Of a DNA stretch of 64,000 bases, positions 1-64,000 are shown piece by piece. Under the pieces are notes generated by a model. The model searched no databases. It worked only from the letters and a program-made list of their open reading frames with translations, and was not told where the DNA came from. Within the stretch, counting starts at the first letter, position 1; every line of letters begins with the position of its first letter. The DNA is from Desulfurococcus amylolyticus Z-533 (GTDB lineage Archaea; Thermoproteota; Thermoprotei_A; Sulfolobales; Desulfurococcaceae): NCBI RefSeq assembly GCF_000513855.1, contig NZ_KI911318.1, forward strand, positions 572,484-636,483, written 5' to 3'. The position numbers and the translations under genes are program-made.

Positions 1-235
1 GTTTGCTATGTTGTTTCCGCTAATGCTGTTATATGAAGAAGAGTCAAGAAAGATGCCTTCCTTGTTGTTTGCTATGTTGTTTCCGGAAATGATGTTATAT
101 TTTGACGAAGAGTAAAGACTGATGCCATATTCGTTGTTTGCTATGTTGTTGTTTCCGCTAATGTTGTTGTTTGAAGAATAGAAAAGCCAGATGCCATATT
201 CGTTGTTTGCTATGTTGTTTCCGGAAATGATGATA
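1..235 (-). repeat. Tandem 66-69 bp repeats coding for beta-helix rungs
   Basis: The word GTTTGCTATGTTGTTTCC or a close variant recurs at about 1, 67, 136 and 205. Read on the minus strand each copy gives the rung motif ISGNNIAN. The period is a multiple of three, and the copies differ mostly in the turn residues. This is a coding repeat, not a CRISPR array. Confidence 0.85.
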
Positions 236-600
236 TTATAAGAATAGTTAAGAACGATGCCGGTTTCGAAGTTTTTGATATTTGTGTTTTTGATTGTTAC
301 GTTGCTTCTCCCTGCAAGGACTATTCCCTTCCCGCTTCCTGTTCCTTTAAGAGTGTAGCCTGCTCCGTCAACCACAATGTTATCTTTCTGGATAACAATT
401 GAACCGTAAATGTCATCTGTAAAGGTGTAAACATTACCGACCCGTCGTATTGGTGCTGTTGGAGGGTCAATACTTCCATCAGCCCTAATATAGACTGTTC
501 CAGTCCACTGCGCATTAAGTGGTTGAATTTTAACCGCTATAAGCAAGGTGCTTGTCAGAAGAAGTAACAGCCACAAACTGGAAGCAACAGCCTTCCTCAA
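1..600 (-). CDS. Secreted right-handed beta-helix (NosD-like) protein, 3' part beyond left edge
   Basis: The minus strand is open from 600 to the window edge (200 codons seen). It starts with TTG at 600, behind GGAGG at 615-611 with 10 bases between. The first 30 residues are a signal peptide: RKAV, a Leu-rich core, then a likely cleavage after LNA before QW. After about residue 60 come repeats with ISGNNIAN, EYGI and YSSS steps, each about 22 residues. This pattern is typical of NosD/periplasmic copper-binding or surface parallel beta-helix proteins. An ATG at 605 opens only a two-codon frame (ATG AGT TGA), so TTG is the credible start. The function is unknown; a cell-surface binding or structural role is inferred. 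The C-terminus is outside the window. Confidence 0.8.
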   Translation of the reverse strand, partial: MRKAVASSLWLLLLLTSTLLIAVKIQPLNAQWTGTVYIRADGSIDPPTAPIRRVGNVYTFTDDIYGSIVIQKDNIVVDGAGYTLKGTGSGKGIVLAGRSNVTIKNTNIKNFETGIVLNYSYNIIISGNNIANNEYGIWLFYSSNNNISGNNNIANNEYGISLYSSSKYNIISGNNIANNKEGIFLDSSSYNSISGNNIAN

Positions 601-635
601 CTCATCTTTACCTCCAAAATAAAAATACTCTGGGG

Positions 636-646
636 GATATTTAAAC
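636..646 (-). promoter_or_regulatory. Probable TATA box for the beta-helix gene
   Basis: The minus strand reads GTTTAAATATC here, about 40 nt before the TTG start. The predicted transcript would start near 615 and include the GGAGG ribosome-binding site. The rest of 601-891 holds no further gene that I can see: it is the tail downstream of tnpB plus A/T-rich spacer. Confidence 0.5.
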
Positions 647-891
647 TTAAAATTTGAAGAGTCTTCTATTCAACTATTCTTGAACACAGGTTTCTGTTAG
701 TAATGTCTAACTGAACGTGAAGTTTATTTCTGTCCTAAAAATAGAAAAGAGGGGTTTTGCAAGGGATGTCACTATACGCTTTTGATAACAAACGTCAACC
801 ATAAGGATTTCGCCGTCAACCCCTACTTTCTCTTCCTAAATATTTTTCTCTATGTCCGCCACGTATTCAAAGCGTCTCCCCACCCACGGTG

Positions 892-1656
892 TTAAAAGTA
901 ATTGAAACCAATTAAAAGTACCGCGGGTGGGGTTGGCCCTCGGTGCGGGTTCACTAGCTTCACCCGCACCTCATGGGATCCCGTCGAGCCCAACGCCACG
1001 GGGCTCCCATCTGTGGATAGGTGCTTCAATCCTATGTTTACAGTCCCGACGACGTCCCTGTCTAGGGTCAGCCCGTTGCTCAGCCTGGCCAGCCTTAGGG
1101 TGATCTTGGCTACTTTCACCCTCCTGGCCCCTCTCACCACAACGCGGATCACAGAGGGGGTGTAATTTTCAATGGGCCCTCCACTGAAGGGATCCCTCGA
1201 GGAGGAGTACGCCTCCGACACCTCGACGACGTATATGGGCTTGTTGTCCAGTACCTCCACCAGCTTCGAGACGCTCCACTGGTGGATCCTGTGCCTGAGG
1301 CTACCGCTCCCCGCCTTGCCGGCGAGCCTTCTCTTACCCTTGCGGACGTTCCCGACGACCACGACTGCGCTGTTTATATAAGCCAGCTCCTCGATGAACC
1401 TAGCGACCTTGTAGATAATGTCCGTCTTCCTCTTCCTCTCCCTCAGCCTCCTCAGCGCCCTCCTCACACCCCTGTCCTTAGTCGACCTCCCCTCCGCGAT
1501 CCTCCTTCTCCTCTCGGAGTATGCGATGACCATTTTGCCTAGGCTGGTCTCGACCCTATAGACTTCGTACAGCGCTCTATTCTTGAAGACGGCCAATGTG
1601 ACGTTATTCTCGTTAACATCAACAGCAATGATGTTGTTAGGGTTGTAGGAGAACAA
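892..1656 (-). CDS. tnpB: TnpB-family protein (IS200/IS605), N-terminally truncated
   Basis: The 254-residue ORF matches only the RuvC half of TnpB, which is normally about 400 residues. RuvC-I is seen as AVDVNENNVT near residue 12 and RuvC-III as LDRDVVGTVNIGL near residue 200. At the RuvC-II position the protein reads VVVVGNVRKGKR, with no glutamate where the catalytic Glu normally sits. The usual CxxC pairs of the zinc finger are absent (SSSRDPFSGG instead). The reading frame opens after a TAG about 35 bases upstream, so roughly 150 N-terminal residues are missing. The start is TTG and uncertain. No tnpA lies nearby. It could be a decayed element gene or a member of a divergent archaeal TnpB subfamily that has lost nuclease residues. 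Confidence 0.75.
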   Translation of the reverse strand: MFSYNPNNIIAVDVNENNVTLAVFKNRALYEVYRVETSLGKMVIAYSERRRRIAEGRSTKDRGVRRALRRLRERKRKTDIIYKVARFIEELAYINSAVVVVGNVRKGKRRLAGKAGSGSLRHRIHQWSVSKLVEVLDNKPIYVVEVSEAYSSSRDPFSGGPIENYTPSVIRVVVRGARRVKVAKITLRLARLSNGLTLDRDVVGTVNIGLKHLSTDGSPVALGSTGSHEVRVKLVNPHRGPTPPAVLLIGFNYF

Positions 1657-1709
1657 GAAATAAGGGGGTGAAGCAATTAAAAATATCTACAAGCGATTAC
1701 AAATATCCA

Positions 1710-2675
1710 CTAGACCTGAACCCAACACGCAACATAATGCCCTTTCTCAACTTCTCTCAAAGGAGGGGTTTCTCTTCTACATATATCCTTTGCATAGGGG
1801 CATCTCGGGTGGAACCTGCATCCAGTGGGTGGATTTATTGGTGATGGGGGTTCACCCTCTAGTTTAATCCTTTTCCTAGTTCTAGCTATCTTTGGATCAG
1901 GTATTGGGACAGCTGAGAGCAACATCTGTGAGTATGGGTGCAACGGGTTATTGAATACTTGATCCGACCCACCTATCTCAACTAGCTTGCCAAGGTACAT
2001 TACCCCGATCCTGTTGCTCATATACTTTACTACTGAGATATCATGGGATATGAAGAGATATGTAAGCCCGAATTTTCTCTGGAGATCCCTTAGTAATTCA
2101 AGCACCTGTGCCTGAACGGATACATCTAGAGCGGAGGTAGGTTCATCGAGAACGATGAATTTAGGCTTCAAGAGTATGGCTCTTAGAATAGCCACTCTCT
2201 GTTTCTGACCACCGCTTAGCTCATGTGGGTACCTATATAAGAGTTCAGGGTTCAACCCCACTAGCTTCATCTGGTCGGCTAGGAAGTCCTCTATATCCCC
2301 CTGTATTTCAACATTATGCTCCCTTATGGGTTCTTCAAGTATCTCTGCAATAGTCATCCTTGGATTCAGAGAGGTATGCGGGTCCTGGAAGACCATCTGG
2401 GTGTTTCTCCTGAATTCCTTGAGCTCACCGCCCTTCAGCCTTGTTATGTCTTTACCCTCAAACATTATTTTTCCATCAGTTGGCTCATGCAGTAGTAGAA
2501 GGAGTTTTCCCAGCGTAGTCTTCCCGCAACCGCTTTCACCTACAAGTCCCAGCGTCTCACCCTTATAGATGGAGAATGATACATCATCTACAGCCTTAAC
2601 TAGTTTCGTTGAGAATAACCCTCTAACCTTGAAGTATTTCTTCAGGTTTACCACATCTATTAATGCCTCACTCAT
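1710..2675 (-). CDS. Peptide-type ABC importer ATPase, OppF/DppF-like
   Basis: This is a 321-residue ABC ATPase. It has Walker A GESGCGKT near residue 47, signature LSGGQKQR, Walker B FIVLDEPTSALD and the switch ISHD. The C-terminal extension carries a four-cysteine cluster (CRFHPRCPYAKDIC then a later C), as in oligopeptide/dipeptide ATPases. It is the last gene of a five-gene minus-strand operon and lies 7 bases after the OppD-like gene. The start ATG follows GGGGTGAT. It should pair with the OppD-like subunit to power import through the two permeases. The substrate cannot be told from the ATPase; peptides are usual, but in Crenarchaeota this family also carries oligosaccharides. Confidence 0.93.
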   Translation of the reverse strand: MSEALIDVVNLKKYFKVRGLFSTKLVKAVDDVSFSIYKGETLGLVGESGCGKTTLGKLLLLLHEPTDGKIMFEGKDITRLKGGELKEFRRNTQMVFQDPHTSLNPRMTIAEILEEPIREHNVEIQGDIEDFLADQMKLVGLNPELLYRYPHELSGGQKQRVAILRAILLKPKFIVLDEPTSALDVSVQAQVLELLRDLQRKFGLTYLFISHDISVVKYMSNRIGVMYLGKLVEIGGSDQVFNNPLHPYSQMLLSAVPIPDPKIARTRKRIKLEGEPPSPINPPTGCRFHPRCPYAKDICRRETPPLREVEKGHYVACWVQV

Positions 2676-2682
2676 CCCTGTA

Positions 2683-3678
2683 TCACCCCTTTACAGCATG
2701 TAGCCAACAGTAAACCTGGTGTGCTTTACCCACTTCAATCATAGGGGGTTCTTCTAGGCACTTCTCCGATGCAAATGGACATCTATCCCTGAACCTGCAT
2801 CCAGGTAGCGGGTTAATGAGGCTTGGAACAGTTCCAGGTATCGATTCCAGTTTCTCAATCTTCTTGGTTGGATCGGGCACCGTTCTCAATAATAGCCTGG
2901 TGTATGGGTGCTGGGGGTTTTCAAATAACTCCTCGACCGGCGCCTCCTCAACTATTTTGCCAGCATACATCACGTACACCCTGTGTGCTACCTCTGCTAC
3001 AACACCCAGGTTGTGTGTAATGAGGATAACGCTCATCCCGTACTTTGCCTGGAGATCCTTTATCAGCTCTAGGATCTGAGCCTGTATGGTGACGTCTAGG
3101 TTAGTTGTGGGCTCATCAGCTATCAGGAGCACTGGGTTATTGCTTAATCCTATGGCTATCACTGATCTCTGCCTCATACCTCCGGATAATTCATGGGGAT
3201 AGTTCTTTACTCTTGACTCAGGGCTCGGGATAAGTGTTTCCTTGAGGAGGTTTACGGCGTGCTGGATGGCGTTCTTCTTATCTATCTTCCTATGGTCAAT
3301 CATTGTTTCATAGAAGTGGTGTCCAATAGTGTAGAGAGGGTCGAGGGCTGATGTAGGATCTTGGAACACGTATGCTATCTCATTCCCTCTTATATCCCTT
3401 ATCTCTTCATCACTTAGACTTAACAAGTCGACTACCTCGCCATTCCTTCTCCTGAAATAGGCTTTACCGCCCTCTATTCTCCCGGGTGGATCTATCAGCC
3501 TTGTAATAGCCTTCGTAGTCACGGATTTCCCACACCCTGTTTCACCAACTAATGCAACTATCTCACCCTTATAGACGTCGAATGAGACGTTTGATACGGC
3601 GTGTACTACTCCAGCGTAGGTGTAGAATTTGACATCGAGGTTTCTAACACTTAGAACCGGGTCTCCCCCAATACTCAT
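2683..3678 (-). CDS. Peptide-type ABC importer ATPase, OppD/DppD-like
   Basis: This is a 331-residue ABC ATPase with Walker A GETGCGKS, signature LSGGMRQR, Walker B LLIADEPTTNLD and switch ITHN. The C-terminal oligopeptide-type tail ends with the cysteines of CRFRDRCPFASEKC. The start ATG overlaps the stop of the OppC-like gene (ATGA) and follows GGTG, so the genes are translationally coupled. It is the partner of the OppF-like ATPase downstream. The length is normal for the family. Confidence 0.93.
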   Translation of the reverse strand: MSIGGDPVLSVRNLDVKFYTYAGVVHAVSNVSFDVYKGEIVALVGETGCGKSVTTKAITRLIDPPGRIEGGKAYFRRRNGEVVDLLSLSDEEIRDIRGNEIAYVFQDPTSALDPLYTIGHHFYETMIDHRKIDKKNAIQHAVNLLKETLIPSPESRVKNYPHELSGGMRQRSVIAIGLSNNPVLLIADEPTTNLDVTIQAQILELIKDLQAKYGMSVILITHNLGVVAEVAHRVYVMYAGKIVEEAPVEELFENPQHPYTRLLLRTVPDPTKKIEKLESIPGTVPSLINPLPGCRFRDRCPFASEKCLEEPPMIEVGKAHQVYCWLHAVKG

Positions 3679-4772
3679 TTCTTCTCACCTCCCTCAGTAA
3701 ACTCTATTGCCCTTCTGGTTCTCGGGTCAAGTATATCCCTTAATGCATCCCCGAGTAGGTTCCAGCCGAGGGCTATTATCAAGAGGACTATGCCTACAAA
3801 GGTAACGATATGGTAGCTCCTATGCGGAAACCAGTTGCCGGCCTTGGATATTATGAAGCCGAGCTCGGGGACAGGCTCCTGCGGACCGAGACCCAGGAAT
3901 GAAAGTGTGGCAGCGAATAACGCTGCTGTAGCTATATCAAACGTCATCATGACTATAATTGGGGAAATAATGTTTGGCAATATATGCTTGAAGAGTATCC
4001 TCCTTGTGGATAAGCCAAGTACTTTGGCAGCCTCCACAAACGTTTGCTCCTTGGCACTTAACACGCTTCCCCTAACTATCCTGGCGTAACCGGGCCACCA
4101 TACTAGTATCATGGCTATCCATACAGCTAGTAGTGAAGCTATCTGGGGATACTCATTCACTCTTAAACCTAGAAGTGCTGCAAGGAAGTCTCTTAGCATG
4201 GTGTTCGACTCCAAGAGTAATCTGAGCCTTTCTGGCAGCACTGCAGCAAATGCTATTGCGAGAACTAGCGCTGGGAAAGCCATGAATATGTCTGTAAGCC
4301 TCATTATTATTTCATCGATTACACCACCCTTGTAACCTGCTACCAGTCCCAGTATTATACCTAATGGTGCCCCGAATAATACTACTAGGATTGAGATAAT
4401 GAAGGAGATCCTGACACCCACGAGTGTTATAGAGAGTAGATCCCTCCCCCATTCATCGGTTCCAAGTAATGGACCCCCAGTACACCATGGTGGGATACAT
4501 GGGGGTAGTAGTTTTAGATCGGGGTTATTTATCACCGGGTAAACCCAGTAGGGTTCCCATGCAATAATAGGGCCTACTATGGCTAGTACTACCTCGATGA
4601 ACACTAGTATTCCACCAAGCACCCCGATCTTGCTCTTACTGAAAGCGTAAGCCATGAGCTTCCATTCACGTATCCTGGAGCTATTCTTCTCCTTCCAACC
4701 CTTATTGATCTTATCTCTCAGTGATGCATAGCTATCTATTATCTTAACGAGTAGTTTATATATTGCCTCCAT
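3675..4772 (-). CDS. Peptide-type ABC importer permease, OppC/DppC-like
   Basis: An inner-membrane permease of about 365 residues. A cytoplasmic N-terminal stretch is followed by a first transmembrane helix near residues 55-75 (GVLGGILVFIEVVLAIVG). The OppC N-domain motif LLGTDEWGRDLLSITLVGVR follows. The BPD-transporter core has the EAA loop VEAAKVLGLSTRRILFKHIL, which contacts the ATPases. I chose ATG at 4772 because GGGGGTGG lies just upstream; in-frame GTG codons at 4781 and 4778 are alternatives. It lies 12 bases after the OppB-like gene. Confidence 0.92.
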   Translation of the reverse strand: MEAIYKLLVKIIDSYASLRDKINKGWKEKNSSRIREWKLMAYAFSKSKIGVLGGILVFIEVVLAIVGPIIAWEPYWVYPVINNPDLKLLPPCIPPWCTGGPLLGTDEWGRDLLSITLVGVRISFIISILVVLFGAPLGIILGLVAGYKGGVIDEIIMRLTDIFMAFPALVLAIAFAAVLPERLRLLLESNTMLRDFLAALLGLRVNEYPQIASLLAVWIAMILVWWPGYARIVRGSVLSAKEQTFVEAAKVLGLSTRRILFKHILPNIISPIIVMMTFDIATAALFAATLSFLGLGPQEPVPELGFIISKAGNWFPHRSYHIVTFVGIVLLIIALGWNLLGDALRDILDPRTRRAIEFTEGGEKK

Positions 4773-4784
4773 TAACACCACCCC

Positions 4785-5843
4785 CTAATATCTTATCCTC
4801 GGGTCGAGGACTGCATAGATTATGTCAACTATTAGGTTCACCGTTACATATACTATGGCTACCAGGAAGGTACCACCAATTATTGCTGGGAAGTTAAGCC
4901 TTGTTATAGCATTATAGATGTATCTACCGAGACCCGGTATATTGAACACTGTCTCAGCAACTATCGCGCCTGAGAGTAAGCCGCCGAAAAGCGTCCCCAG
5001 CACTGTTACAACTGGTATGGAGGCGTTCTTTAATGCATGCATCCATATCCTCCTCTTCCTAAGGCCTCTCGCCTTAGCATATTGAATATACTCCTGGCTG
5101 AGACTATCGAGCAGGCTGTTTCTAACTATCCTCGCTATTAATCCACCATCCAGTAACCCCAGTGCTAATCCAGGTAGGTAAAGCCTCCTGAAGGTATCGG
5201 CTACAACACCCCATTCACCACACATCATTGCACCGAACATTGGGACGCTTCCAATAGCCGATACAATGTGCCCTATCACCGGTATTTTACTAGGTAGGCT
5301 TGAAATAGACGCTATACATGTCTGTGAGGGGAACGGCATTCCAGCTAGAACCGTGGTATGCATGTACGTGAACAAGAAGAGGATGAGGAAGTAGTATAAG
5401 ACGAATGCTGGTAGAGAACTCCCAACCAGTGCGAAAATCCTAACAAAGAAGTCTACTATCGAATCCTTTTTTAGAGCCGCTATGAAGCCTAGTGGTATGC
5501 CTATAATAGCCGTGAAGACAAAACCCATTATAGCTACCTCAACCGTTATAGGGAATCTGTAGAATAACTCATCAAAGATGTTCCTGTGTTGTATAGGGTC
5601 TTCAAGGTTACCTGTTAGAAGACTGGTGACTAAGAACGCGAATTGCTCATACCATGGTGCATCAAACTTGTATTTCGCGCGTATTTCTTCAAGGGCCTCC
5701 CTGTTCATTAATTTCTCTCCGACCCAGGCCCTAACAGGATCCGCTGGTATGGCGTATGCTATAAGGTAAGTTATGAATAATACTCCTATTATCGTGGGTA
5801 TGAAGGTAGCTACTCTTCTGGCTAGAAATCTTCCCAGACCCAT
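4785..5843 (-). CDS. Peptide-type ABC importer permease, OppB/DppB-like
   Basis: A 352-residue multi-spanning permease. The N-terminus (LGRFLARRVATFIPTIIGV) is typical of OppB. The EAA loop is QYAKARGLRKRRIWMHALKN, followed by the family motif near VAETVFNIPGLGRYIYNAI. The long extracytoplasmic loop before it (about residues 170-210, with two cysteines) is larger than in bacterial OppB. The start ATG follows a purine-rich GAGGGAG. It is the second gene of the operon, 58 bases after the binding-protein gene and separated from it by a run of T. Confidence 0.92.
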   Translation of the reverse strand: MGLGRFLARRVATFIPTIIGVLFITYLIAYAIPADPVRAWVGEKLMNREALEEIRAKYKFDAPWYEQFAFLVTSLLTGNLEDPIQHRNIFDELFYRFPITVEVAIMGFVFTAIIGIPLGFIAALKKDSIVDFFVRIFALVGSSLPAFVLYYFLILFLFTYMHTTVLAGMPFPSQTCIASISSLPSKIPVIGHIVSAIGSVPMFGAMMCGEWGVVADTFRRLYLPGLALGLLDGGLIARIVRNSLLDSLSQEYIQYAKARGLRKRRIWMHALKNASIPVVTVLGTLFGGLLSGAIVAETVFNIPGLGRYIYNAITRLNFPAIIGGTFLVAIVYVTVNLIVDIIYAVLDPRIRY

Positions 5844-5883
5844 TTATCTCCCTCTTATAGGGTAGAAACGAGGATGAGGCTTT

Positions 5884-5890
5884 AAAAAAA
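5884..5890 (-). terminator. T7 run just after the binding-protein gene, possible partial terminator
   Basis: The minus strand reads TTTTTTT 12 bases after the stop of the substrate-binding protein and about 40 bases before the OppB-like start. T-runs are the common archaeal transcription terminator. Here one would lower transcription of the membrane and ATPase genes relative to the binding protein, a usual ratio for importers. The function is inferred. Confidence 0.45.
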
Positions 5891-5901
5891 TATCAGGTAA
5901 C

Positions 5902-8034
5902 CTATGGTTTGAAGCCGTAGAGTTCATACCATACTGTCGCGTTCCAGTAGTATGGGTTAAGTTTTAATAGTATGTAGCTGTCTTCCTTGTAGTCGGCTAC
6001 GTAGTATGGACCGGTGCTCACCGGTTTATCCTTTAATAGCTTGTAAGTAGGGTCGTCTTCACCTTCAAGAACGTACCTGGCCCACGCCGCGGGGTTCTTA
6101 CCATTATTACTGTCGGCTAGTGCCTGCTGGTATTGGTTTCCTAGGGCGTACTCCATCGGTATAACACATCCCACAGCCGTCGTCAATACGTGGAGTATAG
6201 GCGGATATGGGAACTTCAGCTTTAACTTGACAACCCCAGCCGTCTGACCAGAGTAATTGAAGAAACCTAGTAGTTCATCAAGGCTTTTAACGGTCTTCGA
6301 CTGCCCATGATATACGGTTGACAAGCCGTTGCTTACCACCTGCTTAAACTCGTCCTCGGTTAGCACCTGCGATGCATTCACATCTATGAAGTCCGAGATC
6401 ATCCAGGATGGACCTCCAGGCAGGTTTGTCCTAGCCGCTCTCCAAATACTGAATAGGACGTCGGTTGCATCTATCGGGTATGTCTTATTGTTCCATGGAT
6501 CGTAAGCCTGTACACCGCCCCTTATAACAAGGTATAGATCAGTGGCGTCACTACTGAACGCCCATGCCACGGCTAGCTCTGGCTCGGGATCAGTGTTTTC
6601 ATAGTAGTATGTTATTGGCCTACTGTATATCTGCCAGAATATCTCCCATCCAAACGACTCGTAGGACTTAGCTGGATCAAATGTATCCGGCCATCCAATA
6701 GTAGCAATAACCATAGTGTTAGGGTCGTTTCTTATCCCTGATACACCCGTGTCAACCACTGGTGCATTAGGGTCTTCCCACACCAAGTCGTATCTAGCGA
6801 ACGCTGAAAGCGGGTAGTACATGTTGTAGACCCATGATCCATAATTACGTTCTCCAACCTGCTGCCCTAGCATTATCATCGGGGACTCATTATTGAACAC
6901 TATTACGGCGGCATTGATTACGGCACTCCTAATATCTGGGTCAAGCACTGTTCTCGAGAGCTTCACTAACGCGCTTACAGGTATATCCTTCCAGCCAGGC
7001 GCACCTATAGTCACCATTGATACTGGTTTCTCCCAGTTCTTCATGGTTTCCTCCTCATCCAGCACATAGCTGACAACTAGTATCGGCTTGTTTGCTGGAC
7101 CAGTATATGATGCCCCACTACCCTTCGGACCTACTACAACAATGTATTTCTCTGTGTCTATAACCCTTTCAACCCTGGAAACGTGGTTGGATACATCGTT
7201 TGGTGATGAAGCCTTATAGTAATTGATCTCGGTGAACTCGGCACCACCCCATACGAATGGCATCAGGTAGTTATCTGGGTCGAGGTAGTCTGGGATCCAG
7301 CCTAGTAATGCAACATCGAAGTTGAAGTTATCTACTTTATCGAGATACTGGGGCCAGTTATATGTGTTAACTATTACTCTAAAGCCTAATTGGCTCCACG
7401 CGTTCTGCAGCATTGCAGCTATCTGCTGCCTCGCTGTGTTACCCTGGTTGTACGCTATTTCTATCGTGTACTTGGAGGGATCGAAGCCCCTCTGCTTTAA
7501 TTGATCTATTATCTCCCTGGCCTTAGTTAAATTATACTCGTACTTAACGATATTATACTCGGTGTATCCCTGTAACCCCTTAGGCACTATTGTATATAAC
7601 CTCGTGTAGAGCCCGCTGAACACTTGATCCAATATAGCCTGATACGGTGTAGCCCATGCAAGGGCCTGCCTCACCTCTGTTATATTAAACGGCTCCTTCA
7701 TAGTGTTGAGGATTATATGCTGTATTGTCAACATGGGCCTGCTTGGATCGAAGGCTAGTACAAGCTTAAAGTTTCCTACCGGCGTATTATTTATATCCCT
7801 CCACCTACTAGGTGTTACAACAGCTATATCAACCGTGCCTGATTGATATAATTGAATCCTGGTATTCTCATCATTAGATATCAAGTAAAGTACCTGGGTG
7901 TGGATAGGCTTAGTGGGCTTAGTGACCTGGGTTGGCTGCTGCATGCTGCTCCAATAATAAGCTCCTATACCGATAGCTATTACGACTATTAGAATGAGGA
8001 TTATTGCAACGGTCCTACTTAGAGCTTTACTCAC
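5902..8034 (-). CDS. Solute-binding protein family 5 (OppA-like) with halves in permuted order
   Basis: An anchored extracytoplasmic binding protein of about 710 residues; residue numbers below count from GTG 8043. A membrane helix (residues about 11-29) is followed by a short T/P-rich linker. Residues 46-270 match what is normally the C-terminal half of SBP_bac_5: QLYQSGTVDIAV, IILNTMKEPF, VRQALAWATP, then a Rossmann-like region and DYLDPDNYL. Residues 365-425 resemble the usual C-terminal tail. Residues 440-713 match the normal N-terminal half: TIGWPDTFDPA, PELAVAWAFSSD, YPIDATDVLFSIWRA, STGPYYV and finally LKLNPYYW. The order is thus C-half then N-half. GTG at 8034 is preferred because AGGTGG ends 5 bases before it; GTG at 8043 is the alternative. 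It is the first gene of the importer operon. Ligand unknown. Confidence 0.88.
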   Translation of the reverse strand: MSKALSRTVAIILILIVVIAIGIGAYYWSSMQQPTQVTKPTKPIHTQVLYLISNDENTRIQLYQSGTVDIAVVTPSRWRDINNTPVGNFKLVLAFDPSRPMLTIQHIILNTMKEPFNITEVRQALAWATPYQAILDQVFSGLYTRLYTIVPKGLQGYTEYNIVKYEYNLTKAREIIDQLKQRGFDPSKYTIEIAYNQGNTARQQIAAMLQNAWSQLGFRVIVNTYNWPQYLDKVDNFNFDVALLGWIPDYLDPDNYLMPFVWGGAEFTEINYYKASSPNDVSNHVSRVERVIDTEKYIVVVGPKGSGASYTGPANKPILVVSYVLDEEETMKNWEKPVSMVTIGAPGWKDIPVSALVKLSRTVLDPDIRSAVINAAVIVFNNESPMIMLGQQVGERNYGSWVYNMYYPLSAFARYDLVWEDPNAPVVDTGVSGIRNDPNTMVIATIGWPDTFDPAKSYESFGWEIFWQIYSRPITYYYENTDPEPELAVAWAFSSDATDLYLVIRGGVQAYDPWNNKTYPIDATDVLFSIWRAARTNLPGGPSWMISDFIDVNASQVLTEDEFKQVVSNGLSTVYHGQSKTVKSLDELLGFFNYSGQTAGVVKLKLKFPYPPILHVLTTAVGCVIPMEYALGNQYQQALADSNNGKNPAAWARYVLEGEDDPTYKLLKDKPVSTGPYYVADYKEDSYILLKLNPYYWNATVWYELYGFKP

Positions 8035-8072
8035 ATATACCACCTACATGGTGTAGTAATAGGTATAAACAA

Positions 8073-8084
8073 AATATAAATTTT
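8073..8084. promoter_or_regulatory. Divergent A/T-rich core promoter, importer operon / transglutaminase-like gene
   Basis: AATATAAATTTT serves as a TATA-like element on both strands. It lies about 40 nt before the minus-strand binding-protein start and about 50 nt before the plus-strand start at 8128. Both genes have a ribosome-binding site in the remaining leader. The placement is read from the sequence; activity is inferred. Confidence 0.45.
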
Positions 8085-8127
8085 ACCCACGTTATTAATA
8101 CCATGCATTATTGGAGGAACGTGTTGA

Positions 8128-9621
8128 GTGAGGGAAATGAATGGGTGGAGAACTGTTTTAGTTTCCATAATATTATCCCTTATCATAGCATATATTATCG
8201 GCTCACTATACCCATTACCTATCGTTGGGCTAGGTTGGGGAAATCCTGTGTCAACCATCACTAAGACATCTACTAGAACCGTTACTGAGACAAGCACCGT
8301 GACCACCACTTTGACCAGCGAGATATATAGGACGACCACCGTAACCACCACCCTCTCAGAGACAATTATGTCGAGCACCATGGTTACATTTACCTCTACA
8401 ACAACAATTATTGAAGCACGTGAGTTAACCAGCCTGGAGCTGATTATACCGTCGTTCAGACTTGTTGATGGGGGAGGCGAGTTAATGCTTGCTGGACGTT
8501 ACATAGTCCTGAGATATACTTCATGGAGGCCGGTGTTAATCATGGTGGATGCAGTAAATAATACCAACTATTTCTACCTCACGCCTTTCCAGATAACAGT
8601 GCCTGCTGTGTATGCTAAGCTCCTGGAGTATGATGGATTATACTATATGGAAATATATGACGTAGCCGAGATTACCGATACGATTTCATCAAGGGGGCTG
8701 AGTAGGCCTATATTGTTATTCAAGGCTTTGAACGGCTGGGCCTGTAATATTGCCTCATCCACCTCCACGATCAATATCACTGACTGCAGGACTACACCTA
8801 TTAAAGTGGAGGCAGGTACTGGGGCAACGATTATTGAGGCTGTGGTGAAATATGTGAATACATCATCAATACAGTACGTCTCTAGTCTCCTATACGGTGA
8901 TAGCCAGCCACGAGACCTGGGGAATGCATCCTGGAGACTGCTTCAATGGCTTGAAGAAAACACTTCATACGACTACGTTAAGGCGGACAGTAACTATAGC
9001 TACATATATGATCCAATAACCTTCGCTAACATAAGGAAGGGAATATGTACGGATTACGCATTGTTCACCGCTACAGCTCTCATTAACCTGAGTAGTAGTG
9101 TGTACATACTCGTCTTCAACACCACTAAGGTGGGGCATGCAACAGCGGGCATCGTGATCGGTGGTGGATTCTTTATATTGGACCAGGGGCTACCGCCTAT
9201 CGAGTTAGAGGACTATTTCAGCAGCCTGGAATCCATAATAGGCGGTGTATTGGTTGGCGACGTATTCCTTCATGAAGTATGGATCGAAAACAACACTGTT
9301 AAACTATTGATGATCAGGACCTCCCTCGAAGACCTATTGAGGAAGTACCCTGATACAAATACGCTCGACGATGTCACGCCTGGTTTTATTAACGAGCTAA
9401 TTAACGTGTTAAGGGAGAGATATAGGTATAATCCGGGAGCAAGACCCACTGGTTGCCTGGAATTCAATTGGGGCGGATTCAAGTATTACAGTGATATATT
9501 CGCCCACGAATACGCTGTCTACGTGGCTGACAGGTTAACGGGTACGCTGGGAGCTAATATAGTTATAACTGATGTAGATGTACCAAAATCGTACACTATA
9601 CGTGTATGCTACCAGGGTTGA
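8128..9621 (+). CDS. Membrane-anchored transglutaminase-like extracellular protein
   Basis: A 497-residue protein with an N-terminal membrane helix (about residues 9-29) and a Ser/Thr-rich linker (about 41-94) that suggests a glycosylated stalk outside the cell. The C-terminal part has the transglutaminase/papain-like triad pattern: Cys307 in KGICTDYALF, His337 in VGHATAG, Asp352 in FFILDQG. The family cleaves or crosslinks proteins at Gln/Cys; the true activity here is unknown. GTG at 8128 is 10 bases after GGAGG; an in-frame ATG lies at 8137. It is divergent from the peptide-type importer, so a link to peptide supply is possible but only inferred. Confidence 0.78.
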   Translation: MREMNGWRTVLVSIILSLIIAYIIGSLYPLPIVGLGWGNPVSTITKTSTRTVTETSTVTTTLTSEIYRTTTVTTTLSETIMSSTMVTFTSTTTIIEARELTSLELIIPSFRLVDGGGELMLAGRYIVLRYTSWRPVLIMVDAVNNTNYFYLTPFQITVPAVYAKLLEYDGLYYMEIYDVAEITDTISSRGLSRPILLFKALNGWACNIASSTSTINITDCRTTPIKVEAGTGATIIEAVVKYVNTSSIQYVSSLLYGDSQPRDLGNASWRLLQWLEENTSYDYVKADSNYSYIYDPITFANIRKGICTDYALFTATALINLSSSVYILVFNTTKVGHATAGIVIGGGFFILDQGLPPIELEDYFSSLESIIGGVLVGDVFLHEVWIENNTVKLLMIRTSLEDLLRKYPDTNTLDDVTPGFINELINVLRERYRYNPGARPTGCLEFNWGGFKYYSDIFAHEYAVYVADRLTGTLGANIVITDVDVPKSYTIRVCYQG

Positions 9622-9635
9622 ATACTGTGAACCAT

Positions 9636-9929
9636 TCAAGCCAGTGTTTTATAGCTACCTAGTTTAGATAGTATTTTCTCAACTAGTTCACTGGGATTCC
9701 TAGCGAACACGTAGAGCCCCCTGGGCTCATACTCGAGCTCCCTACAGTTAAGAAATGCAGTATTATCCAGCCTCACTATTTTACCATACATGAACTGACT
9801 CGCCTTATCCATGCAGAGAACGTATTCATGCTGCCCGCTTGAAAGCAGAAAGAACATGTAGTGTCCTTGCTCCTCATATATAACCTTGGAAAAATACTTG
9901 GCTAGCTCATCCCTTACGGCTCTCCACAT
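9636..9929 (-). CDS. Small conserved-looking protein of unknown function (97 aa)
   Basis: I do not recognise this protein. It is a 97-residue soluble alpha/beta-looking chain with no signal peptide or membrane helix, and contains two cysteines (VLCMDKA, LNCREL). It lies 5 bases after the next small gene on the same strand, so the two are probably co-transcribed with the GtrA-like gene upstream. The codon use resembles the neighbours and the frame is uninterrupted, which supports a real gene. Confidence 0.65.
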   Translation of the reverse strand: MWRAVRDELAKYFSKVIYEEQGHYMFFLLSSGQHEYVLCMDKASQFMYGKIVRLDNTAFLNCRELEYEPRGLYVFARNPSELVEKILSKLGSYKTLA

Positions 9930-9934
9930 TACCC

Positions 9935-10168
9935 CTAAACCTCGTTGACGAGGCTTCTAACCGGCTGGGGCAATGCGTCCTCGCTGATTACTATGGCCGT
10001 GATAGGCGGTACCTTGGTCTTAAACCCGGTGACTATGTATCTTGTCGGATTATTTACATCTATGCCCTCCTCTTGTTTCTTGCCAAATCTTATATTGAGT
10101 ACCCTGACCTTCACATACCATCCATCACTCCTCTTAACATAGATGTATTTACCATGCTTCAAGCCCAT
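9935..10168 (-). CDS. Small archaeal protein of unknown function (77 aa)
   Basis: A basic, beta-rich chain (GKYIYVKRSDGWYVKVRVLN) with no membrane segment. It resembles a small conserved crenarchaeal family that I recall as DUF5622, but this is from memory and unverified. ATG at 10168 is chosen because AAGGTG lies 6 bases upstream; GTG at 10183 would overlap the end of the GtrA-like gene. The tight spacing suggests a three-gene operon with the GtrA-like gene and the 97-residue gene. Confidence 0.65.
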   Translation of the reverse strand: MGLKHGKYIYVKRSDGWYVKVRVLNIRFGKKQEEGIDVNNPTRYIVTGFKTKVPPITAIVISEDALPQPVRSLVNEV

Positions 10169-10179
10169 TGTGAACACCT

Positions 10180-10938
10180 TCACCTTAGTCTACTCCAGCT
10201 CCATGTATAAATATATCCTAATAAAAAGTTTAGCGCGAACCCTATTAACACCCCTATGACCTGCCCAGCCCAGAATGGTGTGGCAAGGTAGGCTGGTAGT
10301 AATGTAGCACATGCTGCCTGGCTGGCCCAGCTTGCAGCACCGGCTAAATGGTACTTTACAAGCCTCTTCAACCTCTCACCGACCCCCTTGTTGAGTCCAG
10401 CCTCCTTAAAAGTCCACTCCTCGTGCAGAATGAAATTCCATATAATGCTTGACTCGAAGCCTATGCTTGACGCTAATGGATTAGCTATGAATTGATCCAG
10501 ACCTATGAGTAGCCTACGTGAGAATATAGCTGTTGAAACATTGATGACTACTCCTGAGGCTCCCACCACTATGAATTTCGCTACCCGGTTGATCTCTGAT
10601 AAGGGGAGGGCAAGCATCCTCGGTAACTTAAGGCTATAAAGCCTCAGCTTAGCATCTAAACCAAGCTCAATGGTCTCAGCCCCATATTTATTCACACCAC
10701 ATACGGGGACCCCGGGATCCTTGCTCCCCACTGAGAACCCCAGGATAACCCTGTCCCCACAAATGTACACGGGGATCCCGAGTAGCTTGAATACCAATTT
10801 ATCTAGGAGACCCACCCTTAGGTAAACTACAACGCCCACCCCCTTACCCCTGAGCAGCTCCACTAGATCCTCGAATCCCTTCAGCACATAGTATTTGAAG
10901 CCATTGCTGTCATAAAGCTCCTTGTACACATGCCTCAA
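10180..10938 (-). CDS. GtrA-like membrane protein with extra N-terminal domain
   Basis: Residues about 115-250 match the GtrA family, four-helix membrane proteins thought to move lipid-linked sugars or assist surface glycosylation: RVAKFIVVGASGVVINVSTA, then NFILHEEWTFKEA, then two more helices ending GYIYTWSWSRLR. The first 110 residues form a soluble alpha/beta domain (LRGKGVGVVVYLRVG and VYICGDRVILGFSVG) that I do not recognise; GtrA alone is only about 130 residues. The TTG start follows GGTG by 8 bases. Divergent from the uracil-DNA glycosylase gene. Confidence 0.75.
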   Translation of the reverse strand: MRHVYKELYDSNGFKYYVLKGFEDLVELLRGKGVGVVVYLRVGLLDKLVFKLLGIPVYICGDRVILGFSVGSKDPGVPVCGVNKYGAETIELGLDAKLRLYSLKLPRMLALPLSEINRVAKFIVVGASGVVINVSTAIFSRRLLIGLDQFIANPLASSIGFESSIIWNFILHEEWTFKEAGLNKGVGERLKRLVKYHLAGAASWASQAACATLLPAYLATPFWAGQVIGVLIGFALNFLLGYIYTWSWSRLR

Positions 10939-10976
10939 TAATGATGCACCATCTAATACGTAAAATACTTAACCCA

Positions 10977-10988
10977 GCTATTTTAATC
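10977..10988 (+). promoter_or_regulatory. TATA box for leaderless uracil-DNA glycosylase mRNA
   Basis: GCTATTTTAATC is centred about 26 nt before the ATG at 11010. No ribosome-binding motif precedes that ATG, so a leaderless transcript is likely. Confidence 0.5.
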
Positions 10989-11009
10989 CAGAGACTAACG
11001 GCGATTAAA

Positions 11010-11660
11010 ATGTCTGAGTGGGACAGCCTGGTTAACTCTATTTTAAACTGTAAGAGGTGTAGGCTGAGCCAGTATAGGAGGAACCCTGTACCAGGTGAAG
11101 GCAACGTAAATGCTGGCGTGATGTTTATAGGTGAAGCACCTGGGGAAAAGGAGGATGAAACCGGGAGGCCATTCGTCGGGGCGGCTGGCAAGCTTCTCAC
11201 TGAGTTAATAGAGTCGACTGGGTTTAAACGAGGGGACGTCTATATAACTAACATTGTTAAATGCAGGCCCCCCGGTAACAGGGATCCAGAGGATGATGAA
11301 ATAGAGTCCTGCCTCCCATACCTGTTGAAGCAGATTGAGCTGATAAAGCCGAGGCTAATAGTGGCCCTGGGGAGGCATGCAGCTAGAACGCTTTTCAGGC
11401 TTGGAGGCCTTAAATGGGTGAATATGAGCATGATGCATGGGAGACCATATAACGCTGTAATAAATGGGCTCCAGGTAGTAATCATACCAACATTCCACCC
11501 TGCTGCAGCGCTCTATAATCCAGGCTTAAAGGACGAGCTTCGAAGAGACTTCGAAGAAGTGATAAAGAAGCACATGTCCCAGGCCATTAAGGCATCCACC
11601 GGCGTAAAGGCGAGAGGTAAGACTATACTGGATTTCCTTAATGATTCCTCCAGGCGGTAA
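11010..11660 (+). CDS. Uracil-DNA glycosylase, family 4 ([4Fe-4S] type)
   Basis: Removes uracil produced by cytosine deamination, a frequent lesion at high temperature. Counting from ATG 11010, the four cluster cysteines are C14 and C17 (NCKRCRLS), C85 (IVKCRPPGN) and C101 (IESCLPY), the spacing typical of type 4 enzymes. Motif A is GEAPG near 41-45; the second active-site motif is TFHPAAAL. The protein is 216 residues, usual for the family. An upstream in-frame start at 10941 would add 23 residues that precede the conserved N-terminus. The stop region overlaps the end of the convergent protease gene. Confidence 0.93.
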   Translation: MSEWDSLVNSILNCKRCRLSQYRRNPVPGEGNVNAGVMFIGEAPGEKEDETGRPFVGAAGKLLTELIESTGFKRGDVYITNIVKCRPPGNRDPEDDEIESCLPYLLKQIELIKPRLIVALGRHAARTLFRLGGLKWVNMSMMHGRPYNAVINGLQVVIIPTFHPAAALYNPGLKDELRRDFEEVIKKHMSQAIKASTGVKARGKTILDFLNDSSRR

Positions 11661-13476
11661 TCTCTAGTGAAGTGGCCCGGCTTCTTGTTTTACCCGTTGT
11701 AAGCATTACTAATACTCCTACCACGGCTAGAAGTGCCGAGGTATAGGCTATATACATTCTTATATTTAGCCATGTATGTATATTATTGCTTGTCTCATTC
11801 CACTCCTGTATTCTCGCCAGGTAGAGGTACGTGTAGAGCCTGGAGAACTCTCTGAGAATCAGGGTGGCCGAGTATGTATTTCCACCTAGAACCGTGGCAT
11901 TACCGTTGACGAGCTCCATAAGGGTTAGCGTGCTTAACGGTAGTGTATTAGTTACTACTGAGCTTTCCCTGAGGAGTGAGAGGAGCTCCTCGTATTCATC
12001 GAGGAGTATGTTATATATGGTTGAGTTAACGTATATTGGGAGTGCGTTTTCCAGGCCTGTGATCGAGTAGAACTGTGAGGCGAGGTCTTCGAGAGCTGAT
12101 AGAAGATGTATAAGCCTCTCAAGCTTATTCGTGGACTCATCCATCACTAATACCATACTTGAATTCGTTAAGTCGTTAAGGTATGCATAATGGATTCTAA
12201 GGGCCTCCTCAAGACGGCCCAGTATTGGATCGAGGTTTCCAGGGTCGATTAGGTGGTTGACACCGCATTCATAAATGATTCCACTGGCTAGCTCAAGCCA
12301 TTTCAGGGCCGTCAGGGATCTAGCGTAGAGGTAGCTGACATCGTAAATAATACTAGGTGGATGCAGTGTTTTATTAAGGACGTTATTGATCAACGTTATC
12401 CCCCGCTTAACCTCCAGCACCCTATCATATACCGAGGTGAGAGAATCTATGATGCATATATCTATAGCTCCCTTATTCAGGAGCCTACTTGTTACATTGT
12501 GCAGCAGGTTCTCCACATTAACCATGGTGGAATTAGCCTCGGTCATGAAATAGGAGATTTTCTCGGGGAGCTCGGCTGGGTTATTGATACTTGTATGGTT
12601 GAGGTAGGATGCGAGAATATTGTAGAAGCTTGTAAAGGCGTATGATGCGGCTAGGTAGTGTGAGCCGGCTTCATAAGCTTTCAAAGCTCTCTCATAGTAA
12701 TATATAGCTGTCTCTCGATAGTGATCACTCCATGCCCCAGGTAGCAATGAATTAAACACCCTGTATTGGTTGATGAAATACGTATAGGACTCGTTGAACC
12801 CTGAGAGAATAGTGTTACCTGCGATAAGTTGTTGGGGGATTAATTCAACTCTACTAGTTATGTTAACCCCTGTGAACCCATAGTATGCATCCAGGAGTGT
12901 TATGGATGGATAATATAGTGGCGAGTCAACGGGCTCCATGATCGATGCCAGAACCTTTTTTAAACCGGCTTCAGAAGCCGCCTCGAATTTCGCTTTTACC
13001 CCGCCGACGCCACCTATTACCCCACCAGGGGTCACGATGCCCGTCGCTGAGTAGGATGGGTTAACCGGGTCCCCGCGCATTAATGCTACAAGTATCAGTG
13101 TGAATAATACTGTGGCGCTTGGCCCCTCTATTTTAACCGGTTCCTTTACAATGATATATGTATCGATGACGCTGGGATCCAGGTCTGCTAGTATAGAGGC
13201 ATACCATAGTGCGAGCTTAATGGAATCTAGTGTATCTGAGGCCAGGCTCCCCTCCCCTAGGACTTTCAGGGAACCTGTCCCGGGGTAAACTATGCCTAGC
13301 TCTACACTTATTGTTACTCCTTTACCATTTTTATCAACAGCGAGTAGCTTGAAAGCTGAGACCCTGCTCCAGTGCTCGACACCTACAACTGGTTGGACGA
13401 TAATATACACCGCGATGAGTACTGTGAGAACACCTGCGGCAAGCCTGTTTCCATGGCTCAGCGTAACACTGATCAA
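11638..13476 (-). CDS. Membrane-associated Lon-like serine protease (S16 fold, COG1750 type)
   Basis: A 612-residue protein with an N-terminal signal or anchor helix (about residues 12-30) and a C-terminal helix (about 578-596). Residues 40-200 form a Lon proteolytic-like domain with the Ser-Lys dyad: Ser120 in [10 protein letters not shown] and Lys161 in [15 protein letters not shown]. There is no AAA domain, so it is not a canonical Lon. The long remainder is helical and Leu/Asn-rich, probably outside the membrane. The TTG start is 7 bases after GGAGG. The domain assignment is clear; the substrate is unknown. Confidence 0.85.
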
Positions 13477-13580
13477 TCACAGCCCTCCGGCTCATAATTG
13501 CCGGGTTGTCATCACCATATTATGGTTTATTTCAACAGGGGTTGAAAAACCTGGATTGTTGCTTTATATTGGAGTAAACC

Positions 13581-13591
13581 TAATAAATATA
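13581..13591 (+). promoter_or_regulatory. TATA-like element for DNA ligase
   Basis: TAATAAATATA is centred about 24 nt before ATG 13610. This fits a leaderless start there and argues against the far upstream in-frame starts. Confidence 0.45.
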
Positions 13592-13609
13592 CCTGGGATG
13601 GTGCACTCC

Positions 13610-15442
13610 ATGAGTATCGGGCAGGCAGATATCCCGGTAAGGCTTATCGCCGATGTATTCGAGCGTATAGAGGTAATAACCTCAAGGATCCAGATGACCG
13701 CGCTGCTGGTTACTCTATTCAAGCAGACCCCACCAGAGATCATTGATCGCGTTGTCTATCTAATACAGGGCAGGCTATGGCCTGACTGGAAAGAACTCCC
13801 GGAGCTCGGGGTAGGCGAGAAGCTACTGGTTAAAGCTATAGCTCTGGCTACGAACAGTAGTGAGGCACAGGTTGAAGACCTAGCCAAAAGCCTCGGCGAC
13901 CTGGGTAAAGTAGCCGAGCAATTAAAATCAAGGATCAGCGGTAGACAGCAGGGTGTAACATTATTCAGCTTCACTCAGCAACAACCGGAATTAACGGTTA
14001 ACAAAGTATATGATACACTAGTAAGGGTGGCGATGGCTCAAGGCGAGGGAAGCAAGGATCTGAAAATAAGGCTTTTAGCCGGGCTCCTCAGAGAGGCCTC
14101 ACCCAAGGAGGCCAAGTTCATCGTGAGGTTTGTCGAAGGCAGGCTAAGGGTTGGAATAGGCGAGGCAACAGTCATGGATGCCCTAGCAATAACTTATGGG
14201 GGTGGGGCGGCTGCTAGACAGGTTATCGAGAGAGCGTATAATCTCAGAGCGGATCTCGGGGAGGTAGCCAAGATACTTGCCTTGAATGGGTTGGAAGCCC
14301 TCAGGAATGTTAGGCCGGAGGTCGGGGTCCCTATAAGGCCAATGCTGGCTGAGAGGCTCAGCGACCCCAAGGAGATACTTGAAAAAGTGGGTGGGGATGC
14401 ATTCGTCGAGTACAAGTATGATGGTGAGAGAGCCCAGATACATAAGAAGGATGATAAGGTATGGATTTTTTCCAGGAGGCTTGAAAACATAACCCACCAA
14501 TACCCAGATGTCATTGAATTAGCTAGGGATCACTTAAAGGCTAGAGAAGTCATCGTGGAGGGTGAGATAGTAGCATACGACCTGGATACAGGTGAGTTGA
14601 AGCCTTTCCAAGAGCTTATGCATAGAAAGAGAAAGCACGAGGTCCGCACAGCACTTAAGGAATACCCTGTGAAGGTCTTCCTGTTTGATCTATTATACGC
14701 GGATGGACGGGACTATACCATAGAACCCCTCCCAGTTAGGAGGGGTAAACTATTGGAGATCGTTGATAGAACAGATGAGTTCACAGTGGCCGAGTATATA
14801 AGGACGAGCGATGTAAAAGAGCTTGAAAAATTCTTCTTGAAAGCCATAAGCGATGGAGCGGAGGGTGTTATGGTTAAAGCTTTACATGATGGCTCAATAT
14901 ATCAGGCTGGCACAAGGGGCTGGCTATGGATAAAGTTCAAGCGTGACTACAGGAGCGAAATGATCGATACAGTAGACCTAGTCGTCGTAGGAGCCTTCTA
15001 TGGGAAGGGGAGGAGAGGTGGGAAGTACGGTGCACTACTCATGGCTGCCTATAACGATGAGAAAGACGTCTTCGAGACAGTATGCAAGGTGGGCTCCGGA
15101 TTCAAGGACGAAGACCTAGACAAACTCCCAGAGATACTGAAGCCGTATATAAGAGATAGGAAGTCGCCTCGCGTGGTAGCCGAGATGGAGCCCGATGTAT
15201 GGGTTGAGCCGGCACTTGTCGCTGAGATTATTGGGGCTGAATTAACTCTTTCACCAATACATACATGCGCCTATGGCAGGATTAAGAGTGATGCAGGCTT
15301 ATCCATAAGGTTCCCAAGATTCATAAGGTGGAGGCCTGACAAGAGGCCTGAGGATGCTACAACTAGTAACGAGCTCGTTGAAATGTATAATCAGCAGTTA
15401 AAGAAGATAGCTGGAGAGAGTAAGCCGGTTGAGGAAGCCTAG
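13610..15442 (+). CDS. lig: ATP-dependent DNA ligase (archaeal type)
   Basis: Seals nicks in replication and repair. The 610-residue chain has the usual archaeal layout: an alpha-helical DNA-binding N-domain (about 1-225), the adenylation domain with nucleophile Lys269 in motif I ([13 protein letters not shown]), motif III ([11 protein letters not shown]), motif IV (EGVMVKAL) and motif V ([10 protein letters not shown]), then an OB-fold. The C-terminal motif ends near [16 protein letters not shown] chose ATG 13610 from the TATA spacing and family N-terminus; ATG 13598 adds four residues. It overlaps nothing and is followed 36 bases later by the GPN GTPase. Confidence 0.95.
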
Positions 15443-15478
15443 CCACTCCATTGTACTTAGCGGGGGCAGGGTGCCTTA

Positions 15479-16246
15479 ATGGTCTCTATAATAGTGTTCA
15501 CTGGTCCTGCAGGCTCTGGTAAGACAAGCCTGGTTAAAGCGTATAGCGAATGGGTTAGAAGAACACTCCTATTAAGGACGGCTGTGGTTAACCTGGATCC
15601 AGGTGTCGAGGAGCCTGGTTACAAGCCGGTGCTGGATATAAGGGATTTCTTCACACTCAGGGATGTAATGGTTAAATATGGTTTAGGCCCCAACGGCGCA
15701 TTCATTAAGTCATCTGAGCTGATAGCTGATTACATGGAAGATATACTTGGCAGGCCACCGTTCTCTAATATTGAGAAATGGGATCTAGTAGTGGTTGATA
15801 CACCAGGACAGATGGAGGCATTCATATTTAGGCCTGCTAGCAGTGTTTTCCTTAGAAGGGTATCCAGGCTAGGTAACACTGTACTAGTCTACTTAATCGA
15901 CTCATCCTCAATAGAGAGCGTTACAGATGCCGTCACCTTGTGGTTTATATATGTACTGTTACAGGTTAAAACAGGACTGCCAACTATTCCGGTTATAAGT
16001 AAATCAGATATGGCCAGGAATCGTGAAATAGTGAAATTATTGATTGAGAGGCCAACGGATTTATTAGGCATGATCAGGGATGACACGGGGTTCGCTGGGG
16101 ACATAATCCCTGATCTACTAAGCATAGCGTTGAAGACCATGGGGCCCCTAAGGGCTGTGGAGGTCTCAGCTTTGAATAAAGAGGGCATGGATAAATTACA
16201 TGCATTACTCCATGAAGTGTTCTGTGCCTGCGGAGATCTCACTTAA
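15479..16246 (+). CDS. GPN-loop GTPase
   Basis: A 255-residue P-loop NTPase of the GPN family, whose eukaryotic members assist RNA polymerase assembly; the archaeal role is less clear. Walker A is FTGPAGSGKTSL, the GPN loop is LGPNGAF near residue 75, and the G3-type motif is VVDTPGQME near 105. VISKSDMAR is the guanine-recognition motif (normally NKxD-like). The start ATG is 5 bases after GGTG. It lies downstream of DNA ligase and close to TBP, a plausible information-processing cluster. Confidence 0.9.
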   Translation: MVSIIVFTGPAGSGKTSLVKAYSEWVRRTLLLRTAVVNLDPGVEEPGYKPVLDIRDFFTLRDVMVKYGLGPNGAFIKSSELIADYMEDILGRPPFSNIEKWDLVVVDTPGQMEAFIFRPASSVFLRRVSRLGNTVLVYLIDSSSIESVTDAVTLWFIYVLLQVKTGLPTIPVISKSDMARNREIVKLLIERPTDLLGMIRDDTGFAGDIIPDLLSIALKTMGPLRAVEVSALNKEGMDKLHALLHEVFCACGDLT

Positions 16247-16276
16247 GGATTTATTTTTATATCTGGATATTATCAA

Positions 16277-16843
16277 ATGCCCGATAATTCACAACGGCTA
16301 GGGTTGAAGGTGGGTGTCATGCATATGGGTCAACCAGTGGAAATGGGTGTCTTAACCGCGTTATTTACTGTATTATATGGATTAATCCTTCTAGTAGCCG
16401 GTAAACTCGTTTTAAAGGTGATGATTTCAATCGGGGGAGGGCTTCTAGGAGGGTATATAGCATATTTAACTATGTTACGCATGGGCTTTGGGACCCTGGG
16501 CTCGCTGGCTGTATTCCTCCTGGTATTTATAATTATATCACTTGTAAGCTGGTTCCTGTTTAAAATAGTGCTTTCAATATTGGCTGCAGCGCCATTATGG
16601 CTCATTATAGCAGGGGGTCTCGGGCTTTCCTACTCGAGTCTCCCAGCCTTATTAATACTGGTTATCCTTGTTGCATTATTATACATTATATCAGAGAAAT
16701 TGGTGAGCGTTGCTGCTTCCACGGCTGGGTTATTTATGTTGTACCTGGGACTCTCCAGCTTGGTTAATCCCCTGGTGGCTCTTACAGTAACTGTAATAGC
16801 ATTACTTCTCCGCATATACCTATATGTAGCGTTCAAATGGTGA
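16277..16843 (+). CDS. Multi-spanning membrane protein of unknown function (188 aa)
   Basis: An almost entirely hydrophobic chain with about six predicted helices, the first near residues 25-45. There are Gly-rich stretches (ISIGGGLLGGYIAY) and no recognised catalytic motif. It lies only 4 bases before the DUF2070 gene, so the two are likely co-transcribed and may work together in the membrane. A TATA-like TTATTTTTATAT at 16251-16262 would put transcription start at or near ATG 16277. ATG codons at 16319 and 16325 are alternative starts. Confidence 0.7.
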   Translation: MPDNSQRLGLKVGVMHMGQPVEMGVLTALFTVLYGLILLVAGKLVLKVMISIGGGLLGGYIAYLTMLRMGFGTLGSLAVFLLVFIIISLVSWFLFKIVLSILAAAPLWLIIAGGLGLSYSSLPALLILVILVALLYIISEKLVSVAASTAGLFMLYLGLSSLVNPLVALTVTVIALLLRIYLYVAFKW

Positions 16844-16847
16844 AAAA

Positions 16848-18527
16848 ATGAAGCTATACAGGCCTAAGACGGCTGTAGGCAGGTACTACTCAATCCTGTT
16901 CTCTCTGCCCCACTGGGAGCTTCTGGCGGCTGTATTGATAGGGGTTTCAGTTATAGCCCTGTATGGGCTTAGAGAACGTGCTGTTCCCCTACTATTGAAC
17001 GCTGTATTAATCATTCTGTTTCTAGAGGCTTATCGAGCGTTCTATCCTTTAACTGTTTTCCATAAGTTGAAGAGGATAATTGGTTTATCGCTGACCGTGC
17101 TTATATATACATTAATATACTACCTGCTACTCGGAGACTGGATCCTTGTCGTGGCGGCATCGTCAACGATAGTTATAACTGTGATCCAGGGTCTCGACGG
17201 CACCAAGTGGTGGAGATATATTATAGCGGTTGCACCATCTTTCACATCCATAGTGCTCTCAATGTGGATTACAAGCGGTGTTGTTTCACATACTGGTTTA
17301 GTAAAGGCTTTTTCACTAATACTGTTATTCATTATAACTGACTACTTAATATACCTCGTCATGGGTAGGCATAGGATCAATGGTTATAAGGCACCTGATC
17401 TCGGATCGCTCTTTCTACAAAACTGGCTTGAGAGGAGAAAGGATATCGAGAAGGTGATTGATGAGCTGTCAACCAGTGAGGGCGTTCACCCAAGGCTGAT
17501 CTTCATGGATGACCTCTTAATAATATATACTGATCTACATTACGGCCCATTCTCGAACACGGGTAGCAGTGAGCTACCCGGCGAATTAAAGAAGTTGTTC
17601 TCCAGTCTAGGCTACTCGGTTGTAGCGCTCCACGGCTTCGGATCACATGATAGAAACCTGGCATCCTCAAGGTATCTGAGGGACTATGTGAGGAAAATAT
17701 ATACAGCCGTGATCGATGCCGATAAAACCAAGCTTAGATACCATGGTGCTTTAAAGCTAACAGGTGGAGACAGCTGGGAGGCCCTTGCACTGGTTTTCGA
17801 TAGGTTGACAATAGTCTTCGTCTCGAGGCCGGTGAAGGGGATAGATGATGTACCCTACAACCTGTTCTTCCGCTACAACGTGATAGCGAGGAAGAGGGGG
17901 TTAGGCGACTTAATACTGGTTGACGCCCATAACTGGGAGAAACAAGAGGACTTCAACCTCGGTGAGCTGGATAAACTACTCGATGAAGTAGTTGAGAAAG
18001 CCATAGAGCTGAAGAAGCGGCCGCCTGTCGAGGTATTATTCAGGTACAAGTGCTTTGAGACCAGCGCCCCCGGGCTTATACAGGGGAATGCATGCATCAT
18101 CGAGGTTACCGGGGAGGGTAGGGAGCGGGTTGTCCTACTGTATCTACGCGGTAACAACATGAAGCCTGGTTCTCGAGATAAGCTTATCGATGTCCTCGGG
18201 AAGACCACCGGAGCTGATTACGTAGAGGTATTCACAAATGATGAGCATAGTGAGACAGGTGTTAGATCATCGTTAGCATACATTCCAATACATGATTCAC
18301 CTGAGTTGCTCAGGGATACTGAAGTGGCTGCCAGGGAGTTAGTGGGTATGCCATATAGGCTTGGGGCATGGCATTCTTCGACAAGGTTTGACACCAAGTT
18401 GATGGGTTATACAGCCGTAATGCTGGAGAAGCTGTTAATGGCCTCCTATATAGAGGCATCGATCCTACTGTTATCCTATGCTTTCCTTCTACCAATTCTC
18501 CTAGCCGTCTTTAAAATAGCTCATTAA
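16848..18527 (+). CDS. DUF2070 family membrane protein
   Basis: A 559-residue archaeal membrane protein. Five or six helices lie in the first 175 residues. A soluble domain then carries the conserved motifs TDLHYGPFSNTGSSE (about residue 228) and LVDAHNWEKQ, whose His/Asp residues suggest metal binding. A last helix pair lies near 535-555. The family is widespread in archaea but of unknown function. A hydrolase acting at the membrane is an inference from the His/Asp motifs. ATG follows GGTG by 5 bases. Confidence 0.85.
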   Translation: MKLYRPKTAVGRYYSILFSLPHWELLAAVLIGVSVIALYGLRERAVPLLLNAVLIILFLEAYRAFYPLTVFHKLKRIIGLSLTVLIYTLIYYLLLGDWILVVAASSTIVITVIQGLDGTKWWRYIIAVAPSFTSIVLSMWITSGVVSHTGLVKAFSLILLFIITDYLIYLVMGRHRINGYKAPDLGSLFLQNWLERRKDIEKVIDELSTSEGVHPRLIFMDDLLIIYTDLHYGPFSNTGSSELPGELKKLFSSLGYSVVALHGFGSHDRNLASSRYLRDYVRKIYTAVIDADKTKLRYHGALKLTGGDSWEALALVFDRLTIVFVSRPVKGIDDVPYNLFFRYNVIARKRGLGDLILVDAHNWEKQEDFNLGELDKLLDEVVEKAIELKKRPPVEVLFRYKCFETSAPGLIQGNACIIEVTGEGRERVVLLYLRGNNMKPGSRDKLIDVLGKTTGADYVEVFTNDEHSETGVRSSLAYIPIHDSPELLRDTEVAARELVGMPYRLGAWHSSTRFDTKLMGYTAVMLEKLLMASYIEASILLLSYAFLLPILLAVFKIAH

Positions 18528-18553
18528 ATTATTCGTGCCCCTATTCTTCAATA

Positions 18554-18563
18554 GTTTATAAAG
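18554..18563 (+). promoter_or_regulatory. TATA box upstream of the TBP gene
   Basis: GTTTATAAAG lies about 45 nt before ATG 18605. The expected transcript start near 18584 leaves a leader with GGTGG before the start codon. As the TBP gene's own TATA box, it could allow autoregulation, but that is only a guess. Confidence 0.5.
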
Positions 18564-18604
18564 CCTCTCCTCGATAATTACTATAAGCACGAGTGGTGGT
18601 CGGC

Positions 18605-19189
18605 ATGAACACTATCCCTTTTAAAACCAGTTACCGTGTTGAAAACATTGTGGCAACAGTCATCCTTGAGCACGACCTCGACCTGGAGCTTATTGAGACA
18701 AGGATACCCAGCATCACTTATAAACCCGATCAATTCCCTGGGTTAATATTCCGTCTGGATAAACCTAGGGCTACAGCACTCGTGTTTAAATCAGGCAAGA
18801 TGGTTGTAACAGGGACTAAGAGCACTCAGCAACTCGTTGAGGCAGTTAAGAAAATAATAAAGACGTTCGTGAAGAATGGTGTAAACGTCCATGGAAGGCC
18901 CCGTGTCCAGATACAGAATATAGTTGCAGGCGGTGATATACACGCATACGTGAACCTTGAGAAAGCAGCCTACCACCTTGAGGACAGTATGTACGAGCCC
19001 GAGCAATTCCCCGGGCTGATACATAGGATGAGGGATCCAAGGGTGGTTCTCCTAATATTCAGTAGTGGTAAAATGGTGATTACCGGTGCTAAGGAAGAGG
19101 TTGAGGTCGAGAGAGCTGTGAACAATATTGCTAGACAACTATATAAAGCTGGATGCATAGTGGGTCCCAGGCTAGGCGAGGAGGAATGA
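18605..19189 (+). CDS. tbp: TATA-binding protein (TBP)
   Basis: General transcription factor that binds and bends the TATA box. The 194-residue protein consists of the two TBP pseudo-repeats: [20 protein letters not shown] with [12 protein letters not shown], then [20 protein letters not shown] with [13 protein letters not shown] short acidic tail (LGEEE) is typical of archaeal TBP. I chose ATG 18605, 7-8 bases after GGTGG; GTG at 18593 would add four residues. The mRNA ends near a T-rich ATTTTTAAA at 19193-19201. Confidence 0.97.
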
Positions 19190-19226
19190 CTTATTTTTAA
19201 ACCACCTTAAACTATTAATTAGCATA

Positions 19227-19293
19227 GTGATGATGCGGGCAGCCACTTAGACCACTGGTTTCAATGGGATGAAGACCCTTATGCTCAATCTGA
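19227..19293 (+). ncRNA. Candidate C/D box sRNA
   Basis: The gap between TBP and the CDF gene has a perfect box C (GTGATGA, 19227-19233) and a perfect box D (CTGA, 19290-19293), 67 nt in all. An internal GGATGAA (19267-19273) could be box C', with ACTGG upstream as a weak D'. A T/A-rich TTATTTTTAAA lies about 30 nt upstream. The internal boxes deviate and the guides look longer than usual, so this is tentative. No rRNA or tRNA target was identified. Confidence 0.3.
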
Positions 19294-19364
19294 ACATAGG
19301 GATATAGTCCTCCAGTTATTGGACAACACCAGGTTTAAAGGCTTCCTGCACAATTCCTTGTCTC

Positions 19365-20243
19365 ATGGTGTATTCAATGCCGTCTAGCAAGGAGGAAGCC
19401 GGGTACCTTGAGGGCTGTGTGTCAATCATAGTGAACACCCTATTATTCATTATTAAACTATACACTGGCATCCTCGCTAACTCTATAGCTATAATAGCCG
19501 ACGCATTCCACACTCTATCCGATAGCATCACATCGGCGGCGCTTATAATAGGCTATAAAATAGCCTTTAAGCCACCCGATGAGGAACACCCATTTGGCCA
19601 TCAGAGGTTTGAATCAGTTACATCTATAATTATAGGTACACTGCTAGGCGTCGTAGGGTTCGAGTTTATTCAGAGAAGTATCTCTAAGCTGATTAGTAGG
19701 GAAACCTTGATCTTCTCCTGGATAGCTGTGATATTACTAACTGTTTCAGTGATAGCTAAGGAGTTGCTTGCCCGGTGGGCTCTTGGATTAGCAACTAGAT
19801 TTAATGCTGAAAGCATTAAGGCTGATGCATGGCATCACCGCAGCGACGCGGTGGCGACGCAAATAGTTTTGATCGGGTTATTCATGAGTAGGCTTGTATG
19901 GTGGATTGATGGAGTGTTAGGCTTAATGGTATCGGGGCTGATAATCTATGTTGCATATGATATAATCAAGAGGTCATCAGAAAACATATTGGGTAGATCA
20001 CCGACTCCAAGCGAGAAATCGAAGCTGAAGGAACTCGCCTCAAGGATCTCAGGCAATATAAGGGATCTACACCACGTCCACCTACATGAGTACGGTGAAC
20101 ATGTAGAGGTAACCCTACATATAAGGCTACCTCCCGATATCAACCTTAATGAGGCGCATGAGATAGCTAGTAAACTAGAGGAGTTGATAAGGAAAGAGTT
20201 GAAGTGGGAGGCAACGATACATGTAGAGCCATATAAGGACTAA
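19365..20243 (+). CDS. Cation diffusion facilitator (CDF) metal exporter
   Basis: A 292-residue transporter that exports Zn, Mn, Fe or similar ions by proton antiport. It has the metal-site motifs IADAFHTLSDS in helix 2 and IKADAWHHRSDA in helix 5, the loop HPFGHQRFES, and a cytoplasmic C-terminal domain with HHVHLHEYGEHVEV that binds metal and dimerises. Six membrane helices are expected. ATG 19365 and ATG 19377 are both possible starts; GGTG at 19367-19370 favours the second slightly. Metal specificity cannot be fixed from the sequence. Confidence 0.92.
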   Translation: MVYSMPSSKEEAGYLEGCVSIIVNTLLFIIKLYTGILANSIAIIADAFHTLSDSITSAALIIGYKIAFKPPDEEHPFGHQRFESVTSIIIGTLLGVVGFEFIQRSISKLISRETLIFSWIAVILLTVSVIAKELLARWALGLATRFNAESIKADAWHHRSDAVATQIVLIGLFMSRLVWWIDGVLGLMVSGLIIYVAYDIIKRSSENILGRSPTPSEKSKLKELASRISGNIRDLHHVHLHEYGEHVEVTLHIRLPPDINLNEAHEIASKLEELIRKELKWEATIHVEPYKD

Positions 20244-20253
20244 ATATCCTTAT

Positions 20254-22335
20254 TCACCGTGGTTTCACGTGCTTTATTAAAACGACAGCCATTGTAATGA
20301 ACACTAATACGGTTACGGCCGTGAATACAGGGAAGAGGGTTCTCCATAATTCCTCACTAGGCTTGGTGAAACCAGTGTTATTTGAGGGGGTCGTTGTCTG
20401 AGTGAAAATAGGCTGGGTCACGTTACTAGTTGTTGAAGACTGCTCCTTCGCCAATATTATAGCTGTTAACGGGGGCACGGTGATCGATCCATTATACACC
20501 TCTACGTTCTCCCCGCTACTCACGTAGAGTATTGACCAGTTACCTTCGGGTAACTTGTATGCTATAGGTTCTAAGGCATTGTTAGCCACTACGAGTACTT
20601 CGTCATTATAGCCTCTTGTATATGCGAGTATACTGCCCTCTGTGCTTAACACGTGTATTATGCTTGTTGAAAGAGCTGGAATGGTGTTCTTTAACTTACC
20701 GAGCTTCTTATAGTGTTCGAATACCTCCTGGTTCAATCTATCCCATTGAATAGGATATCTTTGTTCATCATAGTTGCTCTGCCTCCCGGTCACGCCTCTC
20801 TCATCACCCTGGAACACCACGGGCATGCCTGGCTGCGTATATTGGAGTGTTGAGAGTAGCTTTAACCGTTTTATGGATTCATTGCTTGGGGTATCCCTTA
20901 ATCCCCCACCACCTAGATCAGTTAGTATCCTTGATGTATCATGTGATCCAATGATGTTGAAACCCATTCCGGCCACGTTGACACCTATACCGGCATAGTA
21001 CTCGGATAACCTAGCTGATGCTGTGTAACCGTTTAAAGCGCCCCCTGCATAGCTTAGCAATATGTTCCTACCTAGATAATAATTCATCAGGGAGTCGAAT
21101 GCTTCGCCCCTCAACCACTTGGGGCGATAATCCCATATCTCTCCGACAATGTATGCATCGGGATACCTTGACTTAACGGCTTCACGGAGCTCTCTGAAGA
21201 AGTTTTCCGAGTCAATCACGTCTAGCGGCGCGTCAATCCTTAAGCCATCAAAGCCTATGCTCAGCCAGTATAATGCCACATTGATCAAGTACTGCCTTAC
21301 CTCTTTATTCAATACATTCAGTTGTGGCAGACTACCTATGCCCCACCAGCACTTATACGCACTTGAATCCCCCAGCTTGAAGGGCCACTTGTAGATTATA
21401 AACCAGCTCCAGTAACGGCTACTGGGTCCATTCCTGTAAACGTCTTGGAAAGCCCAGAAGCCGAGCCCCACGTGATCAGGTACGAAGTCGAATATGACCC
21501 TTATACCGCGTTTATGCACCTCATTCAACAGCATCATCAAGTCATCCAGCGTTCCAAACTTGGGATCCACAGTGTAGTAGTCGTATACATCATAGCCGTG
21601 CACACTACCCGAGGTGAAGATCGGGTTTAAATATATTAATCCAATGCCGAGCTCCTTCAGGTAGTCGAGTTTCTCGGTGATCCCCTTTAAGTCTCCTCCG
21701 AAGTATTGGTGACAGCAATGAAGGGAGGTAACGGGTCCATCCCATCTCGTGAAAATTGGTGTACCCTTGGATACCTCGTTTATCCATAGTTCATCGGTTA
21801 AATTAGCCTTTAGATCATTGCTTGGATTCCCATTATAGAATCTATCAGGGAATATCTGGTAGCCCACCCTATCTCTAACCCATTCAACCTGCTTGAAAGG
21901 CATTGAACCGTTGAAATAGTAGAACCTGCTTGTATCCGTGTTATACACGTAGACGAGTGTTTCATTAGAGAGCGTTAGTCTGAAGTAATAGTTTAACCCG
22001 TTTACACTCCTATCCAAAGGTACGGTGGCATAATACATCCTCCAACTACTCGTCTCCAGCTGGAGTTTAAGAGGGTACTCGACGCCGTTAGCTATAAGCA
22101 CTCCCGACGCAACATCTAGGGCTTTAAGGATTTTAATCCTAGGGATTAAATAACCATCCGCGATTGAAAGATATGCTGGGTCTATGGGATCATGTACGAC
22201 TAGACCCGGGCCCTTGCCAGCATAGATTTCCAGCGTTTCAGAGCCGCTTTCAACAATAAATAACACCGGTGTTAAGACAAGCAATATGAATAACACTACG
22301 GCTAGCACCTTCTCCATGACTAGACGCCTCGGCAT
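20254..22335 (-). CDS. Surface-anchored GH13 alpha-amylase / neopullulanase-type hydrolase
   Basis: A 693-residue glycoside hydrolase acting outside the cell on starch-like glucans. There is a signal or anchor helix (about residues 8-28), then an N-domain to about 140. The catalytic barrel follows: region I DFVPDH (283-288), nucleophile Asp368 in GFDGLRIDAP, acid/base Glu399 in VGEIWD, and Asp466 in GSHDTSR. After a C-domain comes a T/S/P-rich linker (about 630-665) and a C-terminal helix (about 668-688). The layout resembles archaeal cyclodextrin/pullulan hydrolases (GH13_20-like); exact specificity is unsure. Confidence 0.92.
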   Translation of the reverse strand: MPRRLVMEKVLAVVLFILLVLTPVLFIVESGSETLEIYAGKGPGLVVHDPIDPAYLSIADGYLIPRIKILKALDVASGVLIANGVEYPLKLQLETSSWRMYYATVPLDRSVNGLNYYFRLTLSNETLVYVYNTDTSRFYYFNGSMPFKQVEWVRDRVGYQIFPDRFYNGNPSNDLKANLTDELWINEVSKGTPIFTRWDGPVTSLHCCHQYFGGDLKGITEKLDYLKELGIGLIYLNPIFTSGSVHGYDVYDYYTVDPKFGTLDDLMMLLNEVHKRGIRVIFDFVPDHVGLGFWAFQDVYRNGPSSRYWSWFIIYKWPFKLGDSSAYKCWWGIGSLPQLNVLNKEVRQYLINVALYWLSIGFDGLRIDAPLDVIDSENFFRELREAVKSRYPDAYIVGEIWDYRPKWLRGEAFDSLMNYYLGRNILLSYAGGALNGYTASARLSEYYAGIGVNVAGMGFNIIGSHDTSRILTDLGGGGLRDTPSNESIKRLKLLSTLQYTQPGMPVVFQGDERGVTGRQSNYDEQRYPIQWDRLNQEVFEHYKKLGKLKNTIPALSTSIIHVLSTEGSILAYTRGYNDEVLVVANNALEPIAYKLPEGNWSILYVSSGENVEVYNGSITVPPLTAIILAKEQSSTTSNVTQPIFTQTTTPSNNTGFTKPSEELWRTLFPVFTAVTVLVFITMAVVLIKHVKPR

Positions 22336-22387
22336 GCTGTTTCTGCTTTCATATAGGTTTACTAAGGTTTACTATTAAATTCTTTTA

Positions 22388-22570
22388 TTGAAGAATGTAA
22401 TCGCATGCATAAATCTATTCATGAAGCACTCAAGATGTGTGGGCCCTGGGGTGCCCGTGAACGCCTCCAAGCCAGATACAAACCCGAGAGGGATGCAGGG
22501 GGACAAGGATGAAGGGATGACATCAGTATGAGACCTGGGCCCCTCTCCAGAGGTTTTGATTAAAGCCAAG
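22388..22570 (+). mobile_element. Decayed TnpB C-terminus (IS605-type remnant)
   Basis: In the frame from 22388 the sequence reads VIACINLFMKHSRC, later VNASKPD and RGMQGDKDEGMTSV, then a stop at 22529-22531. This is the region after RuvC-III of TnpB. It is closely similar to the minus-strand remnant near 41.7 kb. Downstream, ACCTGGGCCCC and a GAGGTTTTG stretch resemble what follows TnpB stops. Nothing upstream of 22388 continues the gene, so this is a fragment in the 294-base gap between the amylase and the rhomboid gene. Confidence 0.75.
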
Positions 22571-22629
22571 CTTTATTATATGCTCGAGGCTAATAGTATT
22601 TACAGGACTATATGAGGGATTCATAAGTA

Positions 22630-23973
22630 ATGGTTGTTGTACCCGGTGAGAGAATCCATGTAAGAGGTTCCTCTAGAGTTACAACCCTTATAATACTGGT
22701 TAATGTATTAGTCTACTTCTACACCAGCTACCCTAATTTATTCCTTGAATCCACAAATGAGAGCATATACTTATTGGGCTTCACACCAGCCACATTATTC
22801 ACTAACCCGTTGCAGGGGGTTGCAAGAATATTTACAGCGATGTTCACGCATGCTGATTTATTCCATATATTCTTCAACATGTACTTCCTATGGCTATTCG
22901 GCAGGAGGGTTGAGAGCATCATTGGATCCTGGAGGTATCTACTACTATATCTAACCTCAGGCATTGCAGCCGTGTTATTCCATGTAGCCATAATACCTGT
23001 CGGAGGATATGATTCACTGGTAGTCCCGGCTGTAGGCGCCTCAGGAGCGATAAGCGGTGTACTGGGGTCCTACCTATTAATGTTCCCTAATACAAGGCTC
23101 ATGTGGTGCATGTTCTTCTTGTTCCTACCATACTGCTTCCCGGTCTCTACATCTGTATTCCTCTTGATATGGTTTGCTGAACAGGTGTTATATGGGTATC
23201 TGAGGCTTGGAGGTGTTGCTTACTTCGCTCATGTCGGCGGCTTCGTCGCCGGCATTGCTCTAACATATATAGCTACGAAGAGTATTATAGAACAGTATAA
23301 GTCCAGCTACACCTACGACTACATATACGGGTGGCTCGAGGAGATCGGGATAGTTTTCAGAAGACCACGGGGACTAGGTAAGATAACTAAGACCATACTC
23401 ACAGTACTACTTCTTCTTGTGGCCGCAGGCTTCGCTTATGGCTTATACTTCATCAATACCACACCCCCATTAACCTACCTTCTCAACGTCTCAGCCAACG
23501 GCTCCAATGATACTGTCTCACTGGTCGTCTACCAGAGTAGCGTGGATGTTTCATATAGTAGTGTGGATAGTGTTAGGATATTATTGAATAGACTTACTCC
23601 CGTACTATATAATCCGAGCCTAGCCAACACTAGTGAGACATATGATAAGAACTATAATGTGAATATCCAGGGGATTCGGGTACCCATTCACCTCAGGATG
23701 AACGCTGTATACGATGAGGTAGGGGTTATGAGGTATGGTAGTGGTGAAATGTATACCAGGGTAGTGAACATTGATATGTATGGTAACGCCGTAATAGGTG
23801 ATGCTATATCCATCGACTTCGTGCTGGACTCTATGAGACTGAATACAGTACCATTTTTAAGCATCGGCGGAGTCCTAGCATTAGGGATCACTATTTACTC
23901 AGTTCTATCCCTTAGGAGGGCTGATGAAATAGCAATGGTTACTGGGGAAGCCCCTTCATTACCTTACTACTAG
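22630..23973 (+). CDS. Rhomboid-family intramembrane serine protease
   Basis: Cleaves membrane-protein substrates within the bilayer. The catalytic dyad is Ser138 in VGASGAISG and His201 in AHVGGFVAG. The supporting HxxxN motif is His79/Asn83 (FHIFFN). Helices span about residues 17-215. After that come one more helix (about 256-275), an extracytoplasmic beta-rich domain of about 130 residues and a final helix near 420. The C-terminal domain is unusual for plain rhomboids and could recognise substrate. ATG 22630 was taken; no strong ribosome site is seen. Its end overlaps the convergent nitroreductase by 4 bases. Confidence 0.92.
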   Translation: MVVVPGERIHVRGSSRVTTLIILVNVLVYFYTSYPNLFLESTNESIYLLGFTPATLFTNPLQGVARIFTAMFTHADLFHIFFNMYFLWLFGRRVESIIGSWRYLLLYLTSGIAAVLFHVAIIPVGGYDSLVVPAVGASGAISGVLGSYLLMFPNTRLMWCMFFLFLPYCFPVSTSVFLLIWFAEQVLYGYLRLGGVAYFAHVGGFVAGIALTYIATKSIIEQYKSSYTYDYIYGWLEEIGIVFRRPRGLGKITKTILTVLLLLVAAGFAYGLYFINTTPPLTYLLNVSANGSNDTVSLVVYQSSVDVSYSSVDSVRILLNRLTPVLYNPSLANTSETYDKNYNVNIQGIRVPIHLRMNAVYDEVGVMRYGSGEMYTRVVNIDMYGNAVIGDAISIDFVLDSMRLNTVPFLSIGGVLALGITIYSVLSLRRADEIAMVTGEAPSLPYY

Positions 23974-24491
23974 ATTTTTAAGGGCTCTCCATACTTGTTT
24001 AAGTAGACTACTTCCTCTAGGGGCTTCCTCGGTCTTAGGACAGGGTTTTCAGCAGGGTATCCGACAGCTAGTAGGGAAACCGGGGTAACATTGTCTGGGA
24101 GACCAAGTATCTCCCTGATCTCTTTTACATTCCTTAGTGTCTGGATCCATACTGTGCCTAATCCAAGGGCGTGGGCTGCTAGCATGAAGTATATTGTTGC
24201 GTTAGCGCAGTCGAGGATGTATGATGTCGGTGATTCCTCATTCATGCATGCAACCACTACTGCGAGGGGGGCATTTAACACTGGCCTCGCATATATATGT
24301 ATCCCGCCGAGCCTTTGCCTGATAACCGGGTCCTCGATTATTATGAATCTCCAGGGTTGGCTGTTCCTAGCGCTCGGGGCATACCTGGCTACATCTATTG
24401 CTTTTAAGACCAGGTCTCTTGGAGGAGGTTCAGGCTTGAACCTTCTTATGCTGCGCCTCGATTTAAGTAGCTCAAGTAATATCTCGCTCAC
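23970..24491 (-). CDS. Nitroreductase-family FMN oxidoreductase
   Basis: A 173-residue flavoprotein of the nitroreductase fold. The FMN phosphate and ring motifs are RRSIRRFKPE near the start, APSARNSQPWRFI, and LGLGTVWIQTL. NAD(P)H-dependent reduction of nitro or quinone compounds is the family role; the physiological substrate is unknown. It is divergent from the ECF importer, whose S component looks riboflavin-like, so a shared flavin theme is plausible. Confidence 0.9.
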   Translation of the reverse strand: MSEILLELLKSRRSIRRFKPEPPPRDLVLKAIDVARYAPSARNSQPWRFIIIEDPVIRQRLGGIHIYARPVLNAPLAVVVACMNEESPTSYILDCANATIYFMLAAHALGLGTVWIQTLRNVKEIREILGLPDNVTPVSLLAVGYPAENPVLRPRKPLEEVVYLNKYGEPLKI

Positions 24492-24604
24492 CAGTGATCA
24501 CCAGCGATAAATACTGTTTTCCAAGCTATTTAAGCGGAAATGTTGAACGGTTCAATAACCCTATTAAATACTGGGCGATAATAGCTGGATCCACGGTGTA
24601 TACC

Positions 24605-25189
24605 ATGGGCACGACTTGGAGCCAGGTGGAGAAATACAGGGAGCTAGCCTATGTATCAGGATTCATCTCGTTAGCCATAGTGCTAAAGTTCTTCGAGATC
24701 CCGTTTCCACTGGCATCATTCCTAAAATATGATTTCTCAGGGGTCCCCCTCGCGGTACTCGGGTTCAAGTCTATTAAGTGGGGTGTCACCGCTCTACCGG
24801 TGTACTATATTGTATCTGTTATAGCCGGCTCGGATCCCATAGGTATGGCAATGAAGACTCTTGCTGAGGCTTCAACATTCATCCCGCTTGTCCTCACCTA
24901 TAAACACCTAGCGGGGAGGCTAGGGTTTAAGACAGCTTATTCTTTATCAGGTGTCATAGCTATTGCATCCAGGACTATTGTTATGACGCTTGCCAATCTA
25001 GCTGTAACGCCTTTCTGGCTCATGATCACTTATCCCAAGTATTACCCGACATATTATGCAGCCTATGATTTCACAGTGAAGTACATGCCAGAGATAGCGG
25101 TATTCAATATAAGCATATCGCTAATAATAGTGCTTGCCGCACTACCAGTCTACAGGGTCTTAGCGAGGACGGGTGTAATAAATGAGTGA
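24605..25189 (+). CDS. ECF transporter S component, riboflavin (RibU)-like
   Basis: A 194-residue integral membrane substrate-binding subunit with about six helices. The stretch FEIPFPLASFLKYDFSGVPL resembles the LxxDFSxIP signature of RibU. I chose ATG 24605, 6 bases after GGTG, which gives the family length; the frame is open from 24494. It overlaps the ATPase gene by 8 bases. Together with the next two genes it forms a complete group of S, A-A' and T parts. Riboflavin specificity is inferred from this one motif. Confidence 0.8.
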   Translation: MGTTWSQVEKYRELAYVSGFISLAIVLKFFEIPFPLASFLKYDFSGVPLAVLGFKSIKWGVTALPVYYIVSVIAGSDPIGMAMKTLAEASTFIPLVLTYKHLAGRLGFKTAYSLSGVIAIASRTIVMTLANLAVTPFWLMITYPKYYPTYYAAYDFTVKYMPEIAVFNISISLIIVLAALPVYRVLARTGVINE

Positions 25190-26618
25190 TAACAAGCATG
25201 TGATAATACTTAGAGACGTGTGGTTCAGGTACCCGAGGAGTGGCTGGGTTTTAAAAGGAGTAAACCTCTACGTGCGTAAAGGGGAAAGCATACTCGTGAT
25301 AGGCGGCACCGGCTCCGGGAAATCCACCATGGCTAGAGTACTCAACGGCTCAGCCCTCTGGATATATAATGGTGAGTTAAAAGGCGATGTAATCGTAGAC
25401 GGCTTCAAAGTACGTGAGGACAGCAATCCATGGGTGTTGGCCAGGAAGATACACGTGGTTGGGCAGAATCCCTACATGTACTTCATTAATCCATTGTTGA
25501 GGGAAGACCTTGAATTTTATGCTTACAGCCTTTATGAAGACGATGAGATAGCTGAGAGAGCATTGTGGAAGGCCGTTGAATCAGTGAGTGCGCGTGAACT
25601 CCTAGACAAGTATTTTTTCGAGTTATCCGGGGGCCAGGCCCGTAGAGCCCTGGTCGCTAAGTCAATGATAGCTGATCCAGAGGTAATAGTGTTCGATGAA
25701 CCATTAATGTGGCTCGACGACAAGGGAGTCAACGAGTTCCTGAAGCTAGCCGAGGCATTGAGGTTCATGGGTAAAACACTGGTATTCATGGAGCACAGGT
25801 TCATGCCATTACTGAGTGTAGTCGACAAGGTGTACGTGATGAGGAATGGTGTGCTCGAGGATAGAACCATTGATGTATACAGGCTTAAACACGAGACGTA
25901 TCCTGAAGCAGCTACAACATATAATGTATCCGTGAATAAGGGAGACCCTGTAACAGTGTTAAAAGCCGAGAACGTGTGGTATAGGGTAAACGGCTTGAAC
26001 CTGCTTAAAGGTGTTGATTTAACCGTGTCTAAAGGAGACCTCTTATACATATATGGTGAAAACGGCTCCGGGAAAACCACGTTACTGAGGATATTGGCTG
26101 GCTACCTGAAGCCTGTGAAAGGCAGGGTGTGGAAGAGCGGGGAAGCAGTATATGTCCCGCAAAACATCCACATGTTCTACACCGAGGAATCCATAACAAG
26201 GGAGATAGAGGGGATCTGTAGATCATCGAGGAGTAAAAGGGAATGCATTGAAAAAGGCTTGAGGATCACGGCGGGGCTCAACGTGGATCCGTCACAGCCA
26301 GCCTTTAATCTATCCCATGGGCAAATGGTCAAGCTAGCTGTCAGCCTAGCAGGGTTGAGGGAGGAGGTTGACATAGTACTCCTCGACGAACCCTTCTCAG
26401 GCCTCACCTATGTTGACAGGGTTAAGCTTGTGAATAGCCTCATTGGGCTTGGTAAAGCGGTGGTTATAGCTGTAAGTAGTAGTGATATACTGGGGTATCC
26501 ACCGGGCTCCAAGACCTACAGGCTGGAGAACGGTGTCCTACAGAGGAGTGAAGCAAAGGGGTCCACCGTGGCATCCTATGCCAGCATAGCCGCTGGGCTA
26601 CTCGGTGACGCTGTGTGA
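25182..26618 (+). CDS. ECF transporter ATPase, two fused ABC domains (EcfA-A')
   Basis: The 478-residue protein contains both ATPase halves in one chain. Domain 1 has Walker A GGTGSGKST, signature LSGGQARR and Walker B VIVFDEPLMWLDD. Domain 2 has GENGSGKTT, LSHGQMVK (a divergent signature) and IVLLDEPFSGL. It energises vitamin uptake through EcfT. It overlaps the S-component gene by 8 bases and the EcfT gene by 4 (GTGTGA), so translation is coupled. Confidence 0.93.
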   Translation: MSDNKHVIILRDVWFRYPRSGWVLKGVNLYVRKGESILVIGGTGSGKSTMARVLNGSALWIYNGELKGDVIVDGFKVREDSNPWVLARKIHVVGQNPYMYFINPLLREDLEFYAYSLYEDDEIAERALWKAVESVSARELLDKYFFELSGGQARRALVAKSMIADPEVIVFDEPLMWLDDKGVNEFLKLAEALRFMGKTLVFMEHRFMPLLSVVDKVYVMRNGVLEDRTIDVYRLKHETYPEAATTYNVSVNKGDPVTVLKAENVWYRVNGLNLLKGVDLTVSKGDLLYIYGENGSGKTTLLRILAGYLKPVKGRVWKSGEAVYVPQNIHMFYTEESITREIEGICRSSRSKRECIEKGLRITAGLNVDPSQPAFNLSHGQMVKLAVSLAGLREEVDIVLLDEPFSGLTYVDRVKLVNSLIGLGKAVVIAVSSSDILGYPPGSKTYRLENGVLQRSEAKGSTVASYASIAAGLLGDAV

Positions 26619-27325
26619 TCAGGGATTTAGCCTACATGTTCATCCAGTCCAAGAGGGATCCAGGCTTCAGCACGCTGTGTAAGATCATCTACTCGCTCGG
26701 CTTGATCGCCGTGCTCACTGCATCAAGGAGCATCAGCTACTCCCTCTACTACCTCTACCCAGCCATGATACTCTCCCTTGAGCTAGCAGTTCTATCATGG
26801 CTGAAGGGTTATAGGACAGTGGTGAATGGGTTAAAGCTAATCGTGGTGTTCACACTACTTGGAGCCATTATATCATACCTGGCTGTGCTGGCTGGTATGC
26901 CAGCCATTCCACCCAGTGAGATGGTTACCGGGGCTGTGAGGTTAGTTGCCTTCTTCCTAGCCTTTACACAGTTATTCCAGTTGCTAAGTGTTGATGAGTG
27001 GAGGTGCATTCTAGCAGCCCTGGGTCTACGTGATCAAGCAGTGATCCTTACACTATTATTGTCGCAGCTACCCTTAACACTCGTATACTTCAGCGAGGCA
27101 TTGGTGACTATAAGCCTTAAGTATAGGGGGAGACGGATGGGTGCTTTAGTGACTCCTTTAATCTACCATACAGCATTGCTGACTCGGAGCAGGCTTGAAG
27201 CGCTTCTACAGTACCCGGTGAAGCCCTCATACTCCGGGTTGACATTGTTCAGGGTGAAAGACATATATCTATACATCATGCTAGCCCTACTAGTTCTCCC
27301 ATTAATACCTGGTTTCACGGTATAA
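26615..27325 (+). CDS. ECF transporter transmembrane subunit EcfT
   Basis: A 236-residue membrane protein linking the S component to the fused ATPase. Helices are predicted near 20-60, 75-95, 105-130 and 220-235. The cytoplasmic coupling region contains SLKYRGRRMGAL, where EcfT proteins keep Ala-Arg-Gly-like motifs that touch the ATPases. GTG 26615 overlaps the ATPase stop. The end overlaps the convergent pilin-like gene by about 11 bases. Confidence 0.85.
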   Translation: MIRDLAYMFIQSKRDPGFSTLCKIIYSLGLIAVLTASRSISYSLYYLYPAMILSLELAVLSWLKGYRTVVNGLKLIVVFTLLGAIISYLAVLAGMPAIPPSEMVTGAVRLVAFFLAFTQLFQLLSVDEWRCILAALGLRDQAVILTLLLSQLPLTLVYFSEALVTISLKYRGRRMGALVTPLIYHTALLTRSRLEALLQYPVKPSYSGLTLFRVKDIYLYIMLALLVLPLIPGFTV

Positions 27326-27770
27326 TGATCTCCCTGTAGTAGTCCCTGCCCTGGCTAGTCCTCAGCGTGAGCCTTAAATGGAGGCCGGGACTCACCGTTA
27401 TATCACACCCCTTGATATTGGCTGTATGAAACACCATCTCGATGGATTCACTGGGTTCAATAGGTACTGGTTGACCGGGTAGGGTATAGTGTTCAATCAC
27501 TCTGTTACGCGTCACATTAACATCAATATTGCAAACCCTATTGTTGAGAAGCAGGTACTCTATGTCGGCCGTCCTACTGCCATGATTGCCGATCAGGAGC
27601 CAGATTCTCCATCCATCACCAGTATAGTTCACACTATGCGCTATGACAACTATGTCTATCCCTGTATCCATGAAGGGATTGCCCTGGATCCAGAAGACGT
27701 AGGCTATGCTTACAACTATGGTGACCGCGATTAGAACTGCTATACCTATGACCTCCCCGTCGCTAAGCAT
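27315..27770 (-). CDS. Pilin-like secreted protein with type IV-type N-terminal helix
   Basis: A 151-residue protein. MLSDGEVIG precedes a hydrophobic helix (IAVLIAVTIVVSIAYVFW), then comes a beta-rich ectodomain with two cysteines (NRVCNIDV, IKGCDITV) that could pair. The C-terminus (GRDYYREIIIP) resembles that of the pilin at 28.4-28.8 kb (GKEYPKQITLP), so the two are probably paralogues. ATG follows GGAGAGG. The N-terminal processing site is less standard than in the paralogue. Confidence 0.7.
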   Translation of the reverse strand: MLSDGEVIGIAVLIAVTIVVSIAYVFWIQGNPFMDTGIDIVVIAHSVNYTGDGWRIWLLIGNHGSRTADIEYLLLNNRVCNIDVNVTRNRVIEHYTLPGQPVPIEPSESIEMVFHTANIKGCDITVSPGLHLRLTLRTSQGRDYYREIIIP

Positions 27771-27941
27771 GAATCCTCTCCATCATGATCATCTCCAACG
27801 TTAAATATTAAATATTTCGGTAATACCCAGGTATAGGGCAATGTAGCTTCGGATCTCGCTTGCTAGAATTCATTAATCGAGGTGCTTCCTCCCAGGGTTT
27901 GCTACATGCTTCTTTTTATTCTACACATATAAATAACTGTA

Positions 27942-28217
27942 TTGGTTACAGGAATTCAGAAAGGATTTAGAACCCGCAGCAGGCTCATTAATACAGGGTG
28001 GAGCCCGGGCCCAGATGTATTAGCTTCCTTAATTGCTTCACAGGGCGTTGGGGAGCTTGTGGTGCTCATGGAGAAGTGGCCGGATCCGGATGGATTCAGG
28101 GATGCTGTATCCACGTTGCTGAGGGATAAGTATGGTGTAATAGAAGTTATGCTACGCGTTGAAACAGTGTACTGTGGTACCAGCTACTGCCTATATAAAT
28201 TCACTAGGGCATCATAG
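27942..28217 (+). CDS. Small protein of unknown function (up to 91 aa)
   Basis: This is an open frame between two pilin-like genes, on the opposite strand. It encodes a mixed alpha/beta chain (VLASLIASQGVGELVVLMEK) with two cysteines near the end (VYCGTSYCLY). A TATA-like CACATATAAATAA at 27924-27936 lies just upstream, too close for the TTG at 27942 to be a normal start, so the start may be further in. I do not recognise the protein. It is real-looking but unproven. Confidence 0.45.
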   Translation: MVTGIQKGFRTRSRLINTGWSPGPDVLASLIASQGVGELVVLMEKWPDPDGFRDAVSTLLRDKYGVIEVMLRVETVYCGTSYCLYKFTRAS

Positions 28218-28373
28218 ACCTCGAAATAATCTACTAGCCTATTAATAACTACTCAGTCAACTAATTCACATATTACAGGAAACAATTAAGCTGGATGATA
28301 CCTGCTGGAGGAGAAAGCATTGTGTAGAAACACATATAAAAAATAGCATGGATTTATAAGGTATTAGCATTCC

Positions 28374-28820
28374 CTATGGTAACGTTATCTGCTTCGGGTA
28401 CTCCTTGCCAGCTGCACTGTGTAGCTTTATCTCGAGCATTTGGCCGGCAACATAGCCTTTGACAGCAATTTCCATGTTAACTGTTTTACCCGTTCCAATA
28501 GGTATATTTATATTACTCATGTCTTGGACTTCACCATTGACGGTGATGCTTTGTACATAGCCGGTGAGACCCGATACTGGTACCCCGTTTATGAATATGT
28601 TGTCTATTGTTACGTCTACTGTTCCAACATTCTTTACTTGAAGATATATGGTCCAGCCGTCATTATTTTTCGTAGCGTATGCTGAGACTATTTGGAGGTT
28701 CTCTGTGCCCGTGAATGAGCCCACTAGGCCCGTCATCCATAATGCTACTGCGATTGCAATTGCTATTGTTACAGCTACTATTATTACTGTGGCTATAACT
28801 GGTGAAATTGCCTTCTTCAT
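28374..28820 (-). CDS. Archaeal type IV pilin / archaellin-like protein
   Basis: A 148-residue surface filament subunit. The class III signal peptide is KKAISPVIATV followed by a hydrophobic helix rich in Ala/Ile (about residues 8-30), the hallmark of archaeal pilins (DUF1628/archaeal Type IV pilin N-term). The ectodomain is beta-rich and without cysteines. ATG 28820 follows AGGTGG, with a TATA box at 28856-28866. Neighbouring pilin-like gene 27315-27770 is a likely paralogue. No pilus ATPase or platform gene is in the window. Confidence 0.85.
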   Translation of the reverse strand: MKKAISPVIATVIIVAVTIAIAIAVALWMTGLVGSFTGTENLQIVSAYATKNNDGWTIYLQVKNVGTVDVTIDNIFINGVPVSGLTGYVQSITVNGEVQDMSNINIPIGTGKTVNMEIAVKGYVAGQMLEIKLHSAAGKEYPKQITLP

Positions 28821-28855
28821 CTATCTCCACCTCGATTTATTTATTCTTGGGTCTG

Positions 28856-28866
28856 GTTTATAAATA
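28856..28866 (-). promoter_or_regulatory. TATA box for the pilin gene
   Basis: The minus strand reads ATTTATAAACC, about 40 nt before ATG 28820. This leaves a short leader that carries AGGTGG just before the start. Confidence 0.55.
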
Positions 28867-28915
28867 ATGTTTTACGGTATTCCCATTATATTTAAACATG
28901 CAGCTATTTTAACCA

Positions 28916-30124
28916 TTATATATGGTTCTTTAGTAGTTGCCCCACCTCCTCCGTGAACTCGGCTGGGTATGCTATCACTAGTCTGTCTCCGGGTTTAAGT
29001 ACGGGGTTTCTCGCTAATGGGTATGCTATCCATGTATCCCCTGTTTTAACAGCTAGGACTGTGCCCCCGTATTTCCTCAGCCATACTGTCACCCTGTCTA
29101 GGCTTGTCTCTCTTGACACCGTGACTGTCCTTATCTTCTCCCCTATTGTCTCAAATATCTTGGCGAGGACCTCGCTGTACTCCTCGGGTAGCTCCTCGAG
29201 GAGGCTCGGTATGTGACTTATAGTGTTGGATGCATCAGCTATGTCCTCGAGCTCCTTGAAGAGGATTGAGAGCCCTATGAATGTATCAGGGTTTATCATA
29301 CCTGCCGCCTCCTTGAGCTTGTTTAATGCATCCAGCTGCCTCCAATCTATGTAGACTTCGAGATCCTCCACCTCCCCTATCACGCCTGGCTCGGGCTCCA
29401 GTAGCGTGTAGTGGGCTAGGTCTATCATGAGCCTCGTGTAGTCCTTGAGCTCCACTATGCTCTTTAAAACCTGCTCGAGCTCCCCGGATAACCGTTTCTC
29501 CTGTAGTGTTGCACCGTGGTCGTTGAGCATCCTGATAACGTTCTCCCTGTAACCCCTCACATATATCGTGGATTTTGCTGGTAGAATAGTCTCAGGCGAG
29601 GGGGCGAGCATCGATTTCCCAGCATGGACACTAAGCAGCACGTCGACTGGGTATACGTCGGTGAGCTCTATGACTTTAACTGGTTTCTCGAGCACTAGTT
29701 TGGCAACTATCTCTCCATCCATGAGTAATGCTATCTCATCATAGCTCAGGCTCGGCGCGTACCCGACTAGCAGTGTGTAAACTATGTCCTTGACGCTGTC
29801 CACTATCGTGTCTATTGCTGAGCCATAGTAGAAGGCTAGTAGGCTTGCCTCGGCTCCCTCCCTGGTTCTACCGTATGCCAGGGCTGTATGCATTATGAAC
29901 TGGGCTAGGTTATCGTCTATCACCCTGTTTATATCTAGGACTCTCTCAGCTGCCTCAGTGTCCCTTGAGAAGTACGCGTAGAATGCTAGGTCTAAACTTA
30001 TATCGCTAAGGCTCCAAATAGTCTTCAATATGCTTGCAACGGATACAGGCCTGTATCTCACTCTTGTGAATTTATCGTGGAGCCTCCTATGTTGCTCAGG
30101 CGTTAGATTCCCACTGGACACCAT
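28916..30124 (-). CDS. PhoU-like and TrkA-C domain regulatory protein
   Basis: A 402-residue soluble protein. PhoU-like helical regions (about residues 20-125 and 210-320) alternate with TrkA-C/RCK-C domains: about 130-205 (VKVIELTDVYPVD, STIYVRGYRE) and 325-400 (VTVSRETSLDRV, LKPGDRLVIAYPAE). Such PhoU/TrkA-C proteins (COG3273 type) are thought to sense ligands and regulate ion transporters. It is divergent from an MgtE-type transporter 85 bases away, a good candidate partner. ATG follows GAGGAG. Confidence 0.85.
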   Translation of the reverse strand: MVSSGNLTPEQHRRLHDKFTRVRYRPVSVASILKTIWSLSDISLDLAFYAYFSRDTEAAERVLDINRVIDDNLAQFIMHTALAYGRTREGAEASLLAFYYGSAIDTIVDSVKDIVYTLLVGYAPSLSYDEIALLMDGEIVAKLVLEKPVKVIELTDVYPVDVLLSVHAGKSMLAPSPETILPAKSTIYVRGYRENVIRMLNDHGATLQEKRLSGELEQVLKSIVELKDYTRLMIDLAHYTLLEPEPGVIGEVEDLEVYIDWRQLDALNKLKEAAGMINPDTFIGLSILFKELEDIADASNTISHIPSLLEELPEEYSEVLAKIFETIGEKIRTVTVSRETSLDRVTVWLRKYGGTVLAVKTGDTWIAYPLARNPVLKPGDRLVIAYPAEFTEEVGQLLKNHI

Positions 30125-30208
30125 GCAACTCCTCGAGTGGTAGATATATATACTGTAACCCTCTTAAAAGCATCAACATGGAGTGAATAAGGGTGGAAGC
30201 ATATTGCG

Positions 30209-31351
30209 GTGATCAGGAGATTCGTTGGCTCGCTAATACCTCTGCTAGCCCTCGCCGTGGGGGAGGTAATAGCCGGGTTGACCCTGAGATTCAATATAGA
30301 GTTACTACTAGTGTACCCAGTGTTAATGATTGTGATACCCGGGCTCATGGATCTCCGCGGTGACGTCTACGGTGCCATAGGGTATAGGCTTACAACAGCG
30401 CTACATATAGGTGCGGCTGAGCCAAGGTTGTTCACAAGGTTCAACATTATCAACACTCTTACAGGGTACACGGTATCCCTAATTACCTCGCTTGAACTAT
30501 GCTTCATGGGGCTGGTACTCTCATACATGCTTAACCTCGGCTCCATGGATCCTGTTTCCCTCGTATTCATTGTGACTACGTCGACGATCATTGTTTTCCT
30601 AGTGTTAAACCCCATCGTGTTGGCTTCCGTGATAATGTTGTTTAAGAAAGGTGTGGATCCATCAGGCTTCGTCGCCGTGGTTGTCACCGGTGTAGGGGAT
30701 GCCTTAACCCCTTTAACGCTAATCCTTGTGTCGCTTATGCACCAAGTGATATCATTCATAGTTAAGCTCCTCTTCGTACTAGGCGTGCTTGCATCGCTGG
30801 CTATATCATACCTCTACCTGGCCAGGATACATGAGGATAAACCGGTTAAGGAGAACGCTGTCTCATCCATTATAGCTTCCTCGGGAAGCAGCCTGGGAGG
30901 CTTTTTTGCAGCCATCAGTATTGAGGGATTGCTTAGCAGGGTCCCTGAGGTCCTCGGTGTTTTACCGGCCTTTAATGCTTTAATAGGGGCCTCCATGGGG
31001 CGTCTGGGCAACATGTTAAACATAGAGCTTCATGTGAAAGGCAGTGCTAATACCCGTAGATATCGGCGGGAAAGCCTTCTCGAGGCTATAGCTACATTCA
31101 TATCGATACTTGCAGCGTACACAGTGATCCTAGCTACTAGTGGCCCAGGGATGTTCACCGTGTCAATTCTCTCAATCACTATATCATTCATACTTGTATA
31201 CTCGCTCTCAGCTGTTACAACCTTCTACCTCACCACTATCTCGTTTAAGCATGGCTGGGACCCTGATAACATAGTATTTCCCTTGATGACCACGTTCGCT
31301 GATTTTGCGGGCTACCTCTCTACACTACTGATACTGGGATTAGTAATCTAA
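30209..31351 (+). CDS. MgtE/SLC41-type divalent cation transporter (membrane domain only)
   Basis: A 380-residue protein made of two MgtE-like membrane repeats. The first has PGLMDLRGDVYGAIGYRL and FKKGVDPSGFVAVVVTGVGD. The second has ASMGRLGN and FKHGWDPDNIVFPLMTTFAD. The acidic residues of these helices line the Mg2+ path in MgtE. There is no cytoplasmic N or CBS domain, so gating may depend on a separate regulator such as the divergent PhoU/TrkA-C protein. The start is GTG 30209; ribosome-site spacing is long, so the start is moderately sure. Confidence 0.85.
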   Translation: MIRRFVGSLIPLLALAVGEVIAGLTLRFNIELLLVYPVLMIVIPGLMDLRGDVYGAIGYRLTTALHIGAAEPRLFTRFNIINTLTGYTVSLITSLELCFMGLVLSYMLNLGSMDPVSLVFIVTTSTIIVFLVLNPIVLASVIMLFKKGVDPSGFVAVVVTGVGDALTPLTLILVSLMHQVISFIVKLLFVLGVLASLAISYLYLARIHEDKPVKENAVSSIIASSGSSLGGFFAAISIEGLLSRVPEVLGVLPAFNALIGASMGRLGNMLNIELHVKGSANTRRYRRESLLEAIATFISILAAYTVILATSGPGMFTVSILSITISFILVYSLSAVTTFYLTTISFKHGWDPDNIVFPLMTTFADFAGYLSTLLILGLVI

Positions 31352-31356
31352 GCTAG

Positions 31357-32297
31357 TTATTCACGGTTCAACCCTGGTGCTGACTCCTCAACGCATTTCT
31401 CAGTTAGAAGAGTCTCGAGTAGCTCAACATACTTCAGCCCGTGGTCCGGGAAGACAACGACGACGTCTCCCCTCAGCGAACCCTCCTCCAACAGCTTCAT
31501 CAAGGCATATACAGCTGCCCCCCCCCCCCGAGCTGAAGCCAGGCAGTATCCCGTCAATCCTCGCCACGTGAAGTATCCCTGTTAAGGCCTCCTCGAGCCT
31601 TACGTCGACAACTCTGTCTACTTCAACCATGTGGAGCCATTTAACACCCGTCTCCACCCTCCTGATGCCTGGGATACTTGAGCCCTGTGCTGGCTGGACC
31701 CCTATAGTCTCCACACTCTCGTACTTATTCTTAAAGTAGAATGAGAGTGCTGAGAGATGTCCGCTTGTCCCGAGCCCAGCTACGATAACACTTGGCTTAA
31801 CCCCCTTGCTCATCAACTGGTAGTCGATCTCCTTGGCTGTATATCTTAAATGGACGAGGAAGTTGTAGTCGTTCTCGAACTGGTTTAATATAACAGCATT
31901 ATCCCTAGATGCCTCCACAAGGACCCTGCTGAGCATGCTTATCGTTATAGGTGTTCCCTCCCTCACGACCTCAGCACCCATTGCTTTGAACACGTAGTCA
32001 ACGCATCTCTGGGCTGTGGCTGGGAGATATATCCTTGTCTTCACCCCGTGATAGTTCCCGAGACCAACAAGTGCCATACCAGTGTTAGTTGAAGACGCCT
32101 CGTACAGCTTAGCAGGCTTAACTCCTCTCTCGAGGAACCTATGAAGCATGTACCATACAACCCTATCCTTTATGCTTAGGCTGAAGGGATGGTACCACTC
32201 TAGCTTAGCCCACACCCTTACATCGCTATTGCTCAGCGACTTCAGCTTAACCAGGGGGTAGGTGTATTTCTTGGCACGAGCTTCACGACTGAATCAT
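31357..32297 (-). pseudogene. Cysteine-synthase-like PLP enzyme gene with two frame disruptions
   Basis: The main frame (32215-31530) matches PLP-dependent beta-substitution enzymes: SLSIKDR with the likely PLP lysine, SSTNTGMALVGLGNYHG, GLGTSGHLSALS and GILPGFSSG. A run of 12 C's on the plus strand at 31518-31529 shifts the frame; with 11, the product continues GGAAVYALMKLLEEG to the stop at 31357. Upstream, homologous codons (YTYPLVKLKSLSNSDVR) continue to about 32286, but the only nearby ATG (32297) is in another frame. With both shifts repaired it would encode about 310 residues. It may be a decaying gene, a sequencing error in the homopolymer, or a gene using slippage. Confidence 0.8.
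31518..31529 (+). repeat. 12-base poly-C tract (poly-G on coding strand)
   Basis: A homopolymer of 12 C's lies inside the coding region for the Gly-rich PLP phosphate loop of the cysteine-synthase-like gene. Eleven would keep the frame. Such tracts are prone to replication or transcription slippage and to base-call errors. Confidence 0.9.
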
Positions 32298-32342
32298 ATA
32301 CCCTTAAACCGTTTCCCTGAACCTCGTGGAAGGGCTTTTGGC

Positions 32343-33305
32343 TTAGGTCTTGCCGAGGAGTTCTCTCACGGTTCTTCTAACAGCGTCCCTTGAAGAGAGC
32401 CTGGGCTTCCACCCTGTTGACTCCAGCTTCCTTATGTCGAGGAGCATTAATTTAACGTCTCCGGGCCATCCTCTACCATCCGGAGTGGTCTTCTTGAACA
32501 CGTAGTCAACTCTCCCGAGACCCATTTCCTCCACTATTATATCTGCTATCTCGGTCACAGTCACCCAGTCATGGTTGCCCACGTTGTAAACATCTACTCC
32601 ATGCATGCTATTAAGCTTATTCACAGCAAGATGCATTGTGGCCTCAACAGCATCGCTTACATGGAGATAACTCTTCCTCTGGGTCCCATCACCAAGTATC
32701 TCCAGCCTGGAGGGATTTGTCCTCAGCTTGTTTATGAAGTCAACTATGACTCCGTGATCGCTTCTCGCCCCAATTATGTTTGCGTAGCGTAGTATCAGTG
32801 CTTTAAACCCGTATAGCTCACTATACACCTGTATAAGTACCTCGGATGCCAGTTTTGATGCACCATATATGGAAATAGGCTTCAACGGATGATAGTCCTC
32901 GGGGGTAGGTATAACCGAGGGCTCACCGTAAACCGTTGAGCTACTGGCAAAGACTAGCTTATCTACGTCGCCGAGCCTCATTGCCTCCAGTACATTGAAT
33001 GTCGCGACCACGTTATTCTCGAAGTGTATGCCTGGCTCCACACTCGATATCCTGACCTCAGGGTTGGCGGCATAGTGGAAAACTATATCGGCTCCTTTAA
33101 GGCCCTTCTCCCATTCTCCGCGCTTAGATAGATCCGCCTTAATGAGTCTCACTACCCCTGCATCAATATGCATCTCTATGTTCCTGGGTGAACCTGAGGA
33201 CAAGTTGTCGATTACCACTACCTCATCAGCTTTAAGCCTGTAGACAAGGTAGTCGACTAAGTGGCTACCTATGAAGCCCGCTCCTCCTGTGACAACATAT
33301 CTCAT
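32343..33305 (-). CDS. NAD-dependent nucleotide-sugar epimerase, UDP-glucose 4-epimerase type
   Basis: A 320-residue extended SDR enzyme. The NAD-binding motif is VTGGAGFIGSHLVDYL at the start, with Asp of VVIDNLSSG binding the ribose. The catalytic Ser/Thr of ASSSTVYGE and the YGASK Tyr-Lys pair follow. It probably interconverts UDP-glucose and UDP-galactose, fitting the divergent galK-galT genes. I chose ATG 33305 because GGAGAGG lies 8 bases upstream; 33338 would add 11 non-conserved residues. Confidence 0.88.
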   Translation of the reverse strand: MRYVVTGGAGFIGSHLVDYLVYRLKADEVVVIDNLSSGSPRNIEMHIDAGVVRLIKADLSKRGEWEKGLKGADIVFHYAANPEVRISSVEPGIHFENNVVATFNVLEAMRLGDVDKLVFASSSTVYGEPSVIPTPEDYHPLKPISIYGASKLASEVLIQVYSELYGFKALILRYANIIGARSDHGVIVDFINKLRTNPSRLEILGDGTQRKSYLHVSDAVEATMHLAVNKLNSMHGVDVYNVGNHDWVTVTEIADIIVEEMGLGRVDYVFKKTTPDGRGWPGDVKLMLLDIRKLESTGWKPRLSSRDAVRRTVRELLGKT

Positions 33306-33421
33306 GCTTAATTCCTCTCCTGCATCATATAAGCTCATTACTAGGTATGGGTTTAATAAGAATTACATCAAAGTTTAAAATCTAAGGGGTCTCATCATGG
33401 AGGATCTGGGAGGATGATTTC

Positions 33422-34669
33422 ATGATTGATAAAATAGGTATAGCATTCAAGGAGTTCTACGGTGAGAAGCCATCAATAATGGTCTCAGCACCTGGTAGAC
33501 TGGACTTCCTGAATACCCACCAGGATTATAAGGGCTTACCGGTCTCAGCTATAGGAGTAAACCTTAGGACATATATTGCATTAGCGCCCAGCAATAATGG
33601 AGTCATGGCTTACTCCGAGAACCTTAACGCGGTGGATGAGTTCCACCCAGAAGAGATAACACTGAGGGGTGGTAAATGGTTCGGCGACTATATTAGGGCG
33701 GTATTCAAGGTCTTCACTGAGGAAGGATACAGGATCAAGGGGTTCAAGGCATATATTGCAAGCAATATACCCGTCGCCTCAGGGCTGGCGAGCAGTGCAG
33801 CCCTGGAAGTAGCTGTCGCCTGGGGTATAAGCGAGCTCAACGGGCTTGGGCTTAGTAGGAAGGATATAGCTGAGTATGCCTTCAAAGCCGAGAGCAAGGT
33901 CATGGGTATACCCTGCGGGAGACTAGACCAGTATGGTTCAGCCTTCGGCGGTGTAACGTTGATACATACAAGGCCCCCGTACAATGTTGAGGAACTCGGG
34001 TTCAGAGAGGGGGTTTGGCTCGTAGTGGACTCCGGGATCAGGCACTCGACAGCCGATATCCATCCACGTGTACAGGGTGAGATAGATAGGGCATTAAACG
34101 AGTTAATGAGTATTGTTCCCCCGGGCTTGAAGAGCAAGCTGGGGTATAGGTACTGGGAGCCGAGGTGGGAGGAGCTCACACTAGACGAGCTCACCCCATA
34201 CCTTGATAACGTGAATAGGACTGGGGCTAGGAAGATAGAGTTCACGATTAGAATGCATTCATCCACGATGCTAGCGGTTAAGGCGTTAAAGGGGTTTAAG
34301 CCCACGGTTGGTGAGGTTGTAGAGGTCCTCGGTAGTGAATTAGCGGAGCCTGAAAAGGTGAGGTCTATTCTCTCCAGTAATACATGGAGACTGGAGCTAA
34401 TAGGCTTAGTAATGAATCATCAGCATTACTTACTTAGCAAGCTATATGATGTAAGCCTCCCAGAGATAGATAGGATAGTTGAGGAAATGAATAAGCTTGG
34501 AGCACTGGGGGCCAAGCTCTCGGGAGCGGGGCTAGGCGGCTCCGTTATAGCTTTATGCAGGGATAGGGATACTGCTGGGAAAGCACTTAAAGGAGTCCTG
34601 GATTGCTGCGCACCCCGTGGATGGATAGTTGAGATAGATGAGGGAGTTAAAACGCATGGAGACAGGTGA
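33422..34669 (+). CDS. galK: Galactokinase (GHMP kinase family)
   Basis: Phosphorylates galactose at C1, the first step of the Leloir route. The 415-residue protein has the substrate motif GRLDFLNTHQDYKGLPV near residue 25 (galactokinases usually have GRVNLIGEHTDY), the GHMP ATP loop PVASGLASSAAL, catalytic DQYGSAFGG, and C-terminal GAKLSGAGLGGSV. The variant first motif is common to archaeal enzymes but leaves the sugar specificity open. GGAGG lies 6 bases before ATG 33422. galT follows 6 bases later. Confidence 0.88.
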   Translation: MIDKIGIAFKEFYGEKPSIMVSAPGRLDFLNTHQDYKGLPVSAIGVNLRTYIALAPSNNGVMAYSENLNAVDEFHPEEITLRGGKWFGDYIRAVFKVFTEEGYRIKGFKAYIASNIPVASGLASSAALEVAVAWGISELNGLGLSRKDIAEYAFKAESKVMGIPCGRLDQYGSAFGGVTLIHTRPPYNVEELGFREGVWLVVDSGIRHSTADIHPRVQGEIDRALNELMSIVPPGLKSKLGYRYWEPRWEELTLDELTPYLDNVNRTGARKIEFTIRMHSSTMLAVKALKGFKPTVGEVVEVLGSELAEPEKVRSILSSNTWRLELIGLVMNHQHYLLSKLYDVSLPEIDRIVEEMNKLGALGAKLSGAGLGGSVIALCRDRDTAGKALKGVLDCCAPRGWIVEIDEGVKTHGDR

Positions 34670-34675
34670 TCACTA

Positions 34676-35653
34676 GTGGAGAGAAGGATCCAGGAGCTGA
34701 GATGGGACCCTGTCCTCGGAGAGTGGGTCATGGTTTCAAGCATAAGGGAGGCGAGGCCCTGGCAACCCGAGGGCTTCTGCCCCTTCTGCCCCGGCGCGCC
34801 TGAGACAGGGTATGGATGGGATGCACTAATACTCAGGAACCGGTATCCCATGCTCAGCGATACCCCCTTAGAGCCGGGGAGGCATGGTTTCTACAGGACT
34901 GCGCCCTCGTATGGGAGGTGCTGGGTGGTTATTGAGACCCCTATCCATGATCTAGATGATATAAGTGATCTCCCAGTTGAACACATAGCCAGGGTACTCA
35001 ACCTAGTTGTCGATAAGTACAGGGAGGAGAAGCAGGATAAAAGGCTCGTCTACTTCCTCTTCTTCAGGAATAAGGGGCGTGAAATAGGTGTATCCCTAAC
35101 GCATCCTCATTCACAGATATACGTACTCCCCTTCGTGCCCGTCAGGGTGCAGAGAGAGATTGAGAACGCTAGGCGATATTATAATGAGAGTAAGGAGTGT
35201 CTTTTCTGCAGGATAATCGGGGAGGAGGAGAAGGAGAGAGTTAGAATAGTATATGATTCAAGTGACTGGATAGCCTTCATACCATTCTATGCTCACTGGC
35301 CCTTCGAGGTTCACATATACCCCAGGAGACATGTAGGCGAGTTAACGGATCTAACCAGTGATGAGGTGACTGCATTAGCCCACGCATTAAAGACGGTTCT
35401 ATGTGGATTAAACAGGGTCCTCGGGAAGCCAATGCCCTACACAATGGTCCTCCACCAGAACCCCATGCACACCAGGTATCCATTCTACCACCTCCATATC
35501 GAAATATATGGCATGTACAGGACAACCGGGAAGCTAAAGTATGCCGCTGGCATGGAGACTGGTGGAGGAAACTTTACCTACGACTCCACCCCGGAGTATG
35601 TTGCAGAATTATTGAGGAAGGCTATTAGGGAGAATAAGTGTGGACACACATAG
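34676..35653 (+). CDS. galT: Galactose-1-phosphate uridylyltransferase
   Basis: Transfers UMP from UDP-glucose to galactose-1-phosphate. The 325-residue HIT-superfamily enzyme has the active-site histidine motif THPHSQIY and zinc ligands in GFCPFCPG plus later histidines (FYHLHIEIYG). A second Cys pair is in ECLFCRI. GTG 34676 follows GGTGAT by 5 bases, right behind galK, so the two form an operon divergent from the epimerase. This completes a Leloir pathway in one locus. Confidence 0.93.
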   Translation: MERRIQELRWDPVLGEWVMVSSIREARPWQPEGFCPFCPGAPETGYGWDALILRNRYPMLSDTPLEPGRHGFYRTAPSYGRCWVVIETPIHDLDDISDLPVEHIARVLNLVVDKYREEKQDKRLVYFLFFRNKGREIGVSLTHPHSQIYVLPFVPVRVQREIENARRYYNESKECLFCRIIGEEEKERVRIVYDSSDWIAFIPFYAHWPFEVHIYPRRHVGELTDLTSDEVTALAHALKTVLCGLNRVLGKPMPYTMVLHQNPMHTRYPFYHLHIEIYGMYRTTGKLKYAAGMETGGGNFTYDSTPEYVAELLRKAIRENKCGHT

Positions 35654-35757
35654 CTAGTTAAGTTTTCAACCTCGTGTGCACATAGCAGGGGGAAGACAAA
35701 AAGGTGTAATGATGGATAACGTGGATTTCTACGGTGTAAAACTACTCCTAAGCAGTA

Positions 35758-35810
35758 GGGTTCGGGTCTGGTGAATACCTGTAATTGCCTGCTTCACCCC
35801 CTTATTTCTT
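35758..35810 (+). repeat. Stretch similar to the oppF / tnpB junction at 1655-1723
   Basis: From 35758 the sequence aligns with the minus strand of 1723-1655. It shares an exact 21-base match (TGCTTCACCCCCTTATTTCT plus T) and an inexact upstream part (GGGTTCGGGTCTGGTGAATA versus GGGTTCAGGTCTAGTGGATA). The rest of the 454-base gap 35654-36107 has A/T-rich promoter-like sequence, a palindrome and no convincing gene. Confidence 0.6.
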
Positions 35811-35917
35811 ATTCCCCCGCTCTGTCCGGCTTCATCCTTACATTGGGTGGAGTATATCTAATCGATTAATGCAAATATTTTAATCAAGTAGTAAAGAGGT
35901 TTATATCAGGTGACTGT

Positions 35918-35939
35918 ATAGTTTAATTAATTAAACTAT
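35918..35939. promoter_or_regulatory. Perfect 22-bp palindrome, possible operator
   Basis: The sequence is ATAGTTTAATT followed by its exact reverse complement AATTAAACTAT. It lies just downstream of a TATA-like GTTTATAT (35899-35906), near where transcription would start. A dimeric regulator could bind here. The next gene is the ABC-2 exporter ATPase at 36108. A 29-codon ORF begins at ATG 35941 but has no other support. Confidence 0.4.
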
Positions 35940-36023
35940 TATGTTTAGATTAGTAATACGATTCCAAACCATAGTTTCCCAAACATGCATAAAACCACCT
36001 TATATGGAACAGTTTTACCAGAT

Positions 36024-36039
36024 TATTTAATTATAAATT
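36024..36039 (+). promoter_or_regulatory. TATA-like element for the ABC-2 exporter operon
   Basis: TATTTAATTATAAATT lies about 75 nt before the TTG start at 36108. Transcription from here would give a leader with GGAGG at 36094-36098, 9 bases before the start codon. Confidence 0.4.
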
Positions 36040-36107
36040 CCAACATTGAAGATATCATGGCTGGTGCATGATTCTAATGGTTATAGTGGTTTCGGAGGGT
36101 TCGAGAC

Positions 36108-37115
36108 TTGCGTGACTACAGTATAGTTGCTGAAGGACTTGTCAAGAGATATGTGACGAGACAGAGGAAGGGACTCTTCAAGTCCACTCCCCAGGTTATT
36201 GAGGCGCTTAGAGGAGTGAGCTTTAAGGTGAGGAGGGGGGAGGTTGTCGGACTCCTGGGTCTTAATGGCGCTGGTAAGACGACTACTGTGAAGATACTTG
36301 CAACACTCCTCATACCTGATGAAGGGGATGCATGGATTAACGGATTCCACGTGGTCAAGGATGTTGATGATGTGAGGAGGGGTATAGGTGTAGTGTTTAG
36401 TGTGGAGAAGGGATTCTATGCTAAGTTGACTGGGAGGGAGAACCTGAGGTACTTTGCCGCGCTATACGGGCTCTCCAGTTCCGAGGCTGAGAAGCGTGTC
36501 GAGGAGTTGCTGAGGCTCCTCGAGCTGGATAAGCTCGGAGCATCTGATAGGCTCTTCGAGGAGTACAGTCTCGGGATGAAGGCTAGGCTTGGATTGGCGA
36601 GGGCCCTGTTAAGGGATCCACCGGTGCTTATACTCGACGAGCCAACTCTTGGATTAGATCCTCCATCAGCCAGGAAGATAAGGAGCCTAGTTAGGGAGAT
36701 GGCTGGTAACGGTAAGACAATACTCTACACAACCCACAACATGTTCGAGGCCGAGCTGGTCTGTGACAAAATACTTTTGATAGATAAAGGCAGGATCATT
36801 GCTGAGGGGACACCGGGGAAGCTCAAGGAGAAAGTGGCTGGGAAGAGAACTATTGTAGCCCATGTCAGAGGAGACAAGATGATTGTCTCGAGGACGATTG
36901 AGGGACTAGAGGTTGAGAAGGTTTCCGTTGAGGAGAGTGAGGAGGGGCTCACGGTGAGGCTCCTCACAAGATCGCCTGAGGAGGTTGCAGGTATATTATT
37001 AAGGGAGCTGGTTGCGAGAGGTGTGGAAGTATACACCTTGAGGATCGAGGAGCCAACTCTTGAAGACGTCTTCATATACTTTACAAGTGGTGTGGGGCAT
37101 GAGGGAACTACTTGA
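36108..37115 (+). CDS. ABC-2 type exporter ATPase
   Basis: A 335-residue ATPase of the drug/NodI/Na+ exporter type. Walker A is GLNGAGKTT, the signature is EYSLGMKARL, Walker B is VLILDEPTLGLDP and the switch TTHN. The C-terminal part (about 230-325) is the regulatory extension common to this class. The TTG start is supported by GGAGG 9 bases upstream. It overlaps the first permease gene by 17 bases; the pair of different permeases downstream suggests an ATPase dimer with a membrane heterodimer. Substrate unknown. Confidence 0.9.
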   Translation: MRDYSIVAEGLVKRYVTRQRKGLFKSTPQVIEALRGVSFKVRRGEVVGLLGLNGAGKTTTVKILATLLIPDEGDAWINGFHVVKDVDDVRRGIGVVFSVEKGFYAKLTGRENLRYFAALYGLSSSEAEKRVEELLRLLELDKLGASDRLFEEYSLGMKARLGLARALLRDPPVLILDEPTLGLDPPSARKIRSLVREMAGNGKTILYTTHNMFEAELVCDKILLIDKGRIIAEGTPGKLKEKVAGKRTIVAHVRGDKMIVSRTIEGLEVEKVSVEESEEGLTVRLLTRSPEEVAGILLRELVARGVEVYTLRIEEPTLEDVFIYFTSGVGHEGTT

Positions 37116-37911
37116 GATCATTAGGGCCGAATACATGTTTGTATACGGCGACATCATAAGGAGGAAGAGCGCATTTATATCTCTCCTTACATACCCATAC
37201 ATGCTTACAGTGTTCATACTGGGCATAGGCTATGGATTAGGAGGATTAAATACTTTCACTGAGAAAACCGGTGCAGACCCCCTCCTCTTCTATATCTCTG
37301 GTAGCTATATGATGCTGAGCATCATGGCTGTAAGCGATGACCTGCTATGGCGCCCGGACTTCGACCATTGGATGGGCACGCTACCCTATGTGCTCTTATC
37401 ACCTGTTAAAAGAGTATACAGGTACGTAGCGATCCCACTGCCCCGTTTAACACTAGTGGTGCTCCTGGGCTCAACCAGTATTGTACCAGTATTCATACTC
37501 CTTCACGGTGTCTCCGGGCTCGTCGAGAGCCTCGCTATAATAGCCATGACTATAGCGGCATCCCTATCCTTTATACCGGTCTCCCTGCTAATAATGGGGT
37601 TACTGTATAGATCCACAGGTGAGAACTGGAGAGTACTCAACATCGTGAGGCCCCTCATAATGATACTGCTGGGAGTCTACTATCCCAGGTACATGATGCC
37701 CTGGGTAGCCCGTTTAATAACCTACCTGATCCCATCGAGCAGTATTATTGAGGCTGTGCAGAGGCTCCTGGCCAGTCTTGAGCTCGACTCCTACTCCTGG
37801 ATGCTTATAGGGCTTGCAACAGCTCTCACATTGATCTACCTGCCTATAGGTGTTAGAAGCATTGTTAAATGGGAGGGCAAGCTCCGTGCAGCAGGGGTGA
37901 AGACGGAGTGA
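37099..37911 (+). CDS. ABC-2 type exporter permease, first
   Basis: A 270-residue membrane protein with a cytoplasmic N-terminal helix (MRELLEIIRAEYMFVYGDII) and about six membrane spans. It is typical of ABC-2 permeases, with YLIPSSSIIEAVQRLL before the last span. I chose ATG 37099 inside the end of the ATPase gene; a longer frame from 37060 would overlap more. Followed with a 4-base overlap by a second permease. Confidence 0.85.
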   Translation: MRELLEIIRAEYMFVYGDIIRRKSAFISLLTYPYMLTVFILGIGYGLGGLNTFTEKTGADPLLFYISGSYMMLSIMAVSDDLLWRPDFDHWMGTLPYVLLSPVKRVYRYVAIPLPRLTLVVLLGSTSIVPVFILLHGVSGLVESLAIIAMTIAASLSFIPVSLLIMGLLYRSTGENWRVLNIVRPLIMILLGVYYPRYMMPWVARLITYLIPSSSIIEAVQRLLASLELDSYSWMLIGLATALTLIYLPIGVRSIVKWEGKLRAAGVKTE

Positions 37912-38708
37912 AGGAAGTGATCACACAGACGCTCACAGCCTACTTTAAGGCTGAGATGCTGAGAGAGCATGGTTTCTGGATAAGCCTGATAGGCTTCACT
38001 CTCTGGGGATTCCTCTTCATAGGACCTATAGTATTGTTCTCGCCGAGCAGCCTAGATAAGCAGGTTACAGCGGGCTATACGCTGGTGTCTATGCTAGTGT
38101 TCTCCTCCTATATGACTGCTACATGGGATTGGAGTAGTCACTTAAGGTGGATGCTTAGAAGCGGTGTCCTGGAGCAGGCTATCGTAGCTGGTAGAAGCTT
38201 GTACTTGTACTTTATTGGGCTCCTCCCAGTTAGCTTGATGTGGCTTGTGATAGAGTTCGGGGAGATCTATTTATTACTAACACTACTCTACGCTCCCCCA
38301 TACCTCAGCGTCTCCGATCCACTCCTATTTTTCACCGTGCTTGCAATGATACTAACCGTGCTGGCGGCACATAGTCTGCTACTGGGGGCATCTATCCTTG
38401 CGTCTGGAACCAGTAATATAATAGTCGAGCTCCTCTCCTGGATAATACCTATAGCCAGTGGCGGGTTAACACCCCTTGCTTCAATGCCCCGACTGGTACA
38501 GATAGTGGCATTGGCAACGCCATACTCGTATCCAGCCGAGCTACTCAGACACGTCCTCCTTAAAGCGCCAGTAGTAATGCCTACTGATAAGCTTATCCTC
38601 TATGGTCTACCCTATGCTCTAGCATACTTGATTACAGCGTTGGCCGTCAATCACTACGTGTTTACCAGGATCAGGAGAAACGGTGTACCCTCTATAGGGA
38701 TGTATTAG
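37908..38708 (+). CDS. ABC-2 type exporter permease, second
   Basis: A 266-residue protein with about six spans (WISLIGFTLWGFLFIGPIVL first). The terminal part YSYPAELLRHVLLKAP matches the usual amphipathic segment before the last helix of ABC-2 permeases. GTG 37908 overlaps the preceding TGA and follows GGGGTG by 8 bases. It likely pairs with the first permease. Confidence 0.83.
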   Translation: MKEVITQTLTAYFKAEMLREHGFWISLIGFTLWGFLFIGPIVLFSPSSLDKQVTAGYTLVSMLVFSSYMTATWDWSSHLRWMLRSGVLEQAIVAGRSLYLYFIGLLPVSLMWLVIEFGEIYLLLTLLYAPPYLSVSDPLLFFTVLAMILTVLAAHSLLLGASILASGTSNIIVELLSWIIPIASGGLTPLASMPRLVQIVALATPYSYPAELLRHVLLKAPVVMPTDKLILYGLPYALAYLITALAVNHYVFTRIRRNGVPSIGMY

Positions 38709-38738
38709 TTTACCATTAAATAGATATATTAAGAAAAT

Positions 38739-38765
38739 ATTATATATGTGAATATATTATATATG
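38739..38765 (+). promoter_or_regulatory. Duplicated TATA-like element
   Basis: ATTATATATG occurs twice, at 38739-38748 and 38756-38765, 17 bases apart, upstream of the CMD gene. The second copy is about 25 nt before ATG 38786; the first would leave a short leader with GGTGG. Confidence 0.45.
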
Positions 38766-38797
38766 CAAATACTGATAATAAAAATATGGTGGACTGC

Positions 38798-39139
38798 ATG
38801 TCTTATAAGGCTGAACTTGAGAAAATAGTCTCCATATTAAACGAACTCTCCTCTAGAACACCCGAGCTCCAGGAGTTCCTGAAGTACGTGCATGAAGCTG
38901 AATCGGCAAAGACCCTTGATGCGAAAACCAAAGAATTGATCAGCCTGGGTATAGCTATCGCTGTGAGGTGCGAACCCTGCATAATATGGCACACTAATGC
39001 AGTGGTGAATGCCGGCGCAACAATGGATGAAATACTCGACGTGATAAAGGTAGCTGTATGCATGGGCGGCGGGCCCGCCCTCATGTATGCCTTGAAAGCA
39101 TATAATGTAGCGAAGGAATTTCTAGCTGGGAAGAAGTAG
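38798..39139 (+). CDS. Carboxymuconolactone decarboxylase / AhpD-like protein
   Basis: A 113-residue all-helical protein of the CMD family. The AhpD-like redox motif CEPCIIWHTNAV (Cys-x2-Cys, then His) suggests a thiol peroxidase-reductase role rather than decarboxylation. GGTGG lies 5 bases before ATG 38798; ATG 38786, in frame, would fit a leaderless transcript instead. It is single-copy and ends 6 bases before the convergent beta-glycosidase. Confidence 0.88.
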   Translation: MSYKAELEKIVSILNELSSRTPELQEFLKYVHEAESAKTLDAKTKELISLGIAIAVRCEPCIIWHTNAVVNAGATMDEILDVIKVAVCMGGGPALMYALKAYNVAKEFLAGKK

Positions 39140-39145
39140 TCTTGG

Positions 39146-40408
39146 TTAACTCTGTTTTTCACCATACTTCTCCAGTAGCTCATCGCTTATCCTCTTAGTT
39201 CTTGCTATCTCGCTATAGACATACGCGCTTCTCCTCGGCTTCCTCTCAAACGTCGAGTAGTCTACCTCGAACAAGCCGAACCTCTGCTCGAAGCCCTTAT
39301 CCCATTCATAGTTATCCATGAAGCTCCAGTAATAGTAGCCGTGTATAGGTATACCCTCGGATAAAGCCTTGTAGACATATTGGAGGTGCCTCACAATCGA
39401 GAGTATCCTTAACTCATCATCTTTAACGGCTACACCGTTCTCCGTGATAATGATATCCCTCCTGTATCTATCATAGACTTCTCTCGTCACCTCATAGATC
39501 CCCCTGGGGTATATACAGTACCCCATAGTGGTCCACAACCCTGTGTCAAGAGGCCTCACATCCATGAACATCTTCAAGGGGTTGAACACGTGTTTAACCA
39601 CGAACCCACTATAATAGTTGACGCCGATGAAGTCCATATCGCTCTCCTCAATCCTCTTTATCCCTCTCAGTGAAACATATTCTCCCTGGAGTACCCCTTT
39701 CAGGAACCCGTGGTTATATACCTCCCTAGCTTTCTCGCATGCATTGAGATCCCGTCTACCATCACTAGCCGGCTTGAAGGATATCAGGTTCTGGGCTACC
39801 CCTACTTTCCCCCTTCCTTTGAGGACCTCGTAGGCCTCCTTATAAGCCTTCACGATGTTCACTGCTGCCTTATCAGCTATCTTCAGACTTTTGTAGCCAG
39901 GGGGCCACGCGCCCATTATGTAGCCCTGGAGAATGTAAACATTTGGCTCGTTGAAGACAACCCAGTAGTTCACCCCTTTAACACTATCCACAACTGCTTC
40001 AACATACCTCCTGAAGTAGGATATGTTCTCCTCTCTAAGCCATCCCCCTTTATCAATAAACCATTTGGGGCTCGTGAAATGGTGTAGTGTGACCACTGGG
40101 GTTATCCCGTGCTTTCTTAGGAGCTCCACGATCTCCACGTACCTGTTTAAAGCCCTCTCATCGAACAAGTTCTCCTGGGGGAATATCCTGCTCCACTCTA
40201 TGGAGAACCTGTATCCATCGTAGCCGAGCCTACTCATCAACTCTATGTCTTCACGGTAGAGTTCCCAGTGATTGCATGCCTTTCCTGATTTAACTCTTAG
40301 CCTTCCAGTTGTCTCCCAATACCACCAGTCATTATACATGTTGTCTCCTTCAATCTGGTGGGAAGCCGTTGCTGTTCCAAAAGTGAAATCCCGGGGAAAT
40401 TCTATCAA
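39146..40408 (-). CDS. Glycoside hydrolase family 1 beta-glycosidase
   Basis: Hydrolyses beta-linked glucosides and galactosides. The 420-residue protein shows the family N-terminal signature FTFGTATASHQIEG, the acid/base Glu154 in VVFNEPNVY and the nucleophile Glu323 in IITENGVAV. There is no signal peptide, so it acts inside the cell, likely on imported oligosaccharides. It would supply galactose to the galK-galT locus 3.5 kb away. Slightly shorter than the Sulfolobus enzyme (489) but complete. Confidence 0.93.
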   Translation of the reverse strand: MIEFPRDFTFGTATASHQIEGDNMYNDWWYWETTGRLRVKSGKACNHWELYREDIELMSRLGYDGYRFSIEWSRIFPQENLFDERALNRYVEIVELLRKHGITPVVTLHHFTSPKWFIDKGGWLREENISYFRRYVEAVVDSVKGVNYWVVFNEPNVYILQGYIMGAWPPGYKSLKIADKAAVNIVKAYKEAYEVLKGRGKVGVAQNLISFKPASDGRRDLNACEKAREVYNHGFLKGVLQGEYVSLRGIKRIEESDMDFIGVNYYSGFVVKHVFNPLKMFMDVRPLDTGLWTTMGYCIYPRGIYEVTREVYDRYRRDIIITENGVAVKDDELRILSIVRHLQYVYKALSEGIPIHGYYYWSFMDNYEWDKGFEQRFGLFEVDYSTFERKPRRSAYVYSEIARTKRISDELLEKYGEKQS

Positions 40409-40461
40409 GGGTATCTCCTCTTATTATCTAGAATATCTAGGTGGGAGCTATAAAAATAAAG

Positions 40462-40470
40462 CTTTATAGA
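40462..40470 (+). promoter_or_regulatory. TATA box for leaderless CBS-domain gene
   Basis: CTTTATAGA is centred about 24 nt before ATG 40489. No ribosome-binding motif is present, so the mRNA is probably leaderless. Confidence 0.55.
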
Positions 40471-40488
40471 TAACATTATTAAGTAATT

Positions 40489-40938
40489 ATGTATCGGGAA
40501 AAGGTGGCACACGTGTCGCTCTTTAGGCGTAAGAGAAGTGTGCCTTTAAGGGTAAGCGATATCATGTCGGCTCCACCGATCACGATAAAGGAGACGGAGT
40601 CCGTGGAGAAAGCCGCCAAACTAATGTTCGAGAACAATACCTCAAGTGTCATAGTGGTCAACAGTGATGGCTTGCTAACAGGTATCGTGACAGCTAAGGA
40701 TGTAGTGGCGGCTGTTGCACTAGGTAAGATAGGTCAGGACATACCGGTGGCAAGATTCATGAAGGAGAATCCGTTAACCATAAGCCCTGATGCGCATATA
40801 ACTGAAGCCCTTGAGAAGATGAGGGAGTTCAATGTAAGGCACCTGCCAGTCGTAGATAAAAATAATAAGCCTGTTGGAATGGTCAGCGTTAGAGACATCA
40901 TGGATATTCTCTTAACACTCCTCAAGATAATCGAGTAG
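40489..40938 (+). CDS. CBS-domain pair protein
   Basis: A 149-residue protein made of two CBS domains: VSDIMSAPPITIKETESV with IVTAKDVV, and FMKENPLTISPDAHI with MVSVRDIMD. Such modules bind AMP, ATP or SAM and regulate partners. The first 20 residues are basic (LFRRKRSVPLR) and may bind nucleic acid or membrane. There is no enzyme domain. The partner is unknown. Confidence 0.88.
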   Translation: MYREKVAHVSLFRRKRSVPLRVSDIMSAPPITIKETESVEKAAKLMFENNTSSVIVVNSDGLLTGIVTAKDVVAAVALGKIGQDIPVARFMKENPLTISPDAHITEALEKMREFNVRHLPVVDKNNKPVGMVSVRDIMDILLTLLKIIE

Positions 40939-40948
40939 AAACCTCTCC

Positions 40949-41458
40949 TCAAGGCGTCAAATCCATACCGTTTTTCTCCCTAATTCTCTCCTCAAGCACC
41001 CTGAGCCACTCAGGTACCTTGAAACCCTGCACCGCTCTGCTCTTATCATAGGGCTTTATATCGAGTACGGGAGTACCATCGAAGAGGTCGAGGCCTCTGA
41101 CGTAGATCCTGTTCTTCTCTATCTTCTCCACCTCCACGATGGTTAACGCTATTGGATTAGGCCTGTGGGGACTATCAGTAGCGAACACGCCAAGCTCCGG
41201 GAGCTCCTCTAGCTTGAAGCCTAACCTCAGGAGTCTCCTTGGCTTAACAATCAAAGTGTTCCTGGCTTCACCAGGTACTTTGTGAAGATATGCCACTATT
41301 ATTATATGGGAGAAGCCCTCTAATCCCTTGAGGCCCTCAGCGTACTCCGGCAGTACCTCAATAAATCCCTTCACAATGTTTTTATCCAGGGCGTTCTTGA
41401 CCTCTTCATCCGGTGCACCCGTCCTCACGAATCCGATGGGCTTCAACACTATATCCAT
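40949..41458 (-). CDS. trmO: TrmO-family tRNA methyltransferase (UPF0066)
   Basis: A 169-residue protein whose family uses SAM to methylate N6 of t6A37 in tRNA. The signature FATDSPHRPNPIALTIVEV and the following LFDGTPVLDIKPY match the YaeB/TrmO fold. I chose ATG 41458, 5 bases after GGGAG; 41470 is the upstream alternative. Convergent with the CBS gene. Confidence 0.9.
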   Translation of the reverse strand: MDIVLKPIGFVRTGAPDEEVKNALDKNIVKGFIEVLPEYAEGLKGLEGFSHIIIVAYLHKVPGEARNTLIVKPRRLLRLGFKLEELPELGVFATDSPHRPNPIALTIVEVEKIEKNRIYVRGLDLFDGTPVLDIKPYDKSRAVQGFKVPEWLRVLEERIREKNGMDLTP

Positions 41459-41566
41459 GATAACTCCCATTAACTAGCATTTCTCCCCGTCTTAAAGAGC
41501 GAGGCTTCCAGTTGTAACTGTATTTATTCATCCCTTCTTAAACACACTACATGAGTAAGCCAGTGC

Positions 41567-41815
41567 CTACAGGAATATTAAGGAGTTCAGGTCCCATGTA
41601 GGTTTATTTAAATTGGTTTCATCCCCTCGTTTTTGTTCCCCCTGTATCCTGCTTGGGCTTGCATATGGCTTAGGGGCGTTCAGGGTGACATCACATCTTG
41701 AGTGCTTCAGGAATAGGTTTATGCATGCCACCCTATCCCTGTCTCCGGTGAACCCGTGCTCCGGGTACTTGAGGATCCTGTAGCATTCTCGAAACACTTG
41801 GGATGAGGAGTCGAG
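41567..41815 (-). mobile_element. Decayed TnpB C-terminus (IS605-type remnant)
   Basis: The minus-strand frame reads ECYRILKYPEHGFTGDRDRV then ACINLFLKHSRC and LNAPKPYASPSRIQGEQ. This is the last zinc-finger strand, RuvC-III and C-terminal tail of TnpB. The expected CPxCG is changed to YPEHG and the upstream part is missing. The ORF reads on past the normal TnpB end. It is similar to the plus-strand remnant at 22.4 kb. It fills most of the gap between the TrmO gene and the broken MFS gene. Confidence 0.8.
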
Positions 41816-41921
41816 GCTGGTTTGAGAAGATGAAACATCTACACGACAAAAAAGTATATGCAATAATAATAGCGGAAGACTAACACCAACACATACAAAC
41901 CATTATAAAACCAGAAACAAC

Positions 41922-42994
41922 TTGGCGAGGCTAGGGGTGAAGAAGGCTCTCTGCGTGTTTTACACAGCGTCATTCATGCTTGGAGTGGTTGAGGGAGCCT
42001 ACTACACGGTTTCACGTGACATAGTGTATAAACACATGGGCTTGAACTACATCTTCATGAGCATCCTCATAGCCTCTGAGACCATGCCCGGCTTCTTCTC
42101 GGTTGTAGGAGGCATGGTAAGCGATATCATTGGTAGGAGGGGGATGCTACTGCTCGGCATATTGTCCTCAATGCCCCTCGCATTAATAGGCTTCACCAGT
42201 GTAGAGTTCATCCCCCTGCTAATATTAGTCCACGGTGTTACAACAAGCATGGTTCAGCCTACTCGTTAATGGGCGCCTCAAACTCCCTTGGATGGGCAAT
42301 TGGAGGAGTCCTCGGGGGATACATAACTGAATACCTACCCTACTCCACAGGCATGTCCCTCCTAGGCACCCTAGTCTTCACGGGTTACATGTTTATCTAT
42401 GCATCATACCCTGATGAAGTGGTCTATCCTAGAGCGGGGCTCAAAGATGTAGTTGAAGGCGTGAGGAGAGTTTGAATGCTCTTCATGGTTTCACTCCTAG
42501 CCTTCACCGGTACAAGGTTTTTCTTCAGCAATTACGTGCTAGTTGTTAGATCCATGCTGGGAAACCCCATGTTATTCGGGCTGGTGGTCAACACTATACC
42601 AGCTTTAACCGGGGCATTAATATGGCCACTACTAGGCAAGGCATTTGATAAGGGTAGCCCTTCCCTCCTTGTTGCAACAGCTATCCTCGAGTATGCTTTA
42701 TTCATAGTTCTCTTCCTCCATGTGAGTGATCCACTAGTAGTAGCAATATTATGGGCTTTCCCAATATACCCCCTCCTAGAGCAGGGGTTAGTAATATCGA
42801 TTTCGAGGAAGCTACCAGGTAAACTACAGTTGATTACATCAGGCGTCTTCACCACCAGTATAAGCATTGTAGGGGCATTAATACTGGTTCTCGGGGGATA
42901 CTTCAACAAAATAGATATGATAGGCTATACCTCACTCTTCATACTCTTCCGTAGTCTAGGATTCTTAATCCTCGGCACATTCAGGAGGAAGTGA
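41922..42994 (+). pseudogene. MFS transporter gene broken by a frameshift and an in-frame stop
   Basis: Three consecutive frames together give a normal 12-helix MFS protein of about 358 residues. The first piece (41922-42269) has the loop 2-3 motif GGMVSDIIGRRGMLLLG. The frame then shifts near 42258 (one base missing before TACTCGTTA) and continues as LMGASNSLGWAIGGVLGGYI. A TGA at 42473-42475 then interrupts GVRRV / MLFMVSLLAF, and the last part runs to 42994. Two independent lesions next to a TnpB remnant point to a dead gene. Confidence 0.85.
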
Positions 42995-43006
42995 TATTGT
43001 AATTAC

Positions 43007-44407
43007 TTACTCCTTATTACTTACTCCTTGGCAGCCGCATCCTTTCATCTTCATGTATGCATCGATAGCCGCGTTTATTAATGGATGCATTACTGGTGAG
43101 TATTTTAATAACGGGTGTGAGCCATGCTGGAGTCCTATGATTAAGTCCTCTATCCTTAGAGAGCCCTGCATGGCTACTGCTATGGTGTTCGTTATTTCCG
43201 CTACCTCATTGCAGGCTCCAGCCACCTGTCCACCTATTAGTCTACCATCCTGGAGGAAGAGGAGCTTCACCTGTACCTGGCATCCACCGGGGAACCATAC
43301 TGGGTGTCTGTTTACTGCTTTAGCCCTCCCAACAATGTATGACACTCCCTGGTTCAATGCATGAGTCTCTATGTAGCCTGCAGCACCCATTACTATGTTG
43401 CCTATCCTGGTTACTGTGACCGGTATCCTTCCCATCCTGCTAGGGCTTAAAGCCACGCCTTTAATAGCTGATACAACTCTCCTAGCCTCCTCGCATGCCA
43501 GGGTAGCTAGCTTTATATCCCTCATACCACTTGTGAGGAAGTCCCGTTTCACTATGCAGTCCCCTGCAGCGTACACGTATGGCTTCCCTGTCTGCATGTA
43601 GTCGTTGACGATTACGCCCTGTCTCAACACGTCGAGGCCTGCTTTAACTGCTAACTCTGTATCGGGAACCCATGTAGGCACTATGATAACAATATCAGCC
43701 TCCACAGTCTCCCCATTGTCGAGCTCTACACCCTTAACACTTGTCTCACCAAGTATTCTCTTAATCCTTGTATTAGTGTATATCTTCACGCCCTTGGATA
43801 CAAGCTCCTTTTCGGCTATCTCAGCGAACTCGCTGTCGAAGTATCTTGATAAAATATATCTTCTCCTAGAGATCACTGTGACCCCTCTCTTAACATGGTC
43901 TGTGAGTCCTGGGATACCGCTTAAGGCATCAGCCAGCTCAATTGTTGTCAACCCGCTTCCAACAACCACTATCCTGATCCCGTCATGGTTCACCACTTTC
44001 CTCAGTTCAGCCAGTTTATCATAATCCTTTCCTAGAACGTATACTCCTTGGAGCTCCACTCCTTCAACCTTGTAGGCCTCGGGCTTGGAGCCCGTGGCTA
44101 TTATCAGGTTGCCGAAGGATACCTCTACACCATTCCTGGTTTTAACAACCCTGTTCTCCGTGTCGACTCCAACTACCTCATCAACTAATATTTCCACCCC
44201 TAACATGGATGCGTAATTGTATGGCATTAAGTAGTCTTCGAGGGGTCTGTTACCGGCTATAGCGTATGGGAGTGCGCAGACTATGGGAATCTTATCGCTC
44301 CTAGTTATCATTAAGACGCTTAGCTCAGGGTAGAGCATCCTAGCTGTTAAGGCAGCTGTGAACCCGGCTGCCCCACCGCCTATCACGACTACATCATATC
44401 TCCTCAT
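43007..44407 (-). CDS. FAD-dependent pyridine nucleotide-disulfide oxidoreductase (NADH oxidase / CoA-disulfide reductase type)
   Basis: A 466-residue flavoenzyme. The FAD motif VVIGGGAAGFTAALTA is at the start, the single redox cysteine is in IPIVCALPYAI, the NAD(P)H motif is VVVGSGLTTIELADAL, and YAAGDC is the second FAD motif. One active-site Cys rather than CxxC places it with NOX, CoA-disulfide or polysulfide reductases. The tail has GCGCQG. ATG 44407 is chosen because a TATA box (44427-44436) is 24 nt upstream, giving a leaderless mRNA. Confidence 0.88.
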   Translation of the reverse strand: MRRYDVVVIGGGAAGFTAALTARMLYPELSVLMITRSDKIPIVCALPYAIAGNRPLEDYLMPYNYASMLGVEILVDEVVGVDTENRVVKTRNGVEVSFGNLIIATGSKPEAYKVEGVELQGVYVLGKDYDKLAELRKVVNHDGIRIVVVGSGLTTIELADALSGIPGLTDHVKRGVTVISRRRYILSRYFDSEFAEIAEKELVSKGVKIYTNTRIKRILGETSVKGVELDNGETVEADIVIIVPTWVPDTELAVKAGLDVLRQGVIVNDYMQTGKPYVYAAGDCIVKRDFLTSGMRDIKLATLACEEARRVVSAIKGVALSPSRMGRIPVTVTRIGNIVMGAAGYIETHALNQGVSYIVGRAKAVNRHPVWFPGGCQVQVKLLFLQDGRLIGGQVAGACNEVAEITNTIAVAMQGSLRIEDLIIGLQHGSHPLLKYSPVMHPLINAAIDAYMKMKGCGCQGVSNKE

Positions 44408-44426
44408 GTTAGATTCGCCAAACACA

Positions 44427-44436
44427 TATATTTATC
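44427..44436 (-). promoter_or_regulatory. TATA box for the FAD oxidoreductase gene
   Basis: The minus strand reads GATAAATATA, centred 24-25 nt before ATG 44407, in keeping with a leaderless transcript. Confidence 0.5.
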
Positions 44437-44473
44437 CATGTACTATATATCAGTCATATATTGTTTTCAAGCA

Positions 44474-45391
44474 CTATTCTTCCAAGAGATCCCTTAGGTT
44501 CTCGGGGATAGAGGGCTCCTTGACAGGCTCCTCCTCGTAGAGCTTATTCCTTAATGCCTCTAACTGCTCGATTGGTCTGCCCATGTACTCAGCAGCAGTG
44601 ATAACCCTTACATCATGCTTCGACCCGTATTCAATGACTTCAGCCATTCTCTCCCTGTATTTGAGGTCGCGGAGGAGATGGTGGTCCACGATAACTGTCT
44701 TTACCCCGACATCAATAATCTTTTTCAAGTTATCGATGCTGGCCTCGAGGCTCTTAACGGAGTACCTGTAGCCAAGCATGTATGAGAGGGCTCCGTCAAC
44801 CACTATGATACCCGGCTTCTCCTCCAGTATGAAGCCCATGTGCTCCTCTAGACAGGGTCCCTCCACATCGCTTGTGTACAGGAATACCTTGTCCCCATGT
44901 CTAATACTCACCTCTACAACGTATCCAAGCCTAGTGCTTGGTCCATGGGGCACAGCCTGGCTCATCTTTACCACTGTATCCCCGAATCTAACCATGCTTC
45001 CCTCGGCTACATGAACCTCCCTAGCCAGCTCTTTAACCTGCTTAAGGAACCTTGATGCACGGATCCTCTGGCTTACATTAATATTGTTTACAGGGTCCTT
45101 CACGTAGATGATCTTATCACGGTATATGTCGAGAGATATAAGAAAGCCGGGGTCGTGGTGGTCGTAGTGGTAGTGTGTTATGATTATAACGTCAGCCTTG
45201 TACGCAGCCTCCTCGATCTCCCTTCCAGCCATAATTAGTCTATCAACTTCCCTGGGGTGCGGAGGCAATCCGTATCTCCTGGGGGCTAGTGAGACAGCCG
45301 GGTCAATATGTATCCTGACGTCATGGGTTGATATGAATGTAGACATTGATCTAACTCCCATACTATCAAAAGCCAGAAGCCTTACCTCCAA
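44474..45391 (-). CDS. Metallo-beta-lactamase fold protein, UPF0282 type
   Basis: A 305-residue hydrolase-like protein. The metal motif is IITHYHYDHHDPG near residue 72, with later ligands likely in VPHGPST, YTSDVEG and IVDHHLLRD. The archaeal UPF0282 family (COG2248) fits by these motifs. The substrate is unknown. The TTG start is close behind GGAGGG. Separated from the MoxR/DUF58 operon by 54 bases on the same strand. Confidence 0.85.
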   Translation of the reverse strand: MEVRLLAFDSMGVRSMSTFISTHDVRIHIDPAVSLAPRRYGLPPHPREVDRLIMAGREIEEAAYKADVIIITHYHYDHHDPGFLISLDIYRDKIIYVKDPVNNINVSQRIRASRFLKQVKELAREVHVAEGSMVRFGDTVVKMSQAVPHGPSTRLGYVVEVSIRHGDKVFLYTSDVEGPCLEEHMGFILEEKPGIIVVDGALSYMLGYRYSVKSLEASIDNLKKIIDVGVKTVIVDHHLLRDLKYRERMAEVIEYGSKHDVRVITAAEYMGRPIEQLEALRNKLYEEEPVKEPSIPENLRDLLEE

Positions 45392-45445
45392 GACCCTCCA
45401 CGCTCACACAAGATATAATCTAGATTAGACCAAAATATAAAACAC

Positions 45446-45643
45446 TCAGCCAGCTACAGTAAGCAGCTTCCTGAGCACTGAGAGAGAGGTTGAGAGGAGG
45501 GTTAAACCTATTAACAGCGAGAGGAGAGATGGGAGTACTTCACCAGTGTAGAGTAACCATACTGATACAGCTAGGAAGACTATTGATGCAATAAGTAGGA
45601 TCACGAATGCTGCTTTAACAATATTAGATGTCAAGTAATCCAC
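45446..45643 (-). CDS. Small two-helix membrane protein (65 aa)
   Basis: Two predicted helices (about residues 10-32 and 36-55) with very short loops. The GTG start follows GGGTGAGG. It lies 18 bases after the membrane-protein gene and is the last gene of the MoxR-DUF58 operon. I do not recognise the family; membership in the operon suggests it belongs to the same membrane complex. Confidence 0.6.
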   Translation of the reverse strand: MDYLTSNIVKAAFVILLIASIVFLAVSVWLLYTGEVLPSLLSLLIGLTLLSTSLSVLRKLLTVAG

Positions 45644-45661
45644 TATCCCTCACCCGCTACA

Positions 45662-46303
45662 TTACCTTAAAAATAGTGTAAGTATTAAAGCGTACAGTAG
45701 TGAAGCCAGAAGCATGAGTCTACCGGGGATTAATCCCCCTCTATAATAGACCGCTAACCCCAGTAGAGCAAGGTAAACCAGTGCATACACGTGTATCTCC
45801 ATGTAGACATTGATCGAGAGGACGAATGCTAGAACCAGAGATACATACCATAATGCATCCTCAACTCCTTCAACACTGTGCTCCAATAACCCCTCAATCC
45901 ACGCTAAAGCATCTTCCCCTCCCCGTACCAGGAGCAGTGAAGTAGTGAAGTATATTGTTAAATAAATAAATGACGAAGACCATGCATCAAGACCCGGCAA
46001 GCTATTAGTGTTGAGCAGCAACGCTATCAATGCACCGAAGACCAGGAAGAAAAACTGGGTGGAGTAAGTCTCGAGGAACATCACTCCAATCCCTATATTG
46101 GGCCCCCTGATCCTATACACGTACTCAAGGAAGCCAGCGACCACGAGTAGAAGTGGTGAGAGGATCAATGAGGGATCAGGTTGGACGATAGTTGAGAGAA
46201 TTGAGACAACTAGAAGCATAAGTGGGGTTGCACCGATGCCTAGCAGTAGGTCTAATAGCACAAAAGGCGGGAGCAGTATCAGCGTGATAAATAAGTAGAT
46301 CAC
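45662..46303 (-). CDS. Multi-spanning membrane protein in the MoxR operon (213 aa)
   Basis: About seven hydrophobic segments and short loops; only EDALAWIEGLLEHSVEGVED looks soluble. The GTG start overlaps the end of the DUF58 gene and follows GGTGG by 7 bases. MoxR-DUF58 operons often carry such membrane genes of unknown function, sometimes linked to transglutaminase or VWA proteins. No specific function can be given. Confidence 0.7.
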   Translation of the reverse strand: MIYLFITLILLPPFVLLDLLLGIGATPLMLLVVSILSTIVQPDPSLILSPLLLVVAGFLEYVYRIRGPNIGIGVMFLETYSTQFFFLVFGALIALLLNTNSLPGLDAWSSSFIYLTIYFTTSLLLVRGGEDALAWIEGLLEHSVEGVEDALWYVSLVLAFVLSINVYMEIHVYALVYLALLGLAVYYRGGLIPGRLMLLASLLYALILTLFLR

Positions 46304-47535
46304 TATACAACCACCCTTAAATCCTCCTCGAAGATAAATGCCTCAACACCCGTCTCACCCACCAGCTCCCTCACGACCGCGGCGAGTTCTTTTCCCCTTA
46401 ATCCAGCGTATACATCATAGTCGAACCTGGGTAAGACCACTATCGTCCTACCGGGTGCCAGGGATGCCATCTCCTTCACTGGGTCAACGCCGTCCTCAAC
46501 CAGTGTTACAGGATTAGTGACAATGATAACTGAATCATATCTCCTGCCACTAGTGTAGGCAAGCACCTGCTTAATAGTTGACAGGGGGACCTCGCAGCCC
46601 CCGCCTGGTTGCAGGGTACTGATGAGGGAGTAGAATGCCTCACTGGGGTCTCTCCAGGCATCGAAGTATATCTTCGGCGACTGCTCCGTGCACATTACCA
46701 CATCCACGTGGGCCATCACTGTTGAGAGGCTCTCCAACAGAGATCGAGCGAGCCTCAGCTGCACGTGGGCCAGGGTGTTCACGCCTGAGCCTATCTCCCA
46801 GAGCCTTTTACGGATGTCAATCACTAGAAGGATGGAGGGCCTTACATCGCCATAGTCCTCTCTCACCATTAGGTTCCCAGTCTTAGCATAATGTTTCCAG
46901 AGTATCCTCCTAACATCGTCGCCGGGAAAGTACTCTCTTATATTAGCTAGATCATATTCTCCACCGAAGGCATGGCCCCTCGTATTGATGCCTGTAATTC
47001 TCTCAATACTCTTCAGGGCTTCATCGATCCTTGTGTAGAGGGGTTGAGCAACAATATAATTACGTAGCTCGATTGATAAGGTATCATAGAAGAATGAAAG
47101 CGGATCAGTGAAAACCAGGCGGAGACCAGGAAGGTCGATCCTGCCTGGAGCAAGGGCTTTGACACGATAGCTCAGAATACTCTTCGAGTAGGCTGGGAGG
47201 AAAACCGTGAAGACGGGTTTCACCTCTGGCTGGATATACCTCGGGAAATCCTCTATGACGAGTACCCTTGGTATGCTTCTACCGGTGTCATTGCTCAACT
47301 CCACACCGATCTCAACGGTCTCAAGCTCCAGGATGCTTCTACTGGGGATTCTCCTGGAGACCTTTACCTCGTTGATCACCGATGAGACATCCCTGAACAA
47401 GTAGTATTCACTAATGAAGATGGAGACAGCTAGCAGTGATAACAAGTAGTAGAAGGGGTTCATGGATGCAATGGAGTATATGATAGAGAGCGTAGTGAGC
47501 ACGAGGTATACTATACCTGTACTTGTAATCTTCAA
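46303..47535 (-). CDS. DUF58 protein (MoxR partner)
   Basis: A 410-residue protein with two N-terminal membrane helices (about residues 8-42), a beta-sandwich region (about 55-155), and then the DUF58 block GGEYDLANIREYFPGDDVRR with WKHYAKTGNLMVRE. A VWA-like fold follows (LLVIDIRKRLWEIGSG). Found with MoxR ATPases throughout archaea; probably part of a chaperone-like system for membrane or secreted proteins. TTG 47535 overlaps the MoxR stop by 4 bases and follows GGAG by 5. Confidence 0.88.
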   Translation of the reverse strand: MKITSTGIVYLVLTTLSIIYSIASMNPFYYLLSLLAVSIFISEYYLFRDVSSVINEVKVSRRIPSRSILELETVEIGVELSNDTGRSIPRVLVIEDFPRYIQPEVKPVFTVFLPAYSKSILSYRVKALAPGRIDLPGLRLVFTDPLSFFYDTLSIELRNYIVAQPLYTRIDEALKSIERITGINTRGHAFGGEYDLANIREYFPGDDVRRILWKHYAKTGNLMVREDYGDVRPSILLVIDIRKRLWEIGSGVNTLAHVQLRLARSLLESLSTVMAHVDVVMCTEQSPKIYFDAWRDPSEAFYSLISTLQPGGGCEVPLSTIKQVLAYTSGRRYDSVIIVTNPVTLVEDGVDPVKEMASLAPGRTIVVLPRFDYDVYAGLRGKELAAVVRELVGETGVEAFIFEEDLRVVV

Positions 47536-48494
47536 GGAGGCTCCACCTTCTCGAGGATATCATCTATGATCGACTCAGGCGTGAGCTTCGACAACCTCGC
47601 CTCACTCCTCAATATCAGCCTATGAGATAAGGCAGCGTATACAACCTGTTTAACATCATCAGGTATAACATAGCTCCTCCCCTGTATCAAGGCAAGGCTC
47701 CTCGAGAGGAGTAGGAGGGCTATTGCACCCCTCGGCGATGCCCCTAGCTTAACCATTGGGTGTCTCCTTGTCGCCTCAACTATGGTGGCTATATACTTCA
47801 TAATGTTTTCATCCACGTATATCCTCTTAGATAAAGCCATCAGTCTCAACACAGTGTCCCTGTCCAGCACGGGCTTCAAGTCCTCTAGCACAGCTATCTT
47901 GTCAAACCTCTTCAAGACCTCAATTGTCTCATCTATTGATGGATACCCTATCATAACCCTGGCCAGGAACCTGTCAACCTGGGCCTCAGGCAGGGGGAAA
48001 GTGCCCTCTGTTTCAACAGGGTTCATCGTGGCAATAACTAGGAATGGCTCCGGCAACTTATACGTCTCACCCTCAACCGTTACCTGTCTCTCCTGCATAG
48101 CTTCCAAGAGGGCTGACTGTGTTTTAGGTGGCGCCCTGTTAACTTCATCGAATAGGAGTATATTCGTGAATACTGGGCCCTTCCTGAAAACAAAGCCTCC
48201 TGTCCTGGGATCATAGATGTTAACCCCTATCACGTCTGATGGGAGTAGATCCGGTGTAGCCTGTATCCTCTTGAACTCTAATCCAAGTGTGATGGCTAAC
48301 GCCTTAGCCATAAGCGTCTTAGCTGTACCGGGCACACCCTCGAGCAGTACATGACCCTGTGAGAAAAGAGTTGCAAGGATTATCTGAAGCTCCCTCGTCT
48401 TACCCACGATCTTCCTCTGAATATTACTAATGCATGTATCTAATAGCATCTTATAGTATTCAACCTCCCCCTTGCTGACACCAGTATCAGGCAT
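47532..48494 (-). CDS. MoxR-type AAA+ ATPase
   Basis: A 320-residue AAA+ protein. Walker A is LLEGVPGTAKTLMAKAL, Walker B is ILLFDEVNRAPPKTQSALLE, and MQERQVTVEG and sensor 1 IATMNPVETEGT follow. MoxR ATPases act as chaperones for metal insertion or complex assembly, usually with DUF58/VWA partners as here. ATG 48494 is preferred because GGAGG lies 10 bases upstream and a TATA-like TTAATTTATA is placed before it; 48539 is the longer alternative. Confidence 0.92.
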   Translation of the reverse strand: MPDTGVSKGEVEYYKMLLDTCISNIQRKIVGKTRELQIILATLFSQGHVLLEGVPGTAKTLMAKALAITLGLEFKRIQATPDLLPSDVIGVNIYDPRTGGFVFRKGPVFTNILLFDEVNRAPPKTQSALLEAMQERQVTVEGETYKLPEPFLVIATMNPVETEGTFPLPEAQVDRFLARVMIGYPSIDETIEVLKRFDKIAVLEDLKPVLDRDTVLRLMALSKRIYVDENIMKYIATIVEATRRHPMVKLGASPRGAIALLLLSRSLALIQGRSYVIPDDVKQVVYAALSHRLILRSEARLSKLTPESIIDDILEKVEPP

Positions 48495-48554
48495 TACTGA
48501 GAAACCTCCATGCCACAGCATAACTGTATCTTGAACCATATAAATTAATGTTTT

Positions 48555-48764
48555 TACAACTGAAAGCCTCGTCCTCGTCCTTTATGGCGGGAATGGAGTG
48601 TTTATTAGGTTTTAGTGCTTGCACTATAGCTGGATGGTGGAGTGTTACAACCAAGCCCTCAGATAGGCGGGCTCTGTTCACCCCGACTGCCCCCAGATGA
48701 CTTAAACCCTGAATAGATGCAGGGAACAGTAAGCCACCCTCTCAGGGCGGAGAGGAGGTCAGTC
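48555..48764 (+). mobile_element. Two IS605-type right-end remnants
   Basis: ACTGAAAGCCTCGTCCTCGT with TTTATGGCGGG (48559-48591) and AAGCCACCCTCTCAGGGCGG with AGAGGAGGTCAGTC (48731-48764) resemble the 3' end of TnpB elements, where the omegaRNA scaffold folds and ends near GGAGGAGGTCAG. The same motif occurs near 57.2 kb. The stretch between them has TnpB-tail-like codons but is full of stops. Apart from these, the gap 48540-48828 holds only the promoter of the next gene. Confidence 0.65.
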
Positions 48765-48796
48765 TGTCTACCAGCCATCAGGGTTTAATGCTTAAT

Positions 48797-48820
48797 ACTT
48801 ATATATCTAATATCGGAGGT
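48797..48820 (+). promoter_or_regulatory. TATA-like box and ribosome-binding site of the DUF2139 gene
   Basis: ACTTATATAT (48797-48806) is followed by GGAGGT (48815-48820), 8 bases before ATG 48829. The two are close together, so an upstream A/T-rich stretch at 48784-48796 may be the true box if the ribosome site is to be transcribed. Confidence 0.4.
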
Positions 48821-48828
48821 CACCTAGG

Positions 48829-50298
48829 ATGACATATATTCATCCACCCAGGTACGGGCCTGAATGGGGTAGTGGTGGAGTATTTGGGTTAACCTACTAC
48901 AAGGGGGTATTATATTATACGTTGTCAATGGAAGGAGAAGCCCGCTTCATCCGTGACGATATAGAGGAGATATACAGGTTTCAGTATCTCGGGCCTGGCC
49001 CGGCTTCAGGAGGTGATACCTATAATGCCGTGGATGTAGTCGACGATGAGATATTTTTCGGTGGCTGGGTCCACAACCCCGCTGTATTCAAGGGCAAGAT
49101 GAATGCCTCAGGTGAGATAGACTTCAGGAACAAGTATAGTCATGTCCACTCCTATAACATCAATGAGAGAAGTATCAGGCTACTCTGGAGCGAGAGCATA
49201 CATGATGAGTACAAGTGGGCCGGTGAGATATCCCAGATAATATATGATCCAGTGAACGATAGACTACTCCTGGGCAGGGCCGATGGACACGTAAACCTAG
49301 GCTTGTACTCCCTGCCACGTAAAGGCGGGAAGCTGGAAAGAATCAGCGATGTACCCGGGTTAAAGGGCTCGCTTTTCCTCGACTACGCATGCTTCGACAT
49401 GCAGCCCAACTGGATGATGGGCATCGATGGTGTCCAATGTGTGGATTTATCAAGCGGTAGGCTCATCAAATACACAGTGGAATCCTGGAGCAAAATATCG
49501 GTTGACGGAGGAGGCGTGGAGATACGTGGAAGCGGGTACGCGTTAAGCGCTTACACGAGGTACTACCACTTCTTCCGTGGTGGAGTACTAGTGGGAAACC
49601 CGGTGGAACCCTGGATTGATGAGCCCAGGTTCATAAGGCTCTTCGACTTCGGTAAGAACCCTTATGCACCGCATAGAAGCAACGCGCTACCGGTTGCAGG
49701 GGGGATTCTGGCACCATTCAACGCTTACACTCATGGCTTCCTCCACGGCTACAGGGAGAGCGATCAGGCCCTTGTCAAATACTATAATACGGTAGTAGGC
49801 CCCTCTGTACTGGTGTATATAGCGCCTCCCCAGGCAAGGATAGTGATGACTCTCGGAGCCAGGGTGACTAGCATGACTAAGAAGGGAGGAGAGATTATAA
49901 TAGGGTACTCGACAACACCTAACCTCGGAGGTAAAGACGCTGCACCAGTTGACGCGGGTTTCAAGGGGCTAACTATAGTCAGTGAGGATGAATTATTGAG
50001 TAGTCAGCCCCCATCCATAGTATTCAGGGTATATGGGTGGATGGTTGGAGACGGCTTCTTCGGTGGCATACCCTTAACAGGATACAGGGATCCTTATCTA
50101 GTGGTTTACACGAGTAAGCCGAATAAGCTGTTAATTAAACACTATGATGCGGGATTACCCCCTGAGCTCATAGAGGAGATCAGTGTGGAGTTGAAGGAGG
50201 GAAGAAACAGAGTTGATTTAAAGGGGTACTGGGGGATAGTATCATTCAAGCTGGAGAACAGCGATCAAGGGGCAAGGATATACATAGTCCTTAACTAG
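48829..50298 (+). CDS. DUF2139 family protein (archaeal, beta-propeller-like)
   Basis: A 489-residue protein without signal peptide. The opening HPPRYGPEWGSGGVFGLTYY and the repeated strand-turn pattern (VVDDEIFFGGWVHN, DPVNDRLLLGRADGH, MMGIDGVQCVDLSSG) suggest a beta-propeller. It fits my memory of the archaeal DUF2139 family; unverified. Function unknown. It stands alone with its own ribosome site, and its end overlaps the convergent NfeD gene by 4 bases. Confidence 0.75.
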   Translation: MTYIHPPRYGPEWGSGGVFGLTYYKGVLYYTLSMEGEARFIRDDIEEIYRFQYLGPGPASGGDTYNAVDVVDDEIFFGGWVHNPAVFKGKMNASGEIDFRNKYSHVHSYNINERSIRLLWSESIHDEYKWAGEISQIIYDPVNDRLLLGRADGHVNLGLYSLPRKGGKLERISDVPGLKGSLFLDYACFDMQPNWMMGIDGVQCVDLSSGRLIKYTVESWSKISVDGGGVEIRGSGYALSAYTRYYHFFRGGVLVGNPVEPWIDEPRFIRLFDFGKNPYAPHRSNALPVAGGILAPFNAYTHGFLHGYRESDQALVKYYNTVVGPSVLVYIAPPQARIVMTLGARVTSMTKKGGEIIIGYSTTPNLGGKDAAPVDAGFKGLTIVSEDELLSSQPPSIVFRVYGWMVGDGFFGGIPLTGYRDPYLVVYTSKPNKLLIKHYDAGLPPELIEEISVELKEGRNRVDLKGYWGIVSFKLENSDQGARIYIVLN

Positions 50299-51647
50299 TG
50301 GTTATCAGTCTTTTTTCTAACCCTTAGAACACCATTCTCCAGCATCTCCTCTACAATTACCTCCTCACCTGGCGCAATATACTCGTTTGATACAGCCCTC
50401 CAGTACTCTCCCTCGACCATCACAAAGCCTATGGATCCAGGCTTTAACTCGTCAATTGCCCTGCCTTTCTTACTAACCGGGAGAAACTCCACGGGTTTCT
50501 TACGCCTCACCTTAGCCACCTTATATATAACGATGCCGAATACCCCGCCTAAAAACAGGGAGATCACTAATATATATAGCCTTAAGACAGTAATATATTC
50601 ACCACTCGGCGAGACTCCTGTGGGAACATAGACCGGTAGCAGTGCGAATCCCAGCGTCAACAATATTATCCCGCTTACACCAACCACGCCGAACCCGGGT
50701 ATAACGAAGAGCTCTAGAGCTAGCAGTAATGCTCCAAGCATTATGAGGAAGGCTGAAACCATGTTAGCGCTGAACCCGGTGCCGACGAGGCCTAGGAGCA
50801 GCATCCCTATTGTCAACGGGAGTATGGCAAGCTTGCCTGAGACAAGAGCGAAGATCGTGGCGAGCATTCCTATCGTGGTAAGTATATTCGCTATATATGA
50901 GTTTGAGAGAATGGATATCATGCGAGACCTTATACTACAGGAGAAAGTCTTCATCATTCCCCTATCTATGTTTAACACGTACTCAGTGTCGCCGATTCTC
51001 ACATGCGCCCCATTCAATGTGGTGAGTAGTTCATCGAAGTTCTCCACCTCTAGATCAGCCACCCTGCTAGCAATAGCGAGGGAGGAGTTGATGGTTAATG
51101 CATGGGTTACGAATTCCTCGATTATGGTTTGATTCCTATTACTCCTGCTCGCATAGGTCTTAGCCTTCTCTATTATCGGGTTAAGTATCTTGGGTTCATT
51201 GATGAACTGTATCTGACCTGTTAATGGATCAACCATCACGGGCTGCATATCGCCTATGGTTGAATACCTCTGTAGGGCAATAATATTAGCCGGCAGTATT
51301 ATCAGTGTGGCAGCGCTTAAAGCCTTGGTCTCCACGTAGGCTACAGTAGGCGTCTTAGAGTATAATACTGCATCACCTATTGTGAAGCCAGCGTCCAGGA
51401 GGCCGCCATACGAGTTTACACGGTAGATCAAGAGTGAGCCGGTGGACTCGGCCTCCCTTAAGGCATCCATAAAGCACTCAGCTATACCAGTGTCTATGGT
51501 GTCGAAGGGCGGGGTTATATCGAGTACTATGGCTTGATTTATAGTCCTTGTGTATGCTTGGCTATTATCACCACTGATGGAGATGACTTGAATGAGTAGT
51601 GCCACTACGATGACTAGTGCAAAAAATAGCAATGGGTTTCTAACCAA
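50295..51647 (-). CDS. NfeD-type membrane serine protease (ClpP-like, stomatin partner)
   Basis: A 450-residue protein with a signal helix, a ClpP/1510-N-like domain (about residues 35-235), four or five membrane helices (about 245-370) and a C-terminal OB-fold NfeD domain (about 385-447). The catalytic serine is probably Ser111 in KALSAATLIILP; Lys153 (INEPKILN) is about where the dyad lysine of the Pyrococcus 1510-N protease would be. The usual SAG around the serine is SAA here. It lies 16 bases after the stomatin gene, the classic pairing in which the protease cuts stomatin. Confidence 0.88.
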   Translation of the reverse strand: MVRNPLLFFALVIVVALLIQVISISGDNSQAYTRTINQAIVLDITPPFDTIDTGIAECFMDALREAESTGSLLIYRVNSYGGLLDAGFTIGDAVLYSKTPTVAYVETKALSAATLIILPANIIALQRYSTIGDMQPVMVDPLTGQIQFINEPKILNPIIEKAKTYASRSNRNQTIIEEFVTHALTINSSLAIASRVADLEVENFDELLTTLNGAHVRIGDTEYVLNIDRGMMKTFSCSIRSRMISILSNSYIANILTTIGMLATIFALVSGKLAILPLTIGMLLLGLVGTGFSANMVSAFLIMLGALLLALELFVIPGFGVVGVSGIILLTLGFALLPVYVPTGVSPSGEYITVLRLYILVISLFLGGVFGIVIYKVAKVRRKKPVEFLPVSKKGRAIDELKPGSIGFVMVEGEYWRAVSNEYIAPGEEVIVEEMLENGVLRVRKKTDNH

Positions 51648-51663
51648 CCCAAGTACACCTATC

Positions 51664-52452
51664 CTAGCTAGTTTTTTCCTTCTCTTTTAGAGCCTTATAT
51701 ACTCCAATCATAGAGCCCGTTGGTGAAGCCGAGGACTCGGTTACAACGACAAGGGCCTTCTCCCTAGCTATCTCTATTAGGGTCTGCAGCTCCCTCAGCC
51801 TTAAAGCTACCGGGTGCTCCTCATACATCTTCGCTGCCTCACCCAGTATCTGGGATGCCTGCCTCTCACCCTCCGCCTCTATGACCCTTGCCCTCCTCCA
51901 TCTCTCTGCCTCGGCCTGCTTAGCCATAGCCCTCATTAACTCCTCTGGTAGTTCAACAGACTTCAACGTCACAGCCGTGATCTTTATACCCCAGGGCATC
52001 GTCAGCTCATCCAGTATACTGGATATCTTCTTGTTTAACTCATCTCTTTTCTGGAGTAGTTCGTCCAGCTCCGATTGCCCTAGTACATCCCTTAGAACGG
52101 TTTGTCCCAGCTGGCTCACTGAGTAATGGTAGTTAGCTACCTTTGTAACCGCTGCCACAGGGTCTATGACCCTATAGTATATTACAGCATCAACCTTCAC
52201 GCTGACATTATCCTTGGTTATTATCTCCTGTTTAGGTACATCAACTGTTATGATTCTCAAGTCTACTTTTAGAAGCTGGTCGATGAAGGGTATGATAAAT
52301 ACTATCCCCGGCCCCTTGGCACCCACTAGTCTACCAAGCCTGAAGACGACTGCTCTCTCATACTCCCTTATTATCCTTATTGCCGATGAGAGAAGCGGCA
52401 CACCGATGAATAGTATTATGAGTAGTAAGAGTATTAAGGTAAATAATTCCAT
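51664..52452 (-). CDS. Stomatin/prohibitin-family (SPFH) membrane protein
   Basis: A 262-residue protein. An N-terminal helix (LFTLILLLLIILFIGVPLLS) is followed by the SPFH/Band 7 domain with EYERAVVFRLGRLVGAKGPG and VDAVIYYRV. A coiled coil (about residues 165-225, AEAERWRRARVIEAEGERQA) drives oligomerisation. ATG 52452 is 5 bases after GAGGTG; 52485 would add 11 unlikely residues. First gene of the stomatin-NfeD operon. Confidence 0.92.
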   Translation of the reverse strand: MELFTLILLLLIILFIGVPLLSSAIRIIREYERAVVFRLGRLVGAKGPGIVFIIPFIDQLLKVDLRIITVDVPKQEIITKDNVSVKVDAVIYYRVIDPVAAVTKVANYHYSVSQLGQTVLRDVLGQSELDELLQKRDELNKKISSILDELTMPWGIKITAVTLKSVELPEELMRAMAKQAEAERWRRARVIEAEGERQASQILGEAAKMYEEHPVALRLRELQTLIEIAREKALVVVTESSASPTGSMIGVYKALKEKEKTS

Positions 52453-52621
52453 TATTACACCTCTATAGTAATAGTTAGTATTCAACTTCTTAATAAACCT
52501 ACATTGTGTCTATATAGATGGTCTTCACAGCCTACTGGTTTTGATGAATTATCGATGATGTGTGTTATTTTATGTCGTACCCTATTTATCATTAAGTGTA
52601 GCATGCTGACTGGTGGTTGAT

Positions 52622-53503
52622 ATGGGTTCGACAGACATGCTTACAGGTTTAATATATTTAAGCACAAGCATCTTAATGTGGTCGATTACACCGAGCCTGA
52701 TAGCTATGGATAAGGCTAGGTATAATAGTTTCACGGCCAACGGGTTAAGGGCGCTACTGGCGGGATTGATAATGCTTCCCTTTACAGCTAGAGCGATTTT
52801 CATGGATCTATACAGATACCTCGTAGCAGGCGCGGTGATTGGTACAACCGGCATATTGATCGGGGACTCCCTCTACATATTATCGATAAGGAGGCTGGGT
52901 CCCGGGTTAGCTGTGATAATCTGCTACACTTACGTGATTACAACCCAGTTACTTAAACAATTAATTGAGCCTGGTGCAGGCATATATGTGATGCTGCTGG
53001 CAGCGCTACTGGCTATAGTAGGGGTATATATTACTGTACGTAGACAGGTAACAGTTTTAACCATGAATAAGACGGGGTTGCTGGCTGCATTGATCACTAA
53101 TATCTCATGGGCTTTGTGGAGCCTACTCTCATGGATCTATATCAGACACATGGGCCTCGATGTGCTGGCCTTAACCACCACTAGGTTGATTATCCCGGGT
53201 TTGATATTGCTAGCCTACTCGAGTAGAATATACACATTAAGGGAGCTCTTGACCGAGGCACCCAGAAGGCTTAAGTTCACTATGATTACAGGTGTGACAG
53301 GGTATATTATAGGGGGAACGGCATACCTGGAGTCCATGAGATACCTGAATGTAGCACAGGCGACAATAGCGACTTCACTAGTGCCCGTATTAAACCAGTT
53401 GATAAGCTCCAAGGTATCAGGGAAAGGAATAATGATGGAGGAGGTAGCTGGAACAATACTGGTTGGTGTATCGATAGCATTGTCAACGCTCTACGGTGGC
53501 TAG
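52622..53503 (+). CDS. EamA-family (DMT superfamily) transporter
   Basis: A 293-residue membrane protein of two EamA repeats, about ten helices. The second repeat begins GLLAALITNISWALWSLLSW; the ends carry YLNVAQATIATSLVPVLNQL, typical of drug/metabolite carriers. ATG 52622 is 5 bases after GGTGG; GTG 52613 is also in frame. Substrate unknown. Its end overlaps the convergent MFS gene by 4 bases. Confidence 0.85.
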   Translation: MGSTDMLTGLIYLSTSILMWSITPSLIAMDKARYNSFTANGLRALLAGLIMLPFTARAIFMDLYRYLVAGAVIGTTGILIGDSLYILSIRRLGPGLAVIICYTYVITTQLLKQLIEPGAGIYVMLLAALLAIVGVYITVRRQVTVLTMNKTGLLAALITNISWALWSLLSWIYIRHMGLDVLALTTTRLIIPGLILLAYSSRIYTLRELLTEAPRRLKFTMITGVTGYIIGGTAYLESMRYLNVAQATIATSLVPVLNQLISSKVSGKGIMMEEVAGTILVGVSIALSTLYGG

Positions 53504-54708
53504 AGATCCCTCACCCTCTTAACAGCGTAGAAGAACGATGAGAGTCTAAGACATGAGGAGGCAATGAAGACCACCTTCATGTACTCTAAACCCATTGAGG
53601 CTATGAAGGAGCCGGTCTTAGACGCTATCGATGCCGACACATTGTTAGCGATGCCGAGCATTGTTAGGAAGTATATCCTGTCATCTATGCCGACCAGGTA
53701 TAAGTTATAGATGTTGGACATATTATTGAAAAAAGCCCATGAGAAACCAGAGTATATGTTGAAGAGTATTTGTAGAGGCAGGGTCGGTGAGAAAAGATAT
53801 ACGAGTGGGAGGCTTGAAATAGGGAGAACCGCAAGAATCATCACTCTCCTAGGCTTCATCCTGTAATGCATCCTACCCACCACATAGTTGCCTAGTATAG
53901 ATGCCAATGTGCTTGAGACATTGCCCAGGGATATCCATGTCTCATCACCATGGAATACCTTGATGAGGTAGTAGTTCCAGAGCGCGGATGGAAGGTTAAC
54001 GGAGAACGTGAGGAGGAGCATGAATGACACATAGCTCCTCGGGGTATAGGCATTCATGACACTCTTGAACTTGGACGCCATTAACCAGGGCCCTATCCTC
54101 TGGGGAGGCTTTTTACTCATCTCCCACAGCGATGCTAGGAAGCCTATAGAGATTAATGCAGCTAGCAAGGAGATAGCATAGCATATTCTGTAGGCTAGCT
54201 TCACGTTATTAATGGCATGGAAGACGATGATGCTTAAGACGAGACCGATGAGTGCAGCCGTGGTTGTAAACATGTTCACCCTGCTGAATAACCTTATAGA
54301 CTCATCCCTTGACACGACATCGGCTATAGTATCTGAATAGGCTAGTCCACCGATAGAGCCCGTATACTGTGCCACCCCTATGCTTAGTGGGAATAATGGT
54401 TTAACCCCTGCTATATCGGTGAAACCGGAGAGGCTCCAAGATAACAGGTTAAGCGATGTAAACGTCTTCCATATTGTTACCCTCCTATCCCTGTACCTGT
54501 AGACCAGTGGGAGACCGGTGAGGTTTCCAAGTGCTATCGCCGAGATATTTATGAAGGTAAGGGATCCAACCTCATCAACCGTGAACCCTAGTGCCCTGAT
54601 GGCGTATGCCTGGTAGAAGATGGAGGGGAGCGTCACGGCTAGACTGTATAGGATGGAGTGATAGATCCACCTGTTTAACCACTGCCTCCTAGCGTCAATG
54701 GTGGTCAA
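53500..54708 (-). CDS. MFS-type transporter (402 aa)
   Basis: Twelve predicted helices in two halves with a cytoplasmic loop (EMSKKPPQRIGPW) near the middle and short basic loops (YRYRDRRVTIW; HYRMKPRRVM) where MFS proteins have their signature. There are no strong motifs for a specific substrate. The start is TTG 54708, without a clear ribosome site. Intact, unlike the MFS gene at 42 kb. Confidence 0.8.
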   Translation of the reverse strand: MTTIDARRQWLNRWIYHSILYSLAVTLPSIFYQAYAIRALGFTVDEVGSLTFINISAIALGNLTGLPLVYRYRDRRVTIWKTFTSLNLLSWSLSGFTDIAGVKPLFPLSIGVAQYTGSIGGLAYSDTIADVVSRDESIRLFSRVNMFTTTAALIGLVLSIIVFHAINNVKLAYRICYAISLLAALISIGFLASLWEMSKKPPQRIGPWLMASKFKSVMNAYTPRSYVSFMLLLTFSVNLPSALWNYYLIKVFHGDETWISLGNVSSTLASILGNYVVGRMHYRMKPRRVMILAVLPISSLPLVYLFSPTLPLQILFNIYSGFSWAFFNNMSNIYNLYLVGIDDRIYFLTMLGIANNVSASIASKTGSFIASMGLEYMKVVFIASSCLRLSSFFYAVKRVRDL

Positions 54709-54736
54709 ACTAGATCACTCTTCAGCGATTCCTTGG

Positions 54737-55510
54737 CTAGGTTTCAATAATGGCGTCAGGTATGGTTTCCCTGATTCTCCTGGACAGCTCCTCGACTATG
54801 CTTCCCAGCTTTCTGTAGTTCCATATGTGCATCTCCACCACGAACTCTAATCTATCACTCTTCATTGATGCCAGATTAATCGCGGGCTCAGAGACCAGGT
54901 CCTCTGCTACAGCCTTGATGGATTTAAGTATCACGTCTCTCACAACTTCAACACTATAGGTGGCTGGAGCTGTGACACGTACCTTGATTGATAAACCAAT
55001 TGGTGTCGAGCGATTCACCACAATGGTGTTGATTAGCTTCGTGTACGGTATGAACACTCTCTCCATTCCATGTGTCTCACCTATAATTCCCAGGGTATCC
55101 ATGTCTATGACCCTGAGGAATACACCGTCTATCTCTATCCAGTCGCCTTTCTTAACAATACCCCTCGACCTAACATAGAACTCGGCTCCTAGGTTTCTAA
55201 GCACATCTAGGAGCATCGCTATCACTGCCAGCCCTATGATCAATAGTATGATGGAGAAAGCCTGAGTCTCGGGAAACAATATGGCGGCAACGATCACCAC
55301 CGCTGAACCATATATGACTACTCTGGCGATTTCGAGTATTCTATCAATGTATCTCCTCTCAACCTGCCTGAGCACACCGTATAGTATTTTTTCAAGTATC
55401 TTAACAAGTAGCCAGGATGCAAGTAGCACTATTATTGAAGCTATGATCCTCGGTGCCATCATCTCGAGGCCCTTTAGTATAACGTCTATAATGTAGTTCA
55501 CGTCCATCAC
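54737..55510 (-). CDS. MscS-family mechanosensitive channel
   Basis: A 257-residue channel with three N-terminal helices (about residues 17-100), of which the third is the pore helix (LIIGLAVIAMLLDVLRNLGA). The MscS beta-domain follows: GIVKKGDWIEIDGVFLRV and RVFIPYTKLINTIVVNRS. It would release solutes under hypo-osmotic stress. The start (GTG 55510 or ATG 55507) overlaps the stop of the RCK-like gene by 4 bases or less. Translationally coupled to two upstream genes. Confidence 0.9.
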   Translation of the reverse strand: MMDVNYIIDVILKGLEMMAPRIIASIIVLLASWLLVKILEKILYGVLRQVERRYIDRILEIARVVIYGSAVVIVAAILFPETQAFSIILLIIGLAVIAMLLDVLRNLGAEFYVRSRGIVKKGDWIEIDGVFLRVIDMDTLGIIGETHGMERVFIPYTKLINTIVVNRSTPIGLSIKVRVTAPATYSVEVVRDVILKSIKAVAEDLVSEPAINLASMKSDRLEFVVEMHIWNYRKLGSIVEELSRRIRETIPDAIIET

Positions 55511-56238
55511 CCCATGGTCCTAGGCATAGTGGGGAACTGCTCCGAGTATCTTCTGGCAACATATTCCTCATACTTCGAGAAGATCTTTTCTATAGAGCTA
55601 ATGTACTCCAGTAGCTCACTGTATTTAGCGATGAGTATCAATGCGTCACCTTGCTCGAGCACGTGATCTTCATTCATCACTATTCGACCGGCTTTATCAT
55701 ACACCATTAGCATGGCTGGCTTCCCCTTTAATTTATCGAGGAAGTCGCCGAGCTTAACACCCAGCACCCCTCTTTTCCACACCCTGTAAACAGCTACGCC
55801 AAGGTTAAAAGCATCAATGATCCTCATTGAAACCCATGAATCCATTAGTATTATAGGGAGGATATTACCTACTACGTATTCGTCCAGGCTTATGACGTAT
55901 TCAGCCCCCTCGCCCCTAGCGAGCTCCATGTTGCCTCGGGTATTCAACACTATGAAAACCAATGGCACCCCCATCTTTCCAAGGATCCTGGTTACAGCTA
56001 TGCTATCGCTATCTCTATCCAACGCGATGACACCTATATCGCAGGACTCCAGCTCCCTGTACATGTATAATTCCTCTATGCTATTGAACTTGTTGAAGGC
56101 GGCCTTAACCTCCCTGGCAACAGCTTCAACCTCCGGATCCATGCTGAACACATGGAGGGCTGTAGGAGTCTTAATATTTCTCAGTAGCTCTAGTGCAAGT
56201 CTGCTAAACCTTGCAGTTGTAACTAGTGCTATCCTCAC
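55507..56238 (-). CDS. Degenerate RCK/TrkA-like regulatory protein
   Basis: A 243-residue soluble protein resembling TrkA (KTN + TrkA-C). Strand-helix order fits (MRIALVTTARFSRLALELL, DIGVIALDRDSD, PLVFIVLNTRGN, GAEYVISLDEYVVGNIL), and the tail MNEDHVLEQGDALILIAKYS matches TrkA-C. The usual GxGxxG nucleotide loop is missing (TTARFS instead), so NAD binding is doubtful. GTG start follows GGTGAT. It overlaps MscS downstream and the unknown gene upstream by 4 bases each. Confidence 0.75.
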   Translation of the reverse strand: MRIALVTTARFSRLALELLRNIKTPTALHVFSMDPEVEAVAREVKAAFNKFNSIEELYMYRELESCDIGVIALDRDSDSIAVTRILGKMGVPLVFIVLNTRGNMELARGEGAEYVISLDEYVVGNILPIILMDSWVSMRIIDAFNLGVAVYRVWKRGVLGVKLGDFLDKLKGKPAMLMVYDKAGRIVMNEDHVLEQGDALILIAKYSELLEYISSIEKIFSKYEEYVARRYSEQFPTMPRTMG

Positions 56239-56927
56239 GATCCATCACCCATGTCGCTGACCGGTTGAAGATACCTTACAAGCCTGCTCCTTAGATCAGT
56301 TATTATAAGCGGCTCCAGCCAGCCTAGGTCAACTAAATCTACGCATTCATTATTAACTCTTATAGCTTTTCCACTAGTGTTCGTAGCATTAAGCGCGATG
56401 AAAGGTTCTATGGACCAGAAGGAATACCTCTTCACGTACTTAGCTAGTGTAACAACTATAGAGTAAGCAGGTGATGCCATCAAGCCAAGTCGTGTGGATT
56501 CTCCGCCAAGCTCTCTTGTAATCGATTTAAACCCTGTGAAGAGGCCTTGGCTACCTGAGGGGGCAGACATATATATGATTGCCTCACCCATTAAGATGGA
56601 GTCAACAGCATCGACTACACTATCCGGTGTGAAGCATTTGGAGCCAGCGTTGATGAAGACTACAAGCGAGGATGATGCAAGCCTACTACCATCATATAGG
56701 GCCGAGCCCCTACTATATAACTCCTCAGGATAGTGAAGCGGTATACTTGAGGCTACACCTGTTCTTTCACCATAGTAAACGATGTATGCATCGAGAACAC
56801 TAACTCTCCTCCTTAACTTGCTGAGCAATCCAGCGGCTCGTTTAATATCGCTGGATCTCATGGTGTGGAAAACCACGGTTACAACCGTAGCATGATCACG
56901 CCTCTTAAACAAGTTGTAGAAATACAT
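56235..56927 (-). CDS. Protein of unknown function (230 aa) coupled to RCK-like and MscS genes
   Basis: I do not recognise this family. A soluble, Ser-rich alpha/beta chain without signal peptide: ATVVTVVFHTMRSSD near the start, VSVLDAYIVYYGER, SSLVVFINAGSKCF and AIIYMSAPSGSQGLF. The beta-alpha pattern is Rossmann-like. Its overlap (GTGA) with the RCK-like gene suggests a shared task in osmotic or ion control. Confidence 0.65.
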   Translation of the reverse strand: MYFYNLFKRRDHATVVTVVFHTMRSSDIKRAAGLLSKLRRRVSVLDAYIVYYGERTGVASSIPLHYPEELYSRGSALYDGSRLASSSLVVFINAGSKCFTPDSVVDAVDSILMGEAIIYMSAPSGSQGLFTGFKSITRELGGESTRLGLMASPAYSIVVTLAKYVKRYSFWSIEPFIALNATNTSGKAIRVNNECVDLVDLGWLEPLIITDLRSRLVRYLQPVSDMGDGS

Positions 56928-56999
56928 GGAAGTGAAACACCCTTAGCTGAAATATACTAGGATCTCTGTGACTTTAAAAATAATGCTTTAAACCGTTTC

Positions 57000-57264
57000 C
57001 CACCTACGCTCTAGGTCTTCGTGGGGTGGTTTATCACGGTTCCTCCCCGGCTCCCTCCCCGTGGCCACCTATGGGTCTCAGAGACACCGTAGATGGACCG
57101 AAGGAGAAGAAACAAGTGGGGGAACTCGTGTCCATTATTTCAACCACTTAGGATGCTGTGGATATGGCAGCCACTATCTTGATAACGGAAAAATAAGGAT
57201 GCTATACCTATCCATCCCGGTTACAACTGAAAGCCTCGTCCTTTAGGGCTGGAGGAGGTCAGTC
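57000..57264 (+). mobile_element. IS605-type (TnpB) right-end remnant beside tRNA-Leu
   Basis: The end TTACAACTGAAAGCCTCGTC plus CTTTAGGGCTGGAGGAGGTC and AGTC (57221-57264) matches the conserved 3' end of TnpB elements. Upstream codons are TnpB-tail-like but give no long correct frame. The remnant ends 9 bases from the tRNA-Leu 3' end, so an insertion beside the tRNA is likely. The 346-base gap 56928-57273 holds nothing else that I can identify. Confidence 0.65.
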
Positions 57265-57273
57265 ATAGCTAGG

Positions 57274-57358
57274 TGCGGGGGGTGGGATTTGAACCCACGC
57301 AGGCCTACGCCATCGGGTCCTGAGCCCGACCCCTTTGACCAAGCTCGGGCACCCCCGC
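57274..57358 (-). tRNA. tRNA-Leu (anticodon CAG)
   Basis: An 85-nt class II tRNA. The acceptor stem is GCGGGGG paired with CCCCCGC, discriminator A. The anticodon stem-loop is TCGGG-CTCAGGA-CCCGA with anticodon CAG, followed by a long variable arm as expected for Leu. The T arm is GTGGG-TTCAAAT-CCCAC. CCA is not encoded (CCT follows the discriminator). No intron is seen. Confidence 0.95.
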
Positions 57359-57380
57359 ACCATTATTTTACTGAAAGGAG

Positions 57381-58793
57381 TCACGGATTATAAAGGTACC
57401 GAGTTGGATCCCTGGCGATCTCCTCAAGCGTCTTCAACGCGTACTCGTAGAGTTGGAGATCAATCAACCCTGCTGAAAATGTTTTCTCTAATTCATCCCT
57501 GTCGAGCACGATGGGCTCCCTGCCTGGCGCTACTGCAACATCTACGAGGAGGTCATGGTACTTCACTATGTTGACCGAGAGCTCGGGGGGTGTGTTCACG
57601 TTTATATATGAGCCAAGCCATGTGGTATCCCTGTAGTAGTTGTGGACTATATAGGGTTTCCCGGGCTCGACAACCATGTAGTCGAGGTCGCCAGGTTTTC
57701 TCTCAACGCCTATTCCATCGTATAAGCCGCTACCCGATATAATACGTTTAATAATCACCCTTACCCCTTCCACACTCCTTTCAATCCTGTGGATCCTGCC
57801 TGGTGTTAAATCCAATGCTTCACCAGTTGGCTTAACATGCCTTATATGTATTACCCCGCTTTCAGCCAGCCTGACTAACACGTATTCCCATATACATCTT
57901 GAGACTGAATCCCCGCTACATCCATTTACAATACAGTGCTCCATGGCCTCCACTATGTCGCCTAAACCCATGGAGCGTAGTGAGTGATGTCCCCTAATAG
58001 TTGGGGTCACGGTACCCCTTATATCATCCAGTATATTCTTCGAGAGACTGGTGAAGCCTATGACACCTACTAGCTCACCCCTGTAAAGCTTTAGAGGGGC
58101 ATCTGCCTCACTAGCCTTACTCATTACCCTCTTGTACTCGTTTAGCAAGAACTCTATCTCACCGAGTATTTCACTTGGCTCAGCGAACCTCGCGCTACTT
58201 CTGAAATGGACCCCTAGATTACCACCCATTAAACGTGACACTGCTAGAGCAGTCAACCTGGCTTTTAAACCTGGATCCCTGATATGCTCGGAGAAAGTTA
58301 CCTTCTGCATCCCGTGGATTAATGCTACTAGTTTACCCAGTAGCCTAAAGCTCCTCGTCACGCTTATCTTCTCCCCAGGGTATAAAGCCGTCTTCGCAAC
58401 ACCCACTATAACCTTATCACCCGGCTTCTCCCTGCAGGGAGTTAGCTCAGTCTTGAAGTCCCCGGTGTCAACTATACAGGTATCTCCAGTGTTCTTCTCT
58501 ACTCTAGCAAGGTATATTGAGTGAAGCTCTACCTGTGAGATCGATCTAAAGGTGTATGGAATGGCTGAGACTATGTCGTTGTATATCTCTCTAGCCTCGC
58601 TGGGAAACCCTATCACAACTACTCCATCACAATCATCCTTGTCCTTAACCGTGACATCACTCGGGGAATTATCGATGCCTATGTTGAACCTAGACGCTAT
58701 CTTCTCGCTTGGCTGCACTATTGAATGCCCCTTATCCATTAACAGCTTAGTTAACGCTGTAGCATATATACCCCTGATCCTCACTTTGGCCAA
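57381..58793 (-). CDS. FAU-1 / AU-1-type RNA-binding protein (RNase E/G-like)
   Basis: A protein of about 470 residues. The N-terminus KVRIRGIYATALTKLLMDKG matches the S1-like start of FAU-1, an archaeal protein with RNase E/G-like domains implicated in rRNA processing. The C-terminal part is a DUF402 domain: MVVEPGKPYIVHNYYRDTTW and KYHDLLVDVAVAPG. TTG 58793 is chosen because GGTGG lies 5 bases upstream; GTG codons at 58805 and 58802 are alternatives. The tRNA-Leu follows on the same strand. Confidence 0.88.
   Translation of the reverse strand: MAKVRIRGIYATALTKLLMDKGHSIVQPSEKIASRFNIGIDNSPSDVTVKDKDDCDGVVVIGFPSEAREIYNDIVSAIPYTFRSISQVELHSIYLARVEKNTGDTCIVDTGDFKTELTPCREKPGDKVIVGVAKTALYPGEKISVTRSFRLLGKLVALIHGMQKVTFSEHIRDPGLKARLTALAVSRLMGGNLGVHFRSSARFAEPSEILGEIEFLLNEYKRVMSKASEADAPLKLYRGELVGVIGFTSLSKNILDDIRGTVTPTIRGHHSLRSMGLGDIVEAMEHCIVNGCSGDSVSRCIWEYVLVRLAESGVIHIRHVKPTGEALDLTPGRIHRIERSVEGVRVIIKRIISGSGLYDGIGVERKPGDLDYMVVEPGKPYIVHNYYRDTTWLGSYINVNTPPELSVNIVKYHDLLVDVAVAPGREPIVLDRDELEKTFSAGLIDLQLYEYALKTLEEIARDPTRYLYNP
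57387..57396 (-). promoter_or_regulatory. TATA box of tRNA-Leu, inside the end of the FAU-1 gene
   Basis: The minus strand reads CCTTTATAAT, centred about 33 nt before the tRNA 5' end. It overlaps the last codons of the upstream FAU-1 gene, so the tRNA can be transcribed separately. Confidence 0.55.
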
Positions 58794-58903
58794 GGCTGCC
58801 ACCACTGGTTCAACAAACCGGATTAAACACGGGGAGAGACAGTACTACATAGATCCCTGGTAAACATAACATGATTGATGGGGGAGCCAGTGCACGGGAT
58901 TTA

Positions 58904-60283
58904 TTAAGCTCTCTCTCTTTTCACCGGGTGAATGTAGTCTCTGGGTGCCTTATTGAATACTTCGAGATACTTCCTCAGGACCCTCGGTACAGTTACTGTT
59001 CCATCCTCGTTCTGACGGTTCTCAAGTATGGATGTAATAGTCCTCGTGCTCGCTATAGCCGTGCTATTCAATGTATGCACATACTCCTTCACCATCCCTT
59101 TCCTACGTACAAGCCTCGTCTTCAACCTGTAGGACTGCCAGTCAGTTGTATTACTGCAGCTGACCATCTCTCTGAAGAGCCCCTGTGCAGGCATCCATGT
59201 CTCTAGATCGTATTTCTTAGCGGCTGGGGCGCCTAGGTCGCCGCTGGCTATGTTGACCACCCTGTAGGGGAGTTCGAGCCCCTTGAAGAGATCTTCAGCA
59301 TTCCCTATCAATTCCTCCATTAATGCCCAGCTCTCTTCGGGCTTGGCATAAACGTATTGCTCGACCTTATGGAACTGGTGAACCCTGAATATACCCTTTA
59401 AATCCCTGTTACCGGCTCCAGCCTCCTTCCTGAAGCAGGGGGATACACCCACATACTTCAATGGCAACTCCTCCTCGGGTATCTCCTCGAACGCGTGGAG
59501 CGCTGCAAGCGAGTGCTCAGCTGTGGCTATAAGGTAGAGGTCTTCTCCCTCTATCTTGTAGATCGCGTCCTTGAACGTCGCGAGGTCTATAACGCCGGAC
59601 ATTACCTTGTGACGTAACATATAGGGTGGTAAAACTAGTTTATAGCCTTTACTCGTCAAGCTGTCTATAGCGTACATCAGTAACGCAATATCCAGGAAGA
59701 CTATGTCGTCGAATAAATAGTAGAACCTACTCCCAGCAACCTCCCCGGCTTTAACTGTGTCGCCAAGCCTCAACACGTATTCAAGCATATCAGCGTGTCC
59801 AACAGGCTTCCAGTTTACCAGTTCATATTCTACTTTGAAGCCGTATCTCTCGGTCTGCTGCATGAACTGCTCAATATACCCGCTCCACACCTTTGGCTTA
59901 CCCCAGAACCTAATGGGCACATTATACGTGTCATCGGGGCCCACTGGCACCGTCTCATGGACTATATTCGGTAGCTTCAGCAACGCCTCCTCCCTTAAAT
60001 CCTCGATCTCCTTCAACTTCTTCTCCAGCTCCTCCATCTGGGATAAAAGCTCTCTCGCCTCGTTTATCCTGGCACTTCTCTCCGGCTCAGGCAGCTTCGA
60101 GATATCCCTGCTTATAACGTTATGCCTGTGCCTGAGCTCCTGGACCTGTGATAACAGCCTCCTCCACTCGAGATCCAACTTATATGCCTCGTCAACGAGG
60201 CTGGGATCCATGAACCTCTTCTTAACGTGTTCCTTTAATAGCTCGGGGTTATCCCTGAGTAGTGTTAAAATACTCCAAGACAC
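58904..60283 (-). CDS. serS: Seryl-tRNA synthetase (class II, standard type)
   Basis: Charges tRNA-Ser. The 459-residue protein has the N-terminal coiled-coil arm (about residues 28-110, with [20 protein letters not shown]). Class II motif 2 is [19 protein letters not shown] with HQFHKVEQ, and motif 3 is [35 protein letters not shown] is the serine-site region. GTG 60283 follows GGTGG by 6 bases. This is the common rather than the rare methanogen form. Confidence 0.96.
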
Positions 60284-60356
60284 ATTAATCCACCATGCCT
60301 ATTCAACATGATTCAATAATCTTTAAAAATAAAAATGTGTTTTAACAGGCTTGATT

Positions 60357-60362
60357 AAAAAA
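60357..60362 (-). terminator. T6 run after the DUF59 gene
   Basis: The minus strand reads CTGAATCTTTTTTAATC starting just after the DUF59 stop at 60370. This is a plausible archaeal terminator between that gene and serS, which has its own A/T-rich upstream region (near 60320-60345). Confidence 0.4.
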
Positions 60363-60369
60363 GATTCAG

Positions 60370-60729
60370 CTATTCTCTTGTTTCCTGCTGGCTCCTAGCA
60401 TATTCCTCCACTATATCGTAGCCGAATCTCTCCTTGAACAATACCCTACCTTTCTCCGTCATCCTGAGGGGTGTCCACGGTGGGTCATACACTATATCTA
60501 TATCGGCGTCTATGCCAAGCTTCTCCTTCAGTGCATCAATTATCATTAATGGGAGTGTGGAGGCAAGGGGGCAGAACATGGTTGTAAGGGACATTGCTAT
60601 CTTAACCGTCTTATCGTTGACAACTTGTATATCGTAGATTAACCCTAGGTTGTAGACGTCGATCCCTATCTCAGGGTCTGTTATGGTTTCTAATACCTCG
60701 ACTATCTTCTTCTTTAACTCCTCACTCAC
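60370..60729 (-). CDS. DUF59 (MIP18/SufT-like) Fe-S assembly protein
   Basis: A 119-residue protein of the DUF59 family, which assists Fe-S cluster maturation. The signature is ITDPEIGIDVYNLGLIYDIQV followed by SLTTMFCPLASTLP with the conserved cysteine and VVYDPPWTP-like IVYDPPWTPLRMTEKGR. GTG 60729 is preferred because GAGGTG ends 6 bases upstream; GTG 60738 overlaps that motif. It overlaps or abuts the preceding small gene. Confidence 0.9.
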   Translation of the reverse strand: MSEELKKKIVEVLETITDPEIGIDVYNLGLIYDIQVVNDKTVKIAMSLTTMFCPLASTLPLMIIDALKEKLGIDADIDIVYDPPWTPLRMTEKGRVLFKERFGYDIVEEYARSQQETRE

Positions 60730-60734
60730 AGGTG

Positions 60735-61040
60735 TCACCTCTTCTTCTTTTCCCCGCTACTAGAAGGCATTATCTCGCTGAGATACGTTGACATTAATGC
60801 CTGGGGAGGCATCTTGGATATCTTGACAGCTATATTATACATTACCTCTACTTCCTCCTCCGTTGCATAATCGAGGGGTATCCCCTTCCGATTATTCCTC
60901 TCCCACTCAGCTATTAGCCTCTCCAGTATCCTACTTACATCAGGATTTGAATAGAAGGCTATCTTATAGGCTTGCTCGCTTGATTCATCTATTAGTCTCA
61001 CTATCCCCTGCTTCATCTTTAATATATTGGACATACACAT
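60735..61040 (-). CDS. Small helical protein of unknown function (101 aa)
   Basis: A charged, mostly helical chain (ILERLIAEWERNNRKG, EEEVEVMYNIAVKISKMP) with a basic end SGEKKKR. ATG 61040 lies 5 bases after GGAG, overlapping the stop of the isomerase gene region; the frame is open further upstream to 61061. It sits between the aIF2B-family genes and the DUF59 gene in one operon. I do not recognise it. Confidence 0.65.
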   Translation of the reverse strand: MCMSNILKMKQGIVRLIDESSEQAYKIAFYSNPDVSRILERLIAEWERNNRKGIPLDYATEEEVEVMYNIAVKISKMPPQALMSTYLSEIMPSSSGEKKKR

Positions 61041-61041
61041 C

Positions 61042-62040
61042 TTACTCCAACAAGTCCTCAAACCTTATTGTAGATATTGATAAACCATGTTTAATCTTTT
61101 CCAGTGCCCAGCCAAGCCTCTCCATGAGCACGAGTATCGCTGATTGAGGTGGTATAACTCCGACTTCAGTTACTATGGCGTCAATGTACTCGGGAGGCGT
61201 GACATCGAATGAGGGGTTCAATACTTTGACGCCTGGATGCTGCTTCAACCACTCTTCGGGGACTATCTCGCTTGGATCACGGAACTCTATTGGCACGAGT
61301 TCCCCGACGAGTGTTATAGGTGAGAACTTATATGACTCGGCTACAACGTAGACGCGTACCCTGGCCTCCTTGGCTGCTAAAGCTACCTGGCTTGTACCAA
61401 TCTTGTTTATCACTGCTCCATTACTTGTAATCGTGTCAGCCCCTATTACCACGTAATCCACATCATTCATAACATACCTCACAGCACTATCAGGTATCTG
61501 GACAACAGGTACCCCGTTATTCAGGAGCTGCGTTGTGGTTATCCTGCCCTGGTAGAATGGACGTGTCTCGGTACTGTAGGCCTTCACCACCTTGCCTTGT
61601 CTATATGCTTCAGTTATAGTATTCACTGCGACGCTGCTGTGGCAATGTGTAAGTATGATGGAGTTCTCCTTTATCCTCTTAGCACCCATTTCACTTATCT
61701 TCTTAACCGCGTTCAGGCTTTCCTCGATGAATCTATTAGCAGCACTCACTATGGCTGAATGGGCCTCGTCGAAGCCGTATTGATCCCTTAGACTGGAAAG
61801 AATAAACATGACTGCGTTAGGTAGGCTTACAGCGGTAGGCCTCGTCGATATGAGTATATCGGCGACTCTTCCAATATACTTCTTAAATAGGGATGCATCC
61901 CGTGGCCCATTATACTCCTCTGCCGCTATTTTCAAAGCTTCGGCTGCTGCCCGCCCGATCTTACCAGCTCCCCGGATCCTCATCGTCTTTATTCCATCAG
62001 CTATCTCAAGGACCTTTGGAGGTATACTAACATCGCTCAT
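61042..62040 (-). CDS. Ribose-1,5-bisphosphate isomerase (aIF2B family)
   Basis: A 332-residue member of the aIF2B/R15P isomerase family. It keeps Cys133 (LTHCHSS) and Asp202 (IGADTIT) at the same positions as the Thermococcus R15P isomerase residues known to be catalytic, and the RGAGKIGRAAAEA loop. In the archaeal AMP pathway it converts ribose-1,5-bisphosphate to ribulose-1,5-bisphosphate. Partner enzymes (AMP phosphorylase, RuBisCO) are not in the window. ATG 62040 overlaps the upstream paralogue by 4 bases and follows GGAGG. Confidence 0.88.
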   Translation of the reverse strand: MSDVSIPPKVLEIADGIKTMRIRGAGKIGRAAAEALKIAAEEYNGPRDASLFKKYIGRVADILISTRPTAVSLPNAVMFILSSLRDQYGFDEAHSAIVSAANRFIEESLNAVKKISEMGAKRIKENSIILTHCHSSVAVNTITEAYRQGKVVKAYSTETRPFYQGRITTTQLLNNGVPVVQIPDSAVRYVMNDVDYVVIGADTITSNGAVINKIGTSQVALAAKEARVRVYVVAESYKFSPITLVGELVPIEFRDPSEIVPEEWLKQHPGVKVLNPSFDVTPPEYIDAIVTEVGVIPPQSAILVLMERLGWALEKIKHGLSISTIRFEDLLE

Positions 62041-62972
62041 TCCAGGTACCTCCTTACCTCCATCGCTATTCTCTCAAGGGGCTTTACAAGAGGTGGAAAG
62101 CCTCCGTAGACCTCCCTGATGACTATCGGTATCGCCTGCGGAGCAAATAATCCTTTCTCGGTTGCTATGCCGTCCACATACTCGGCTGGAGTTACATCGT
62201 AGAGGGGCGCGAAGGCTCTATAGTTCTCTGGGAGGGTTCTCCTAGTGTTCTCATCCATTAGGAGACGCCAGTCTCCCTCAGGCAACTTAATTAACTCCCC
62301 GTATATGGTCTCAATACTAAACTTCAATGTAGGTGCTACAACGAATACCCTTACCCTGGCTTCATGTGCGTCCAGGGCGATAACGCTTGTCCCAATCTTA
62401 CTCACTACAGCGCCGTTTACAGCAACTGCTTCAGCCCCCAACACCGCCTTATCAATGTTCTTCATGAAGAAGCGGGCAGCTGAGTCAACGATCAAGTAGA
62501 CCTCGAAGCCCAGTTTCTCCAGGTACTCAGCCATTAACAATCCCTCGAGGCCCGGCCTGGACTCAGTAACATATACCTTTACCTTGACCTTGCTATCGCT
62601 TAGGGTCTTGAAGAGTCTTCGAATAGCTAGGCTATTACTATTAGTGATCAACGCATCCCCCTCAACGACTCTTTTAGCCGCCACCTCAGCCGCTCTCATG
62701 ATGCTCTCCTCGTACCTGGCGGCAATACCATCAATGTAGTCCCGGATCCCGTTAATCCCGTTCTCCAGGAAGTACTCACCGATCATCCTTAAAGCATTGA
62801 TGGACGCCATCGAGCTAGGCCTCTCATTGATTATATCCTCATAGATCCTTGTAAAGGTTCTTGCAAACGACTTCACATCACTACTCGACTCCTTTAAAGC
62901 CGAGGCTATTTGAAATAATAGCTCGGATCCAGTTGCCCTCCGGGTAAACCCATGTCTTTCAAGCTCAGACAT
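62037..62972 (-). CDS. aIF2B-family paralogue lacking the isomerase residues
   Basis: A 311-residue protein of the same fold as its neighbour. Where the isomerase has THCHSS it has TNSNSL, and where it has GADTI it has GAEAV, so the catalytic Cys and Asp are replaced. It probably is a regulatory or eIF2B-like protein, or acts on another substrate, perhaps forming a heteromer with the downstream isomerase, to which it is translationally coupled. The C-terminus keeps YDVTPAEYVDGIATEKG. Confidence 0.85.
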   Translation of the reverse strand: MSELERHGFTRRATGSELLFQIASALKESSSDVKSFARTFTRIYEDIINERPSSMASINALRMIGEYFLENGINGIRDYIDGIAARYEESIMRAAEVAAKRVVEGDALITNSNSLAIRRLFKTLSDSKVKVKVYVTESRPGLEGLLMAEYLEKLGFEVYLIVDSAARFFMKNIDKAVLGAEAVAVNGAVVSKIGTSVIALDAHEARVRVFVVAPTLKFSIETIYGELIKLPEGDWRLLMDENTRRTLPENYRAFAPLYDVTPAEYVDGIATEKGLFAPQAIPIVIREVYGGFPPLVKPLERIAMEVRRYLE

Positions 62973-62999
62973 TACCCAGCACCTTTTAGAGAAGACTAG

Positions 63000-63869
63000 T
63001 TATTGATAGGAGGTAATAAACTCTACCAGGAGATCAATAAAGTCATTGAATTCACTGGTATTAGAGTAAGGTATATCCATGGTTTTCAATGGTTCCCCTA
63101 GAACCTCCACAATACCGCCTACGTCCACCAGCCATGGTGGCCTCCCCATCGAGAAGGCCTCAACCCCCTGCCTGTAACGGGTGCCCCTGTATATCAATAG
63201 CCTTGTAGGGGCTGTTACAAGAACTAGGTCGCTATCGAGTGAGGCCTCTATTGGTGTAGCCGCATTATTATAGCTCTCGGTGACAACTACATCATACTCG
63301 CTGAGGAGCCCATATATATTGTTCAACCAGTTGAGTGCCTCCCTATTACTGAATAGCTTCATGATCAAGCCTGGCTCAGCATCATGAAACACCACGTTAC
63401 CCCTGGCTGAGAACCTCTCGATCAACCCTTCAAGAACGGTTAATGCAACCTTATTCAACCTCCTAGCATTCTCTCTTACAATGAAGTACTCATCGACGCC
63501 TTCTAGTGGACGGCTGATCCTCATTAAAACGGTTTGAGAAGCCACGTCGGCGAGGATGCCCAGGTAGAGCCTTATTGATTTAATATACTTTAATGGATCA
63601 GGCGGCATAGTGAGTAGGTCCACAGGATTCACCAAGCGCACCCTGTCTAGTAACCCTAGCTCCCTGGCAGCAGTGTAAGCGTCGTGGCCTACTAGTATAC
63701 CTGCTTCAAGAGAGTGCTTCACGGTCTCGGCTTGATACCACCCACTATGCCCTGCAATCGGCTTGAAGTAGAATACCCTCAGACTCTTAGAGAGTGCCTT
63801 AGAGAGGTTGAGTGCTATAACCGTCTTGCCGGAGTCATGTGGGAGTAGCCCGGTTATCAGTAGCCTCAT
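63000..63869 (-). CDS. Predicted P-loop NTPase, dethiobiotin-synthetase-like fold
   Basis: A 289-residue NTPase. The P-loop is ITGLLPHDSGKTVIALNLS at the N-terminus; VVVTESYNNAATPI and LVLVTAPTRLL match the switch and later strands of the SIMIBI class. An archaeal group of unknown function (COG4028 type, from memory). ATG 63869 follows GGTG by 5 bases. Divergent from the gene at the right edge with a shared TATA element. Confidence 0.75.
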   Translation of the reverse strand: MRLLITGLLPHDSGKTVIALNLSKALSKSLRVFYFKPIAGHSGWYQAETVKHSLEAGILVGHDAYTAARELGLLDRVRLVNPVDLLTMPPDPLKYIKSIRLYLGILADVASQTVLMRISRPLEGVDEYFIVRENARRLNKVALTVLEGLIERFSARGNVVFHDAEPGLIMKLFSNREALNWLNNIYGLLSEYDVVVTESYNNAATPIEASLDSDLVLVTAPTRLLIYRGTRYRQGVEAFSMGRPPWLVDVGGIVEVLGEPLKTMDIPYSNTSEFNDFIDLLVEFITSYQ

Positions 63870-63885
63870 TGTTTCACCAAGAATG

Positions 63886-63892
63886 TTTATAA
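63886..63892. promoter_or_regulatory. Shared divergent TATA element
   Basis: TTTATAA lies about 20 bases before ATG 63869 on the minus strand and about 45 before ATG 63933 on the plus strand. On the minus strand the distance suggests that transcription begins at or near the start codon region, unless an upstream element is used. Confidence 0.4.
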
Positions 63893-63932
63893 CCCAGACG
63901 CCTTATACATTGTTGAATCATGGTGTATGATA

Positions 63933-64000
63933 ATGGGTATCAGGGCTTTATTCTCAATTATACTGCTAACCCTGGTTTTACTGGAGTCTACAAGTATACT
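63933..64000 (+). CDS. Start of an exported protein, cut by right edge
   Basis: ATG 63933 lies 7 bases after GGTG. The first 22 codons give MGIRALFSIILLTLVLLEST, a good signal-peptide beginning. The alternative frame from ATG 63920 lacks this character. The rest of the gene is outside the window, so the product is unknown. Confidence 0.6.
   Translation, partial: MGIRALFSIILLTLVLLESTSI

Follow-up and report, generated by a model that had tools for sequence, protein, structure and literature searches.

The window analysed here is a stretch of 64,000 nucleotides from the genome of Desulfurococcus amylolyticus Z-533. On its minus strand, a gene at 5902..8043 (start codon GTG at 8043, stop codon at 5902-5904) encodes a protein of 713 amino acids in which the parts of a family-5 solute-binding protein (SBP) are found in a rearranged order. 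This raises the question of whether the protein is a circular permutant and, if so, how many times such a rearrangement has taken place. The evidence set out below indicates that it is very probably a functional, membrane-anchored, circularly permuted SBP of family 5 (cluster C, DppA/OppA-like), and that it comes from an archaeal family which has been permuted repeatedly.

Segment order of the window protein

Translation of the minus-strand ORF at 5902-8043 contained all of the motifs quoted in the original prediction, in the order given there. The anchor, QLYQSGTVDIAV, VRQALAWATP and DYLDPDNYL make up the first part, followed by TIGWPDTFDPA, YPIDATDVLFSIWRA, STGPYYV, LKLNPYYW and the terminal YELYGFKP. 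If the canonical chain is written N-M-C, these segments correspond to window residues 441-705 (N), 46-284 (M) and 318-440 (C), and the architecture of the window protein is anchor-M-C-N.

The features follow one another along the minus strand. A hydrophobic membrane anchor helix (residues 7-32; 7948..8025), recognized from the sequence and as a low-pLDDT helix (H7-32) in the model, precedes segment M (residues 46-284; 7192..7908), which is canonically mid-chain but is first here (PF00496 profile 139-361; DppA 209 onward). Insert X (residues 275-352; 6988..7221) is a strand-rich, family-specific element of approximately 75 residues, with no counterpart in the canonical SBPs examined. Segment C (residues 318-440; 6724..7092), canonically C-terminal, lies mid-chain; in the model it can be followed to residue 424, equivalent to DppA 507, and phmmer matched it to DppA 462-504. 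Alignment and model place the linker between the former C-terminus and the former N-terminus at residues ~424-440 (6724..6774). Segment N (residues 441-705; 5929..6723), canonically the N-terminal half, is last (PF00496 profile 2-144; phmmer DppA 29-125 and 206-235). The new C-terminal tail, NATVWYELYGFKP (5905..5943), is conserved in proteins of M-C-N order and fused to M in those of C-N-M order.

The window protein scored 193.5 bits against PF00496 (cutoff 32.4). In the written order the match consists of two inverted pieces rather than one collinear hit, with residues 29-264 matching profile 139-361 and the later half matching profile 2-144. Chance is excluded for both pieces, since as separate hits they reach 149.6 bits (E = 4.7e-44) and 50.9 bits (E = 5.2e-14). 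When the chain was rotated (441-713 followed by 44-440), a single collinear match to profile 2-361 of 368 was obtained (201 bits). As collinearity appears only after rotation, the protein is a circular permutant of the PF00496 family and not a standard member. The inversion was also evident residue by residue with phmmer against the PDB: 442-536 matched DppA 29-125 and 673-702 matched DppA 206-235, while on the M/C side 102-263 matched DppA 287-447 and 351-393 matched DppA 462-504. Two other full-profile PF00496 proteins in the window genome (546 and 608 aa) are canonical and collinear, so the inverted pattern is not a product of the tool. Comparison with NCBIfam equivalogs gave partial matches only, far below their cutoffs. 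The window genome also contains an SBP-like open frame of 984 aa (L035:1111-3543), whose PF00496 match is limited to profile 209-361.

Structure models

An AlphaFold model of the window protein, for which 25 aligned M-C-N proteins served as input, had a pLDDT of 82.6 and a pTM of 0.81, the parts of low confidence being the anchor end and residues 460-488. Residues 46-424 of this model superpose on residues 209-507 of Escherichia coli DppA (1dpp_A; Z 28.8, rmsd 2.4, 292 residues); the superposition stops at DppA 507, where the native chain of DppA ends. The second half of the model fell outside the sequential structural alignment, as would be predicted for a permutant. In the model of a C-N-M relative, L040 (pLDDT 94.7, pTM 0.92), residues 160-661 match DppA 1-442 (Z 23.3, rmsd 2.1, 407 residues) and the first 158 residues are the C part. 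Combined, the two models cover the entire canonical chain. In the window family a stretch of ~16 residues bridges the native termini, and both models show the expected fold. The window protein is thus predicted to have the cluster C (DppA/OppA) fold, residues 46-424 being matched on its own model and the remaining part on that of its relative L040. A profile of the C-N junction block, compared with the PDB, found no chain spanning the C-to-N junction.

A family in several orders

Relatives were sought in 61 related genomes and 84,980 species genomes, their N, M and C segments were ordered by profile HMMs, and duplicates were then removed. Of the 107 distinct ordered relatives, 41 have the M-C-N order and 65 the C-N-M order, while a single protein, L073, is cut within M and represents a third kind; none of the 107 has the canonical order. 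The entire family is permuted, with several different cut points. The circular permutation put forward in the original prediction is backed by the written and rotated PF00496 matches, by the structure models and by homologues in many independent genomes. The same M-C-N order was found in many genomes, complete ones included, and the 'seamless join' foreseen between the last residues and the first after the anchor exists in relatives, as C-N-M linkers such as NKELWQDLYGQDKPQHELAIFLIND. What had been overlooked is that the window order is one among several permutations in one family.

C-N-M proteins appear collinear to Pfam because PF00496 spans only the middle of the protein, and the displaced C segment is the sole sign of their permutation. 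In an even sample the family was present in 39 of 398 Thermoproteota genomes, with several single-contig assemblies of each type; it was also found in 64 of 94 Thermococcaceae genomes and in seven of 59 from Archaeoglobi. The species-genome search gave members in Desulfurococcales, Pyrodictiaceae, Acidilobaceae, Thermofilum, Pyrobaculum, Thermococcus and Archaeoglobus, and both order types are present in complete genomes. One Thermococcaceae genome (G436) has a second, diverged C-N-M gene (L161), broken by the start of the record, in addition to the copy at C1:1818137-1820080.

Twenty C-N-M or third-kind proteins were aligned to a doubled M-C-N reference, and in every case the alignment followed the reference around nearly the full circle as one rotated stretch, with only one cut. 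Expressed in window residues, the M-C-N type of the window is cut at 713/46, most C-N-M proteins at ~275-284/286-292, a deep-branching C-N-M group at ~305-307/319-322 and L073 exactly at 91/92, with 663/663 residues spanned. This last type of cut is known from L073:1957-4401 alone, on a 4.9 kb metagenomic contig binned as Thermoplasmata. There are at least three cut points besides the canonical one. Insert X is located at the C-N-M cut site, and a short helix within it is C-terminal in Desulfurococcales C-N-M proteins and N-terminal in one Thermococcus group (L076 and relatives), a difference in placement that hints at separate cutting events.

Candidate linker scars and a probable route

A conserved tail, NxTLWxxLYGyKP, closes the M-C-N proteins, and the sequence that follows their anchor opens with KPxHxxVLYLI. 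In the deep-branching C-N-M proteins, N is joined to M by five to seven residues after a conserved W (NPYYWGGKPSIKEVFIKLI). The C-N-M proteins of Desulfurococcales and Archaeoglobus have N-M linkers of 13-16 residues that resemble an M-C-N tail running into an M-C-N head (L057, NVTLWKQLYGTNAPEHKTAIFLIN; L135, NKELWQDLYGQDKPQHELAIFLIN; L072, GKALWDEMYADTSKAKHETVIWVIN). Judged from these sequences, such linkers are the remnant that would be expected if an M-C-N gene were duplicated head to tail and then trimmed, which suggests that the Desulfurococcales and Archaeoglobus genes carrying them passed through an M-C-N state. The deep C-N-M group bears two halves of X, one at each end, and X may have arisen by fusion of the tails that an earlier C-N-M protein carried.

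Permutation probably began with an in-frame tandem duplication of the SBP gene, after which the outer parts would have been lost, with an N-terminal export signal or anchor always being kept in front. The product would adopt the usual two-lobe fold of a binding protein and pass its ligand on to the DppBCDF importer; the benefit, if any, would be a changed tethering point. Within some 8 kb around the loci, no head-to-tail duplicated intermediate was detected. The identical final order would be reached if the gene had split into N and M+C ORFs and these had then rejoined the other way round, with no complete tandem duplication involved, and broken copies do exist in a few genomes (for example G443, with separate frames of 495 aa and 284 aa). 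Nevertheless, this route is unlikely, as intact, separately encoded swapped halves were found in no genome and several cut points would demand several cycles of fission and fusion, while C-N-M linkers that look like an M-C-N tail plus head fit a head-to-tail duplication.

Number of events

When 71 family members were placed in a tree together with canonical outgroups, the permuted proteins formed one clade (support 100), and six changes of order were needed to explain it; a tree of 69 members likewise required six. Forcing all M-C-N proteins into one clade was very costly (delta lnL 407, AU p = 5e-23), and a single origin of the M-C-N order is rejected by these sequence trees. In a euryarchaeal tree, three M-C-N proteins (L062, L144 and L145) group with the C-N-M proteins of Archaeoglobus, inside those of Thermococcus, and forcing the C-N-M proteins together cost 42 lnL units (p = 7e-5). 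When N and M were treated separately, these Palaeococcus-like M-C-N proteins fell inside C-N-M both times, with different sisters. The disagreement between the N and M trees over the sisters makes it likely that some recombination has occurred and leaves the exact event count uncertain.

The most direct comparison is within the Thermococcales, between L145 (M-C-N) and L147/L148 (C-N-M). The flanking genes on both sides are common to these loci, in the same order and orientation, and the SBP segments, taken separately, are 82-83% identical, a level equal to that of the adjoining dpp genes. The shared flanks and equal identity therefore show a change of order at what looks like one chromosomal locus. 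The family has been permuted more than once.

It might be argued that there was one ancestral permutation and that the repeated changes are only apparent, M-C-N and C-N-M lineages having exchanged genes and recombined. The differing sisters of the Palaeococcus-like proteins would agree with this, and the copies in Archaeoglobus and Thermoplasmata look transferred. However, transfer cannot make a second, third or fourth cut point, and all four of the cuts given above exist; together with the strong rejection of a lone M-C-N clade, this leaves a single permutation very improbable. Mobile termini are the probable explanation of the data, with at least four cut regions, several independent events (some of them recent and syntenic) and X, as fused earlier tails, reused as a cut site.

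Operon, tether and neighbouring genes

As predicted, the gene leads an importer operon. It is followed on the same (minus) strand by genes for a DppB-type permease (4785..5843; PF00528), a DppC-type permease (3675..4781; PF00528, PF12911), a DppD-type ATPase (2683..3678; PF00005, PF08352) and a DppF-type ATPase (1710..2675; PF00005, PF08352). Among 104 loci, the DppB gene is directly downstream on the same strand in 96 and the dpp genes are divergent in three more; the remaining five have no DppB in the stretch covered. From the operon and its long-term conservation, the protein is most likely the tethered receptor of an Opp/Dpp-type importer. The tether is an N-terminal hydrophobic helix in the window protein and a lipobox-type signal (SGCIGGG) in Thermococcales. 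As it is always N-terminal, every permutation places the tether at a different point of the protein surface.

The ligands of family-5 proteins are peptides, metals (nickel), oligosaccharides or similar compounds. In the L129 lineage, adjacency to a GH3 β-glucosidase gene hints at a sugar ligand. At this locus (L129:7241-11131, genome G236), an assembly gap of N separates the two genes, and the β-glucosidase frame continues through it into the M-C-N gene.

The possibility that the permuted gene is a decaying relic is very remote, given frames that are open across 107 distinct proteins, conserved motifs, confident models and a conserved operon. Since many relatives are metagenome-assembled contigs, it might be suspected that two SBP genes were misjoined, in an incorrect order, during assembly or binning. 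Independent complete genomes refute this: the window genome consists of a single contig, each type occurs in several further single-contig genomes, the order is common to tens of species at 45-90% identity with frames intact, and flanking synteny is conserved.

The divergent neighbour (8128-9621, plus strand) encodes a DUF553 transglutaminase-like protein with an N-terminal membrane helix and a Thr-rich linker. Behind the DppF gene, a 254-aa ORF (892-1656, minus strand) is a 5'-truncated TnpB-like transposase, an ordinary insertion-element fragment. A fuller copy, 90% identical and with a frame of 452 aa, is present elsewhere in the window genome (G000:C1:237830-238564). A role for this ORF as a TnpB-derived regulator was rejected, as it is a truncated copy of an intact element.

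Comparison with known systems

Across many thermophilic archaea, the ends of this protein have moved several times in evolution while its gene stayed at the head of one import operon. Orthologues that are syntenic and 82% identical, with candidate linker scars, make the duplication-and-trimming model, and the frequency of such events, directly testable. How permutation affects the folding of the protein, its tethering and delivery to the importer likewise becomes testable in close orthologues. In addition, annotation and alignment that assume collinearity misread part of the archaeal family-5 SBPs, the C-N-M type being invisible to Pfam alone.

The window protein resembles the SBPs of family 5/cluster C (DppA, OppA and NikA; PF00496) in its homologous segments, predicted fold and DppBCDF partners, and differs from them in its rotated chain and the extra insert X of ~75 residues. 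CbtA of the archaeon Pyrococcus furiosus, a binding protein of the Opp/Dpp family, is an example from the family-5 importers of hyperthermophiles, which are possible functional analogues. The ligand of CbtA is cellobiose (PMC11212667).

In the open-access literature no publication on a permuted family-5 binding protein was found, the search yielding only engineered sensors, unrelated papers and a case among glycine betaine-binding proteins. As a rule, circular permutation has been deduced by comparing distant folds. DNA methyltransferases have been permuted repeatedly within one family and in this are like the present SBPs, although the class of protein differs. Methyltransferases are listed among natural permutants in a study with CPSARST, which also reported, by structure, circular permutants among glycine betaine-binding proteins of the ProX/OpuAC type at < 24% identity (PMC2395249). 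The latter are, like the present family, natural permutants among the binding proteins of ABC importers. However, they belong to a different SBP cluster, and in the present family the orders differ at 82% identity and at one locus. Circular permutation as such is already known; what is new here is its repetition within one SBP family and the existence of close, syntenic orthologues in different order.
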